Source of the DNA: a virus
Strand: one strand, 5' to 3'
Length of the DNA stretch: 44,643 bases
Virus record (IMG/VR): IMGVR_UViG_3300030385_001504
Span: 1-44,643 of that record
The notes beneath the pieces are model-generated. The model had not been told where the DNA came from. It saw only the letters and a program-made list of their open reading frames with translations, and ran no database searches. Positions 1 through 44,643 of the stretch are shown in pieces. The first letter of the stretch is position 1. Each line of letters begins with the position of its first letter. Both the position numbers and the translations under genes were made by a program.

Positions 1-37
1 GATTGCCGAAAGTATATTATCAGAAGTTACAGTATAA
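1..37 (+). CDS. 3' end of WSNYETW-type small phage protein (partial)
   Basis: The last codons, reading IAESILSEVTV and a TAA stop, are identical to the end of the gene at 43778-44095. The gene is cut by the window edge. If the molecule is circular, this is the same gene seen twice and not a second copy. Confidence 0.7.
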   Translation, partial: IAESILSEVTV

Positions 38-42
38 TTCAA

Positions 43-60
43 AGGGGCGTAACTGCCCCT
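43..60 (+). terminator. hairpin terminator, left copy
   Basis: A six-base-pair stem AGGGGC/GCCCCT with a six-base loop lies five bases after the stop of the partial gene and is followed by an AT-rich tail. It looks like an intrinsic terminator or attenuator. The tail is T-rich but interrupted, so termination may be partial and let transcription continue into the gene at 87. Confidence 0.6.
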
Positions 61-86
61 AATTTATAATTTAATTTGGGGTTGAG

Positions 87-248
87 ATGGAAACGATAAT
101 AACGAAAACAGATGTATACAAAATTGAGGAACATCCCGACAAAGAAAAGTGTTTTGACTGGATAAGAGAAAATTGGCACGATCTGAATAGCCATTCAGTA
201 GACGATATAATAAATAGCTTAAAAGCATTACAAAAGGAAATAGATTGA
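87..248 (+). CDS. small phage early protein, unknown function
   Basis: This 53-residue protein is too short for usual gene callers but has a clean ATG after TTGAG. Its core KCFDWIRENWHDLN is a pattern I recall from many small phage proteins of unknown function, some longer and vaguely labelled antitoxin-like. No domain with a known activity is visible. It is followed by an intergenic module that recurs at 42187 and 44346. It occupies the slot taken by a different gene (44148-44345) after the other copy of the 77-bp repeat, so the two may be alternative cassettes. Confidence 0.7.
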   Translation: METIITKTDVYKIEEHPDKEKCFDWIRENWHDLNSHSVDDIINSLKALQKEID

Positions 249-275
249 AAGAGTATTTTATTAACCAAAAGGAGT
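243..275 (+). repeat. repeated intergenic RBS module, copy 1
   Basis: These 33 bases, ending in AAAAGGAGT, are identical to 44360-44392. A shorter variant lies at 42192-42223. The module carries the ribosome binding site of the next gene. Reuse before unrelated genes suggests recombination between cassettes at these sites. Confidence 0.85.
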
Positions 276-281
276 TGAGAT

Positions 282-626
282 ATGAAAATTGAAATATTAG
301 TCAATGGAATTAAAGCTATAAAAGAAACAGGCGATAAAATCTATACTGAATCCGCACTATTCCACAAGATTAAAACTGCGCTAAACGAAAGCGGGAGCGA
401 TCTAATTAAAAAAGCACCTTGTAAAGACGGTCATATTATAAGATTACTCGCACCTAACTTAATGGACGCACCGTATTATTTAAGGGATCGAAAATGGCGA
501 TATTGCTTACTTGATAATCTTTCAGCACTTCGGAACTTAGCGAAGGACTTTAATCAGGACGGTTCAATAGAGTTAATTAGAAATGACTTTGTGGTATTCA
601 GGTACAAAGGTGCAACAATTAACTAA
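282..626 (+). CDS. hypothetical phage early protein
   Basis: A 114-residue protein with an AAAAGGAG site seven bases before ATG. I do not recognise the body. The last dozen residues (VVFRYKGATIN) match an internal stretch of the protein at 1322-1537. The underlying DNA (589-620 against 1443-1474) differs at one base in 32 and is read in the same frame, so the C-terminus was probably acquired or exchanged by recombination with a relative of that gene. A hairpin follows the stop. Confidence 0.7.
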   Translation: MKIEILVNGIKAIKETGDKIYTESALFHKIKTALNESGSDLIKKAPCKDGHIIRLLAPNLMDAPYYLRDRKWRYCLLDNLSALRNLAKDFNQDGSIELIRNDFVVFRYKGATIN

Positions 627-633
627 TCCAAAA

Positions 634-656
634 GAGCCGGTTCATCACTCCGGCTC
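634..656 (+). terminator. possible terminator hairpin
   Basis: A seven-base-pair stem GAGCCGG/CCGGCTC with a nine-base loop lies eight bases after the stop at 626. No U-run follows, so it may be a weak terminator, an attenuator or an RNA-protecting stem. Confidence 0.5.
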
Positions 657-743
657 AGTTGGTATATCACCCTCTGAAAATAAGCATAGATTTATACTAC
701 ATTAATTTTTATTAGAGTTTTCACCGAGAGTTATTAACTTTTT

Positions 744-758
744 GGCAAACAGTTTGCC
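744..758. repeat. perfect palindrome GGCAAAC-A-GTTTGCC
   Basis: A perfect seven-base inverted repeat with a one-base centre lies in the gap between the rightward gene ending at 626 and the leftward remnant starting at 1141. AAAAAGTT follows on the minus strand and GGTCTTTT on the plus strand. It could be a bidirectional terminator or a dimeric repressor operator; the one-base centre favours a DNA-binding site. The rest of 657-850 shows no reading frame I can support. Confidence 0.5.
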
Positions 759-850
759 GGTCTTTTAACTTTCGTCTTTCAATACTTTCAAGAACTTTTG
801 AATCTTTGAATTTGTGAACCTAAAAAGGGGCGAAAAATGAGCCCCCCAAC

Positions 851-1141
851 TCAGCTATGCGAATGAAATTCTTGATGACATTTCGCACACAGCGTAACCA
901 ATTCTTTTAACTTCTCTTTGAATAATCTGAATTGATTTCATATAAAAAGTGGATTCCCGTCCAAGAAATCTGTCCCATTTTTCATGCACTCGGAACAGGT
1001 AAGCCCCCTATCTAAATCGCTGTTGAACTTCACTTCCTCGAGTGTTAGGGGTATATCACACTGCTGGCACGTTAGCCCATGCGTTATTGAATGATTATGT
1101 GAATCGTATCTTTGTAGTTGATATAGGTCTTCAGAGTCCAT
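851..1141 (-). pseudogene. HNH-like zinc-finger protein interrupted by an in-frame UGA
   Basis: From ATG at 1141 the frame encodes 67 residues with two CxxC knuckles (TCQQC and TCSEC, 27 residues apart) and stops at TGA 938-940. The same frame continues without a gap for 28 more codons ending VTLCAKCHQEFHSHS and a second TGA at 851. That C-terminal CxxCH...H pattern is typical of HNH endonucleases and completes the protein. UGA is a normal stop elsewhere in this genome, so this is most simply a nonsense mutation; readthrough is possible. A TTG start at 1171 is an alternative. TATATTTG at 1176-1169 resembles a Bacteroidota -7 box. Confidence 0.6.
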
Positions 1142-1239
1142 AAGAGAATTTTCAATAAATGCCGTATACAAATATACAAAAATAGATACTTGATTTCTTG
1201 TAGTTATTTTATATTTTTAGAATACCATGAAGAAAATAC

Positions 1240-1270
1240 TTGACAAACTTAGTAACTTTTATTATGTTTA
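1240..1270 (+). promoter_or_regulatory. promoter for the left early operon
   Basis: TTGACA (1240-1245), a 17-base spacer and TATGTT (1263-1268) form a good sigma-70-type promoter. The downstream extension reads TATGTTTA, close to the Bacteroidota -7 consensus TAnnTTTG. The transcript would start about 45 bases before the ATG at 1322. The same architecture, followed by a similar AACTACAnAATTAA leader, occurs at 40135, so the two early blocks probably share a regulator. Confidence 0.65.
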
Positions 1271-1321
1271 CAACTACACAATTAATTACTAACTAATCAC
1301 ATTTAATGATAAGAGGTTAAA

Positions 1322-1537
1322 ATGACACGGGAAGAAACAATAGTATCTCACCTAGAAGAAGATTTACAGAATAATATAATTATTGTACGCCACATTGAAG
1401 GCGGCGAAGAATGTTTGGCAATAAAAGTAAGTGATAGCGGTATTGTGGTATTCAGGTACAAGGGTGCAACAATTTATCACGACATGGAAGCATTCGAGCA
1501 ATTTTATGAATTATTAGAAGTGGAGGCAGTTTTATGA
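1322..1537 (+). CDS. hypothetical early protein
   Basis: First gene after the promoter at 1240; 71 residues, acidic, with ribosome site AAGAGG. I do not recognise it. The stretch VVFRYKGATI is shared with the C-terminus of the protein at 282-626, showing a duplicated segment. Its stop overlaps the next start as ATGA, indicating translational coupling. Confidence 0.7.
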   Translation: MTREETIVSHLEEDLQNNIIIVRHIEGGEECLAIKVSDSGIVVFRYKGATIYHDMEAFEQFYELLEVEAVL

Positions 1538-1695
1538 ATGGCAAGAACTTCGCAGGCAATTACACGCTACGCAAAATACCGCTTGAACTCTGGAAGAAAT
1601 TCAAAGCTAAATGTGCTTTGGAAGGAATATCCATCAAGGATAAAATAATCAGTCTAATCATTGAATCCCTAGCCGATAAACAGAGTCTGAAGTGA
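1534..1695 (+). CDS. ribbon-helix-helix-type DNA-binding protein
   Basis: A 53-residue protein that starts in an ATGA overlap with the previous gene and ends in a GTGA overlap with the next. The pattern is a short beta strand (YTLRKIP) followed by two helices (LELWKKFKAKCALEG, SIKDKIISLIIESL), as in Arc/CopG-type ribbon-helix-helix regulators. Position just after the promoter suggests an early autoregulator. The fold assignment rests on this pattern alone. Confidence 0.6.
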   Translation: MNGKNFAGNYTLRKIPLELWKKFKAKCALEGISIKDKIISLIIESLADKQSLK

Positions 1696-2114
1696 GTAAA
1701 TATTATAAAGTGCAATATGGCGAGGGTAGGTTCTCAGTTGACACATTCAAGACAATAGCCGAAGCCGAAACATATATTAACGCAGTTAGAGACGAGGAAA
1801 GAACGGGTTTTGACGAGCGGTATAATGAGTTTTATAAAAATATAACCTATTACATATTAGAGTTCACATCCTCGTTTAAAATAGCTAAGACGGTCAAACC
1901 AACTCAACTAATGAGGGTTAATCACTCGGAACCTGTTGGAGCATTAAGCAAACTAAACAAGGCAAAGTTTACTGTTGAATTTTCAACTGCCCAAATTAAG
2001 GGCATGAAGAAATATTTAAGAGAGGTTTGTGACATCGACAAACCTTCAAAAGCCGACATACAAGCACGTTTAATCGATTCTTTATCAGAATCATACGGTA
2101 ATCTATATAAGTGA
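1692..2114 (+). CDS. hypothetical early protein
   Basis: A 140-residue protein beginning at GTG, which overlaps the preceding stop as GTGA. The N-terminus (YYKVQYGEGRFSVDTFKTI) looks like a small alpha/beta domain, and the C-terminal third is basic and helical. I do not recognise a family. Tight coupling to the ribbon-helix-helix gene argues that it is genuine. Confidence 0.65.
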   Translation: MSKYYKVQYGEGRFSVDTFKTIAEAETYINAVRDEERTGFDERYNEFYKNITYYILEFTSSFKIAKTVKPTQLMRVNHSEPVGALSKLNKAKFTVEFSTAQIKGMKKYLREVCDIDKPSKADIQARLIDSLSESYGNLYK

Positions 2115-2167
2115 GGATAATTTAAAAGAAAATACGCACCCATTTTAGAATTATTCAAGGAGTATAA

Positions 2168-2392
2168 ATGATCTATTTAATCATCGGCGTATCATTCATC
2201 ACATTCATACTAGGTATGATTTTAACTTTCATAGTCGCAAACGGTAAACTGCAAACAAACTCTGACGACTGCGAGAGACTGCGGTCTACAGCATTGAAGT
2301 ACGCTAAACAGGTTTCAAACCAACGGCAGACAATAATAAGGCAGGACGAATTAATCCAATCACTTAGAGATAAATTTAAGGAGGCTGTATGA
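2168..2392 (+). CDS. single-pass membrane protein with coiled coil
   Basis: A 74-residue protein with one hydrophobic segment at about residues 2-24, then a charged helical tail rich in Q, R, E and K. This inner-membrane anchor plus cytoplasmic or periplasmic helix resembles an i-spanin or a small phage membrane protein. Its place among early genes, far from the lysis cassette, argues against a spanin. It overlaps the next gene by four bases. Confidence 0.6.
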   Translation: MIYLIIGVSFITFILGMILTFIVANGKLQTNSDDCERLRSTALKYAKQVSNQRQTIIRQDELIQSLRDKFKEAV

Positions 2393-2778
2393 GACAAACA
2401 GATAAACTAAATGAGACTGGTTCATTTTTCATGCACTCGGTTGGCCGATGCTATTTTGGTGAAATGACCTTACGGAACGAAAAAAGGAGTGGCACCCTTG
2501 AAGATTTAATGAATGGCTCGGAAAAGGAACGCATTAAAGCCATGTCCGTACATGAGAAAGTAGTTGGAGCTGACCCCGAATTACTTAAAAAGGCTTATAT
2601 AAAAACCGTCCAAGAATGGGATAGTGACGAATTTAAGGACGATATACTGAAGAACCTAGAGAACGAGACTATGGAAAGTCTCAATAGAACAGCTACAAGA
2701 TTCTCTTATTCTACAGTAGATTTTTGCGAGTTTGACTTAGAAGAAGTTGAAGAAGAAATATATCAGACGAGGTTATAA
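2389..2778 (+). CDS. hypothetical acidic early protein
   Basis: A 129-residue acidic protein starting in an ATGA overlap and ending one base into the ERF gene start. The C-terminus is very acidic (DLEEVEEEIYQ). No motif was recognised. Lying directly upstream of the annealing protein, it may be an accessory to recombination, but only position supports that. Confidence 0.6.
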   Translation: MRQTDKLNETGSFFMHSVGRCYFGEMTLRNEKRSGTLEDLMNGSEKERIKAMSVHEKVVGADPELLKKAYIKTVQEWDSDEFKDDILKNLENETMESLNRTATRFSYSTVDFCEFDLEEVEEEIYQTRL

Positions 2779-3365
2779 TGGATAATATAAAAATTCTTAA
2801 AAAGTTGCACACCATAATGAGTGAGGTCGATTATATACAAAAAGACAAAAGGAATGAATTTCACAAGTATAATTATGCTTCGGAGTATGCAATCAAGAAA
2901 GCAATTCACGAACAATTAGTCAAGCATAAAGTCCTATTCCAAGTAAGTGTAATCAATCAGACAATCCAGAACAACCTGACAATGGTAGATTTTTATTATT
3001 GTTTTCACGACATTGATTCTGGAGAATCTTTAGATGGTACATTCGCAGGACAGGGGGAAGACAAACTTGACAAGGGTATTTATAAAGCCATTACAGGGGC
3101 AATAAAATATATTTTGACTTCTACTTTCTTAATCCCCACTGGTGATGATCCCGAAGAAAATAACCCAAGCGACAAAGAACCTGTAAAATCAGACCCGAAA
3201 GCATTGTCTAATTATCAAGTCTTATTGTCTGAATTTACCAGTCTTGATGAATACAAAAAAGCTGGGCGGAGTATGATTAAAGAAGCCGTCTCAGGCGGTG
3301 TGCTAAAAGCAGATGCGGAAGATTTAGCAAGTTTAAGAGTTAAGGAATTAACTGATGCAAAATAA
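2778..3365 (+). CDS. erf: ERF-family single-strand annealing protein
   Basis: This 195-residue protein matches the ERF family of phage single-strand annealing recombinases. YNYAS lies at 31-35, GQGEDKLDKGIYKAITGA at 91-108, and TFLIPTGDDPE at about 116-126. ERF proteins form rings on single-stranded DNA and anneal homologous strands, typically to circularise or repair phage genomes. The tail after residue 130 is variable and charged. It overlaps the exonuclease gene by 11 bases, the usual partner arrangement in which the exonuclease makes the single strand and ERF anneals it. Confidence 0.9.
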   Translation: MDNIKILKKLHTIMSEVDYIQKDKRNEFHKYNYASEYAIKKAIHEQLVKHKVLFQVSVINQTIQNNLTMVDFYYCFHDIDSGESLDGTFAGQGEDKLDKGIYKAITGAIKYILTSTFLIPTGDDPEENNPSDKEPVKSDPKALSNYQVLLSEFTSLDEYKKAGRSMIKEAVSGGVLKADAEDLASLRVKELTDAK

Positions 3366-3957
3366 AATGATAATTCACGATGTAGAGCAAGGGACTGAGG
3401 CGTGGTTTAATCTGCGTCTCGGTAAGTTCTCAGGCTCAAACTTTGGCAAATTATTCATGAGTAAAACTACCGCAGGATACAATGACTTAATCAACGAAGT
3501 AGCGTTTAAGTTATTAACAGGCAAACAACCAGAGGGAGACTTTGCTTCATTCTGGATGGAGCGTGGAACTGAATTAGAACCCTTTGCCCGTAAGCAATAC
3601 GAAGCATACAACGGCGTTTCTGTCGAGCAGGTCGGATTCTGCACACTTAGCGATTCAGTCGGATGCTCTCCCGATGGTCTAATCGGCACTGACGGAATGT
3701 TAGAAATCAAATGCCCCAAATGGTCAACTTTAATCAACTTGAAACTAAAGCCGAAAATTGAGAAGGGTTATTTCTATCAAATACACGGCTCTTTGTGGGT
3801 GACGGGCAGACAATGGTGCGACTATTTTGTGTATCACCCAGATTTAGAACCTTATCAGGAAAGGATTGAGCGAGACGAAACTGTGATAGAGAGTATAAAA
3901 AAAGAAGTTGATTTAGCTATAATTGAAGTTAATAAAAGGCTGGAGAAAATACGATGA
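3355..3957 (+). CDS. YqaJ/lambda-Exo-type recombination exonuclease
   Basis: A 200-residue PD-(D/E)XK nuclease of the YqaJ viral recombinase family. The motifs are GTEAWFNLRLGKFSGS near residues 13-28, MERGTELEP at 68-76, and SPDG at 105-108 with D107 followed by E117-I-K119. The aromatic YQIHG helix is near 141. D107, E117 and K119 are the expected metal-binding and catalytic residues. It degrades one strand at double-strand ends and works with the ERF protein encoded just upstream. The first ATG is preferred because AAGGA precedes it; an ATG four codons later is possible. Confidence 0.9.
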   Translation: MQNKMIIHDVEQGTEAWFNLRLGKFSGSNFGKLFMSKTTAGYNDLINEVAFKLLTGKQPEGDFASFWMERGTELEPFARKQYEAYNGVSVEQVGFCTLSDSVGCSPDGLIGTDGMLEIKCPKWSTLINLKLKPKIEKGYFYQIHGSLWVTGRQWCDYFVYHPDLEPYQERIERDETVIESIKKEVDLAIIEVNKRLEKIR

Positions 3958-4040
3958 ACGAAATATTAATTGAATATCTGTTAGTAGTTCTGATGGCCAT
4001 TATAGTATTGAACGTACTCTGGGATGAAGGATCGGAATGA
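3954..4040 (+). CDS. 28-residue membrane peptide
   Basis: A tiny gene locked between its neighbours by ATGA overlaps at both ends, the best evidence that it is real. Nearly the whole product is one hydrophobic helix (LIEYLLVVLMAIIVLNVLW) followed by an acidic end. No function is recognised; it could be a membrane-acting early peptide. Confidence 0.6.
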   Translation: MNEILIEYLLVVLMAIIVLNVLWDEGSE

Positions 4041-4447
4041 AAACGAAACACAAATACACCCACGAAAACGGCAAAATAATCTACCACGACAAAGAACGAC
4101 TATCCGCAAATATGAAGGAGTTCAAGGAAGCGTGGATCACGGTGTCGGACGAGAAGCCAACTCGGAGCAATCAGCAGAACTCGTATTATTGGGGAGTTGT
4201 TAATAAGATGATTTCAGACGAAACAGGGTATACAACCCAAGAGACTCACCAGATATTATTGTGTGAAGTGTTTGGGGTGAACAAAAAGACCGTGAACGAA
4301 ATCTGCTATCTAATTCCCAACAAATCAACCTCAGAATTAAACACAGTAGAAATGGAAGAGTTTTTGACCAAATCCAGAGAATTTGCGAGTATCGCAGTAG
4401 GTTTATACATCCCATTACCCGGAGAAGAGCTTAACATTAACTTATAA
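4037..4447 (+). CDS. NinB-like recombination protein
   Basis: A 136-residue protein. The pattern RSNQQNSYYWGVV, then THQILLCEVF, KSTSELNTVEM and GLYIPLP recalls the NinB/Orf family of lambda-like phages, which bind single-stranded DNA and help load recombination proteins. Context supports this: ERF and YqaJ lie upstream and NinG downstream at 8880. The length is close to lambda NinB. Similarity is by pattern only. Confidence 0.55.
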   Translation: MKTKHKYTHENGKIIYHDKERLSANMKEFKEAWITVSDEKPTRSNQQNSYYWGVVNKMISDETGYTTQETHQILLCEVFGVNKKTVNEICYLIPNKSTSELNTVEMEEFLTKSREFASIAVGLYIPLPGEELNINL

Positions 4448-4485
4448 TTTTTGTAATATAGGATAACAATCAGAAGGAGCAACAA

Positions 4486-4806
4486 ATGGAAAACGACAAC
4501 AAATTAGCAGACGGACTATTCTACTATCGCCCGCACGAGAAAGCACCAGACTTCGTGTTGGCTGATCTATCGTTCCACGTACAGAGAATTGTAACTTGGT
4601 TGGAATCTCAGGAGACACAAGATGGTTTCGTCAAGGTGCAAGCCTTACAGCCCAAAGATTCAAGCAAGAAACCCTACTGCAAGATCAATGATTATGTCAA
4701 GCCTGATGGTGCAGATAACGCAACAAGTGATGCTGGGAGTCGGGCTGATGCACGGGCGGACAACGGCGAGGAAGAGGATCCAGAAAACGAAAATCTCCCC
4801 TTCTGA
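4486..4806 (+). CDS. putative ssDNA-binding protein with SSB-like acidic tail
   Basis: A 106-residue protein. The N-terminal 70 residues hold a compact domain (APDFVLADLSF, then KPYCKINDYVKPD) found in phage proteins of unknown function. It then turns into a disordered acidic tail ending EEEDPENENLPF, closely resembling the acidic, Pro-Phe-ended tails through which SSB proteins recruit partners. The gene at 8198 is a paralog that shares the YCK-DY-P motif but lacks the tail. Placement with recombination genes fits a role on single-stranded DNA. Function is inferred. Confidence 0.55.
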   Translation: MENDNKLADGLFYYRPHEKAPDFVLADLSFHVQRIVTWLESQETQDGFVKVQALQPKDSSKKPYCKINDYVKPDGADNATSDAGSRADARADNGEEEDPENENLPF

Positions 4807-4885
4807 TGTTGATTGATTGTTGGATATATTTTGCGTATATTTATAATTGCGTATACTAGCATTATGATAAAACTGAGAATAAATA

Positions 4886-4954
4886 AGAACCCCTTAGCCG
4901 ACCTTTCTTCCGCATCCTTGCGGATAGCTGGTATACGCACGGTTTCGGGGTTCT
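4886..4954 (+). ncRNA. structured leader or small RNA before the HNH gene
   Basis: An outer eight-base-pair stem, AGAACCCC (4886-4893) with GGGGTTCT (4947-4954), encloses a perfect six-base-pair hairpin TCCGCA-TCCT-TGCGGA (4909-4924). The inner loop UCCU is complementary to the AGG-type ribosome site 20 bases downstream, before the ATG at 4973. It could be a translational switch, a terminator, or the cleavage target of the neighbouring HNH enzyme. It does not fold as a tRNA on either strand. Confidence 0.45.
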
Positions 4955-4972
4955 CTATATATTGAGGTTAAT

Positions 4973-5455
4973 ATGAAACGATGCTTTAAGTGCAACGAAG
5001 AAAAACCACTAGAAGATTTTTACAAACACTCTGGGATGGCTGACGGACGTTTGGGGAAATGTAAAGACTGCAATAAGAACGACTCAATAGCAGATTACAG
5101 AAACAAGTCTCAAGATGTTGATTGGTTTTTGAAAGAGAGACGTAGATCGAGAGAAAAGTTTCACAGACTCAACTACGGGAACAAATATCCTTTGGAAGAA
5201 GGTGCTAAATATAAAAATAGCAAAAGATATTTAGAATTACATCCCGAAAGGAGGTCTGCTTGTGGCAAAGTCCGAAGAGCCATTCTATCCGGTAAACTAA
5301 CCAAACTACCCTGCGAAATCTGTGGCGTTACAGCACCCGTACAGGCTCACCACGATGATTACTCCAAGCCATTAGATGTCAGGTGGCTCTGCGTTAAACA
5401 TCACAACGAATATCACGTTAAAAAACGAGAAGCAGAATTGTTGGAGGCGAAATGA
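4973..5455 (+). CDS. HNH endonuclease with zinc fingers
   Basis: A 160-residue protein. The N-terminal zinc knuckle comprises C4, C7, C30 and C33 and is followed by a basic helical linker. The C-terminal HNH-like domain has CEIC at 114-117, HHDDY at 126-130, and C140 with H143, H144 and H148, as in phage HNH nucleases of the QAHHDDY-WLC-H type. Such enzymes nick or cut DNA and are often mobile intron-less homing genes or packaging helpers. A four-base ATGA overlap couples it to the next gene. The structured element upstream may be its leader. Confidence 0.75.
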   Translation: MKRCFKCNEEKPLEDFYKHSGMADGRLGKCKDCNKNDSIADYRNKSQDVDWFLKERRRSREKFHRLNYGNKYPLEEGAKYKNSKRYLELHPERRSACGKVRRAILSGKLTKLPCEICGVTAPVQAHHDDYSKPLDVRWLCVKHHNEYHVKKREAELLEAK

Positions 5456-5601
5456 AACGAGTGCTTGCTCATCTTTTATTAAGCCCTGTGTATTTTGTAT
5501 TGGGTGCTGCCATTGTCGTATTACTTCCTTGTGCAAAACTCCTCCTGCTGATCGCAATGTTTTTGGTCGACTGGGCCATGAAGATACTGGAGGCGAAATA
5601 A
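5452..5601 (+). CDS. 49-residue two-helix membrane protein
   Basis: Starts in an ATGA overlap with the HNH gene and ends in a TAATG overlap with the next gene. Two hydrophobic stretches (about residues 5-27 and 30-43) predict a hairpin in the inner membrane with a positively charged N-terminus. No family is recognised. Confidence 0.6.
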   Translation: MKRVLAHLLLSPVYFVLGAAIVVLLPCAKLLLLIAMFLVDWAMKILEAK

Positions 5602-5912
5602 TGGAAAATAATTTTGGTGTTTTTATAGAGAATCAGTTGGAGATGGAAGCGATAAAATTAGAGGGGATTATAGATACATCAGATTTGCTAGTTGATGGCA
5701 AACTACCATCTTGTCTTAAATACCCAATTTGTCTTAATGTGAGAAACGGGAAAGCGATTTATTATACAGGAGTGGGCGGGACGGGAACGACTTTAATCAG
5801 GGCGTTGCAGTTAGATAGAAAGTTCATCGGAATTGATGGGAGTAAAGAATACTGTGAAATCGCAAACAAACGGATTCAAGACGAGCTAGATCAATTCAAG
5901 ATGGAGTTATAA
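5601..5912 (+). CDS. DNA methyltransferase C-terminal fragment
   Basis: A 103-residue protein. Residues 56-92 read TGVGGTGTT...FIGID...EYCEIANKRI, the SAM-binding end of N4/N6 DNA methyltransferases of the type where this motif lies at the C-terminus. The catalytic (D/N)PP(Y/W/F) motif and target-recognition region are absent, and no matching piece lies upstream, where a membrane gene occupies the space. It may be a domesticated SAM-binding remnant or the relic of an exchanged gene. Start (TAATG) and stop (TAATG) overlaps indicate that it is still translated within the operon. Confidence 0.65.
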   Translation: MENNFGVFIENQLEMEAIKLEGIIDTSDLLVDGKLPSCLKYPICLNVRNGKAIYYTGVGGTGTTLIRALQLDRKFIGIDGSKEYCEIANKRIQDELDQFKMEL

Positions 5913-6523
5913 TGGCTGAAAACAAAAAATCATTCGTTGCCTATTGTGATTGGGGTGCTATATTTGACGAGTTGTCCGATATAGAGGCGGGTAAATTAGC
6001 TAAGCATTTATTTAATTATGTGAGGGATAAAAACCCGAAATCCGACAAAATAACTAGCCTAATGTTCATCCCAATTATGCAGACTCTCAAAAGAGACTTA
6101 AAGAAATACGAGAGTTATGTGGAGAAACAGCGTATAAACGGGCTAAAGGGTGGTAGACCAGAGAAACCCAAAGAACCCAAGCCTTATTTGGCTAACCCAC
6201 TCGAACCCAAAAAAGGCGATAGTGTTAGTGTTAGTGTTAGTGATAGTGTAACTGTTAAAGAACTAAAAGACTTTGATATTGCAAGAAAATTACACAGAGG
6301 TACAAAACGAGGTAACGAAACTGAGTTTGAAGACTTCAAGAAAAAGTATAAAGATTACAAAACTATTATACCACTATTACAACCTGCCATTGAAAGTCAA
6401 ATAGAGTGGCGTGCAAAAACAACAGATTTCATTCCGCACTGGAAAAACTTTAAGACTTGGATTAACCAACGGTGTTGGGAAGACGAGACACCTAACCAAC
6501 CAAAAACCATAAAGGCATACTAA
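5912..6523 (+). CDS. phage replication initiation protein (DUF6291/DnaD-like)
   Basis: A 203-residue protein. The N-terminal domain (FVAYCDWGAIFDELSDIEAGKLAKHLFNYV) is the type I recall as DUF6291, found in phage replisome organisers. It is followed by INGLKGGRP, a Ser-Val-rich linker coded by a 6-bp repeat, and a C-terminal HWKNFKTWINQRCWED motif common in phage O-type and helicase-loading proteins. It lies directly before the DnaB-like helicase with a one-base TAATG overlap, so it probably recognises the origin and loads the helicase. Confidence 0.7.
   Translation: MAENKKSFVAYCDWGAIFDELSDIEAGKLAKHLFNYVRDKNPKSDKITSLMFIPIMQTLKRDLKKYESYVEKQRINGLKGGRPEKPKEPKPYLANPLEPKKGDSVSVSVSDSVTVKELKDFDIARKLHRGTKRGNETEFEDFKKKYKDYKTIIPLLQPAIESQIEWRAKTTDFIPHWKNFKTWINQRCWEDETPNQPKTIKAY
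6221..6250 (+). repeat. hexanucleotide repeat AGTGTT, candidate origin
   Basis: Three exact AGTGTT units and two variants (AGTGAT, AGTGTA) lie inside the replication initiator gene and encode its SVSVSVSDSV linker. Lambdoid phages carry their origin as repeats within the O gene in just this position. A plain protein-linker microsatellite is an equally simple explanation. Confidence 0.4.
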
Positions 6524-7776
6524 TGGACGAGAATATAATTATAGCACTTGCCTTGAAAGATAACAGCATTATAGATGAAATAAAATTCCTGAAGCCAGAG
6601 CATTTTACGAAGTCGTCAGATGTTTATGCGAAAGTGTTGTCTATTTACCACGATAGGGACGGAGTATCTGGAACAGACTTGATTTTAGAGGGCGTTGACT
6701 TCGATTATACTCTTTCAGAAGATGACAATTTAGTTTCAACCAAGCTATCTATTATTCGCAGCGCAAAGAAAATGCACGACAAATATCAAATGAACTTATT
6801 AAAGAAGTCTTTAGACAAGGTAAATTATAAGGGCTTTGATGAGAGCTTAGATGCGGTTAAAAAGATAGTAAGCACACTAGAGGCTGAATGGGAGTCCGAG
6901 AAAGAAATAAAACCGATTGACTTGGACGCTTTTATCAAGGAAATTAGAGAAGCAAGAAAAAAAGAGATAAAACTAGGGTTAGAATTAAAGACTTTACCTA
7001 CAATGAACCGGACAATCGGCGGTATTATGCCGAGTGATTTAATAGGAATATACGGCAAAGAGAAGTCGTCAAAAACATCATTAGTGCATGAGATCGTGTT
7101 GGATCTAGCCGTAGACCAAAAAATCCCCGTTGCGATATTCAACTTTGAAATGTCTGCCAAACAAATGATAATGAAAACCGTGTCAATGAGAACGGGGCTT
7201 GCGGTTAATGAAATGAGAAACCCAGAGTTCACACAATTGACCAATACACAGTTTGACGAGCATCTGAGAGACATGGCTTTGAAGTACGAGGGTAGTGAGT
7301 TATTTATCGTTGATGACGTTTATGACGAGATTCAGATATACAACAAAGCAAAAGAATTAAAACGGCTATATGGGATTAAACTAATAGTGGTCGATTATTT
7401 GATGCTGATAAACTCTTACAAAAAGTTTGGACAAAGGCGAGACGAGCTAAATTACTTGACGAGATTCTTCAAACAAATGACACAGAAATTAAAAATACCG
7501 ATTATACTAATTAGCCAAGCAAACGATATAGGTGAGAGGGAAGCGGAAGCCAAAGGGTTATCAAGAGACTCTAATTATTACTTTTATGTCCAGAAGTTAA
7601 GCAAGGGGGATTCCGTAGATTATGGGGATTATCAATACACCGCAGAAGAAAATGACTATCTAATACACAACAGAGGTATACGCCACGCAGAAGCAGGCAA
7701 GCCATTTGTGACAAGATTTATAGACAACTATTACAAAGAAATAGACACCAGGAGATTTAATGGCCTTATATTTTAA
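6523..7776 (+). CDS. dnaB: DnaB-like replicative helicase
   Basis: A 417-residue protein with the order of a DnaB helicase: N-terminal helical domain, linker, and RecA-like ATPase. The P-loop is GKEKSSKTS at 178-186, FNFEMS lies at 206-211, Walker B IVVDYLMLI at 288-296, and ILISQAN further on, as in DnaB. The P-loop has Ser183 where nearly all relatives have Gly before Lys-Thr. The enzyme would unwind the fork as a hexamer, loaded by the upstream protein. It overlaps the next gene by 17 bases. Confidence 0.85.
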   Translation: MDENIIIALALKDNSIIDEIKFLKPEHFTKSSDVYAKVLSIYHDRDGVSGTDLILEGVDFDYTLSEDDNLVSTKLSIIRSAKKMHDKYQMNLLKKSLDKVNYKGFDESLDAVKKIVSTLEAEWESEKEIKPIDLDAFIKEIREARKKEIKLGLELKTLPTMNRTIGGIMPSDLIGIYGKEKSSKTSLVHEIVLDLAVDQKIPVAIFNFEMSAKQMIMKTVSMRTGLAVNEMRNPEFTQLTNTQFDEHLRDMALKYEGSELFIVDDVYDEIQIYNKAKELKRLYGIKLIVVDYLMLINSYKKFGQRRDELNYLTRFFKQMTQKLKIPIILISQANDIGEREAEAKGLSRDSNYYFYVQKLSKGDSVDYGDYQYTAEENDYLIHNRGIRHAEAGKPFVTRFIDNYYKEIDTRRFNGLIF

Positions 7777-7954
7777 ATTAAAAAAAATGGCAGAGAAAAC
7801 AGACATTGAAAGTCAAAAAATATTCGCAGAGCTAAAAGGCATCCAGATGTATCGTGACGGACACACCAATCTTGATTTGTCCGTAGAGACACCATTGCAA
7901 AAAGCATATTTGGGCGGGAAAAAGAAAGCCTTTGAACGGGCAGAAGATAATTAA
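7760..7954 (+). CDS. hypothetical early protein
   Basis: A 64-residue protein starting inside the helicase gene at an ATG with AGGAG seven bases upstream. An ATG at residue 10 is less well served. The product is helical and charged; the pattern KAYLGGKKKAFERAE recurs in small phage proteins. Function unknown. Confidence 0.6.
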   Translation: MALYFKLKKMAEKTDIESQKIFAELKGIQMYRDGHTNLDLSVETPLQKAYLGGKKKAFERAEDN

Positions 7955-7996
7955 CCTTTAATTAAATATACGATACCAAACAATATAGGAGTAAAT

Positions 7997-8182
7997 ATGG
8001 ACTTATTAAAAGTAAGAAATATAGAGTTCGACGGCATAGACCAGAAAGATTACCCAGATTATTGTGGTGCTTATATAATTAGTGCAGAATATGACGGGAA
8101 GGGAATGACCGATGAACAAATTGAAGAGCTGAGTGACGATTCGAATTTCTTCCACGAAGCTTTAATGGACTATTTATTTTAA
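7997..8182 (+). CDS. small conserved phage protein (DYPDYCGAYI type)
   Basis: A 61-residue acidic protein. The pattern FDGIDQKDYPDYCGAYI-SAEYDGKGMTDEQIEEL and the final helix ending in MDYLF are ones I recall from many phages and prophages, always without known function. The ribosome site is TAGGAG. Confidence 0.7.
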   Translation: MDLLKVRNIEFDGIDQKDYPDYCGAYIISAEYDGKGMTDEQIEELSDDSNFFHEALMDYLF

Positions 8183-8197
8183 TAAAAAGGAGCATCT

Positions 8198-8488
8198 ATG
8201 CCAGACAATAAATACGCACATGGAATTTATATCAAAGAGATACAAGGACAGCACGGCCTGTTTTTTAACATTGACATGGACGTTGAATTATTCTACTTAT
8301 CAATTGAGCATCATATAAAAGTCGGCAATGACGGGAGAAAGAGGCTTAAATTAACTATGTCAAAACGTAGGGAGCCAAGCGACAAAGGGTTGACTCATTA
8401 TTGTAAAGTCGATGATTACATCAGACCTGATATAGACAGTGGTAATTGCAGCTCTGTTGTTCGATCGGTGAAGGAGGATAGTAATTAA
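8198..8488 (+). CDS. paralog of the putative ssDNA-binding protein
   Basis: A 96-residue protein sharing GIYIKE-type strands and the HYCKVDDYIRPD motif with the protein at 4486 (PYCKINDYVKPD), but ending differently, without the acidic LPF tail. Two divergent copies in one operon suggest duplication and specialisation. The activity is unknown. Confidence 0.55.
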   Translation: MPDNKYAHGIYIKEIQGQHGLFFNIDMDVELFYLSIEHHIKVGNDGRKRLKLTMSKRREPSDKGLTHYCKVDDYIRPDIDSGNCSSVVRSVKEDSN

Positions 8489-8499
8489 ATGAGGTCATT

Positions 8500-8772
8500 A
8501 TGCTACTAACAGTTAAACAGGCGTGTAAAGTCAAGGGCTGTGCGACCTACGCAATTAGGAATGCACTTCACAGGGGTGAGATTGACCACCATAAAGAAGA
8601 AAAGAAAGGCGGTAAGCCCGGCTCAAAGTATTTCATATACTATAACGATAAATTTGCCGAGTGGAAACCGAAGAGCATACCCAACTCGGCACGATTTCTC
8701 ACTTCGCCAAACGGAGTAAGGTATCGGAATGACGCAGTTGGGAAAGAAACTATTCATGGAAACGGAGGTTGA
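8500..8772 (+). CDS. helix-turn-helix DNA-binding protein (excisionase/MerR-like)
   Basis: A 90-residue protein. Residues 2-30 (LLTVKQACKVKGCATYAIRNALHRGEI) fit the helix-turn-helix of excisionase-type proteins, followed by a basic wing and YFIYYNDKFAEW. With no integrase in the window, a transcription factor role is more likely than excision. A 23-codon frame at 8756-8827 overlaps its end and is not supported otherwise. Confidence 0.6.
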   Translation: MLLTVKQACKVKGCATYAIRNALHRGEIDHHKEEKKGGKPGSKYFIYYNDKFAEWKPKSIPNSARFLTSPNGVRYRNDAVGKETIHGNGG

Positions 8773-8879
8773 AATCACCGGACTGTGCCACAAACACTTC
8801 CCCCGAATATCAAGAGGGACTATTTGAGGAATAGCTTGACTTTTACCAAATAATTGTTTTCTTAAAGGAAAGGAGATAT

Positions 8880-9308
8880 ATGCCGATTAAACGTAAATCA
8901 TTAAGCCAGATGTCGCATAGAGATTTAGAGAAAGTTGCTGACAGGGATTTCAGTAAATTTATCCGGCTAAGAGATTCAAACGATTACGGCGTTGTAAGGT
9001 GCTGCACTTGTAAGAAAGAATCACTCTGGAAAGAAATGGATAACGGTCATTTTATCAAACGTGATAAACGAGCTACTAGGTGGGAAGAAACTAACTGCAA
9101 CGCACAATGCAGAGCCTGTAACGAATACGGGAAGGGCGAGGAAGCCAAGCATAAGGAATATATCGACACTCTGTATGGCGAGAACACAGCAGATAAATTA
9201 AGACACAAAGGCAACGAGGTTAGGATCTACTCACGGGCTGACCTTATCGCAATAATCCACCATTATAGATTGAAGTGGAAAGAATTCCTCAAACAAAAGG
9301 AGAATTGA
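8880..9308 (+). CDS. ninG: NinG/Rap Holliday-junction endonuclease
   Basis: A 142-residue protein matching the NinG (Rap) family: FSKFIRLRDS, a zinc-binding CCTCKK, the hallmark DNGHFIKRDKRATRWEE, then NAQCRACNEYGKG and a helical C-terminus. Rap resolves branched recombination intermediates. It completes a lambda-like recombination set with ERF, YqaJ and the NinB-like protein. The ribosome site AAAGGAG precedes ATG. The 107 bases upstream hold TTGAC and an A/T-rich stretch that is a poor promoter. Confidence 0.85.
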   Translation: MPIKRKSLSQMSHRDLEKVADRDFSKFIRLRDSNDYGVVRCCTCKKESLWKEMDNGHFIKRDKRATRWEETNCNAQCRACNEYGKGEEAKHKEYIDTLYGENTADKLRHKGNEVRIYSRADLIAIIHHYRLKWKEFLKQKEN

Positions 9309-9310
9309 TT

Positions 9311-9457
9311 GTGAGAAATTACTTGAATTGCTATAAAGAAAAGGTTATCTTTATCTATCCAGTATGTAAAGTTAATTCTTTACTTTTAGAGCGTCATTGG
9401 GAATTCGTTCTCCTTGGCGTTTTTTTATTTGTCGGGCTTGTAAGGGGGATAAAATGA
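9311..9457 (+). CDS. 48-residue protein with membrane helix
   Basis: Begins at GTG with AAAAGGAG upstream, placed just after the NinG stop, and ends in an ATGA overlap with the next gene. The last 20 residues (EFVLLGVFLFVGLVRGIK) are a transmembrane helix ending in basic residues. Function unknown. Confidence 0.5.
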   Translation: MRNYLNCYKEKVIFIYPVCKVNSLLLERHWEFVLLGVFLFVGLVRGIK

Positions 9458-9711
9458 CTTGGAATTACAGATGTGCAGTAATCACCCACAATTTAGACAA
9501 TGACGGACATAGAGAGATACGTGAGTTTGGGATAGTTGAGGTTTATTATTTAGACGGTAAGCCGGAAAGCCACACGAATTTCAAGAATGATGTTTTGTCA
9601 TACTTCGGAACATTTAAGGAACTGAAAGAAGCTCACAGACTAATCGGACTTGCATTCAAAGAACCAATAATCGACCTAGACGAATTTCCTAATACTTGGA
9701 GTGAGAAATGA
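9454..9711 (+). CDS. conserved small phage protein (WNYR type)
   Basis: An 85-residue protein starting MTWNYRCAVI and containing EVYYLDGKPES and FKELKEAHRL. It belongs to a group I recall in many phage genomes as hypothetical. The ATG after AAGGGGGAT is preferred over an upstream in-frame start because it overlaps the preceding stop as ATGA. Confidence 0.65.
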   Translation: MTWNYRCAVITHNLDNDGHREIREFGIVEVYYLDGKPESHTNFKNDVLSYFGTFKELKEAHRLIGLAFKEPIIDLDEFPNTWSEK

Positions 9712-9782
9712 AACGATTTCCTCCTATGCCTAAATACACGCAAAGATATTATCAAGGCTTGCCTGTTTATCTGACAAACTAG
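9708..9782 (+). CDS. 24-residue peptide, tentative
   Basis: A short frame starting in an ATGA overlap with the previous gene, product MKRFPPMPKYTQRYYQGLP and a short end. It is basic and Tyr-Pro rich. Only the coupling supports it. Confidence 0.3.
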   Translation: MKRFPPMPKYTQRYYQGLPVYLTN

Positions 9783-9804
9783 CAGATAACATTACGGAGT
9801 AGAT

Positions 9805-10278
9805 ATGCGGTGTCCCAGATGTTCAGGAGATAAAATAGCAGTGCATGGCTGTCTCGGCTCGATTCCTCGCATAACCATATACTGCCTTACCCCCATAGAG
9901 GGCTATTCAAGAAGTTTATGTCTATACCACTTTAAGAGTGAAGAAAGGAGATTATTCATGAAGTGGGTTAAAAAGAATAATATTGACTTAAAAGATTTGA
10001 TACCGAGAAATGTGCCAACCCCGTCAAAAGTCTACCCAAAGACACAAAAAGTTAGAGATAAGGCGCAAAAAGTTAGAGATGCGATAAAAAAGGAATATCT
10101 GAGATTGTTTATAACTTCAAGTTTAAGCTGCGAACAAATATGTGAAGTGGTCGCTGAGAAGTATGGCGTTAAGCCTAGAGCCATCCCAATGATGCTCCCG
10201 AAATTAGAGGTAGCAGCACTTCCAAAACCCAATAAAGAGTATTGTAAGCTCAAAAAAGCCAAAACCTCAACGAAGTGA
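9805..10278 (+). CDS. zinc-ribbon protein, last gene of the left early block
   Basis: A 157-residue protein. The N-terminus has CPRC and two further Cys (C16, C27) that could bind zinc. The middle is basic with the repeated QKVRDKAQKVRDAIKKEY, and the C-terminal part (LSCEQICEVVAEKYGVKPRAIPMML) looks like a helix-turn-helix. It may be a DNA-binding regulator, perhaps of late genes given its position as the last rightward gene; that is inference from position. Confidence 0.55.
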   Translation: MRCPRCSGDKIAVHGCLGSIPRITIYCLTPIEGYSRSLCLYHFKSEERRLFMKWVKKNNIDLKDLIPRNVPTPSKVYPKTQKVRDKAQKVRDAIKKEYLRLFITSSLSCEQICEVVAEKYGVKPRAIPMMLPKLEVAALPKPNKEYCKLKKAKTSTK

Positions 10279-10291
10279 GTAAAGAGGATTG

Positions 10292-10305
10292 CCTGTTACG
10301 ACAGG
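10292..10305 (+). terminator. weak hairpin after the early block
   Basis: CCTGT-TACG-ACAGG, a five-base-pair stem followed by GCTTAATTTAT, lies 13 bases after the last rightward stop. It is a possible weak terminator where rightward and leftward transcription converge. Confidence 0.3.
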
Positions 10306-10423
10306 GCTTAATTTATACTTACCAATTTTCATTCAATTTGTTATGTTGTTGAATCAGATACTCCCCATCATCCCAAAGACTTTAGGTTTTATAATTGCTT
10401 GGATAAAAAAAAGCCAATCCAGT

Positions 10424-10456
10424 TTACGGAAGTAGATTATGAATCTAGCTCCGTAA
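10424..10456. repeat. 33-bp interrupted palindrome
   Basis: TTACGGA pairs with TCCGTAA and TAGATT with AATCTA, around a three-base centre and separated by a two-base mismatch. There is no U-run, so a protein site or RNA stem-loop is more likely than a classical terminator. It sits in the 700-bp convergent gap between the early and late blocks. Confidence 0.55.
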
Positions 10457-10545
10457 GCACGATTGACTATGTATTATATAGAAGAAAAGGGCAAAAGTCC
10501 TCAATGAATGTCCTCCGTTTTCTTTGAAAACAGCTCTAGAAAAGA

Positions 10546-10710
10546 TTATTTGTTCAATTTCCAAGTGCAAAACTCCTCCAAAAGTGCTTTATAAACTTGA
10601 TTTCGTATCGGGCAAAGACCAATCATCCTTGCAATCCTTGCATTGTGCACCATCCCGATATACCTGATTTATCCCACAGATACTAAATTGTATTTAATAA
10701 ATTTAGACAT
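10546..10710 (-). pseudogene. decayed helix-turn-helix-like frame
   Basis: From ATG at 10710 the minus strand encodes 13 residues, a TAA, then continues in frame as IRYIGMVHNARIARMIG and further helical sequence to a TAA at 10546. The segment NARIARMIGL resembles the first helices of a helix-turn-helix. This may be a remnant of a regulator or replication gene, or chance. Between 10711 and 10950 I see only low-complexity sequence, including a Ser/Asn-rich minus-strand frame coded by AGT/AAT triplets. Confidence 0.3.
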
Positions 10711-10950
10711 GTTCTTTATTTAAGATACTTGAATAATTGCTTAATGCAGCCTCAGTGCAAATTATTGGTAGTAACTTAATTGTTACACTTCTTCTTTCAA
10801 GAGTTGCTTTCTATGCCATTAATACTCCACTTCTCATCATTCCTATTACTGTTGTCAATACTATTACTTTTACTATTACTACTACTATTACGGGGTATAC
10901 CCATAGGTTCACCTATACCTCTATTTGAAGAAAGAGGTTTTGATTCGTTG

Positions 10951-10976
10951 GAGATATAAAAAATATTTTTATACTC
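10951..10976 (-). terminator. AT-rich hairpin after the ferredoxin gene
   Basis: GAGATATAAAAA and TTTTTATACTC form a nearly complete AT-rich stem with a one-base bulge directly after the ferredoxin stop. It could end leftward late transcription or act in both directions. The stem is AT-only in its core, so strength is doubtful. Confidence 0.4.
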
Positions 10977-11309
10977 TTATCTTCCTAATTCGTCCAGCTT
11001 ATCTTTTTTCGCCAAAAGTTCCTCTTCGGTTTCTACATTGGCCGGATCCGGCAAACAGCAGTCAACAGGACAGACAGCAGCACACTGTGGCTCGTCGTGA
11101 AATCCTTTACATTCAGTACATTTATCTGGGACTATATAGAAGAATTCATCTGAATAGAATTTTCCGGCACCGGATGGTGCAGCATCACCATCGCCGTAAT
11201 TCTTTCCTTCAAGTTCCCACTCAGCTCCGCCTTCATAGATGGCTGTATTGGGACATTCAGGTTCGCACGCACCACAGTTAATGCACTCATCAGTGATGAA
11301 AATAGCCAT
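10977..11309 (-). CDS. 2[4Fe-4S] ferredoxin, long-insert type
   Basis: A 110-residue ferredoxin with both cluster sites intact: C9-x2-C12-x2-C15-x3-C19-Pro, and C64-x2-C67-x8-C76-x3-C80-Pro. An insertion of about 40 residues between them and an acidic helix at the end match bacterial ferredoxins I recall from Bacteroidota and Chlorobi relatives. It would carry low-potential electrons in the cytoplasm. It is an unusual cargo for a phage. No partner enzyme is encoded nearby, so it presumably serves a host oxidoreductase, radical-SAM enzyme or reductase. The gene stands apart from the late operon behind 2-3 direct repeats, suggesting its own control. Host contamination is unlikely because phage genes lie on both sides. 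Confidence 0.92.
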
Positions 11310-11361
11310 TATAATAATCCTAACTTTTATGGTTTATATTGAATTTCCAACTTGCTGAAGC

Positions 11362-11411
11362 AAAAAGGTTATACCCTTAATGTTTTCCAGTATAAAAAGG
11401 TTATACCCTTA
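11362..11411. repeat. tandem direct repeats upstream of the ferredoxin gene
   Basis: AAAAAGGTTATACCCTTA occurs at 11362-11379 and again at 11394-11411, a 32-base period or about three helical turns. On the minus strand each unit starts TGGAAA and contains TATAACC; a third, degenerate unit (TGGAAA...TATAAACC) lies nearer the gene. The spacing fits side-by-side binding of a regulator or stacked promoter elements for the ferredoxin. Confidence 0.6.
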
Positions 11412-11526
11412 TATTTTCCATTATGGCAGTGATTTGTAAAGAATAGCTTACGTTATTGCCTTATAGCCGCCCACAAGCTCCACAGAGCCCTCCTAAGGCA
11501 CTATATGAGTCAGTGTTAGCAAATAC

Positions 11527-11721
11527 TTACATTGTATCATAGGATCGTCCAGTAGATCCCCCTGAGTATAATCTACCCATCTCTCTAACCCCCTCTTCTC
11601 TCTCTATAAGCCATCCCCCTCCATTACTGGAACGTAATGTTGAAAATGAACTGTTTTGCAAGGAATCAGATGGAAAACTGTATCGAGTCTTTAATAATCT
11701 ATATCCCTTCGGGTATACCAC
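11527..11721 (-). CDS. possible Gly/Ser-rich small protein
   Basis: A 64-codon frame from GTG with AGAGGA upstream, overlapping the end of the previous gene by 23 bases. The product is rich in Ser, Gly and Arg. Composition is unlike its neighbours and no family is seen. The gap 11412-11526 shows nothing else I can support. Confidence 0.3.
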   Translation of the reverse strand: MVYPKGYRLLKTRYSFPSDSLQNSSFSTLRSSNGGGWLIEREEGVREMGRLYSGGSTGRSYDTM

Positions 11722-11884
11722 GTTCCTCTTTCGGTGTTAAATTACGGGCGCAACTTAATTTCTTATCTGTTTTGTTGACTAGGTTTAAGCATTCAATTAC
11801 TTCGTTCAAATCCATGTTGGTTCTTACTGTCGTTTTCTCTTCAATGTTATATTTATCTATTGTTATAATTTCCCATTCTATCAT
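11699..11884 (-). CDS. hypothetical protein after the phosphoesterase
   Basis: A 61-residue protein beginning six bases after the phosphoesterase stop with a GAGGCGAA ribosome site. It starts with beta strands (MIEWEIITIDKY) and is then helical. Not recognised. Close spacing places it in the late operon. Confidence 0.55.
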   Translation of the reverse strand: MIEWEIITIDKYNIEEKTTVRTNMDLNEVIECLNLVNKTDKKLSCARNLTPKEERGIPEGI

Positions 11885-11890
11885 TTCGCC

Positions 11891-12751
11891 TCATATACTT
11901 ACATGAATGTCTATGTAGTCTAACCCACCGTCTTTTTTCGCTGTCTGTCTCGGTGTAAGTTCTATTTTAATTGATCCCAAATCTGACGGGCTCATGCAGG
12001 CATCAGCTATGTAAGACTTTTTGTTGTCAACATAACTCTGCAAAAACGAGCCTGTCCTTGCGAGTAGTTTTTTGCTTTGCCTTAACTTCAAATGACCACC
12101 GCCCTGTCCTAATTTCATTTGGGTGATGAATGCTGCACTCTTTTTGTGGTCGTGTCCCATTAAGTAAATATCAGCATCGGCAGCCATAGCCATGTCCTCA
12201 ACTCTATTAAGTGAGCCACCCACCTTCTTACTTGCGCCTTTGCCGTGATGTACCCAAATATCTACTTTGGATTTTGCGTTTCTGTTCTTCTGTCTGAAGG
12301 ATAAACGAATAAATGAAGAGACCCCCAAATACTTACAGCTTAATTGACTTGACATATATTGAGTTGAAGTAAACCCACCTACTAATTCAGCATAATGATT
12401 CCCCTCTACTAATCCAATAACATCATCTTTAAAGGGTTTCCACTCCTCAATGAATTTATCAGTTTGAGATTTATAGAAGTCATCTAATGTTTCAATGGTT
12501 GACTCGTGCAGATTCTTATTGCTGAGAATCATTCTTTCTGAAGTTGAAGCCAGGTCATCATAATCCCCCATGCCTAAAATTAGCTTTCTTTTCTTAGTCT
12601 TAACCCACTCTAAATAATCTAAATACCTTTCTTCGTCACATAAGGGTGCAAATCTGTGGATGTCTCCAATCGGAAGAAGATAATACGGTTCGTTATACTC
12701 ATCAAAGATTATCTCTTTATGATGAATAGTAAAGATTCCTGTTGTAGTCAT
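11891..12751 (-). CDS. calcineurin-like metallophosphoesterase
   Basis: A 286-residue protein with the motif series of the metallophosphoesterase superfamily: GD at 29-30 with H32, GMGDYDD at 60-66, EGNHY at 116-120, HHG at 168-170 and GHDH at 199-202. These residues bind two metal ions and cleave phosphoesters; the substrate could be DNA ends, nucleotides or a signalling nucleotide. Phage relatives occur as stand-alone genes. It follows the endolysin gene by 18 bases and so is probably expressed late. Confidence 0.85.
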   Translation of the reverse strand: MTTTGIFTIHHKEIIFDEYNEPYYLLPIGDIHRFAPLCDEERYLDYLEWVKTKKRKLILGMGDYDDLASTSERMILSNKNLHESTIETLDDFYKSQTDKFIEEWKPFKDDVIGLVEGNHYAELVGGFTSTQYMSSQLSCKYLGVSSFIRLSFRQKNRNAKSKVDIWVHHGKGASKKVGGSLNRVEDMAMAADADIYLMGHDHKKSAAFITQMKLGQGGGHLKLRQSKKLLARTGSFLQSYVDNKKSYIADACMSPSDLGSIKIELTPRQTAKKDGGLDYIDIHVSI

Positions 12752-12769
12752 TTTAATTCATGTTTGTGA

Positions 12770-13300
12770 TTAAATTTTCATCCAATCATGTATCGTGAAG
12801 TCTTCGGGGATCTTTTTATTAAGTCGGTTAATCCATCCCCGCCCAAATACATCATAATCATCTAGGGATTCGTAGTGGAGTCTAATTAAAGATTTGAATT
12901 GTGCATAAAATATAATGGGTGCGAATCGGTTAATGGCCACCAACGTCAAGCATCCGAATTTACCATCTACTCTTAAGTCACATCCTACACCATTGGCAGT
13001 TCGTTGTATGATTTTCACAGAAGTACGTTTACCAACATTCACACCCACGTCAAATAATCTTATTGCTATCTCTTCATTCTTGATTTTATCGTATAAAGGA
13101 TCCCAGAACTTCTTTAGATAAAAATAGAATAGGATATTACTTACTGCAGCTTTTGATTTGGCTTTGAATAATTTATAATAAATTATAGGATGCCAAACGA
13201 CAGAGACACCGTTCCGAGTGCCTTTCCCTTTATCTCTGGGATGGTATGAGTCGCCCCCCTCGTTTTCAAGCATGAAATCAAATGCTTTTTTGTATCTCAC
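12770..13300 (-). CDS. GH108-type endolysin (N-acetylmuramidase)
   Basis: A 176-residue protein of the glycosyl hydrolase 108 family: FDFMLENEGG at residues 7-16 with the catalytic Glu14, a D-KGKGTRNGVS segment, and a C-terminal RGWINRLNK of the peptidoglycan-binding part. It hydrolyses the glycan strands of the host wall to release progeny. The GTG start at 13300 forms a GTGA overlap with the stop of the upstream membrane protein, so a longer upstream reading is rejected. No signal peptide is seen, so release needs a holin, as the neighbours suggest. Confidence 0.8.
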   Translation of the reverse strand: MRYKKAFDFMLENEGGDSYHPRDKGKGTRNGVSVVWHPIIYYKLFKAKSKAAVSNILFYFYLKKFWDPLYDKIKNEEIAIRLFDVGVNVGKRTSVKIIQRTANGVGCDLRVDGKFGCLTLVAINRFAPIIFYAQFKSLIRLHYESLDDYDVFGRGWINRLNKKIPEDFTIHDWMKI

Positions 13301-13542
13301 AATGATAACAACACGATAGCCAGAACAAGTCCACCGACAAGTGATAACCAAACCCAATAGGGAACTGACTTCATTACTACTTTTACAGCTATGTCAACTA
13401 TCTTAGATTCTATCCAATAACCAATTCTAGCCAATATGCTTATCTTAATTGTAGGTTTCTGATAGATTTCTTTAAGTTTGTCGAGTTTTTTTGGCAGTTC
13501 CCTTTTTGGTGAGTCTAAGCCTTTGGGCTCAATGTCAATCAT
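13297..13542 (-). CDS. tail-anchored membrane protein of the lysis cassette
   Basis: An 81-residue protein. The N-terminal 35 residues are polar and Lys/Pro rich. Hydrophobic stretches at about 36-55 and 60-81 include a strong C-terminal helix (WVWLSLVGGLVLAIVLLSL). It lies between the small holin-like gene and the endolysin with overlaps on both sides. It may be a holin, antiholin or spanin-like helper. Confidence 0.6.
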   Translation of the reverse strand: MIDIEPKGLDSPKRELPKKLDKLKEIYQKPTIKISILARIGYWIESKIVDIAVKVVMKSVPYWVWLSLVGGLVLAIVLLSL

Positions 13543-13708
13543 TTTTTGGCTTGACCGGAGGAGTGTTAAGTCCTAACTTCTCAAAGATTTTAATAATTAT
13601 TTCTAAAATCTTGTTGTCTGTTTCGTTAGGTGTTATTTTTACAATCACTGAAGCAATAGTAACTACGCTAGTGACAACGACAAGCCAATTTTCAGCTAAC
13701 CATTCCAT
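13535..13708 (-). CDS. small holin-like protein
   Basis: A 57-residue protein: a short N-terminal segment, one transmembrane helix (WLVVVTSVVTIASVIVKI), then TPNETDNKILEIIIKIL and a basic Pro-rich end. This arrangement is common in small phage holins. A GAGGT ribosome site precedes ATG 13708, and the stop lies inside the next gene. It would permeabilise the inner membrane for the muramidase. Confidence 0.6.
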   Translation of the reverse strand: MEWLAENWLVVVTSVVTIASVIVKITPNETDNKILEIIIKIFEKLGLNTPPVKPKND

Positions 13709-13710
13709 TT

Positions 13711-13875
13711 TTACCTCTTTTTGTTTTTGATTTTATGTGTTATGCTAATAACCGTGTAGATTATTGATGCGGTTAAGAGAATAATTTTTAATATGCTTTC
13801 TAAGTCCGTGAATGATATACCAAACACAAATCCATTCACGGGTAATACTGTCCATTCTCTTAGTCTCTCTAACAT
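13711..13875 (-). CDS. 54-residue membrane protein, first of the lysis cassette
   Basis: ATG 13875 to TAA 13711. One hydrophobic helix (ILKIILLTASIIYTVISI) is followed by a very basic C-terminus (KIKNKKR), which would stay in the cytoplasm. It lies two bases upstream of the holin-like gene and may be a second holin or its regulator. Confidence 0.6.
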   Translation of the reverse strand: MLERLREWTVLPVNGFVFGISFTDLESILKIILLTASIIYTVISITHKIKNKKR

Positions 13876-13924
13876 CGTTATATCCTATTAATCTGCATCC
13901 AATCAAAAAATATTTACTTTACTT

Positions 13925-14236
13925 TCACTCTGTAACGTGGACGTGTATTGTTTCGTCAATCCTAACCCATACTAACGGGTCAGGCCAGAACGGTATCGGT
14001 TCAATTTGATAATAAATTACACCATTTACCACACTGTCGACTCCGGTATAAATAAAGTCGTGTTGGTCTGCTGTGATGGTTTTTATTCCGGCTATAGTAA
14101 TCGCCTGACCAGAATAATTAAATACAACATCCCTTCCGGCTCGTTGGTTAAAGTTTGTATCATAAGCAGTTACGCCCCACCTTGCTTGTCCTGCAAAGAG
14201 GAGGACTGAGAACATTATTATTATTAGTATTTTCAT
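13925..14236 (-). CDS. secreted small protein with Sec signal peptide
   Basis: A 103-residue protein with a classic signal peptide (MKILIIIMFSVLLFAGQA), followed by a beta-rich domain. It is the last of three consecutive signal-peptide genes between the ejection proteins and the lysis cassette. No Cys follows the signal, so it is not a lipoprotein. Function unknown; export to periplasm or beyond is predicted. Confidence 0.65.
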   Translation of the reverse strand: MKILIIIMFSVLLFAGQARWGVTAYDTNFNQRAGRDVVFNYSGQAITIAGIKTITADQHDFIYTGVDSVVNGVIYYQIEPIPFWPDPLVWVRIDETIHVHVTE

Positions 14237-14248
14237 ATTATCTCCTTT

Positions 14249-15250
14249 TTAATTTGCACTTCTGCCCGTCTCGTACCAACTCGTCCCATCATAAACCAGT
14301 GTTAGTGTTAAATCGTCTGCGGAAGTTAAATTGCTGCCACCTACTAAATCAAATGTGTCGGATGTATGACCATCTGTATTTGTGAATGTTACTAAATTAT
14401 CAACAAAAATAAAAATGTATGTACCAACCAACGCACCTGTTACTGAAGCGACTGTATTTCCTGAAGCATCACCTGTTACTGTAATTATGTTTCTTGTTGC
14501 GGCAAAAGTTGTTGCTGATGACCCAAGTGTAATTGTCTGCTGTGCATCAAACCCTATTTCGCCCGAAACGGTTGCTGTGCCTACCACAGCTATCCCCGTA
14601 TCAGTCGCTTTTAATATGCTCACGTTGCTCATAATTATATCAACAGACGTGGCTGACACGCCCCCAATACCGTTAGTCGCATCTTGCTGATTTGGCATTA
14701 TCCCAGGCACAGTCGCAGTTGAAGCATACCTAGCCAACTTCATTGAGCTAGCGGCTGCACCACTGAAGAAATTACCGCTAAACCCGAACTTATCTGCACC
14801 GCCGATCGACACATTTATAGAGTTGTCTAAATTTGAATAAAATCCAGAATTATCACCGTCTAATGTGAGACTTGGTGCGGAAGCAGAGTTATTCGTTTCC
14901 AATATTAAAATGCTTGACGATGTTCCGCTAAGATTGATTGTTTTATCAAATGTATATCCCGCAGATTGAGTAGAGGTAAACCCCCACGTGGCGGCAGTTG
15001 GGTCGGACGCTCCGGTTAGAGTTAAAGTTATAGTCTCTGAAGTAGTCGCTCCACCGTCTGAATCTGCGTCACCAATTATCTTAAAGGTCTTGATTGTATT
15101 GTCTGTCGCCGCAGCACCGACATTTACATCATAAATAGACTCTAAGACCGTTGCGCTAATTAGCGTCCATCTAGAAGCCCTACTTACATCTCCGCCCCTA
15201 CCGTATGCAAAAGAGGAAATAAATAATATTAAGAAAAGTATTTTTTTCAT
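14249..15250 (-). CDS. tail-fibre/spike-like protein with signal peptide
   Basis: A 333-residue protein. The start at ATG 15250 is chosen because AAGGGAG lies just upstream and a signal peptide begins there (MKKILFLILFISSFAYG). The body is rich in Gly, Ser, Thr and Ala with repetitive beta strands. It ends LTLTLVYDGTSWYETGRSAN, the closing strand pattern typical of trimeric phage fibres and spikes. A fibre made with a Sec signal is odd, because virions assemble in the cytoplasm. Confidence 0.6.
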   Translation of the reverse strand: MKKILFLILFISSFAYGRGGDVSRASRWTLISATVLESIYDVNVGAAATDNTIKTFKIIGDADSDGGATTSETITLTLTGASDPTAATWGFTSTQSAGYTFDKTINLSGTSSSILILETNNSASAPSLTLDGDNSGFYSNLDNSINVSIGGADKFGFSGNFFSGAAASSMKLARYASTATVPGIMPNQQDATNGIGGVSATSVDIIMSNVSILKATDTGIAVVGTATVSGEIGFDAQQTITLGSSATTFAATRNIITVTGDASGNTVASVTGALVGTYIFIFVDNLVTFTNTDGHTSDTFDLVGGSNLTSADDLTLTLVYDGTSWYETGRSAN

Positions 15251-15260
15251 TTTATCTCCC

Positions 15261-16103
15261 TTAGTTTTCGTATGCGTATCTAATGTCAACACTCGTTCCG
15301 TCTGATATTAACCAGACTTTATTGAGATTCGATACTGTAATAGTATATGAATCCAAGTATGCTAACGGATAACCGTTGCTCGATGTTGTAGAGTTATCAC
15401 CACCCACCCAAATGAACTCTCCGGCGGTGTTGTTAGTTATTGTTACTTTTTTACAAGTTGTACTTGATGCCAGCACTTCAATACTTGTAATGGCGTTTGT
15501 ACCGTAACCGAAAGTCCCGTTACCCAAAGCCGAAGCTGTTGAAGTCACATTAGCAATAAGATTACCATTAACATCTATTTGGAATGGTGCTACATCTCCA
15601 TTCGTAACTGTTTGTGGCGAACTTTGGTACAATCCACCCGTCAAAGTGTGCGGTGAAAAAGAATCCACCCAATCTGCATCGTCAGCGTAAACGGTAGAAG
15701 TTAAATCCTGTTCGTTTAGAATAGTAGTTAGCCTGAACGCAGTTTGAATCTCCCCCCCGTTAGTAAATACCACTTGCACATATCTACTCGTAGTCGGTAT
15801 AGTAATCACCGGATATTCTGTGTCTGTGGCGATTGTGTAAGAGTGCGTTTGCACCCAATTAGTCCCGTTAGTGCCGAACCTTATAACCAAAGTTCCATTC
15901 ACTCCCGATGAGTGATTGTGGTAGGCGGAAACAGAAATGGATGACCATTTATGTCCACTTTTCAGTAAGTCTCTTGCTGTGCCAGTGAACACGGCAGCCG
16001 AACCCACCACCGTTGTGCTTGAGTTGTTAGCGTCAAGTATATTTCTACCCTGTCCCCACACAACCCCTGCTATTAACATTAAAAGAATGATTAGTTTTTT
16101 CAT
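15261..16103 (-). CDS. beta-rich virion-like protein with signal peptide
   Basis: A 280-residue protein. The signal peptide (MKKLIILLMLIAGVVWG, then QG) is followed by beta-sandwich-like sequence (LVIRFGTNGTNWVQ, RYVQVVFTNGG) and a second domain (KKVTITNNTAGEFIWVGG, VWLISDGTSVDIRYAYE) common in phage baseplate and fibre proteins. It ends ten bases before the fibre-like gene starts. Either it is exported, or the N-terminus is a retained hydrophobic anchor. Confidence 0.6.
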   Translation of the reverse strand: MKKLIILLMLIAGVVWGQGRNILDANNSSTTVVGSAAVFTGTARDLLKSGHKWSSISVSAYHNHSSGVNGTLVIRFGTNGTNWVQTHSYTIATDTEYPVITIPTTSRYVQVVFTNGGEIQTAFRLTTILNEQDLTSTVYADDADWVDSFSPHTLTGGLYQSSPQTVTNGDVAPFQIDVNGNLIANVTSTASALGNGTFGYGTNAITSIEVLASSTTCKKVTITNNTAGEFIWVGGDNSTTSSNGYPLAYLDSYTITVSNLNKVWLISDGTSVDIRYAYEN

Positions 16104-16114
16104 TTTCTCCTCAA

Positions 16115-19100
16115 TTAGAAATTAAATTCCCTCTTAGATTTGCTTTTATTAAATTCAAAATCTTTCGGTTTCTCTTGTTCTTGTTTCACGTCTTTTGTAA
16201 CTGCTAGGTGGAACCCCAATCCTTTCGCCATAGCGTTAAGCCCGTCCATTTCGCCACTTAACCACGACCACATACTTTGTAGTTGTATGGGGAGCGATTG
16301 CCTTCCCTGTGTCGCTAAGTATGACGGGATTTGCCCGTACTCAACAGCACCTCCACCACCCAAACTAAACTTTGTTAGTTGTCCTGCCAGCTTACCGCCT
16401 TTCGGATCACCCTTTTGATACTTGCCCTTTCTATTGCTTTTGTAAACGCCCTTATCATCCAAACCCACAAGCTCGTCCCAATTAGTAAACTCTCTACCTC
16501 TCCAATCAGTCCCCATGAGAGCCTCGAATGCCGCCCTGCCAATTACGCTTGATTTGTGCTTCGCCGACCTCACTGGATGGGCTATAAACTTCACCGGATC
16601 TAAAAAGTGACCAAATATTGAGAAGTATGATCTCTTGCCTTCACCACCACCTATCGCTTTATAAACCGGAGTAACATCGACCATCAACCACCTTAAATAT
16701 CCTTTGTCCCAAGCCTTTTTATATCTTCGTTTAACCGCATCTATGTATGATATTTCCTTACCGTTGTCGTCTTCCGTGTCGAACCCCGCTATCAAAAAGT
16801 TTAACGCAGTAGTAGTGAGCATTCCCCTTTTTATAATTCTTCCCCAAAACTGCCGGTATAGCTGTGTCTCTGCTTTTTCACCAGACTTAACCGCCTTGAC
16901 CATAGTTCTTACATTGCTCTCAGTCCAATCGGGGGCGAGTGCTAACAATCTAAATATATGTTGTAGTGTCGGGTTTCTGCCCAACCTTTGTAAGTGCAGA
17001 CCGCCAAAGTCCTCGTTGATTAAATTAGCGACCATTTTTGCCCTAGCGTTAGGCTCTAGTGTTGGGTTCTCTTTTAGCGATTTTCTATATTCCAACAAAC
17101 CTGCCTGCGCTTTTAACCCTGCCCCAAACTTTGCAAACAAAGAGTGTGCTTGTTTTTCTTGGAATAGTAATATTTTATCTTTAACTGTTCTCGAAACTTT
17201 ATTCTTGTCTAATATTTTACCTAACGAAGATTTTTGTTGTAGTAAAACCTCACTCCAATCTTGAATCCTACCAAGCGTTAAACCATTTCTAACCAACAAC
17301 TCAACTTCGGGCTTCTGTTCTTTTATAGCTTTTAATCCTTCGGCGTATGCTTTGACGGGGTTAATATTCCCCTTCTTCACCGCACCGCCCAACATATATG
17401 ATCTCGCAAATGCTTGGTGATGGAATAAAGATGTCTGAAGTATTGTCGCTTTAATTGCTGCATTATACTTTGTAAGAAAATCAACACCAGGCACACCCTT
17501 TAATTTTGACTGACCTAGTATGTTGTTCAAGTTTTTCGCTATTGATTCCGGTGCGTAAATGGGGACTTTCTCCAACACAGTCCCGTCTTTATTTATAACG
17601 AAATTTCTCCCTTGTGCTTCTGCTTCATTAACCTTGCCTCTGAATTTCCACCACTTGAAATTCGGGTGTTCGATTTGTTTATACCCATCAAGATCTTGGA
17701 GTGAAAAAATATTTTCGCCATTTTCGTCTTTGAGCTTCAGCCCCTCTTTGATTAACCTTTTGCTTTCAATGGCGTTGTTTATTTCTGTTTTTAATGTTGC
17801 CAGATTATTTGAAGCACCCTTCGTTAGTAATTCAAGCCCTTTGCTTTGCCCCTCTAAAATCGTTTCATAAACTCGTTGCTTGGCGTGTCTAGTTGAAACG
17901 CCGAACTTTCTGAAAAACTCTGCACCGCCCTTGCCCTTAATGTCCCACGTTCTAGCCACATAATTATCAATAGTATTTCTAATCACGTCTGACGCCAATG
18001 CCAACTTCCCAACCTTGTCATATTCCTTGCTAATTTTGTCCGCTATGGATTTTTGCTCTGGCGTTAAGTTCTGCGCTATATCTACGATTCGTTTTTGTTC
18101 GACTGTGAGTTTGTCATAATACTTCGCCAGATGAGACGGATTCGCCTTTAAGTCCAAGTGTATGTGAATTGCTTGGTCAATATCCTGCCATTCCTTCTCC
18201 CACTTCAATCTTAATGGTTCTTTGAATCTGTCGCCCGATTTGAATGTTGGCTTGCTCCTTATGGTGTTTTGAATATTCCCTTGAAAATTATTAGCCTCTA
18301 CGTTCGCTTTGTGAGATTCCCAATCTCTGTTACTAAACCAATCATCTTTTAATTTTTCATAAGAACTTGGAGTCTTTGGTTTTGTTTTTGTTTCCGGTGT
18401 GATTTTATTTTCAAACCCCGACTCAAAATCACCCTCGATTACTTTGGAAGTTTTTAAGAATGGATTCTTTTCTGAATACTCGATTAACTTTTTCCCGTAT
18501 GCCTTCTTAATCCCCGCCCAAACTTTCAACAAATGTGGCTTAATCTTCTGCCCGAAGTCTTTCAGCATCGGCTTAGACCATTCCTTGAATTGTTGGGCTT
18601 TCTTGACTCCGCCTCTAATTACATTCTCTAAGTGTTTCGCACCCACGACTACATAATCTTTCACTACTGACGGGTCGACACCTAGATTCGCTCTGCCTAA
18701 ATTCTCTTTGTTGAACGCATCTATATTCTTCTTGGCTTGTTCGACAGTCCTAAATTTCACGAACTCGCCAGAGACAAACTTACCACCCTTTGTCGTACCA
18801 TATTCTACATCTTTGATTTTTAAGTTCTTGGGTATAGTGTCCAAGTCCTTAATTGGCATAGTGGTTTTCTTGCCATCTTCAAATGTTATTTTAACCGTGT
18901 CCGTTTGCTTGGGTTTATTCTTCTTTATATCGGCTAATTCGTTTGACAATTCTTGTGGTTTGACAGTTTCTTTCTGTTTGATAGCCTTATTAACCTTGCT
19001 AAGTATTTTAGTCTCACGCCCATTCAAACCTGACGGCGTGTCTTTTTGGGACTCAAGCCATTGCTTGGTGTTCTTTAATTGATCTAATGTGGCTATGTTT

Positions 19101-21307
19101 ACTGTCTTTGCTTTAGTCTCGGCTTTCGGCTTCTCCGACTTCAACTCCAACTGTCCCTTGTCCACTTTCTTCTGCTCAAACAACGGAGTACCTTCAGCAC
19201 CCTTGCCCTTGCCGACATCTTTTGCGGTTTTAGGAATTTCGATTTTGCCAGTTTCTAATAGGAATTGGTCGCCTGCGGATGTTCTTTCGATTTGAGGTTG
19301 TTTTTCTTTGGGGAATATTTTATCAAAAGCGTCAAATGCTGATTGTAGAGTTCTGCCCTCCCCCTCGAAAAAGATATTCCCATTGTCGTCCAATCCCTTT
19401 ATCATTCTTTGCCCATTGGGTTCTTCGATTATCTGCTCGATAATATTACCTCTTGGGCCTTTCTTGACTATAAATTTTCTGCCATTCTTCTCTGAGATTA
19501 AATGCTCTGTCGCACTTTCACCCAACTTAATATCGTTTGTTATACCCTCTTTCTCGACAAAAGACTTTTCTTTGGGCTTAATCGCTTCGTCAACAATTTT
19601 AGCAACTTCTTCTTTCGGGACAAACTCGCCACTTCTATCTTGATGCCCTTCCTTTAATTTCTCTAACCCAGCCTCACGAACTAACTGTGCTTCTTTGGAC
19701 AACTCTCTTCCCGCATCAGCCTTAATATCTGCTTGACCTTTCGCCAAAGCCTTTTTGCCCATCCCGTCCGGCAAATCTTTCGGTTCAACGAATTTAGATA
19801 GTTCGGTTTGCCTTGCCTGTTCCTTATCGCTTAACTTCTCAAATGACTCTATCGCTTTCGGGTTTGTCGCATCTTCAATCTCGGCTCTAACACCTTTGAC
19901 TCTTGGCTTGGTTACTCGTTCACCATTGATGAATAATTTGCCGTCTTCATAACGAGCGTCTATGCCTTGACTTTTTAACTTGTTGACTTCAAGTTTGATT
20001 AAGTTGGTGTTCTTGGTCTTTTCTGCCGGAGTGAGATGCTCTCTAACTTCCTTTAACTCAAATATGGTTTCAGTGGCAGTCTCTATTGTCGTAGGTTTCT
20101 CTGCCTTGACTTGTGGTTTTTCTGCTTGCTTTGTGGATTCCTTGACTAATGGCTTGCCCGTCTCTTTGATATTTTCTATCTCAATAGTCTCTTTGACTAT
20201 ATCTCGGAGTGCAACTTTGTCTATTATCGATTCAGCTTCTTTTTTCGGTATAACTTTCTTAGTCTGCTTGTCCTTGTATTGCACGACTCCTTTTTTGTTT
20301 ACTGTCTTTTCGGGAGTCTTTGAGTCTATAATCTTATCCAAGACAATCTGTGCATTCTTCGGGTCTAATGAATTGAGAACTTCTTCATCAATTAACTTTA
20401 ATCCCTCTGCCACTTTCTTATTATATTTAGGGTCTAATTTCTTATCATATAGCGGAGATTTAGGCGTGATAAGTCTTGCTCCGTGCATTATCGCTAAAAG
20501 AACTGTATTTATTATTTTATCTTGCAGATCACCGCCTTCAATTTCTGCCATACTATAACCCAAAGCCCCAGCACCGACAATGCTTACTGTGTTCTTGAGT
20601 TTCTTCCCTCTCATAATGGGTGGTAAAGCACCAAATAAAGCACCAAATAAAGTCTCTTCGCCAATACTTTTCGCAACTTCGCCTACATTTTCACCCGTAG
20701 CTAATCTAGCAATAGATTCGGGACTTGATGCTAACGGGAACGTCAACGCACCACTCACGACTCTTTTCAATAACGGATTAGAAAGATTCTTGACTAATTT
20801 TAGACTATTCACCACACCGCCTGCGACTAAAAACGAAGGTAATATACCTACGAGTCCGCCCACAGCACCTAACGCTTTGTCGCCAAATTCACTGCCCGTA
20901 GTTGTTTGAACAGGTGGTTCCTCAAACTCAATCTCTTTGGCGTATTCTTGTGCGATAATGTCGAAACCACTTAATATTCCACCTGCGAGTCCTTGAGTAA
21001 ACGGGTCTGCCGTACGACTTCTTGGCTTTAACGCACCAAATTCATCTCTTTCTGTTTCGTGGATAAATGGTCTTTCTGGTTCTTCTTGTGAAAGACGAGA
21101 AACCTCACTAAGTCCTAAGTCAATTTTCTCAACGTCTAAGGCGTCCGTAGCATCGTCAACCATTGCCTGTGCCAGAGATATGTGCGGTCTTAGAATCTCT
21201 TGCCTTGTTGTCGATTGCCCTGGCTCTTGGGGCGATTCTTGCTCCACAAAGTCAAAATTCCATTTGGGCTTATCTTCAAAATTAAAGTTTCGTTTCTGTT
21301 TAGCCAC
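16115..21307 (-). CDS. giant putative ejection (internal virion) protein
   Basis: A 1,730-residue protein, 12% of the genome. Residues 100-280 are Gly/Ala-rich and weakly hydrophobic, fit for membrane insertion; about 330-900 is Lys/Glu-rich and likely disordered. The last 750 residues are helical, with stretches such as LALAPDWTESNVRTMVKAVK like large polyvalent phage proteins. Both ends carry Phe-rich tags (NFNFEDKPKWNFDF at the start, DFEFNKSKSKREFNF at the end). Its place between the tail hub genes and the fibre genes matches large ejected proteins of podoviruses. No protease, polymerase or transglycosylase motif was recognised. Confidence 0.6.
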   Translation of the reverse strand: MAKQKRNFNFEDKPKWNFDFVEQESPQEPGQSTTRQEILRPHISLAQAMVDDATDALDVEKIDLGLSEVSRLSQEEPERPFIHETERDEFGALKPRSRTADPFTQGLAGGILSGFDIIAQEYAKEIEFEEPPVQTTTGSEFGDKALGAVGGLVGILPSFLVAGGVVNSLKLVKNLSNPLLKRVVSGALTFPLASSPESIARLATGENVGEVAKSIGEETLFGALFGALPPIMRGKKLKNTVSIVGAGALGYSMAEIEGGDLQDKIINTVLLAIMHGARLITPKSPLYDKKLDPKYNKKVAEGLKLIDEEVLNSLDPKNAQIVLDKIIDSKTPEKTVNKKGVVQYKDKQTKKVIPKKEAESIIDKVALRDIVKETIEIENIKETGKPLVKESTKQAEKPQVKAEKPTTIETATETIFELKEVREHLTPAEKTKNTNLIKLEVNKLKSQGIDARYEDGKLFINGERVTKPRVKGVRAEIEDATNPKAIESFEKLSDKEQARQTELSKFVEPKDLPDGMGKKALAKGQADIKADAGRELSKEAQLVREAGLEKLKEGHQDRSGEFVPKEEVAKIVDEAIKPKEKSFVEKEGITNDIKLGESATEHLISEKNGRKFIVKKGPRGNIIEQIIEEPNGQRMIKGLDDNGNIFFEGEGRTLQSAFDAFDKIFPKEKQPQIERTSAGDQFLLETGKIEIPKTAKDVGKGKGAEGTPLFEQKKVDKGQLELKSEKPKAETKAKTVNIATLDQLKNTKQWLESQKDTPSGLNGRETKILSKVNKAIKQKETVKPQELSNELADIKKNKPKQTDTVKITFEDGKKTTMPIKDLDTIPKNLKIKDVEYGTTKGGKFVSGEFVKFRTVEQAKKNIDAFNKENLGRANLGVDPSVVKDYVVVGAKHLENVIRGGVKKAQQFKEWSKPMLKDFGQKIKPHLLKVWAGIKKAYGKKLIEYSEKNPFLKTSKVIEGDFESGFENKITPETKTKPKTPSSYEKLKDDWFSNRDWESHKANVEANNFQGNIQNTIRSKPTFKSGDRFKEPLRLKWEKEWQDIDQAIHIHLDLKANPSHLAKYYDKLTVEQKRIVDIAQNLTPEQKSIADKISKEYDKVGKLALASDVIRNTIDNYVARTWDIKGKGGAEFFRKFGVSTRHAKQRVYETILEGQSKGLELLTKGASNNLATLKTEINNAIESKRLIKEGLKLKDENGENIFSLQDLDGYKQIEHPNFKWWKFRGKVNEAEAQGRNFVINKDGTVLEKVPIYAPESIAKNLNNILGQSKLKGVPGVDFLTKYNAAIKATILQTSLFHHQAFARSYMLGGAVKKGNINPVKAYAEGLKAIKEQKPEVELLVRNGLTLGRIQDWSEVLLQQKSSLGKILDKNKVSRTVKDKILLFQEKQAHSLFAKFGAGLKAQAGLLEYRKSLKENPTLEPNARAKMVANLINEDFGGLHLQRLGRNPTLQHIFRLLALAPDWTESNVRTMVKAVKSGEKAETQLYRQFWGRIIKRGMLTTTALNFLIAGFDTEDDNGKEISYIDAVKRRYKKAWDKGYLRWLMVDVTPVYKAIGGGEGKRSYFSIFGHFLDPVKFIAHPVRSAKHKSSVIGRAAFEALMGTDWRGREFTNWDELVGLDDKGVYKSNRKGKYQKGDPKGGKLAGQLTKFSLGGGGAVEYGQIPSYLATQGRQSLPIQLQSMWSWLSGEMDGLNAMAKGLGFHLAVTKDVKQEQEKPKDFEFNKSKSKREFNF

Positions 21308-22100
21308 TTGTGATACCGTAATAGTCTCTAATGAATCTTATCTCCGCATCAGTTAAATTTGGGTTCATTTGTTCAAACTCATTTATTGCTTGTTCTGGGC
21401 CAACTTTTTTGACTCTTTCTTTAAGTTGTGAATTTTCTAATATGCTCTTAATATCTCTGCCACTTTCTTTGTCGTAATCTTCTGCATCTGTCAGTAGTTT
21501 GTCGTTATAGTAATCTTTTTCTCGATTCAGATTATTTTTGTTTTTTACATATTCATCGCCAATTTCTTTGACGTACTCGAACAACTTATCTACTGATCTA
21601 GTGCCACCACCTTCGTTCCCGCCCAAGTCCACCTTTTCGTGCCACTTCCTTAATAACCTTTGTTTATTTGACTGGTAATCTTGCTTGTTCTGAGCATCAA
21701 GTTTTTGGAATTTATAGTTATAGTCCGTTGATTTAGATTTAAGTTTTGGCTCTACCTTGTTTCCGCTTTTTTTGGGCGGTGTGAATAGAGCTTTGCTAAA
21801 GTCTACATTCCCATTCTCGTCATATCCAAAAATTTGACCATCTGATGTCTCAAAAACAGGCTGTTCTCCTGTATCCAATCTTGTTTCTTCTTGTTCACGA
21901 AGCCATTCTTTGTGTGTTCGGTCTGTTTCGGCTTCGAATTGGTCAGTTTCGGCCTTCCTATTATTAAATATCCGCAACAATCCCTGTTGCTTAGTTCTCT
22001 GTGCGAGTTCACGGTCAAACTGTCCTGCTTTTTGGTTTCTGTCTTGTATTCTTAGAACCGTGTCTAAGAAGTTCTGTCCAAATGTATATTTATATGCCAT
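21300..22100 (-). CDS. putative ejection protein, charged and helical
   Basis: A 266-residue hydrophilic protein with long charged helices and little hydrophobic sequence, encoded immediately before the 1,730-residue protein (eight-base overlap). It is probably a second internal virion protein that is packed and injected with the DNA. No homologous family is recognised; the role rests on position and composition. Confidence 0.5.
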   Translation of the reverse strand: MAYKYTFGQNFLDTVLRIQDRNQKAGQFDRELAQRTKQQGLLRIFNNRKAETDQFEAETDRTHKEWLREQEETRLDTGEQPVFETSDGQIFGYDENGNVDFSKALFTPPKKSGNKVEPKLKSKSTDYNYKFQKLDAQNKQDYQSNKQRLLRKWHEKVDLGGNEGGGTRSVDKLFEYVKEIGDEYVKNKNNLNREKDYYNDKLLTDAEDYDKESGRDIKSILENSQLKERVKKVGPEQAINEFEQMNPNLTDAEIRFIRDYYGITSG

Positions 22101-22109
22101 CGTTTTCTC

Positions 22110-22763
22110 CTATCCCCAACGCAATGTTGAAGCATCGTTAATCTCATCTTCATATAAATCTCGGTTTTCAAAACTCGCCCGAGACTGCATATAGCCCGTT
22201 CCTGCACTGTCCTTACCTGATACCGCACCAGCTACAGTCGATATGGGGGAAAGAAATATTGAACCAACTCCGATAAGCCCAGTCACTACGCTATCCCAGA
22301 ACGAAGCGTCCATTTCTTTGTCAAATTGTCGTTTCATTTCGTTAAGTTCTTTAAGTCTAACGTCGTAACTGGCAGACTTCCCAAGGATATCATTTATGAG
22401 TCCTTGATTTCTCTGGAATAACGCACTCGCACCTTGAGCCGCTTTGTCTCGGTTCTTTAACTCCGATGCTTGTCTTTGCTTATTACCTATCGCACTCGCA
22501 GAACCGACACTCAATCCACCGGCTCGTTGTGCTGATGTCAAAGTAGCTACCGTTGGTGATGTTTGGTTTAACAATTGCAATAGTCCAACTTCGGCGTTGC
22601 GATATAATTCGCTATTCGGATCGCTTAGTTCGGCTAGTCTATTGTCAAATTGTTGTCTTATAGTCAAGGGTCTTGGCAGGTTAGTGTGACCATCCCCACC
22701 TGCTCTAAACTGCCCACTGGGATCAAAGTCTTGTTCAGTTGTACTTGTAACTTGATGTGGCAT
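22110..22763 (-). CDS. putative ejection protein with hydrophobic segment
   Basis: A 217-residue protein: a polar N-terminus, helical Gln/Ala/Asn-rich middle, and a hydrophobic segment near 160-185 (VVTGLIGVGSIFLSPISTVAGAV). Small internal proteins of podoviruses that help open a channel across the envelope have this shape. It is the first of three consecutive candidates for ejected proteins. Confidence 0.5.
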   Translation of the reverse strand: MPHQVTSTTEQDFDPSGQFRAGGDGHTNLPRPLTIRQQFDNRLAELSDPNSELYRNAEVGLLQLLNQTSPTVATLTSAQRAGGLSVGSASAIGNKQRQASELKNRDKAAQGASALFQRNQGLINDILGKSASYDVRLKELNEMKRQFDKEMDASFWDSVVTGLIGVGSIFLSPISTVAGAVSGKDSAGTGYMQSRASFENRDLYEDEINDASTLRWG

Positions 22764-22822
22764 ACTAACTCCTATCTAAAAACATATCTATTTACCAGAA
22801 AATAATGTGAATAGCAAAATCT

Positions 22823-23443
22823 TTACTTAGTCACTTTTAATAGTTTTACAAATACTCTCATCACGCCTACCGTTGGACTGTTGGCGAGTGTGTATGCTAA
22901 TGTGTCCGCAGAAGTGTAGTGTTTCCAAACGGGATGATCTACATGACCCGTTGCTGTTAAATCTATTGCTGATGTAGGCATTAAAGTTACTCCGTCTGAG
23001 AAAGTAATAGTCGCCGCATTGTCAAATAGCGTAGTCACCACAACGCCGATTCCTTCTAATAAATATCCGGCAGGTATAGATAATATATTGGCGGTGGTGT
23101 CGCCCACAGTAATTTTGAAATTGTAAACTGCAACGCCAAAGTCTGCGGGTATTCCATAGGTGACTGTGCCGGCAGCTTTACTTGGTATGCTAGGTGCAAT
23201 TAAATCTGCACTGCCAATGGTGTCTGACAAAAGTGTTCCTGGTGAATTTCCACTTAACTGGAATCCATCCGTGAATGTTTCATACCACCCTTTTTTAGTC
23301 TTAATCCTTAAATGTGCCTTGCCTGTTGTCTTATTAAACCCGTAATCAATCCCGTCAGTTTTTTCGTATAACTCTTGGAGTAACCGGTACACTTCTTCAA
23401 AACTTCTATTTGTGTCGCCTCGACTGTATGCTAATTTTCTCAA
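22823..23443 (-). CDS. virion protein, tail-associated
   Basis: A 206-residue protein with a helical N-terminus (SFEEVYRLLQELYEKTDG), GFNKTTGKAHLRIKTKKGW, and a beta-rich C-terminal half. It overlaps the tail hub gene by four bases. Likely a tail or head-tail component; no precise family was recognised. Confidence 0.55.
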   Translation of the reverse strand: MRKLAYSRGDTNRSFEEVYRLLQELYEKTDGIDYGFNKTTGKAHLRIKTKKGWYETFTDGFQLSGNSPGTLLSDTIGSADLIAPSIPSKAAGTVTYGIPADFGVAVYNFKITVGDTTANILSIPAGYLLEGIGVVVTTLFDNAATITFSDGVTLMPTSAIDLTATGHVDHPVWKHYTSADTLAYTLANSPTVGVMRVFVKLLKVTK

Positions 23444-25473
23444 CGCTTACCTACCATTGTTCTGTGAACGATACTCATTGAGTCCGTAACATCGCCCGTA
23501 GACCCGGTACTACCAATTATTTTAATCTGTATGCTTTTGTTTCTGTTGTGAGATAAACTCGCTATCGCAGTTGTTGGGGTTGCACCATCGACTCCGAATG
23601 TAACCGTGCTAGTTCCAGTAGAATCATCTACTTCTACTTTGTCAAACATCTTTTTTTGAGATGGATCGTTAAAATCGTACTCTGGCGAAATCCAAGTCCA
23701 CGCTCTTTCGTTGGCGTGACCAAAGTTTTGATAAATACCACCATCTGCCGAAGCAGGGCCAGCAGTATGACTCTCACCATCTTTACCACTAAATAGTCCA
23801 GTTGGTGTATCGTTAGGTAAAAGTAAACTTAAAAAGTCCCATCGTTTAAGAGGAGTGTGGTAGCAATATGCCTTACCGCCACTTGACGACAGAATGCCGA
23901 ATACAACTTGATTTGTCTGCCCATCATAAGTAATCGCCACCGTGTTCCCGCTTGAATCACTTTGCCAGTTGTTCTTAATTGGCGTTGAGATGATTGAAAT
24001 ATCGCCATTTATAAGTGAGTAGCAGTCCTGACTGTTAGCGAAGAACATTCCGAACTCTGTTACCACCACCCCCTGTTGAGACTCACATCCCGCACCCTCG
24101 TAAATATCTTCTACATAGAATCCTTCGGGATTTATTCTTGCAATTTTATTGTTAGTGAAAGCGTACACTCGCCCATTGTATCCAGCTAAAGCCTTTGGTA
24201 CGAATGGCAATCTTAGAAAATCAGCAGTCCAATCAAATGTATCGTATCTAAAAGCCTTTGATCTGAATAATAAATGTGCCCCGTCATCACTTGTGAGATT
24301 GTCATGTAAACAATCGCCTACAAAATGAAAATTATTTATTTCGCAACTAATGGTATATTTAACATCAGTTGTGTAGATTGATTCGGGTAGTCCGCTATTA
24401 CGTTCAAAGGTTACTCCCGTCTCTCCGTAGTCCCTTACAACTATGTGTTTGTCAGACCCACTTGATAGCCACGTAGCATTTATGTCTATCGTTTCTATCA
24501 GTGTGTGTGATCCTCTATCTGCGAACCCACTATCAGACTGTGATCTATAAAGATTGAAAGCACTAATTCTTTTGTTTATACTTGTGGCCCCGTTCTTCAC
24601 AAAAACATCTATATTTACATATTCGTGAGTTGGGACGCCTGCATACTTCTCTAGTGCGCCATTAAACGGTGATGGGTAAAAAAGTCCGTAATCCACGAAA
24701 GGAGCTTCTTGGAACCCATCATAGACAGGCACTAACGCATACCAAAATGTCGTCCCCGTTTCGAAGAAAGCGTTGTCTGTCGTTCCCCCCACACCCGCCA
24801 CCGTATCTATATAGCAGTCGCCATTAGCCGCAGATGCTTTGGGAAGAAAGTTATTAACGCAATCCGCATTGGCGTGAGTCAGCGTGGCTCTTAATTGACT
24901 TGAATTACTCCAAGTTGTAGGCGTTGTACCTGTCGCCGTGAAAGTGTTACCTGTCACATTAGTCCCACCTACGTTAGCAAAGTCATCTCCTGAGACAAAC
25001 AACACAATGGTGTATTCCGTGCCTGTTACCAAACTACCCGAAGTAAGTGGCCCTACGCTGAATTGATTATGTCTTATATATCCACTCCACCTAGCTTTAT
25101 TGCCCGTCCCACAACCCACATGAGCTTCTTCTCTACTAATCATAACACACTTAGAACTGTCGGCACTTGTGTCTGTGGTGGAGTTTGCACCCACAACCTC
25201 GTAGAAATCAGTCACAATCTTTGTGTCGCCATTGTTGGCGCTAACTAGGTCATACTTACCATCGTTTCTTTCAATAAACCCAAAATTTCTGCCATTTGCT
25301 ATCGCTGTTGCCGCACCAACCACGCTATATAAAGACGCACCCGACAATTTACCGTTGTCGTTTGGGTCTAAGTTCTGAGTGCCGGTAGAGCCAGCATCAG
25401 AAGGAATGTCTTTAGAGTCTACGTTAGTAATCAGTCCTCTGATAAATTTAGTTATGCTTAAAGTTTCTCTCAA
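23440..25473 (-). CDS. podovirus tail hub/stabilisation protein (P22 gp10-like)
   Basis: A 677-residue beta-rich protein. The opening FIRGLITNVDSKDIPSDAGSTGTQNLDPND and later repeats such as TYDGQTNQVVFGI and YCYHTPLKRWDF are typical of podoviral tail hub or DNA-stabilisation proteins with a beta-propeller-like body. It would plug the portal below the gp4-like adaptor, whose gene overlaps by four bases. Residues of the segment at 24878-25052 form an inserted module also present in the next-door adaptor. Confidence 0.65.
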   Translation of the reverse strand: MRETLSITKFIRGLITNVDSKDIPSDAGSTGTQNLDPNDNGKLSGASLYSVVGAATAIANGRNFGFIERNDGKYDLVSANNGDTKIVTDFYEVVGANSTTDTSADSSKCVMISREEAHVGCGTGNKARWSGYIRHNQFSVGPLTSGSLVTGTEYTIVLFVSGDDFANVGGTNVTGNTFTATGTTPTTWSNSSQLRATLTHANADCVNNFLPKASAANGDCYIDTVAGVGGTTDNAFFETGTTFWYALVPVYDGFQEAPFVDYGLFYPSPFNGALEKYAGVPTHEYVNIDVFVKNGATSINKRISAFNLYRSQSDSGFADRGSHTLIETIDINATWLSSGSDKHIVVRDYGETGVTFERNSGLPESIYTTDVKYTISCEINNFHFVGDCLHDNLTSDDGAHLLFRSKAFRYDTFDWTADFLRLPFVPKALAGYNGRVYAFTNNKIARINPEGFYVEDIYEGAGCESQQGVVVTEFGMFFANSQDCYSLINGDISIISTPIKNNWQSDSSGNTVAITYDGQTNQVVFGILSSSGGKAYCYHTPLKRWDFLSLLLPNDTPTGLFSGKDGESHTAGPASADGGIYQNFGHANERAWTWISPEYDFNDPSQKKMFDKVEVDDSTGTSTVTFGVDGATPTTAIASLSHNRNKSIQIKIIGSTGSTGDVTDSMSIVHRTMVGKR
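24878..25052 (-). repeat. shared tail-protein module, copy 1 (in hub gene)
   Basis: Encodes GTEYTIVLFVSGDDFANVGG and then FTATGTTPTTWSNSSQLRAT. It aligns over about 57 residues with the module in the adaptor gene (25721-25895), and DNA identity is visible by eye, for example around TTACTCCAAGT. It looks like a mobile domain insertion. Confidence 0.75.
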
Positions 25474-26270
25474 TGTATAAAGTCGCTATATATTGTTGAA
25501 ATTCGTGTTTTGTCTCTTGCCAAGTAAGCGTATTTCTTCGCTTGGCCTATGTAATTTTCCCATCTTAACAAAGCCTCTCTGCCTGCTTGGAAGTCTCTCA
25601 CTTTCATTGTGTCGCCACCTTGTAAAACTCTATCCAAAGATGGATATATTGGAAAGTATTTTTTGAATAACCCATCAACTAACGCTTGATGAAACTCACT
25701 GTCTAATTCAGGCGTGTAAGTGTTTGTCGCACTTAGTACGCTTAGATTACTCCAAGTCGTTGGAGTTGTCCCTGTTGATGTGAAGGTTACATCGGTAGCG
25801 TTTGAACTTGCACCCACATTAGTAAAACTATCACTCGATATGTATTTGTTTATAGTGTATTCAGTCCCCGAAACTAAACTGCCGGATGTTGCCGGCTCTA
25901 CTAACGCTGTGGGTATCTTAACGTAATAGTAACTTATCGTACTTATCCCCGATGGGATTTCTGTTATTGTTAGGTTATAGTAGCTCTTAAATGTTATAGT
26001 CCCTTGATTAACTTCGTATTGTAATGTGTCTGTCCCTAATAATATAGCACCGTCCGAATCCTTAAATATTACCGAAGATAACGCACCGCAAGCACTTGGT
26101 AGATTGTAAACCACCGTGTCTGCCACGATAGTTTCATTACTCGTACTTGTAAGTATTTGGCTTCTACGACAAAATTCTTTCTGGACTTCATTAACATCTT
26201 GTAAGATTTTAGTCCTGCCTATGTCTGGGAATATTTGTTGAACTTCGTCATATATGTGTTCTAATGTCAT
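25470..26270 (-). CDS. head-tail adaptor / tail tube protein (gp4-like)
   Basis: A 266-residue protein. The N-terminal helix (IYDEVQQIFPDIGRTKILQDVNEVQKEFCRR) and the C-terminal helices (FHQALVDGLFKKYFPIYP, EALLRWENYIGQAKKYA) are the pattern of podoviral adaptors that bind under the portal ring. Between them sits the inserted module described below. Overlaps of four bases downstream and one base upstream place it firmly in the late operon. Confidence 0.6.
   Translation of the reverse strand: MTLEHIYDEVQQIFPDIGRTKILQDVNEVQKEFCRRSQILTSTSNETIVADTVVYNLPSACGALSSVIFKDSDGAILLGTDTLQYEVNQGTITFKSYYNLTITEIPSGISTISYYYVKIPTALVEPATSGSLVSGTEYTINKYISSDSFTNVGASSNATDVTFTSTGTTPTTWSNLSVLSATNTYTPELDSEFHQALVDGLFKKYFPIYPSLDRVLQGGDTMKVRDFQAGREALLRWENYIGQAKKYAYLARDKTRISTIYSDFIH
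25721..25895 (-). repeat. shared tail-protein module, copy 2 (in adaptor gene)
   Basis: Encodes GTEYTINKYISSDSFTNVGA and then FTSTGTTPTTWSNLSVLSAT, the counterpart of 24878-25052. I recall this type of domain as a repeated insertion in many phage structural proteins; its role may be surface decoration or carbohydrate contact. Confidence 0.75.
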
Positions 26271-26785
26271 TATACACCTACAACTAATACATTTATTGTT
26301 GCTTCGTGCACCCCGTTAGAGTAAGCATCTGCACCTATTAAGACTTCAGCCAAAGGCAACCCCTCTGCTATTGGTATAACTATTGATTCGCCCAAATCTA
26401 AAGTTCCCATTCTTAATTCTGTTTCTCCCGACTGTTTGATTGCGACTCTCACATTACCTGCCGTCCCTAATTCTGCTGTGTATTCGACTGCGATTGCGTG
26501 GACTGTCGTTGGCAACACGCCTGAAGTTGGGCCACCTGCCCCTTCCTGCCAACCACTTGAATCTAAACCGTCAGTAGAGCCGTTCTCTGCAACAACTGAG
26601 CCTGTGTATCTCGCTATATCCGCATCGGTGTAAGCTGTTAAAGTATTATATTTACCACCGAACTCTCTAACTGCGTGAGCATCTATCATCTTAATGGTAT
26701 AGTCGCCGTCTGCACTTCCCTGATTTGCTATGTCGTTATCGACTACTGTTAAAAGTGTCGAGTTGATTCTTATTTCATTCGCCAT
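26270..26785 (-). CDS. beta-rich virion protein, paralog A
   Basis: A 171-residue protein, beta-rich and low in charge. Its C-terminal strands (IVIPIAEGLPLAEVLIGA...INVLVVG) align with those of the next protein (VIPLQGSVLIAEVKLKSS...IEILVGG), so the two are probably duplicated copies of one jelly-roll-like domain. Position between capsid and tail adaptor genes suggests a head decoration or tail role. Confidence 0.6.
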   Translation of the reverse strand: MANEIRINSTLLTVVDNDIANQGSADGDYTIKMIDAHAVREFGGKYNTLTAYTDADIARYTGSVVAENGSTDGLDSSGWQEGAGGPTSGVLPTTVHAIAVEYTAELGTAGNVRVAIKQSGETELRMGTLDLGESIVIPIAEGLPLAEVLIGADAYSNGVHEATINVLVVGV

Positions 26786-26786
26786 T

Positions 26787-27242
26787 CTAATTACCTCCTA
26801 CTAATATTTCTATATTTGCGATTGTTGTTGAGCCAGAACTCTTTAGTTTGACCTCTGCTATAAGCACACTGCCCTGCAATGGGATTACGCAAAAGTCCCC
26901 TACGCCCCTAAGCTTTATCTCATTTTGGGTAGAGGCCCCGTCAAACAACATCCTAACGTCAGGGGTACTACTTGAAGCAGCAGAGATTATTTTGATAAAT
27001 AAGAAGGCTACCTCTGAAGGAGCATTTGTTAAACTCATAGAGTTCAACCCAACAAAACTTGTTGTAGTCGCAATCGTATTTTTATATCCGACTCCATCTG
27101 TATAAGTTTTTAGTATGTCCGAACTTGGGGTTGTGTCAACCTGCGAATGCACATTATAAGAGATATCACTTCCATCGGCTAAATCAACCTCTTCTCTCGG
27201 TATCACACTCGCCCTATAATTTATTTTTTCTCTTGTTGCCAT
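26787..27242 (-). CDS. beta-rich virion protein, paralog B
   Basis: A 151-residue protein related to its downstream neighbour through the C-terminal half. The N-terminus (REKINYRASVIPREEVDLADGSDISYNVHSQ cut short here) is distinct. One base separates the two genes. Likely a decoration or collar protein; the function is inferred from position alone. Confidence 0.6.
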   Translation of the reverse strand: MATREKINYRASVIPREEVDLADGSDISYNVHSQVDTTPSSDILKTYTDGVGYKNTIATTTSFVGLNSMSLTNAPSEVAFLFIKIISAASSSTPDVRMLFDGASTQNEIKLRGVGDFCVIPLQGSVLIAEVKLKSSGSTTIANIEILVGGN

Positions 27243-27260
27243 AACTTATCCTAGTTAATT

Positions 27261-29168
27261 TTACCCAAGATGTAGGGTAAGCTCCTGTTCATATAATTTT
27301 TGTAAATAATCCATTTGTTTTAATAGTCCTTCGTGCTTCTGAGTAACCTGCCCAACTTTAGAATTAAACTCTTGAACCACATCGTTGATCTCTGATGAGT
27401 AGTTGGAAACTCGGCTTTGAAATTCCTGCACCCGCAAATTAAAATTCGCTATGTTCGTGGATGACTCTTGGATTTCGTTTTGTAATGCAATGTTATCAGT
27501 TCTTTGTGCATCATCAAGAAGTCTCTGCTGATCCATATTCGCTTCTTGTAATGCTTCTCTCACAGTTGAATCATAAATGACTGATTCCTTATTGAACAAA
27601 TTGAGAGCATTTTGAATGTCTGAGTTGTATTGTTGTAACTCAGTATTTCTTTGCTGATCCCACTTACCTAAATTACTTCCGTATTCTTGGACTTCTTTGT
27701 TTACTTGTGTGTTAAAATCTTCTCTCTGTGCAATGTATCTTTGTAATTGAGATGCGTATTCTTGATGCTCTTTAGACAACGTAAGTAAGGCTTGCTCTTT
27801 ACTTGCATTCTGTTCTAGTTGTGCATTCTGTGACGCTTCCTGTGCAGTTGTTTTAGCTTGCTCGAATTTCTGCTGTGTTTCCTGTAGGTAAATTGAATTA
27901 GTTTTATTATAAGCATTTAAAGCGTCAAACATCTGAGAGGTAGAGTCTCTTACAAAGGCTTGTAAATTTAAGTTGTGCTCGGAAACTTGTTTGTCAATAT
28001 CCGTACTATACTTCCCTAATTCAGAACTATATCTACTCACTGTCGCACTATATTGTTGAACATCCTGTTGTAATTCTTGAATAGCGTTCTGTGTGTTTAC
28101 GTCAGTTTCTCTGTTTGCGTTCTGTCCTAATATCGAAGATATACTCGTACTGTTTGCTTGAAACTCGCCTATTAAGGCTTGAATTTCGTTTATCTTTGCT
28201 TGTGCAAACTCTATATCGTAATTAGTATTTAGCTCAGTCGTTAAAGTAGTTAATTGAGCCGCTATTGAAAATATTGGCTGAACCACCGCAGTCGCTACGC
28301 TTGCATTAGCATAAGTAATACTTGGAGTCCCTAAAGCTGTTGGTGCTGTCCCTGACGCTACCACAAAGACAGGTTTCGCAGGTGCTCCCACGCTATACGT
28401 AGGTGCGGCATCTAAACTTCCAACCGTAGTCGCCGATGTTGTTGATTTAATTATCAGACCATCTGGATAACTTGGTGCTGAAGGTGCAGTTGGAGCACTC
28501 GCACTTATAGTTAAATCTGATGGTGCGGTAGTTAAACTCACCACAGGCTTAATATAACTGGGTGCAGTTCCCAAACTACCTACTGTCGTTTGAGATACCG
28601 TAGTACCCGAAGCATCTGTATATGAATAAGTCACAGGAGATGCCAAAGTTGGTGCTGTCGGCATTGTTACTGTAACCGCATCCATATTAGTTGTCATTTC
28701 GGTGTTTATAATTTGGTGTAAACTTTTAATCGCCGCATATAAAACTACCGCTTCAACTAACTCTGATGGGAAACTTGTTATTGATGTAGCAGAATATAAT
28801 ACTGTCGGATATGGAACTACTATTCCCGTACCGCCGCCAGGAACTACGTGTAAGTTTGTCCCTAATATATACGATTTTGGGGACTTGGCAGTTGCATAAA
28901 AAACTGAAAGTATATCTATTACTTGAGCCACCATCCCCGAATCTATTAAAGGTGCGTTGTAATTGAGTTTGTGTGCTTTAATAAGTCTTTTCCCCGTTAT
29001 CGTTACCCCGCTTCCCGAATCAGCCACAGTAGTTGCGTTAATCAACGCCTTATCTATCGGCAATCTATCAACTATGACAGCCGCACCCGAAGTTAAATAA
29101 TCGGTCATTGCTGCGGTATCGCTCGCACCGACAACATAATTAATTATGCGGGCTTGAAAATCAGCCAC
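27261..29168 (-). CDS. long coiled-coil virion protein
   Basis: A 635-residue protein in three parts: an N-terminal globular domain (to about 150), a Thr/Ala/Ser/Pro-rich linker with repeats of TVGSLGTAPSY type (about 165-290), and a coiled coil of more than 300 residues with very frequent Gln, Glu and Asn. It could be a head fibre, a collar whisker or a tail fibre shaft. The N-terminal domain would anchor it to the particle. No receptor-binding tip is obvious at the C-terminus (QKLYEQELTLHLG). Confidence 0.6.
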   Translation of the reverse strand: MADFQARIINYVVGASDTAAMTDYLTSGAAVIVDRLPIDKALINATTVADSGSGVTITGKRLIKAHKLNYNAPLIDSGMVAQVIDILSVFYATAKSPKSYILGTNLHVVPGGGTGIVVPYPTVLYSATSITSFPSELVEAVVLYAAIKSLHQIINTEMTTNMDAVTVTMPTAPTLASPVTYSYTDASGTTVSQTTVGSLGTAPSYIKPVVSLTTAPSDLTISASAPTAPSAPSYPDGLIIKSTTSATTVGSLDAAPTYSVGAPAKPVFVVASGTAPTALGTPSITYANASVATAVVQPIFSIAAQLTTLTTELNTNYDIEFAQAKINEIQALIGEFQANSTSISSILGQNANRETDVNTQNAIQELQQDVQQYSATVSRYSSELGKYSTDIDKQVSEHNLNLQAFVRDSTSQMFDALNAYNKTNSIYLQETQQKFEQAKTTAQEASQNAQLEQNASKEQALLTLSKEHQEYASQLQRYIAQREDFNTQVNKEVQEYGSNLGKWDQQRNTELQQYNSDIQNALNLFNKESVIYDSTVREALQEANMDQQRLLDDAQRTDNIALQNEIQESSTNIANFNLRVQEFQSRVSNYSSEINDVVQEFNSKVGQVTQKHEGLLKQMDYLQKLYEQELTLHLG

Positions 29169-29239
29169 TATGCCACCTCTAAAACTTTATTTAACAATTT
29201 ATCCTCTTAAATATTGGGGGCATTTCTGCCCCCGTTTGT

Positions 29240-29734
29240 TTACTGTATAATTGTGAATGTGTGTGTAACTGCCGCTAAAGTTGAAGCACCGTTAAGATTA
29301 AATACATAATATGGAGCTACTGGAATTTTAACCTTCGGGCCTGTTGCTATTGCCGCTACCGTTACTACATCTGCCACCGCTAAATCGGGATCAAAGTTAA
29401 AGACATACTTTAGAGTAGTTACTGCTAATACTACATCGTTAAATATTTCTTTGAATTTTCCACCGTTTGAATTAGTGGGTATCACACTTCCACCCTGTCC
29501 TGAAAGAACAAAGTTGTCATTGTAACCGAACCAAATATCAAGCGGTAAAGCCGAACCGTCTGGTGTGGCTGACGCACTATAAGACATACTCCACTGTTTC
29601 TTAGGGTCTAAGAATGATGGAGTTTTAAGTGTGTATGCATCTGTTTCTGCTGTTGTTGAAACCACCGTGCAAGAACTAACCGAAAGTCCATTAACTGTAC
29701 TAGGAGCAGCCCAAGCTGATTGTGTTAAAGCCAT
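29240..29734 (-). CDS. capsid decoration-like protein
   Basis: A 164-residue beta-rich protein encoded ten bases after the major capsid gene, the usual place for head decoration proteins. It has a Thr/Ser/Val-rich composition and no motif I recognise. Confidence 0.55.
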   Translation of the reverse strand: MALTQSAWAAPSTVNGLSVSSCTVVSTTAETDAYTLKTPSFLDPKKQWSMSYSASATPDGSALPLDIWFGYNDNFVLSGQGGSVIPTNSNGGKFKEIFNDVVLAVTTLKYVFNFDPDLAVADVVTVAAIATGPKVKIPVAPYYVFNLNGASTLAAVTHTFTIIQ

Positions 29735-29744
29735 TTTGTCCTCC

Positions 29745-31097
29745 TTATGTTAGTTTGAACATTTTGTGAACGGGAAGGTTAGTTATGCCCATACCATTTT
29801 CAGTAACGTATTCGTTTTTCTGATATAGGGGGTTGTTGTTTGTAGAGATATTCTGTGCGAATACTGGTTTTTCGTATTCAGCTAAGAATATATCATCTTT
29901 GCCAGGTGCGAATCCGTATTTGCCGTAAGTGGATTTGTCTAACGAACGAGTTGGAACTAACTGGTAGATTCCGTGTGGAGTCTCTAGTTCCTTGAAATAG
30001 AATCCAAGTCTACCTTTTTGTGGATTACCTAAATTGACTGTCCATTTAGATGTTGCTGCGAGTCCTTCTCCCGTTGAGCCAGACATTTTACTCCAATAAG
30101 AAATAAATGACCTACCGGCGAACATGGGCTGTATTCCATCGTCTGAAAATTCAAAAGATTTTTCAGTCTGGTCTACGAAATCATTCCAAGTATAACTTGC
30201 TTCCGCTATATCGAAGATGTTCTGGTCGTCACTTGTAGTAGATGTTACGCCGTAATCTTCAATCGCAGAAAAAGCACCGTAAGTAGATCGCAAGACGTTA
30301 CTGTTAGCGTCCGTTCTTGCACCGTCAGCAAATGTATCACTCTGGTTTAAGTTCGGGCCTTGTTCGTTTCTTGAGAACATCAACTGTCTTTCGTTCTGGA
30401 TTTTGTGTTCTTGTGATTTCTGTTTCTTCACTCTGTCGTATTCGTCAGATTCGCCTCTTAGAGACGCTTTCATTATTCTGTTAGTCAACTGGAATGCTGT
30501 TCTGTGGATACCTGCTTGATTCCAAACAACCTGTAACTCATCAGTCCAACCTGCGGGAGCTTCTGAGCCTTCACCGTGTTCCGAACCCTCAACCTGCAAG
30601 AATCCATACTGAGGTATTACTATTGACGCACCTGTTAAGTTCTTTACACTTATTGTGGTTGCGTTAGTGAAAGTTGTTACTACTATTGTACCTAAAGACG
30701 CTCCTGTTGGTTTTCCACTGATTGCCGCCGGTGTGGTAGAAGCGTAAACTCCGCACTTTAGCCCTAATAGAGCTGCCGTGAAAGTTGACGATAACCCTGT
30801 TGAGCCGGTTGCGGATATAGTACAAGCGTCCGCTGCGTTGTCAGCCGCAGTTGTTACAGTTCCAGAATCATTCATCTGGATGTACTGTCTAACCCACGGA
30901 TTCCTGTGCTGAAACATCTTGTACTGCGGGTCTTTTAGTACCTTAATCTTGTTAAAGTTTGCCACGAAAGTAAGAAACGGAGTAACTATCGGATATTGTT
31001 CCTTTACCATTAGCGGGCTTACATAAAAATCTCTACGATCCGTGTAAAGTGCGGATCCGGAACTGCCATCATAGAGATCCTTTTTTTGTGCTGCCAT
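29745..31097 (-). CDS. major capsid protein
   Basis: A 450-residue protein following the scaffold gene. The opening SPLMVKEQYPIVTPFLTFV and LKDPQYKMFQHRNPWV and the later helical and beta segments fit HK97-fold capsid proteins of the group I recall from SU10-like podoviruses. An insertion of about 95 residues (from near 78) is rich in Thr, Ser and Ala and may form a surface domain. Assignment rests mainly on order: terminase, portal, scaffold, then this protein. Confidence 0.8.
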   Translation of the reverse strand: MAAQKKDLYDGSSGSALYTDRRDFYVSPLMVKEQYPIVTPFLTFVANFNKIKVLKDPQYKMFQHRNPWVRQYIQMNDSGTVTTAADNAADACTISATGSTGLSSTFTAALLGLKCGVYASTTPAAISGKPTGASLGTIVVTTFTNATTISVKNLTGASIVIPQYGFLQVEGSEHGEGSEAPAGWTDELQVVWNQAGIHRTAFQLTNRIMKASLRGESDEYDRVKKQKSQEHKIQNERQLMFSRNEQGPNLNQSDTFADGARTDANSNVLRSTYGAFSAIEDYGVTSTTSDDQNIFDIAEASYTWNDFVDQTEKSFEFSDDGIQPMFAGRSFISYWSKMSGSTGEGLAATSKWTVNLGNPQKGRLGFYFKELETPHGIYQLVPTRSLDKSTYGKYGFAPGKDDIFLAEYEKPVFAQNISTNNNPLYQKNEYVTENGMGITNLPVHKMFKLT

Positions 31098-31106
31098 TTA
31101 ATTCTC

Positions 31107-31913
31107 CTAGAGTTGACGCTCATCTGGTACTTCTTTTATTCTCTCGAACATAGCGTCATCTACTGTCATTGTTAATTGATCTGTTATCCCCCCGTCTATT
31201 CCTGGCGGTAACGGTGTTTTCAATTTCCCTTTAGAAGGTGGTCTTGGCGAACCCTTTGTCTTGGTTTTCCAATTACCTACTAAGAAATTAGCATCTCTGG
31301 ACTCATCTTTATTGTAATAGAAGTCGAAACATTCTATCGCTTCTGCCTGTGTGAGTCCTTGCTTTTGGTATTTCGCTATCTCTGAATTGGCAAAGTCTGT
31401 CGATTGCTTAACTCTTGACTTCGCATCTTTATCAGCCTGAATTTCTTCCTGACGGTTTGCGTCTACCGCATCACGAAAGTCCTCCATGTCAAGAACGTGT
31501 TGTTCTAACGCTTCGTTATATGCGTAAGAATCTGTATCAGGGTCGGTATAAGCGTCTACCTTATTGTAACCGTGAGGTTTTTTCGGTCTTTCAGGTTTGG
31601 TAAGAACATTTTTTGGCTCTGGGGGTTTCTCCAAATTATTAAGTCTACCGCCAAGTTCATCCGTTACCTGTCTATAATTAGCGTTCTCTGCTTCCAAAGC
31701 GGATATTCGTTTGTCTTTCTTGCTTTGGTCTGCTCTATACGCCTTTACAGCGTCCGTTGGTTCTTCTGCGTCAACCTCTAGGATTGGTTCTTCTGTTTCA
31801 ACGTCTACTGGTTCTACCTCTTCAGCTAATTCTGCGGATGTTGGTTCGTCTGGTTCAACATTTTCTAAGAATTGACTGTTAAAATCTTTTTCTTCTATTT
31901 CTTCTGTTGCCAT
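31107..31913 (-). CDS. capsid scaffolding protein
   Basis: A 268-residue protein with a very acidic N-terminus (repeated EE, VEPVDVETEEP), a central coiled coil (KDKRISALEAENANYRQV), and a basic C-terminal tract (KTKTKGSPRPPSKGKLKTP), the part that usually binds the capsid protein. It lies between the portal and capsid genes, as scaffolds do. It would be removed from mature heads; no protease gene is apparent. Confidence 0.75.
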   Translation of the reverse strand: MATEEIEEKDFNSQFLENVEPDEPTSAELAEEVEPVDVETEEPILEVDAEEPTDAVKAYRADQSKKDKRISALEAENANYRQVTDELGGRLNNLEKPPEPKNVLTKPERPKKPHGYNKVDAYTDPDTDSYAYNEALEQHVLDMEDFRDAVDANRQEEIQADKDAKSRVKQSTDFANSEIAKYQKQGLTQAEAIECFDFYYNKDESRDANFLVGNWKTKTKGSPRPPSKGKLKTPLPPGIDGGITDQLTMTVDDAMFERIKEVPDERQL

Positions 31914-31951
31914 CTTACTGCCTCATTATTGTTAATTGAACGAGATGTATT

Positions 31952-34153
31952 TCATCCCAAATTTATTGTATCTTGTGATTTTTCTTTCTTTTCCAAATCT
32001 CTTAATCGGGCTTTAGTTAATGCCACATCCGCTTCAACTTTGTTAGCTGATGTGATTAATTGCTGTTTGGTTTTTTCCACTTGAAGTTTTTCGCCCAAAT
32101 GAACCACTTCGGCTGATTTGCGTTGTAAAGCACCATTCAATTCTTTAATTTTCTCTTCTGCCTGTCCAATAAGTTGTGCTTGCTGTTGCTCTCTATCCTG
32201 CTTGGCTATGACTTCTTCAACGTGAGGTATTTCACTCTCTCTTAATATTGTCGAAGCGTCTCTCAAGACTCCCTTTTCCCACAACTGTAAGTAGTAGTCT
32301 CGTCTAACGGCTCTGTTGATAGGTAACATTGAACCGGACTCGACTCTTAAATCATACTCTCCAATAGTAATATCGTTAATCATCTTACTTGCGATTGTAT
32401 CCCAATCGTTAAATACTACCTCTTTAGCTTCTTCGTTAGGTGCGAGTAATCTTATAATTTTCTGTTCGGTATATACGTGTGGCATATACTGTAAGAAAAC
32501 TCTACCTAATCCGTCAAGCATTTTTTCAATGTCTTTCCTTTTGCCTGCTGATTTCCTATTGCCAAACTCATCCATCTGTGCAATTCCACCAACGGTGGGC
32601 GGTGCATTAGATACATCGCCACCTTGGAACGGGAAAGCACCCATCATTCTTTGGATTTGATTTTCTATCGAAGCCATATAAGAGAATAACTCATTACTTA
32701 ACTGCTGTGGATATAAAAAGATTGGTGCAGAGCCAGGAAGTTCCATATCTATTTCTATAACTTTAGTCCCGACTTTCGTAAGTTCTTTTTCTAATACATT
32801 CTTGTCTGCTGTGTTAGTCCCTATAATTACAGTTGGGCCTGTTGACATCGTAGCGTTGGTCAATACCAGTGAGTTTAATTTGTTGTAGGTTTCTTGTGCG
32901 GGTTTGACTAATCTTACATCGCCATAAGGGAAAGGATTTCTGTCGTGGTGTAACATTTGTGTTTTTATCGGGTGTTCCCAAATTGGTAACGTCTCATTCT
33001 GCACTAAAACTCCGCCCACAGAAAATACTCTTTGGATTCTCGTCAACATAATTGAATCAACTTTCAAGACACCATTTTGGAGTAATTCGGCGATAGTGAC
33101 TTGCGTCAGCTCAACGGTAGAGCCAGGCACAGAGCCTTCATGCTCTTGCCCAGCCATTACCGTTGGCTGTTGGGATGTGGGGTCTATCATAAGATGGAAT
33201 ACACCACCTGTCTGATCGAATATCTTTTGCACATTTGCGACTTCGTGCTCTTTGACTGCGTAATCTAATCCGTTTTGAGATTTCTTAATAAACGCAGTTT
33301 GTAAACTAAATTCTATATACTCGTCTTCGGTTAAAAGTTTTTCAAAGAAACTTCTCGATTCGGTGTCGAAAACTCTAAAGAACTGTTTCAATACTTTTGA
33401 ATAACGATCTATAACTCTATACTGTCTTGTGAAAATATCGTCTACGTATTGGATTTGTCCTTCGCCTGCGTATCTCGAACTTGATGGTTCGTCCACATCT
33501 TCAGTCGGACTTGCTTTGGATAATTGTGCGTGAGTGAGCCAACCGTTTGCTTGGACTTGTTCGCCGGAATATTTTTTGACTATTAACTTGTGTGCGGCAT
33601 CTTCTGTCATTGGGTCTTTAGAATTAGGATCAATATAAACATCGTCAGGGTCTAACTCCGTTATCATCAATTCACCCTTGCCAAAATCTGCCATAGGGTT
33701 GTGATATATCATCATAGCCATAATCCCTATAACTTCAAGGTCTTTGGCGGATGTTTTTAATTGCAGATCGCCGTAAGATTTGTACCACATATAACTCATT
33801 AAGTCAGCTATATGAGATGCGGTTGTAACGTCAGACTTCTCAGAGCCGAAGGAAATAAATCTCGGACTGTTAGCGGTTAGTTGATTTACTATTTGGTCAA
33901 TGCCAGGTTTAATTATATTTATAGAGTTAGCGGGTTTGCCTTGAGCTTCTAATGCATTCTTGTCGTCAGTTTTCCACTGAACCGAATTGTAAAAATCTCT
34001 ATCTTCCCTTGCCTGTATAGACCATGTGGCTCTATTACTATCTCTGTACTCTTCGTAAATCTTTTCACTCAACAAAACTACATCGGGGGCTATATGCCCT
34101 TTGCCAACTATGGCATCTTCTTTCCCAGTCTTTAGATTAAATGTATCTATCAT
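31952..34153 (-). CDS. portal protein (P22-type)
   Basis: A 733-residue protein. The N-terminal region DRDFYNSVQWKTDDKNALEA then PANSINIIKPGIDQIVNQL and LTANSPRFI is characteristic of P22-like portal proteins, and the length matches. The last 90 residues form a Gln/Lys/Glu coiled coil as in the P22 barrel. The dodecamer forms the DNA channel, bound by terminase and by the adaptor. The gene overlaps the large terminase gene by four bases. Confidence 0.88.
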   Translation of the reverse strand: MIDTFNLKTGKEDAIVGKGHIAPDVVLLSEKIYEEYRDSNRATWSIQAREDRDFYNSVQWKTDDKNALEAQGKPANSINIIKPGIDQIVNQLTANSPRFISFGSEKSDVTTASHIADLMSYMWYKSYGDLQLKTSAKDLEVIGIMAMMIYHNPMADFGKGELMITELDPDDVYIDPNSKDPMTEDAAHKLIVKKYSGEQVQANGWLTHAQLSKASPTEDVDEPSSSRYAGEGQIQYVDDIFTRQYRVIDRYSKVLKQFFRVFDTESRSFFEKLLTEDEYIEFSLQTAFIKKSQNGLDYAVKEHEVANVQKIFDQTGGVFHLMIDPTSQQPTVMAGQEHEGSVPGSTVELTQVTIAELLQNGVLKVDSIMLTRIQRVFSVGGVLVQNETLPIWEHPIKTQMLHHDRNPFPYGDVRLVKPAQETYNKLNSLVLTNATMSTGPTVIIGTNTADKNVLEKELTKVGTKVIEIDMELPGSAPIFLYPQQLSNELFSYMASIENQIQRMMGAFPFQGGDVSNAPPTVGGIAQMDEFGNRKSAGKRKDIEKMLDGLGRVFLQYMPHVYTEQKIIRLLAPNEEAKEVVFNDWDTIASKMINDITIGEYDLRVESGSMLPINRAVRRDYYLQLWEKGVLRDASTILRESEIPHVEEVIAKQDREQQQAQLIGQAEEKIKELNGALQRKSAEVVHLGEKLQVEKTKQQLITSANKVEADVALTKARLRDLEKKEKSQDTINLG

Positions 34154-35772
34154 GCAATCATCCAGTTTAAAGTTTCTTCTTTTTGTCTTTTAACGGCTAC
34201 TTTTTTAATCGCCGTGTGGTTTGGCATGATTAGTTTTCTAACAGAATACCACCACGCATCTAATATGTTTTTACGCCCTCTTGGAAATAATAGCATTTCA
34301 TCTTTCATTCTCGTCATTCCCCTTTTTAGATATACCTTGTGTTCTCTTGTGAAATCCTCTAAGGACTCTAATCTTTCGTCTTTGGTTTGTGCACCCGTCT
34401 GCCATTTAATTGTAATGCCAGGCAATCTTAAATTCGGGTTAGAAACAGTTTCTCGTTTAAGCATATCTCTCAACGCTTCCTGATAGCCTACTGATTCTAC
34501 GTTTGTTCTTACGGGTCTGTACTTGAGGGCTTTTAATACTATGTCATCTTTATGGTCGGTGGGTCTTACTCTCTTCTCGAAATAATCACCAATAAATTGT
34601 CTTTCTTTTCTATCGTAGTGATTAGGTAAAGTAACTGAATAATCAGCACGTTTACTTACTGACGATGCAGGGTCAATTCCTAAATGGGTATTAACTGAAA
34701 CAACTTCTGGTTGTGCCAATCCATCTTTATCTACTAACAATCTTAATCCTTCTTCTGAATCGCCTAAGTGTGTAATGTGTAAAACTCCGAATCCATCTTG
34801 TAAAGCGAAATATCCATCCCACCATCTCAAATCTGATTCTTGGAAGGTTTGATCTTCGTTACCTGTAATGAGACATTGGCGTTCAGAGTAATAGTAACTT
34901 GACTTGTGGACACTCTCTAGCCCTTCTTTCTCAGTCATCATATCTTCGTAGGTAAGTCTTTCGGGCCATATAGAAGTTTTGTTCTCTTCGTCTATCGTGT
35001 GATAAACTTTAGTAACCCAGCCCGTCATTTCTTGGAGTTTAACTACTAAGCATAATTGATGAATAGGTGTGCCGATAACTATCTGTTTTCCCCTTGCGTG
35101 AATACCCGCCTTGATAGACAAGAATCTATTAAAGTTCTTATCCATAGCTTCTTCGGTCTTGGTATTCTCTTCGTCCTCTACATCATCCCCGATATATAAA
35201 GTAACTCTCTGATCGTCTTCTTTTAGCCCTCTGGTCGGCTGTCCGTAACCCTTCGCTTCAAATGTCCACTCGACCATTTTCTCTAACAAAGGATGGTAAG
35301 TTCTTATAATTATTTTATCTTCTCGCCAAGTAACCACACCTTTAGAATCTTCGCCACAATAACCGAAAGCAACCTTAAACTCATCAGAGTAGTTAAACAC
35401 ATTTGCGATCTTTCTTAATCTCTTTTTGGCTTCGCCCAAAGTCTTACATTGGAGAACTACATAAGTATTTTCTCTAAAGTAAATCGAATGGTATAATGCG
35501 TAACCCGCACCAATCATTGTTGACTTAGCTGTGTCTCTCGGTGAAACGAACAAAATCTGCTTATTGCTTATTCCCTCTTTGTAAACTAATCCACCAATCC
35601 CGTGTGCGTCAACTTCCGCATCAGCAACGGTTGTGGCTTTGTCTAACAGAATGTCAGCCCATTCCTTATGTATTTCGGGTGAGGGTGCATTCAAAGTAGA
35701 GGGCATAATAGTTTTACAGAAATCTATAAAGTCGTTCTCAAGCCCTAGTAATATTTTTTGTTTAGTCGTCAA
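34150..35772 (-). CDS. terL: large terminase subunit (ATPase-nuclease)
   Basis: A 540-residue protein. The ATPase P-loop variant SPRDTAKST lies at 77-85 and Walker B LYIGDDVED at 192-200. A nuclease domain follows with an early Asp in LGIDPASS and a late acidic site in ILDAWWYSVRKL. It cuts and pumps DNA into the prohead. The start is TTG at 35772: the codon before it is a stop (TAA), which ends an eight-codon frame from ATG 35799, so no longer N-terminus is possible. Re-initiation after that minimal frame may set its level. Confidence 0.88.
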   Translation of the reverse strand: MTTKQKILLGLENDFIDFCKTIMPSTLNAPSPEIHKEWADILLDKATTVADAEVDAHGIGGLVYKEGISNKQILFVSPRDTAKSTMIGAGYALYHSIYFRENTYVVLQCKTLGEAKKRLRKIANVFNYSDEFKVAFGYCGEDSKGVVTWREDKIIIRTYHPLLEKMVEWTFEAKGYGQPTRGLKEDDQRVTLYIGDDVEDEENTKTEEAMDKNFNRFLSIKAGIHARGKQIVIGTPIHQLCLVVKLQEMTGWVTKVYHTIDEENKTSIWPERLTYEDMMTEKEGLESVHKSSYYYSERQCLITGNEDQTFQESDLRWWDGYFALQDGFGVLHITHLGDSEEGLRLLVDKDGLAQPEVVSVNTHLGIDPASSVSKRADYSVTLPNHYDRKERQFIGDYFEKRVRPTDHKDDIVLKALKYRPVRTNVESVGYQEALRDMLKRETVSNPNLRLPGITIKWQTGAQTKDERLESLEDFTREHKVYLKRGMTRMKDEMLLFPRGRKNILDAWWYSVRKLIMPNHTAIKKVAVKRQKEETLNWMIA

Positions 35773-35815
35773 TTATTTCATAAGCACTTTTCTCCACATC
35801 CCGTTGATAAAATAG

Positions 35816-35974
35816 TTACATACCCTTTCTAAATGACGCTGTGAACACCACAGACTTACTGAATTTCTGCACGAATCTTTTGCTCTCGCATATCGGACAC
35901 TTTCGCCGGATCTCGACTTTGTTTTCCTCTAAGCGATAATCACATTCTTTGCATTTGTATTTTCTTGCTATCAT
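35816..35974 (-). CDS. 52-residue zinc-ribbon protein
   Basis: CKECDYRLEE (C8, C11) and CPICESKRF (C26, C29) form a rubredoxin-type zinc ribbon with a basic C-terminus. It is first upstream of the large terminase. Small zinc ribbons near terminase genes are frequent in phages, with unknown roles. Confidence 0.65.
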   Translation of the reverse strand: MIARKYKCKECDYRLEENKVEIRRKCPICESKRFVQKFSKSVVFTASFRKGM

Positions 35975-35995
35975 AATTCAACTATATTAAATGAT

Positions 35996-36121
35996 TTATT
36001 GACTCCAAAACTCGACATAGCCATGCTTAGTTCGGGCTACCCAAGAATTACACATTGCTTGGCGTTCCATAAACTCCAATTCACTGTCTCCCAAGAAAAA
36101 TACTCTAAACTCTGTTTTCAT
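35996..36121 (-). CDS. 41-residue hypothetical protein
   Basis: Starts at ATG 36121 in an ATGA overlap with the stop of the preceding zinc-ribbon gene. A longer reading of the same frame further upstream would run across that gene and is rejected. The product (EFRVFFLGDSELEFMERQ and on) is not recognised. Confidence 0.5.
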   Translation of the reverse strand: MKTEFRVFFLGDSELEFMERQAMCNSWVARTKHGYVEFWSQ

Positions 36122-36318
36122 CCGTGTCTCGATGCTTTGAACCGGTTCGTTATTACTCCGTGTCTGCAATCTCCGAAAGATATGTGTTCTTGCGAGCCTA
36201 AATTTTGTTTTAACTTGCCGCCACATTCGGGACATCGGACTTTCACTGGGTCGGCTATGCTTACTTTGTCTACTATTGTTACTCCGCATTTGCAAATATA
36301 TTCCCTAGTTACTGACAT
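36118..36318 (-). CDS. FmdB-like zinc-ribbon protein
   Basis: A 66-residue protein with YICKCGV (C9, C11), then CPECGGKLKQ (C29, C32), the FmdB-type arrangement often marked as putative regulatory protein. The start overlaps the stop of the co-chaperonin-like gene (TAATG). Probably a nucleic-acid or protein-binding accessory. Confidence 0.6.
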   Translation of the reverse strand: MSVTREYICKCGVTIVDKVSIADPVKVRCPECGGKLKQNLGSQEHISFGDCRHGVITNRFKASRHG

Positions 36319-36689
36319 TATGCTTCTTCCAACGATTCGATTAATTCTTTCTGTGTCTTTGCCATTTCTTTATATTTCTCTTTTACAACTTCTTCGTGTG
36401 ATTTTTTGACTCCACTCTCAACCCCAAGCAAATCTTCCTCTCTTATTATTCTGTACTCTGCATCGCCCTTCTGATTGCCTACGGGGAAGTATTTTGACCC
36501 TACGTGAGATAGATATACTGCGTAACTACCTTGAAATAAGTCCGAACCTTCGCTTACTGCGACAATCTCATGCAAAACTACACCCTCGACTACTTCATCT
36601 ATCTGGAATGCTTCGGGTTTGACTATGAGCGATTTCTTTACTTCTCTGGTTACTTTTACTATTAAGTGTTTGTTAATTGGCTTGAACAT
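36318..36689 (-). CDS. GroES-like co-chaperonin candidate
   Basis: A 123-residue protein. PINKHLIVKV (opening strand), GVVLHEIVAVSEG, GSYAVYLSHVGSKYFPVG and YRIIREEDLLGV follow the strand order of GroES/Cpn10, where the last segment is normally yaiVxEeDIL. A stretch near residues 18-35 could be the mobile loop that contacts GroEL. A charged helix of about 30 residues extends the C-terminus. Phages such as T4 supply their own co-chaperonin to fold the capsid protein. The resemblance is by pattern and not proven. Confidence 0.5.
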   Translation of the reverse strand: MFKPINKHLIVKVTREVKKSLIVKPEAFQIDEVVEGVVLHEIVAVSEGSDLFQGSYAVYLSHVGSKYFPVGNQKGDAEYRIIREEDLLGVESGVKKSHEEVVKEKYKEMAKTQKELIESLEEA

Positions 36690-37053
36690 TTGACCCCTCT
36701 AATGTTTTTTCCCATTCGTGAATTATGTCGTAAACTGCCGACTGTTCTTTTTTGTGGACTGTTTCGGAGATTTTCTCGATTTGTCCGGTTATATTTGCCA
36801 CATATATACTGTCTTTGCCTATTATTAAGGTTTGTAAGTGTGCTATTTGTTTTTCATACTTCTTTGTGACGGTTTTGAAGAAATTATACAACCCTTCATA
36901 CAACATCACAGATAAAGAACCCTTTTCGTCAACGGTCATCTCTTTGCCGGAGATTTGGAGTTGATTTTCAGTGATATTCAGCAATAATAGCGTCCTGTGA
37001 GAGACTAACTCGTCTAGCATTGAATCTATTTTTATTTCTTCGAGTTTATTCAA
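36673..37053 (-). CDS. hypothetical helical protein
   Basis: A 126-residue, mostly helical protein overlapping the GroES-like gene by 17 bases and the Tat-signal gene by eight. It resembles small coiled-coil chaperone or packaging helpers in composition. No family is recognised. Confidence 0.55.
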   Translation of the reverse strand: MNKLEEIKIDSMLDELVSHRTLLLLNITENQLQISGKEMTVDEKGSLSVMLYEGLYNFFKTVTKKYEKQIAHLQTLIIGKDSIYVANITGQIEKISETVHKKEQSAVYDIIHEWEKTLEGSNVQAN

Positions 37054-37378
37054 GTTCGTCTCTAATGTCTCTGAACATTGCTAATTGACGATCGGTGAAG
37101 TGCTCACCCCTACGTTCTGCCCGTGTTTGTACAAAGTCCAGGAAAGGTGTCCGAGTAGTCTGTCCGTGATTGAACATTTTATAATTATCTCTCCAATCGG
37201 GTTCAATTCTAAAGATTTTCTCTGCGTCTTTCTCGAACTCTTTCCGAGTGTATATCGGTACATCATACTCTCCGACTGGACTAAACTCGTCTTTCCCCAA
37301 ACCTTCAATAACTGTCGGTGCTACCGCTACTACTCCCAAACCTATTCCGAATCTTTTTAGAAAATTTCTACGCTTCAC
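37046..37378 (-). CDS. protein with twin-arginine (Tat) signal
   Basis: A 110-residue protein. Residues 1-28 are a textbook Tat signal: twin Arg in KRRNFLKRFG, a moderately hydrophobic stretch (IGLGVVAVAP), then the mature part. Tat exports folded, often metal-binding proteins. The cargo of about 80 residues has no Cys or His cluster and resembles nothing I know. It overlaps the Cys-rich gene upstream (11 bases) and the helical gene downstream (eight bases), so all three are co-translated. Confidence 0.65.
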   Translation of the reverse strand: MKRRNFLKRFGIGLGVVAVAPTVIEGLGKDEFSPVGEYDVPIYTRKEFEKDAEKIFRIEPDWRDNYKMFNHGQTTRTPFLDFVQTRAERRGEHFTDRQLAMFRDIRDELE

Positions 37379-37598
37379 TCTTTGGCCCCCTTGCCCTATT
37401 TGCCCATTCTATCCTATTGTAAGGACATCCTGGAAAGTTTTTGTGCAAATCATCCCGCATTCCACAAACATATCCATTCCCCAAATCAGCTCCCAATCGT
37501 GTCTCCCAAATCGTGCAGAAACCATCCCCCAAGTATTTGCAGGGTATTCCGTCCATGTGGCAACAATGCATTAGTCTTATACATTTGTCTTTCGGCAT
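37368..37598 (-). CDS. cysteine-rich small protein
   Basis: A 76-residue protein with eight Cys spread through it (C6, C12, C13, C20, C28, C45, C58 and spacing x5, CC, x6, x7, x16, x12), suggesting metal or Fe-S binding or disulfides. The region IPCKYLGDGFCTIWETRLG resembles Cys-rich regions of ferredoxin-like domains, but no clean CxxCxxC motif is present. It is translated just before the Tat-signal protein. Confidence 0.55.
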   Translation of the reverse strand: MPKDKCIRLMHCCHMDGIPCKYLGDGFCTIWETRLGADLGNGYVCGMRDDLHKNFPGCPYNRIEWANRARGPKSEA

Positions 37599-37608
37599 AC
37601 TATGTCAC

Positions 37609-37728
37609 TTAAATCCACAACAAAACCGCCAATAAGAAAGAAATGGATAGAATTAACGGCAACCAATTTATAGGAGATGGTCGCAAATCCCGATGTACTT
37701 TGTAATGCTTTATTCCTAAATCACTCAT
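37609..37728 (-). CDS. 39-residue membrane peptide
   Basis: ATG 37728 to TAA 37609. A basic N-terminal half is followed by one transmembrane helix (WLPLILSISFLLAVLLWI) at the extreme C-terminus. It starts after a GAGGGGTTTAG leader. Function unknown. Confidence 0.5.
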   Translation of the reverse strand: MSDLGIKHYKVHRDLRPSPINWLPLILSISFLLAVLLWI

Positions 37729-37737
37729 CTAAACCCC

Positions 37738-37938
37738 TCATTCGCAATACCCACCGTTGTATTCCGTCTGTGTTCTCCAAAACTTATTGCCGGACTTGTT
37801 CGTGGATTTTCCACAGGAATTTCTGGAGCAGCTACACCCATAATGGCCTGATTCGCTTCCGTAAATCTCTATGTGTCCTCCACATCGGCTACATTTAAAC
37901 TCTGAGAGTATTTTGCTCTTATCTTTAATAGTGCTCAT
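37738..37938 (-). CDS. Cys-rich zinc-finger-like protein
   Basis: A 66-residue protein with CSRCGG, then CSCSRNSC, a zinc-binding pattern. ATG 37938 overlaps the upstream stop as ATGA and is preferred to an in-frame GTG three codons earlier. The fold is unknown. Confidence 0.55.
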   Translation of the reverse strand: MSTIKDKSKILSEFKCSRCGGHIEIYGSESGHYGCSCSRNSCGKSTNKSGNKFWRTQTEYNGGYCE

Positions 37939-38093
37939 CTGACCCACTCGATTGATTTAACATTCCTGGATCCCCAGAATTTAGTCGCTACTTCCCTAGC
38001 CTCTCGCACATTCTCGGCTTCAACCTGCTTAGTTGCCAAATGGCCTTGTCCGAGAAATAACGGGACTTTATAGTATCTTACAGTGTAGGTCAT
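37935..38093 (-). CDS. 52-residue hypothetical protein
   Basis: Locked by ATGA overlaps at both ends. Product MTYTVRYYKVPLFLGQG, then a helix (VREAREVATKFWG) and strand, which looks like a tiny alpha/beta domain of the ferredoxin-like or host-factor type seen in small phage proteins. Not recognised. Confidence 0.6.
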   Translation of the reverse strand: MTYTVRYYKVPLFLGQGHLATKQVEAENVREAREVATKFWGSRNVKSIEWVR

Positions 38094-38347
38094 TTCTTTA
38101 GAGCATCCATTATTATCTCTCTTACTGAATAATAATCGGCATCTATTGACCAGAGGTCTCTGCCATTTATTCGTAATGTCGATATCTTCTTATCGCTTGA
38201 GTTAATAGCCATGTTGTCTGTCTGAGATATAAAAAATGTTGTTGGCTCAGTATAGTTTTCTTCCTCAACCACTATACCGCTTTCAACACCTAACTCAATT
38301 TCTTCGTGGTTATCAATGAATACTACAGGTAATTCAAATGTTATCAT
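38090..38347 (-). CDS. 85-residue hypothetical protein
   Basis: A beta-rich acidic N-terminal half and TLRINGRDLWSIDADYY near the end. The ribosome site GAGAGAAA precedes ATG. It overlaps the next gene by four bases. Function unknown. Confidence 0.55.
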   Translation of the reverse strand: MITFELPVVFIDNHEEIELGVESGIVVEEENYTEPTTFFISQTDNMAINSSDKKISTLRINGRDLWSIDADYYSVREIIMDALKK

Positions 38348-38402
38348 TTTCTCTCAAAAAAATATTGTAAAAAATTTTTACATTCCCAATCTACTGCTCA
38401 AT

Positions 38403-38552
38403 CTATATAACCCCGTGATATCCAGTACTTTCTTTCACTTCTGAATCTAAAACGCAATCGGTGAATCTCTGTGCTACACGACCATTTCGCCGGAACGAGA
38501 GGGTGTTTGGAGTGGATGTTGCGATTAGAGTCGATTCTGGCATTATCTTCAT
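38403..38552 (-). CDS. 49-residue hypothetical protein
   Basis: Begins in an ATGA overlap with the preceding gene and ends at a TAG. The product is Ser/Thr rich with a basic middle. Only coupling supports it; the 55 bases after it are AT-rich with no gene. Confidence 0.4.
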   Translation of the reverse strand: MKIMPESTLIATSTPNTLSFRRNGRVAQRFTDCVLDSEVKESTGYHGVI

Positions 38553-38812
38553 GCGACTACCAAATGTTGTGGAATCTCTATGCTCTGCATCTCGCCACTA
38601 ACCCCGTCCCAATTCTTGCCATCTCTGTCTCTGTCGTAAACTACCTCTATACCGCCCTCGTCCTTGAATATCATTATGTGCACAATCTTGTCAAAATCTA
38701 TGATTTGAACGTGTTTCGCAAAACCTCTATAAGAGAAAGCGAACTCACGCCCAGACGAACTTGTTACTATTATCGGCTTACTTTGCGGATAACCCTTTGG
38801 ATAATCTGCCAT
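38549..38812 (-). CDS. hypothetical protein, beta-rich
   Basis: An 87-residue protein (SGREFAFSYRGFAKHVQI, VYDRDRDGKNWDGV). ATG 38812 is preferred to a GTG three codons upstream because AAAGG lies at the right distance. Not recognised. Confidence 0.55.
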   Translation of the reverse strand: MADYPKGYPQSKPIIVTSSSGREFAFSYRGFAKHVQIIDFDKIVHIMIFKDEGGIEVVYDRDRDGKNWDGVSGEMQSIEIPQHLVVA

Positions 38813-39006
38813 ACTCCCCACCTTTGTTTAGTTGTTAATATCCCTGATTTATACAAATCTCGTATGTATCCCCTTATTAAAGCCTTGTCCCGATGAAAAC
38901 TATACCTGTCTATTTTCGCAGTAAATCGATTCAAACTTGAACCTGTTTGTTGAAAAAATATTCTGCGATTTGTGTACTGGTCATGTATAGAACCCCGCCC
39001 CGCCAA
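38770..39006 (-). CDS. basic helical protein, start uncertain
   Basis: A 78-codon frame from TTG 39006; a later TTG in an overlap is possible. The product is Arg/Lys rich (IRGYIRDLYKSGILTTKQR). It overlaps the next gene by about 40 bases and the previous by 26, unusual here, so the true N-terminus may be shorter. Confidence 0.4.
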   Translation of the reverse strand: MAGRGSIHDQYTNRRIFFQQTGSSLNRFTAKIDRYSFHRDKALIRGYIRDLYKSGILTTKQRWGVWQIIQRVIRKVSR

Positions 39007-39157
39007 AATTCAGGTGTATGGGGTGGAATCCTCGTTGAAAATTTCCAATAAAATCCTCGCCTGATCCACACGTACAACCATCGCCATCGCACTCACAGCG
39101 CACACAGGACACGTCTAAGCCCTTAGTTACTACTATATAAGATATTAGCTCAGTCAT
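38981..39157 (-). CDS. 58-residue Cys-rich protein
   Basis: ATG 39157 overlaps the stop of the putative small terminase as ATGA. Five Cys lie in a short span (CVRCECDGDGCTC), like a metal-binding loop, followed by a Gly-rich end. Function unknown. Confidence 0.55.
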   Translation of the reverse strand: MTELISYIVVTKGLDVSCVRCECDGDGCTCGSGEDFIGNFQRGFHPIHLNFGGAGFYT

Positions 39158-39648
39158 TCCTTTTCGTTATCCTCATCAATTTGCTTAGTATTAGGTGTTT
39201 CCACTATTCTTTTAGCTTCAATCTTCTCTAGCATCTTGTTCTCTAGTTGCCTCTCAGCTTCAAGTGTGTGTGTTGTGATAGTCTTATTTACGCTTGGATT
39301 CATATCTTGCTGGCCTTCAAACTTGTCTAACAACTTATCTAAGTCATTGTACCTACCATCAGCAAGCGCGCCGATTACTCCGGCCTTGCGCTGTTCTATC
39401 AACCATTGCTTAGTAATGCCCTTATCTACTAGTATTTTAACTATTTCATCGTTCACAGCTTGGCTGAATCCCTCTTGTTTTATGAATCGTTTGACCGTAG
39501 CGGCTGGAATCTGTTCCTTTGGCCGGTAAACATTGCCTAGTATATCGAAGTCTAAGCAGTTGTTTAACTTCATTTGAGCGTATAAGTTGACCACCCTTTT
39601 CCCTCGTTCCTTCCTCAATTCCTGTTCTACCCATGCCTTCACTACCAT
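39154..39648 (-). CDS. terS: putative small terminase subunit
   Basis: A 164-residue protein. The middle (AATVKRFIKQEGFSQAVND, then VKILVDKGITKQWLIEQ) is a helical DNA-binding-like region, followed by GRYNDLDKLLDKFEG and a charged tail. This layout, ending in a flexible acidic/basic tail, fits small terminases that recognise the packaging site. It lies 3.4 kb upstream of the large terminase gene in the same direction, with a string of small genes between, further apart than usual. A different regulator is possible. Confidence 0.5.
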   Translation of the reverse strand: MVVKAWVEQELRKERGKRVVNLYAQMKLNNCLDFDILGNVYRPKEQIPAATVKRFIKQEGFSQAVNDEIVKILVDKGITKQWLIEQRKAGVIGALADGRYNDLDKLLDKFEGQQDMNPSVNKTITTHTLEAERQLENKMLEKIEAKRIVETPNTKQIDEDNEKE

Positions 39649-39667
39649 TCATAATCCCGTTAATCCC

Positions 39668-39850
39668 TTATGTTATACTAATTGTTTTAGAACCGTTTTC
39701 ATTCGTCTTACGTGTTATGGTGATACTTTCCGGTACTTTGAACGGCTTGAATGTATTATCTGGCCGTCTATAAAATGAATATTCGCCTACTGGCTTTTGA
39801 AATTCAGGTCTTTTGAATAGTCTTTTGAGTATTGCTATAATTCTCTTCAT
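39668..39850 (-). CDS. 60-residue basic hypothetical protein
   Basis: A very basic N-terminus (MKRIIAILKRLFKRP), possibly amphipathic, then YSFYRRPDNTFKPFKVPES and beta strands. It starts after AGGGGATG. Not recognised. Confidence 0.5.
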   Translation of the reverse strand: MKRIIAILKRLFKRPEFQKPVGEYSFYRRPDNTFKPFKVPESITITRKTNENGSKTISIT

Positions 39851-39904
39851 CCCCTGTTATCCTGTTAGTCCTTCTTAGCCCTTTGTCCTGCTCTGTTGAC
39901 TATT

Positions 39905-40051
39905 CTATTGTTTATAATTATATCTTGGATAGTATTGGAATAAACTTGAATTATTGAGATACCTCGCCGGATATTCCTCTACCTTATACTTTAATATTTC
40001 CCGCCTTAATTCATCAATCATTTTTTTTAATCGTTTGTTTCTTGATTTCAT
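39905..40051 (-). CDS. 48-residue basic peptide, first leftward gene
   Basis: ATG 40051 to TAG 39905, product starting KSRNKRLKKMIDELRREIL and ending in a Tyr/Asn-rich tail. It lies right after the divergent promoter region and starts the leftward transcript. Function unknown. Confidence 0.5.
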   Translation of the reverse strand: MKSRNKRLKKMIDELRREILKYKVEEYPARYLNNSSLFQYYPRYNYKQ

Positions 40052-40079
40052 ATATTTCGCCCGTCTCGGTGGAAACTCT

Positions 40080-40090
40080 ATTATATTATA
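40080..40090 (-). promoter_or_regulatory. possible leftward promoter -10 region
   Basis: Overlapping TATAAT boxes occur on the minus strand at 40085-40080 and 40090-40085, about 35 bases before the first leftward gene. No convincing -35 TTGACA is present at the right distance, so an activator or a different factor may be needed for late genes. Confidence 0.35.
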
Positions 40091-40134
40091 TTACAATGAC
40101 TTAGAAACTATTTTGATTTAATTGTATTTTTTAC

Positions 40135-40165
40135 TTGACAATCCTAGCGACTTTAGTTACCTTTA
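40135..40165 (+). promoter_or_regulatory. rightward early promoter
   Basis: TTGACA (40135-40140), a 17-base spacer and TACCTT (40158-40163), extended as TACCTTTA. The leader AACTACATAATTAA matches that of the promoter at 1240. It drives the right early array and, on a circular map, perhaps transcription into the left early block. Confidence 0.6.
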
Positions 40166-40200
40166 TAACTACATAATTAACTAATTAAACGGAGCAACAA

Positions 40201-40461
40201 ATGAAACACAACACAGAGAGTAACACGCTAGATCATTCAAACCTTATTAACAAGCTAGATAATTTTAGAAATGCTTGGGCTGAATTGAATGAAGCATGGC
40301 TCGAGAATGACGTAGAAGTATCACCGACTCTTGAAACAGATTATCCCTTTGACAGCTGTTTTAATGAATTAAATGCCGAAGTATCTATCTGGACAACACA
40401 AGCGATAAATGCGGCTGTAAGACAAATCTTTTCGGATTATATCGGCGACAAGTCCAACTGA
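40201..40461 (+). CDS. acidic early protein, first gene after the promoter
   Basis: An 86-residue acidic protein (FRNAWAELNEAWLENDVEV) with an ACGGAG ribosome site. The first gene of an early phage operon often encodes a host-takeover factor, but no family is recognised. Confidence 0.6.
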   Translation: MKHNTESNTLDHSNLINKLDNFRNAWAELNEAWLENDVEVSPTLETDYPFDSCFNELNAEVSIWTTQAINAAVRQIFSDYIGDKSN

Positions 40462-40482
40462 AGATAGCTAATCAATTACTTA

Positions 40483-40506
40483 ATTAACTATATAGGAGTA
40501 TAAAAG
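40483..40506 (+). repeat. reused ribosome-binding module, copy 1
   Basis: The 24 bases ATTAACTATATAGGAGTATA-AAAG lie before the gene at 40509 and recur exactly at 42124-42147, where no gene follows. Confidence 0.8.
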
Positions 40507-40508
40507 AG

Positions 40509-40727
40509 ATGGTAAGCAAGAAATTAATAAAGGATTATGAACTAAGCGACATTCAATCTTATTATGATATGTGCCTTGACTCGCACACTAACGGACAAAT
40601 AACGCAAGCAACAAAGCAAGCTCGGAAAATGTCACCTTCACAAAGGATTGGCTTTCTTAACTACATGGAAGAATTTGACTTGCCGGAAGAGGTGATTTTC
40701 TTTAGAGACAGATTTGTAGGTGCTTAA
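40509..40727 (+). CDS. 72-residue early protein
   Basis: A helical protein (LIKDYELSDIQSYYDMCLD, SPSQRIGFLNYMEEFDLPEE). The ribosome site is the repeated module just upstream. Family not recognised. Confidence 0.6.
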   Translation: MVSKKLIKDYELSDIQSYYDMCLDSHTNGQITQATKQARKMSPSQRIGFLNYMEEFDLPEEVIFFRDRFVGA

Positions 40728-40728
40728 A

Positions 40729-40821
40729 ATGACTATCCAAAAACTAAAAACCTTAACGTCTATCCTCAAAATGGTGCAAACGAGCCGGTGTAAATCCGGT
40801 AAACATTCAACTGAGAGATAG
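40729..40821 (+). pseudogene. decayed copy of the gene at 43588
   Basis: The sequence from ATG 40729 matches 43588-43680 almost base for base (ATGACTATCCAAAAA, GAGCCGG, GTAAATCCGGTAAACATTCA) but lacks eight bases after CTCAAAAT. The loss shifts the frame and ends it after 30 codons. The following 80 bases hold an 18-codon frame at 40838-40894 that I do not trust. Confidence 0.7.
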
Positions 40822-40907
40822 ATACAATTCAAATAAGATTATGGGCGAGACTGTAAGATACTTTAATCCGCTTAATAATAAATTAGAACTTAATTAAAGG
40901 TGACGAA

Positions 40908-41297
40908 ATGAGAACAACAAGAAAAGAAGTAAAAAACGCCGTACAAGCTCACATTTTAGACTGTGTGAACTGTGAAGATTTTGAAATTGAAGACACAGAA
41001 CACGAAAAAGTAAAACTTATTAGAGACGAATTTAATCGAGTTGCCGTCTATCCTCACAACTTACACCGCTTCAAAAATTATCAAGGTTGCTTCACTGATT
41101 ATTTGAACGGAGCGCCAATGCACTTTCTTATATATAACCATGAAATATTAGAAGAAATGGAAAATAATTGGCATTTACCGCAGCCGGAAAATAAAGACAT
41201 CAGCGATTCAGTCAATTTATACCACTATTTAATATTTAGAGAGCTTAACACGCTATTAAAAAGACACGACTTAGAACTGATCGTAAGACGTACATAA
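40908..41297 (+). CDS. conserved phage protein (RTTRKEV type, recalled as DUF7222)
   Basis: A 129-residue protein starting MRTTRKEVKNAVQAHILD, with FNRVAVYPHNLHRFKNYQ and a closing YHYLIFRELNTLL. The same pattern is found in many phages of varied hosts without known function. It has a GGTGACGAAATG start region. Confidence 0.65.
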   Translation: MRTTRKEVKNAVQAHILDCVNCEDFEIEDTEHEKVKLIRDEFNRVAVYPHNLHRFKNYQGCFTDYLNGAPMHFLIYNHEILEEMENNWHLPQPENKDISDSVNLYHYLIFRELNTLLKRHDLELIVRRT

Positions 41298-41334
41298 CTT
41301 GTTATATTATAGACAATAATTAGAGAGGATAACA

Positions 41335-41625
41335 ATGGAACAAGAAACATTAAAACGCAAACTAAGTTTAATGGCTAAATCGCTAATTATACAGCATCAA
41401 ATTCACAAAATGAGCGATGCCGATGAATGGTACGAGAAAACAATAAAGCAAGGTACAAAAACCATCGGAGTTTTTGACATCAACATTTTTACACTCGAAA
41501 ACGGCAAAATTAAGGCAGTCGCTTACGAGGTTATAAATGGAGATACAAAAACAGATCGTTGGTTGGATTTAGACAATAATTGGCTTAATGAATACAATGA
41601 GTCGTTAGATATACGGTGCTTTTAA
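41335..41625 (+). CDS. 96-residue early protein
   Basis: An alpha/beta protein (GVFDINIFTLENGKIKAVAYEV, DRWLDLDNNWLNEYNES) with GAGAGGA upstream of ATG. Not recognised. Confidence 0.6.
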   Translation: MEQETLKRKLSLMAKSLIIQHQIHKMSDADEWYEKTIKQGTKTIGVFDINIFTLENGKIKAVAYEVINGDTKTDRWLDLDNNWLNEYNESLDIRCF

Positions 41626-41666
41626 AATAGCTAATTCTTTTTAGTAATTAAATAGGAGTTAATAAG

Positions 41667-41840
41667 ATGAAAATAGATAAACAGACAAGAGAGTACAGGC
41701 AACAACAATTTGAGCAAATTAACACCGAATATTCTGAATACAAACCGAAAATAAAGATAATTAAACCGAATGGCGAGACTAAATGGATCGACATAAGCGA
41801 AAATGAGCTGTCAAGAATATTAACCATATTGTTAAAATGA
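41667..41840 (+). CDS. 57-residue early protein
   Basis: Starts after AATAGGAG and ends in an ATGA overlap. The N-terminal half is a Gln-rich helix, and the second half has KIKIIKPNGETKWIDISENEL. Not recognised. Confidence 0.55.
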   Translation: MKIDKQTREYRQQQFEQINTEYSEYKPKIKIIKPNGETKWIDISENELSRILTILLK

Positions 41841-41956
41841 ACAAGCTAAAATATCTCATAATCCCAATTATCATATATTTAGCATTTTCAGGACATTTAG
41901 ACTTGAATTTGTGCATTATGTCAATAGTTATTTTATCAATTAAAGATTGGAGTTAA
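41837..41956 (+). CDS. 39-residue membrane peptide
   Basis: Coupled to the previous gene by ATGA. Two short hydrophobic stretches (YLIIPIIIYLAF, LCIMSIVILSI) suggest an integral membrane peptide. Function unknown. Confidence 0.5.
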   Translation: MNKLKYLIIPIIIYLAFSGHLDLNLCIMSIVILSIKDWS

Positions 41957-41960
41957 AATT

Positions 41961-42128
41961 ATGACACAGCAACTAGAAAAAGAATTAAAAGATTTGTCTG
42001 CTAAGTTATTCAAGGGCAGTCTGTTTGCGATATTCACTCCTGAAGAGGAGAACACCAAAGATTTCAAGAGATACAACTTCTTACTCGAAAGGAAAATGAC
42101 CGAAAAACGATCAATCAAAGTATATTAA
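41961..42128 (+). CDS. 55-residue early protein
   Basis: ATG 41961 with GGAG 11 bases upstream. A helical N-terminus (LEKELKDLSAKLFKG) precedes a basic C-terminus (MTEKRSIKVY). Its end runs into the repeated ribosome-binding module at 42124. Confidence 0.5.
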   Translation: MTQQLEKELKDLSAKLFKGSLFAIFTPEEENTKDFKRYNFLLERKMTEKRSIKVY

Positions 42129-42314
42129 CTATATAGGAGTATAAAAGTTACCGAGTTTTGAAGAAAGAAGGAAATTTGCACCCTGAGAGATTTTATCCAC
42201 GATTGAAAGAGTATTTTATTAACTAATGATTTTGATATGCCAAGCGAAATATTGAGAGATTTAAGATCGCTTAATGATGGCAGATAATAGCTAAAAACTC
42301 ATAAAGGTGGGACA
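42124..42314 (+). other. decayed cassette: ribosome module without a gene
   Basis: The module at 42124-42147 is an exact copy of 40483-40506 but no start codon follows. The next 40 bases form no frame. Then 42187-42223 is an exact 37-base copy of 44346-44382. The rest up to 42314 holds only short frames. It looks like the scar of one or more lost genes between two recombination modules. Confidence 0.6.
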
Positions 42315-43316
42315 ATGAACGAAAAGACTAAAATAACGGAATTACTAAACCAATCTGATTCTAATTTTGATAAAAAGAATAAGATAAATAGGGGCTATGG
42401 CATCGTGTCTGAAAATGTTGTTGCTGATATTGAATCTAATGGTATCACATCTGAATTATTAGACCAGTTCAAGTTTCCAGTATTCAAATATAAAACTCAA
42501 ATAACTTTACACGGCAAATTTGAAACAGGAAACAACTATTTTATAACTGGCGGGTATAAAAACTTAATAGTCAATAAAAACAAATCTTTAGGCGTCCGAT
42601 ATTCTGCTATTGACATAAAAAAGAAGTTATTGATATACAACATATTAAGACTTGAAAAATCCAGATTTTCCGCTTCAATGAACTCAACAAGTTACGGCAT
42701 ATTAACATACTTACCGCTTAATGAAGAGAATTTAAGTGCTTTGAAGCAAGTCTTTGAACTAATCCCGTCAAATTATGTAGGATTTAAGCGGATATACGTC
42801 TCAGAGTCTTTGTACGGCCGATTCATTGTCATTAACATAACCTTAAACGCTATTTATGACAAAGACGTTTATTCTTTTATCGCTGGTTTGCTTCAAAAAG
42901 ACTATTCAGAGGACATTTACAAAGAGAATACACGCTTAAAAGAGATTGAAGATCAAAAACAAAGAGAAAAATACGAGCTTGAACGCAAAATCGAAGTAGA
43001 ACGCAAAAAACAATTATTCGGAACTAAAAAAGAAGAGTTTGTAAATAAAAACAGTATACAATATATTCACTCATTTAACGAAGGACGTTATTTATTCTTA
43101 AAATTCAATTACAACGAAGAGATCGAAGTAAAGATACTTCATGTATTTAGAAATAGAAATAAAATGTATATGCACTATTACGAGACTTTGAACGATTTAA
43201 CAAATTTACCGGAAACCGATGTAAACCACTATGAACGCAAACAGTTAAAAGAGTTTAAGCTAAAAAAAGTAAAAGACCGTTTAACTACTGACCATTATTT
43301 CAAATTAGCAGCTTAA
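42315..43316 (+). CDS. 333-residue protein with coiled coil, unknown
   Basis: The largest product of the right array. Residues 1-200 are mixed alpha/beta, 200-245 form a very charged coiled coil (EIEDQKQREKYELERKIEVE), and the last 90 residues hold beta strands and a basic helical end. No catalytic motif is seen. Its size among tiny genes and its charged middle suggest a nucleic-acid or host-protein binder. Ribosome site AAAGGTGG. Confidence 0.65.
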   Translation: MNEKTKITELLNQSDSNFDKKNKINRGYGIVSENVVADIESNGITSELLDQFKFPVFKYKTQITLHGKFETGNNYFITGGYKNLIVNKNKSLGVRYSAIDIKKKLLIYNILRLEKSRFSASMNSTSYGILTYLPLNEENLSALKQVFELIPSNYVGFKRIYVSESLYGRFIVINITLNAIYDKDVYSFIAGLLQKDYSEDIYKENTRLKEIEDQKQREKYELERKIEVERKKQLFGTKKEEFVNKNSIQYIHSFNEGRYLFLKFNYNEEIEVKILHVFRNRNKMYMHYYETLNDLTNLPETDVNHYERKQLKEFKLKKVKDRLTTDHYFKLAA

Positions 43317-43384
43317 ACAATGAAAAAGAACTTTTAACAAGATAGGGGTTAAATCACATTTAATAATTAAACGGAGTTATTATT

Positions 43385-43591
43385 ATGAAATTAGCACACA
43401 TTAAAAACCTGAAAGATCAAATTCTAACCAATGATAAATCTATTGCGGTTTGTCCTAGTTGCTCTGCCGAATACTCAGCCAATTTAGGCGATTATTGGGA
43501 CAGAGAGAAAGAATCAGCGATTACTTGCTGTGACGGTCTTATCTGCGATCTGGTGACAAAAAGAATAGTTTATGAAGAGGTTGTAAAATGA
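43385..43591 (+). CDS. zinc-ribbon early protein
   Basis: A 68-residue protein with CPSCSAEYSANLGDYWD followed by TCC and C54. I recall similar small phage proteins that begin with a CPxCxAEYSA ribbon. The stop overlaps the next start as ATGA. Confidence 0.65.
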   Translation: MKLAHIKNLKDQILTNDKSIAVCPSCSAEYSANLGDYWDREKESAITCCDGLICDLVTKRIVYEEVVK

Positions 43592-43773
43592 CTATCCAAA
43601 AAATCAAAACCTTAACGCCAATACTCAAAATTGCTAATTGGTGTAAACGAGCCGGCGTAAATCCGGTAAACATTCAGCAGAAAATTAGCAGACATTCAGA
43701 ATTAACACAATCCGAAGCAATGAAATTGCAAGCGGAACTTGAAAATATTATTAAACTAATGCAAAGGAGCTAA
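43588..43773 (+). CDS. 61-residue helix-turn-helix-like protein
   Basis: A helical protein (ILKIANWCKRAGVNPVNIQQKI, then RHSELTQSEAMKL). The first part looks like a short DNA-binding helix-turn-helix. A damaged duplicate lies at 40729. It is translated with the zinc-ribbon gene and may regulate early genes. Confidence 0.55.
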   Translation: MTIQKIKTLTPILKIANWCKRAGVNPVNIQQKISRHSELTQSEAMKLQAELENIIKLMQRS

Positions 43774-43777
43774 AAAG

Positions 43778-44095
43778 ATGGAAAATTCAAAAACTTACAA
43801 CGGTTGGTCAAACTACGAGACTTGGAACGTCAAATTATGGATCGACAATGAAGAAGGCACTCAAAGGCACTTCCAAGAACGTGCAGAGACTTTGAGAGAG
43901 TCGGTTTCAACATTTCAATATTGGAGTCAAGAAGAATCTGCGAAATTCAATCTGGCCGAGGAAATAAAAGACTTTGTAAACGAACATAAACCGGTTGAGG
44001 ATGCTTCAATGTATACAGATTTATTAAACGCTGCGATTTCCGAAGTAGATTTTGATGAGATTGCCGAAAGTATATTATCAGAAGTTACAGTATAA
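43778..44095 (+). CDS. conserved phage protein (WSNYETW type, recalled as DUF7249)
   Basis: A 105-residue acidic protein with the hallmark NGWSNYETWNVKLWIDN, seen in many phages and some plasmids, function unknown. Its last 37 bases are repeated at the window start. A terminator hairpin follows. Confidence 0.7.
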   Translation: MENSKTYNGWSNYETWNVKLWIDNEEGTQRHFQERAETLRESVSTFQYWSQEESAKFNLAEEIKDFVNEHKPVEDASMYTDLLNAAISEVDFDEIAESILSEVTV

Positions 44096-44135
44096 TTCAA
44101 AGGGGCGTAACTGCCCCTAATTTATAATTTAATTT
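44059..44135. repeat. 77-bp direct repeat, right copy
   Basis: Identical to 1-77, after which the sequences diverge completely for about 12 bases and then lead to different genes. See the left copy. Confidence 0.95.
44101..44118 (+). terminator. hairpin terminator, right copy
   Basis: Same six-base-pair hairpin AGGGGC/GCCCCT as at 43-60, five bases after the stop at 44095, with an AT-rich tail. Confidence 0.6.
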
Positions 44136-44147
44136 TGAGGTAGAGAG

Positions 44148-44345
44148 ATGTATTTGACCGAACAAGAACAACACAGAGCTATTAACGCTTACTTAAAAGG
44201 CAAAAATGTTGGCTATTATAACTTTGGGCCACTTTATACAGATGGTTCAATGACTTTCTATTGGGGCAGAGGGGAAAGAGTCTACACTAAAACTTTAACC
44301 AAGAAACAGATCGACAAATTAAAAAGAGACGAAAATGCCAATTAA
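44148..44345 (+). CDS. 65-residue early protein, alternative cassette
   Basis: A basic protein (TEQEQHRAINAYLKGKNVGY, MTFYWGRGERVYTKTLTKKQIDKLK) with GAGGTAGAGAG upstream. It stands where the gene at 87-248 stands after the other 77-bp copy. Function unknown. Confidence 0.6.
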   Translation: MYLTEQEQHRAINAYLKGKNVGYYNFGPLYTDGSMTFYWGRGERVYTKTLTKKQIDKLKRDENAN

Positions 44346-44392
44346 GAGATTTTATCCACGATTGAAAGAGTATTTTATTAACCAAAAGGAGT
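44346..44392 (+). repeat. repeated intergenic RBS module, copy 3
   Basis: Bases 44346-44382 equal 42187-42223 and bases 44360-44392 equal 243-275. The module supplies AAAAGGAG to the next gene. It also lies within a 19-codon frame from ATG 44335 (MPIKRFYPRLKEYFINQKE) whose C-terminal part is preserved, without a start, at the other copies. Confidence 0.8.
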
Positions 44393-44398
44393 AAAATT

Positions 44399-44643
44399 AT
44401 GGGATGTGATATTCATGCACACTTTGAAATAAAAGTGAAAAATAAGTGGCATCACCACAGCCAACCACAGATTAGAAGAAATTATGATCTGTTTGGGAAA
44501 ATGGCAGGAGTCAGAAGTGAAGTAACGCCAATAACAGAACCAAAAGGATTGCCAAAATCGCTTTCGGTAGTTACAAAAATGGATTCTGATAGAAAAATAT
44601 GGGATTCTGACGGTCATACTCACTCTTGGTTTGATGCTGATGA
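44399..44643 (+). CDS. conserved phage protein (MGCDIHAH type), cut by window end
   Basis: The first 81 residues open with MGCDIHAHFEIKVKNKWHHH, then RRNYDLFGKMAGVR and HTHSWFDAD. This is a widespread phage and bacterial family of unknown function, with conserved Cys and His at the N-terminus that could bind metal. The frame is open at the window end; usual relatives are longer. Confidence 0.75.
   Translation, partial: MGCDIHAHFEIKVKNKWHHHSQPQIRRNYDLFGKMAGVRSEVTPITEPKGLPKSLSVVTKMDSDRKIWDSDGHTHSWFDAD

Follow-up and report, generated by a model that had tools for sequence, protein, structure and literature searches.

Why would a tailed phage equip proteins that resemble virion parts with signals for export? 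The question is raised by three consecutive genes, here named genes 1, 2, and 3, of an uncultured, short-tailed phage, which is represented by one complete IMG/VR record (IMGVR_UViG_3300030385_001504). The window analysed is this whole record of 44,643 nucleotides. In the usual view, the cytoplasm is where tailed phages both synthesise and attach their fibres; for this reason, a first-pass annotation of the window had regarded the export of such proteins as odd and had suggested secreted decoys, receptor-blocking proteins, or surface-displayed factors. Below, we follow the three products from their N-termini to their possible fate.

The phage and its late genes

The capsid protein and the adaptor match the SU10 families PF17236 (7e-11) and PF24175 (4.8e-10), both with scores above cut-off, and TerL and portal have matches among the PHROGs. 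Judged by these matches, the phage is SU10-like and of the podovirus type. Its late genes are arranged in the order TerL, portal, scaffold, capsid, adaptor, nozzle, and a 1730 aa ejection-like protein, followed by genes 1-3, small membrane proteins, a GH108 endolysin, and a metallophosphoesterase (Table 1); the labels scaffold, nozzle, and ejection were assigned from position and size. As genes 1-3 lie inside this late region, contamination with host DNA was rejected. Apart from them, no clear fibre gene was recognised in the late region of the window; a 206 aa protein with a beta-rich C-terminus (22823-23443) could be another tail appendage.

Just past the metallophosphoesterase, the minus strand encodes a ferredoxin of the 2x[4Fe-4S] type (10977-11309), a possible auxiliary metabolic gene and host marker. 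Because it is 85% identical to Ignavibacterium, the host is probably a member of the Ignavibacteriota. Upstream of TerL, a 110 aa product (37046-37378, minus strand) begins with VKRRNFLKRFGIGLGVVAVAPTVIEGLG, a signal of the twin-arginine (Tat) type. This route is unusual for a phage protein, and the product has no match in Pfam or PHROG.

Table 1. Features of the locus and its surroundings (positions refer to the window)
Feature	Positions	Strand	Evidence or homologue
1730 aa ejection-like protein, directly upstream of gene 1	16115..21307	-	1659 aa homologue in G610, E 4.5e-31
Shine-Dalgarno AGGAG, gene 1	16107..16111	-	sequence
Gene 1, 280 aa: Sec signal peptide, XepA-type beta-sandwich, linker, small C-terminal beta domain	15261..16103	-
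Predicted signal peptide, gene 1, residues 1-17, MKKLIILLMLIAGVVWG, then QG	16053..16103	-	sequence, rule-based scan
Gene 1 N-terminal beta-sandwich, residues 21-140, XepA-type	15684..16043	-	AF2, Foldseek, profile
Gene 1 C-terminal small beta domain, residues 187-280	15264..15545	-	PHROG 30212, E 2.7e-6; low-confidence fold
Shine-Dalgarno GGGAG, gene 2	15256..15260	-	sequence
Gene 2, 333 aa: Sec signal peptide, fibre-like body, spike-like C-terminal domain	14249..15250	-
Predicted signal peptide, gene 2, residues 1-17, MKKILFLILFISSFAYG, then RG	15200..15250	-	sequence, rule-based scan
Gene 2 C-terminal domain, residues 235-333, end YDGTSWYETGRSAN	14252..14548	-	G610 identity, AF2, Foldseek
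Shine-Dalgarno AGGAG, gene 3	14242..14246	-	sequence
Gene 3, 103 aa: Sec signal peptide, small domain	13925..14236	-
Predicted signal peptide, gene 3, residues 1-18, MKILIIIMFSVLLFAGQA, then RW	14183..14236	-	sequence, rule-based scan
54 aa membrane protein, candidate holin	13711..13875	-	homologue upstream of endolysin in L278, E 1.7e-5
57 aa small membrane protein	13535..13708	-
GH108 endolysin without signal peptide	12770..13303	-	PF05838, phrog_315
Metallophosphoesterase, last gene of conserved cassette	11891..12751	-

Three adjacent genes with Sec signal peptides

The first-pass annotation had described three consecutive genes with Sec signal peptides. The adjacent minus-strand ORFs of 280, 333, and 103 residues were found where it had placed them, each preceded by its own Shine-Dalgarno sequence. 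Gene 2 starts at the ATG at position 15250 and not at the longer GTG form given in the program-made list of ORFs. The choice of a wrong start codon was rejected for all three genes: A Shine-Dalgarno sequence lies close to each ATG, and any later in-frame start that loses the hydrophobic stretch would not keep the gene whole.

The signal peptides were called by means of a home-made rule-based scan and by inspection. All three N-termini possess one or two lysines, about 12-14 uncharged hydrophobic residues, and a -3/-1 cleavage site, and thus the features of a type I Sec signal, i.e. a positive n-region, an h-region of 7-15 residues, and small residues at -3/-1. The predicted mature N-termini include QGRNILDANNSS and RGGDVSR. 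The claim of real signal peptides on all three products was borne out in this respect; among the 72 called ORFs of the window, the scan was positive for exactly these three. In ten MCP-related phages, 3 of 290 ORFs were positive, none of them a fibre or structural gene; in SU10 and phiEco32, the annotated holin was the only positive. At a background of 1.4%, three consecutive positives are expected by chance with a probability of about 2e-4 if all positions are allowed, a value to be read with the clustering of signal-bearing genes in such contigs in mind.

Several other kinds of N-terminus or cargo were rejected for genes 1-3. A lipobox and a cysteine at the cleavage sites are absent (lipoprotein), as is an RR pair (Tat export); the hydrophobic stretch is too short for a typical long transmembrane anchor, and the C-terminal sorting domain of T9SS cargo gave no Pfam match. 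Likewise, no outer-membrane anchor or other surface anchor was found in these genes.

Domains of the three products

For residues 21-140 of gene 1, an AlphaFold (AF2) model based on 48 homologous viral sequences has pLDDT values mostly between 93 and 97. Among solved structures, XepA from the PBSX prophage comes closest (6i56; top Foldseek match, E 2.5e-5); it is also the best PDB match of the domain's profile, in the same signature stretch and with a marginal E-value of 0.014. With the fold match adding support to this marginal profile match, the domain is confidently predicted to be a homologous beta-sandwich of the XepA family. For a huge-phage homologue of this domain, the E-value is 1.2e-14. 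In a tblastn search of the phage collection with gene 1, the sole match was a domain of a huge phage, and a XepA fragment gave no match in this collection. Homologues of the C-terminal domain occur stand-alone or fused in other phage contigs. The length and the domain order of gene 1 fit XepA, the fold of the C-terminal domain being of low confidence; a virion-attachment domain was not recognised in gene 1.

These findings bear on the possibility that the products are free factors of the envelope, comparable to XepA or Llp, which are not virion parts and stay in the periplasm or on envelope and debris. Their roles could be membrane disruption at lysis, a block of receptors or superinfection, or keeping progeny off debris. 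XepA of the PBSX lysis cassette from Bacillus subtilis is exported and reported to be absent from mature particles; it consists of 279 residues forming two beta-sandwiches and a linker (PMC6834076; PDB 6i56). In T5, the gene for the periplasmic exclusion protein Llp adjoins that of the receptor-binding protein (PMC9586334). Gene 1, with its XepA-type N-domain, 280 residues, two domains, and a location near holin and endolysin, is consistent with these precedents, and the absence of XepA from mature particles favours a free factor for gene 1. On the other hand, XepA lacks a signal peptide, and morphogenesis regions of phages often encode its domain with no such signal; furthermore, the lack of a lipobox, outer-membrane anchor, or T9SS anchor in genes 1-3 argues against this explanation, as does their position, which is described below. 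Altogether, we regard a free factor as a realistic, if rather doubtful, possibility.

Gene 2 was modelled with pLDDT values of 90-95 for residues 241-330. Foldseek matches of its C-terminal domain are tailspikes and one capsid spike, so that the modelled domain resembles spike-type, fibre-class proteins; a tblastn search of the phage collection gave marginal matches to tail fibres. The fibre- or baseplate-like beta domains that had been ascribed to genes 1 and 2 are therefore supported as beta domains by AlphaFold (residues 21-140 and 235-333, respectively), whereas "baseplate-like" is better replaced by a XepA-type beta-sandwich in gene 1 and a spike-type C-terminal domain in gene 2. Gene 3 has no detectable relative: Nothing convincing was found in the phage collection by tblastn, and the best hit among relatives (E 0.0013 with filters off) was not accepted. 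Exact-peptide scans of IMG/VR yielded no direct relatives of gene 1, gene 2, the 1730 aa protein, or TerL.

Five of 395 genomes from the host phylum also encode the C-terminal domain of gene 2; in most cases, it is part of a large protein adjoining genes with export-type N-termini. This distribution would suit moron-type adhesins, that is, fibre-like proteins exported by the lysogen or infected cell which alter the host surface or adhesion. A precedent is PblB (PMC4508584), a pneumococcal prophage protein with a predicted signal peptide and a role as adhesin, and repeated YSTMSG..NAYSATG units occur in the gene 2 homologue of the relative G610 introduced below. However, genes 1 and 2 as whole proteins were not found in the 395 and 294 host-group genomes searched (the search recovered a known positive), no surface anchor was found, and genes 1-3 are not isolated but part of the late morphogenesis-lysis order. 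An adhesin is thus improbable.

The same slot in related phages

By means of a pattern for the gene 2 C-terminus, we found the IMG/VR record 3300010223_000005 (44.0 kb; G610, identical to contig L249). Its matches to the window phage in TerL (2.6e-112), portal (3.1e-145), nozzle (1.1e-78), and ejection protein (4.5e-31) indicate that it is a true, divergent relative. G610 has the same late gene order, with three consecutive signal-bearing genes between ejection protein and lysis genes; their signals are MKKIIILLMLFVSISFA, MKKLIILFLFTASLFA, and MRKLIFILLFTVTLNA, each followed by Q. The middle gene is the homologue of gene 2, with 61% identity across residues 219-333; the mature N-part of gene 2 is unrelated to it and has no match even there. 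Between the C-domain of gene 1 and the first slot gene of G610 (150 aa), there is no significant match, although the ends look alike by eye. The third gene (L249:7045-7533, minus strand, 162 aa) has hydrophobic C-terminal stretches and is unrelated to gene 3 of the window.

The trio is absent from MCP-related marine phages. In three marine SU10-like relatives (L276, L278, L281), the slot right before the homologous holin, endolysin, and metallophosphoesterase is taken by tail-fibre genes, which have no signal peptides and no detectable sequence similarity to genes 1-3. As these relatives have tail-fibre genes in the same slot, the trio of the window occupies a fibre slot, and this position speaks against free factors.

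Recurrence in other viral contigs

The combination of signal and fibre-class body is not restricted to these two phages. Among 74 distinct, 5'-complete, viral ORFs with the gene 1 domain, five carry a signal peptide at the ATG, compared to 9 of 642 other ORFs of the same loci (Fisher p 0.0098; background 1.4%). For the C-terminal motif of gene 2, the numbers are 7 of 24 versus 18 of 215 (p 0.006; background 8%). Both p-values are optimistic due to shared ancestry among the sequences, and the data stem from environmental contigs, with small samples and few close relatives. The number of adjacent pairs of signal-bearing genes exceeds the chance expectation (11 pairs versus 1.85; maximum of 7 in 2000 shuffles). 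At least six changes of the trait, spread over several lineages, are required on the tree of gene 2, where the window clusters with G610. For the gene 1 domain, a single origin of the signal-bearing forms was not rejected (p-AU 0.123), so independent gains are not proven for this family.

Three related proteins of 447-467 residues combine signal peptides with a XepA-type domain (L206:4809-6167; L142:6649-7992, minus strand; L168:204-1607). A PHROG 8198 C-part is present in those of L168 and L206, and the one in L168 has a cyanophage 'virion structural protein' as a relative. For the signal-bearing proteins of L142 and L168, there are signal-less relatives over the whole length, with 48-62% identity. 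Three consecutive signal-like genes (95, 112, and 701 aa) are also found in an unrelated viral contig (L245:1868-4629, minus strand).

The most instructive case is L222 (identical to G611; IMG/VR 3300017613_001674), where a protein of 791 aa that matches the tail spike PHROG 7458 begins with a signal peptide. Its aligned attachment region begins at residue 31-34, compared to codon 11-15 in the tailspikes of Pam1, PBR31, and MW202691. After the predicted cleavage, it would start within 2-3 residues of the starts in these tailspikes; the removal of about 22 residues would thus restore a normal tailspike start. The same phage has not only a signal-bearing trio behind the ejection proteins but also two adjacent putative lipoproteins (14008-15795; 305 and 284 aa; ...FGGCAQ and ...FIACAQ), which lie between genes resembling portal and scaffold. 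The first-pass annotation's proposal to search related phages for signal-bearing fibres is answered by the G610 trio, including the gene 2 homologue, and by other viral contigs. The annotation's premise that virion parts assemble in the cytoplasm is weakened by the fibre slot, by the lack of another clear fibre gene there in the window, and by the L222 signal in front of an intact attachment region.

A reading without export would be that the N-termini are uncleaved peptides which anchor proteins in the virion or touch membranes and are kept in the particle. Hydrophobic N-termini are possible in fibres. Yet all three genes have full n-, h-, and c-regions plus cleavage sites, the G610 signals are of the textbook Bacteroidota type (MKKLIILFLFTASLFA then QDFG), Ignavibacteria host proteins bear signals of the same make as those of the trio and G610, homologous bodies occur without such N-termini, and the L222 extension precedes an otherwise complete tailspike N-terminus. 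We consider this reading very improbable. Instead, the well-formed signals, the fibre-class bodies, the relative with the same slot, and the recurrence make it very likely that the products of genes 1-3 are exported by Sec and cleaved before lysis, as predicted from their sequences.

Possible fates after the predicted export

With respect to what follows export, we slightly favour over the other fates, and tentatively so, that the proteins join virions late, at lysis. The products of these fibre-slot genes would be made late, translocated across the inner membrane by the Sec machinery of the host, and trimmed and folded in the periplasm; they would act outside the cytoplasm around lysis. When holin and endolysin open the cell, progeny virions would meet the waiting fibre-class proteins, and at least the products of genes 1 and 2 would attach as receptor-binding or decorating appendages, surplus being shed. 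In favour of late joining are the fibre slot, the tailspike of L222, the spike-like C-terminal domain of gene 2, and the fact that no other clear fibre gene was recognised. In vitro, P22 heads take up tailspikes as the final assembly step. Extending this model, a group of tailed phages with diderm hosts might complete their virions outside the cytoplasm, with Sec-exported fibres or spikes joining at cell opening; this is conceivable, with more doubt than confidence on our side.

Besides the reported absence of XepA from mature particles and the possible further appendage at 22823-23443, two findings count against late joining. First, G610 shares the C-terminal domain of gene 2 but not its mature N-part, where a virion-attachment site would be expected; this speaks against a standard virion anchor. 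Second, some neighbours in similar modules (L222, G610) are lipoproteins or seemingly membrane-bound, unlike fibres; the presence of such lipoproteins is in line with free factors. In either case, the occurrence of the same bodies with and without signals suggests a function outside the cytoplasm at or after lysis. Late virion attachment, which the first-pass annotation did not mention, is at least as plausible as the secreted factors it proposed.

Comparison with known systems

Single exported phage proteins, namely XepA, Llp, and PblB, are already known. In an incomplete literature search, no paper was found that treats fibres with Sec signals as a class recurring among phages. Signal peptides were reported to be lacking in a survey of phage DGR target proteins (PMC6199706) and were scarce in five rumen phages (PMC5723332). 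If Sec signals recur as a class on fibre, spike, and XepA-type proteins, either some virions receive their last parts in the periplasm or at lysis, or phages make wide use of fibre domains as free factors blocking receptors or aiding lysis. Since a signal peptide is easily mistaken for the mark of a cellular protein, either reading affects the recognition of receptor-binding proteins in metagenomes. The combination seen in the trio was also met in further uncultured phages; certain tailed phages may therefore export proteins of the fibre class across the host membrane ahead of lysis.

The individual systems resemble the trio in different respects. XepA shares with gene 1 the beta-sandwich of the N-domain, a length of about 280 residues, two domains with a linker, and the location in a lysis cassette; it is extracytoplasmic, as predicted for gene 1. 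In contrast to gene 1, which carries a Sec signal and precedes a spike-type gene, XepA has no signal peptide and a Gram-positive host. T5 Llp and Cor of T1 and phi80 are phage-encoded, exported superinfection-exclusion proteins (PMC9586334), comparable in their export to that predicted for the trio, but they are small lipoproteins, whereas genes 1-3 lack a lipobox and have fibre-like domains. PblB is, likewise, a phage tail-type protein with a predicted signal peptide (PMC4508584); it differs by its Gram-positive host, a size of about 213 kDa, and other domains. The marine tail-fibre pair has the slot before holin, endolysin, and metallophosphoesterase in common with the trio and differs from it by the lack of signal peptides and of detectable similarity. 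The L222 tailspike belongs to a phage that is not closely related, keeps a recognised virion-attachment region, and has a lipoprotein as neighbour; like the trio, it combines a signal with a tail-class protein behind the ejection proteins and has two more exported-type neighbours, and the third gene of its trio shares the C-terminal motif of gene 2.
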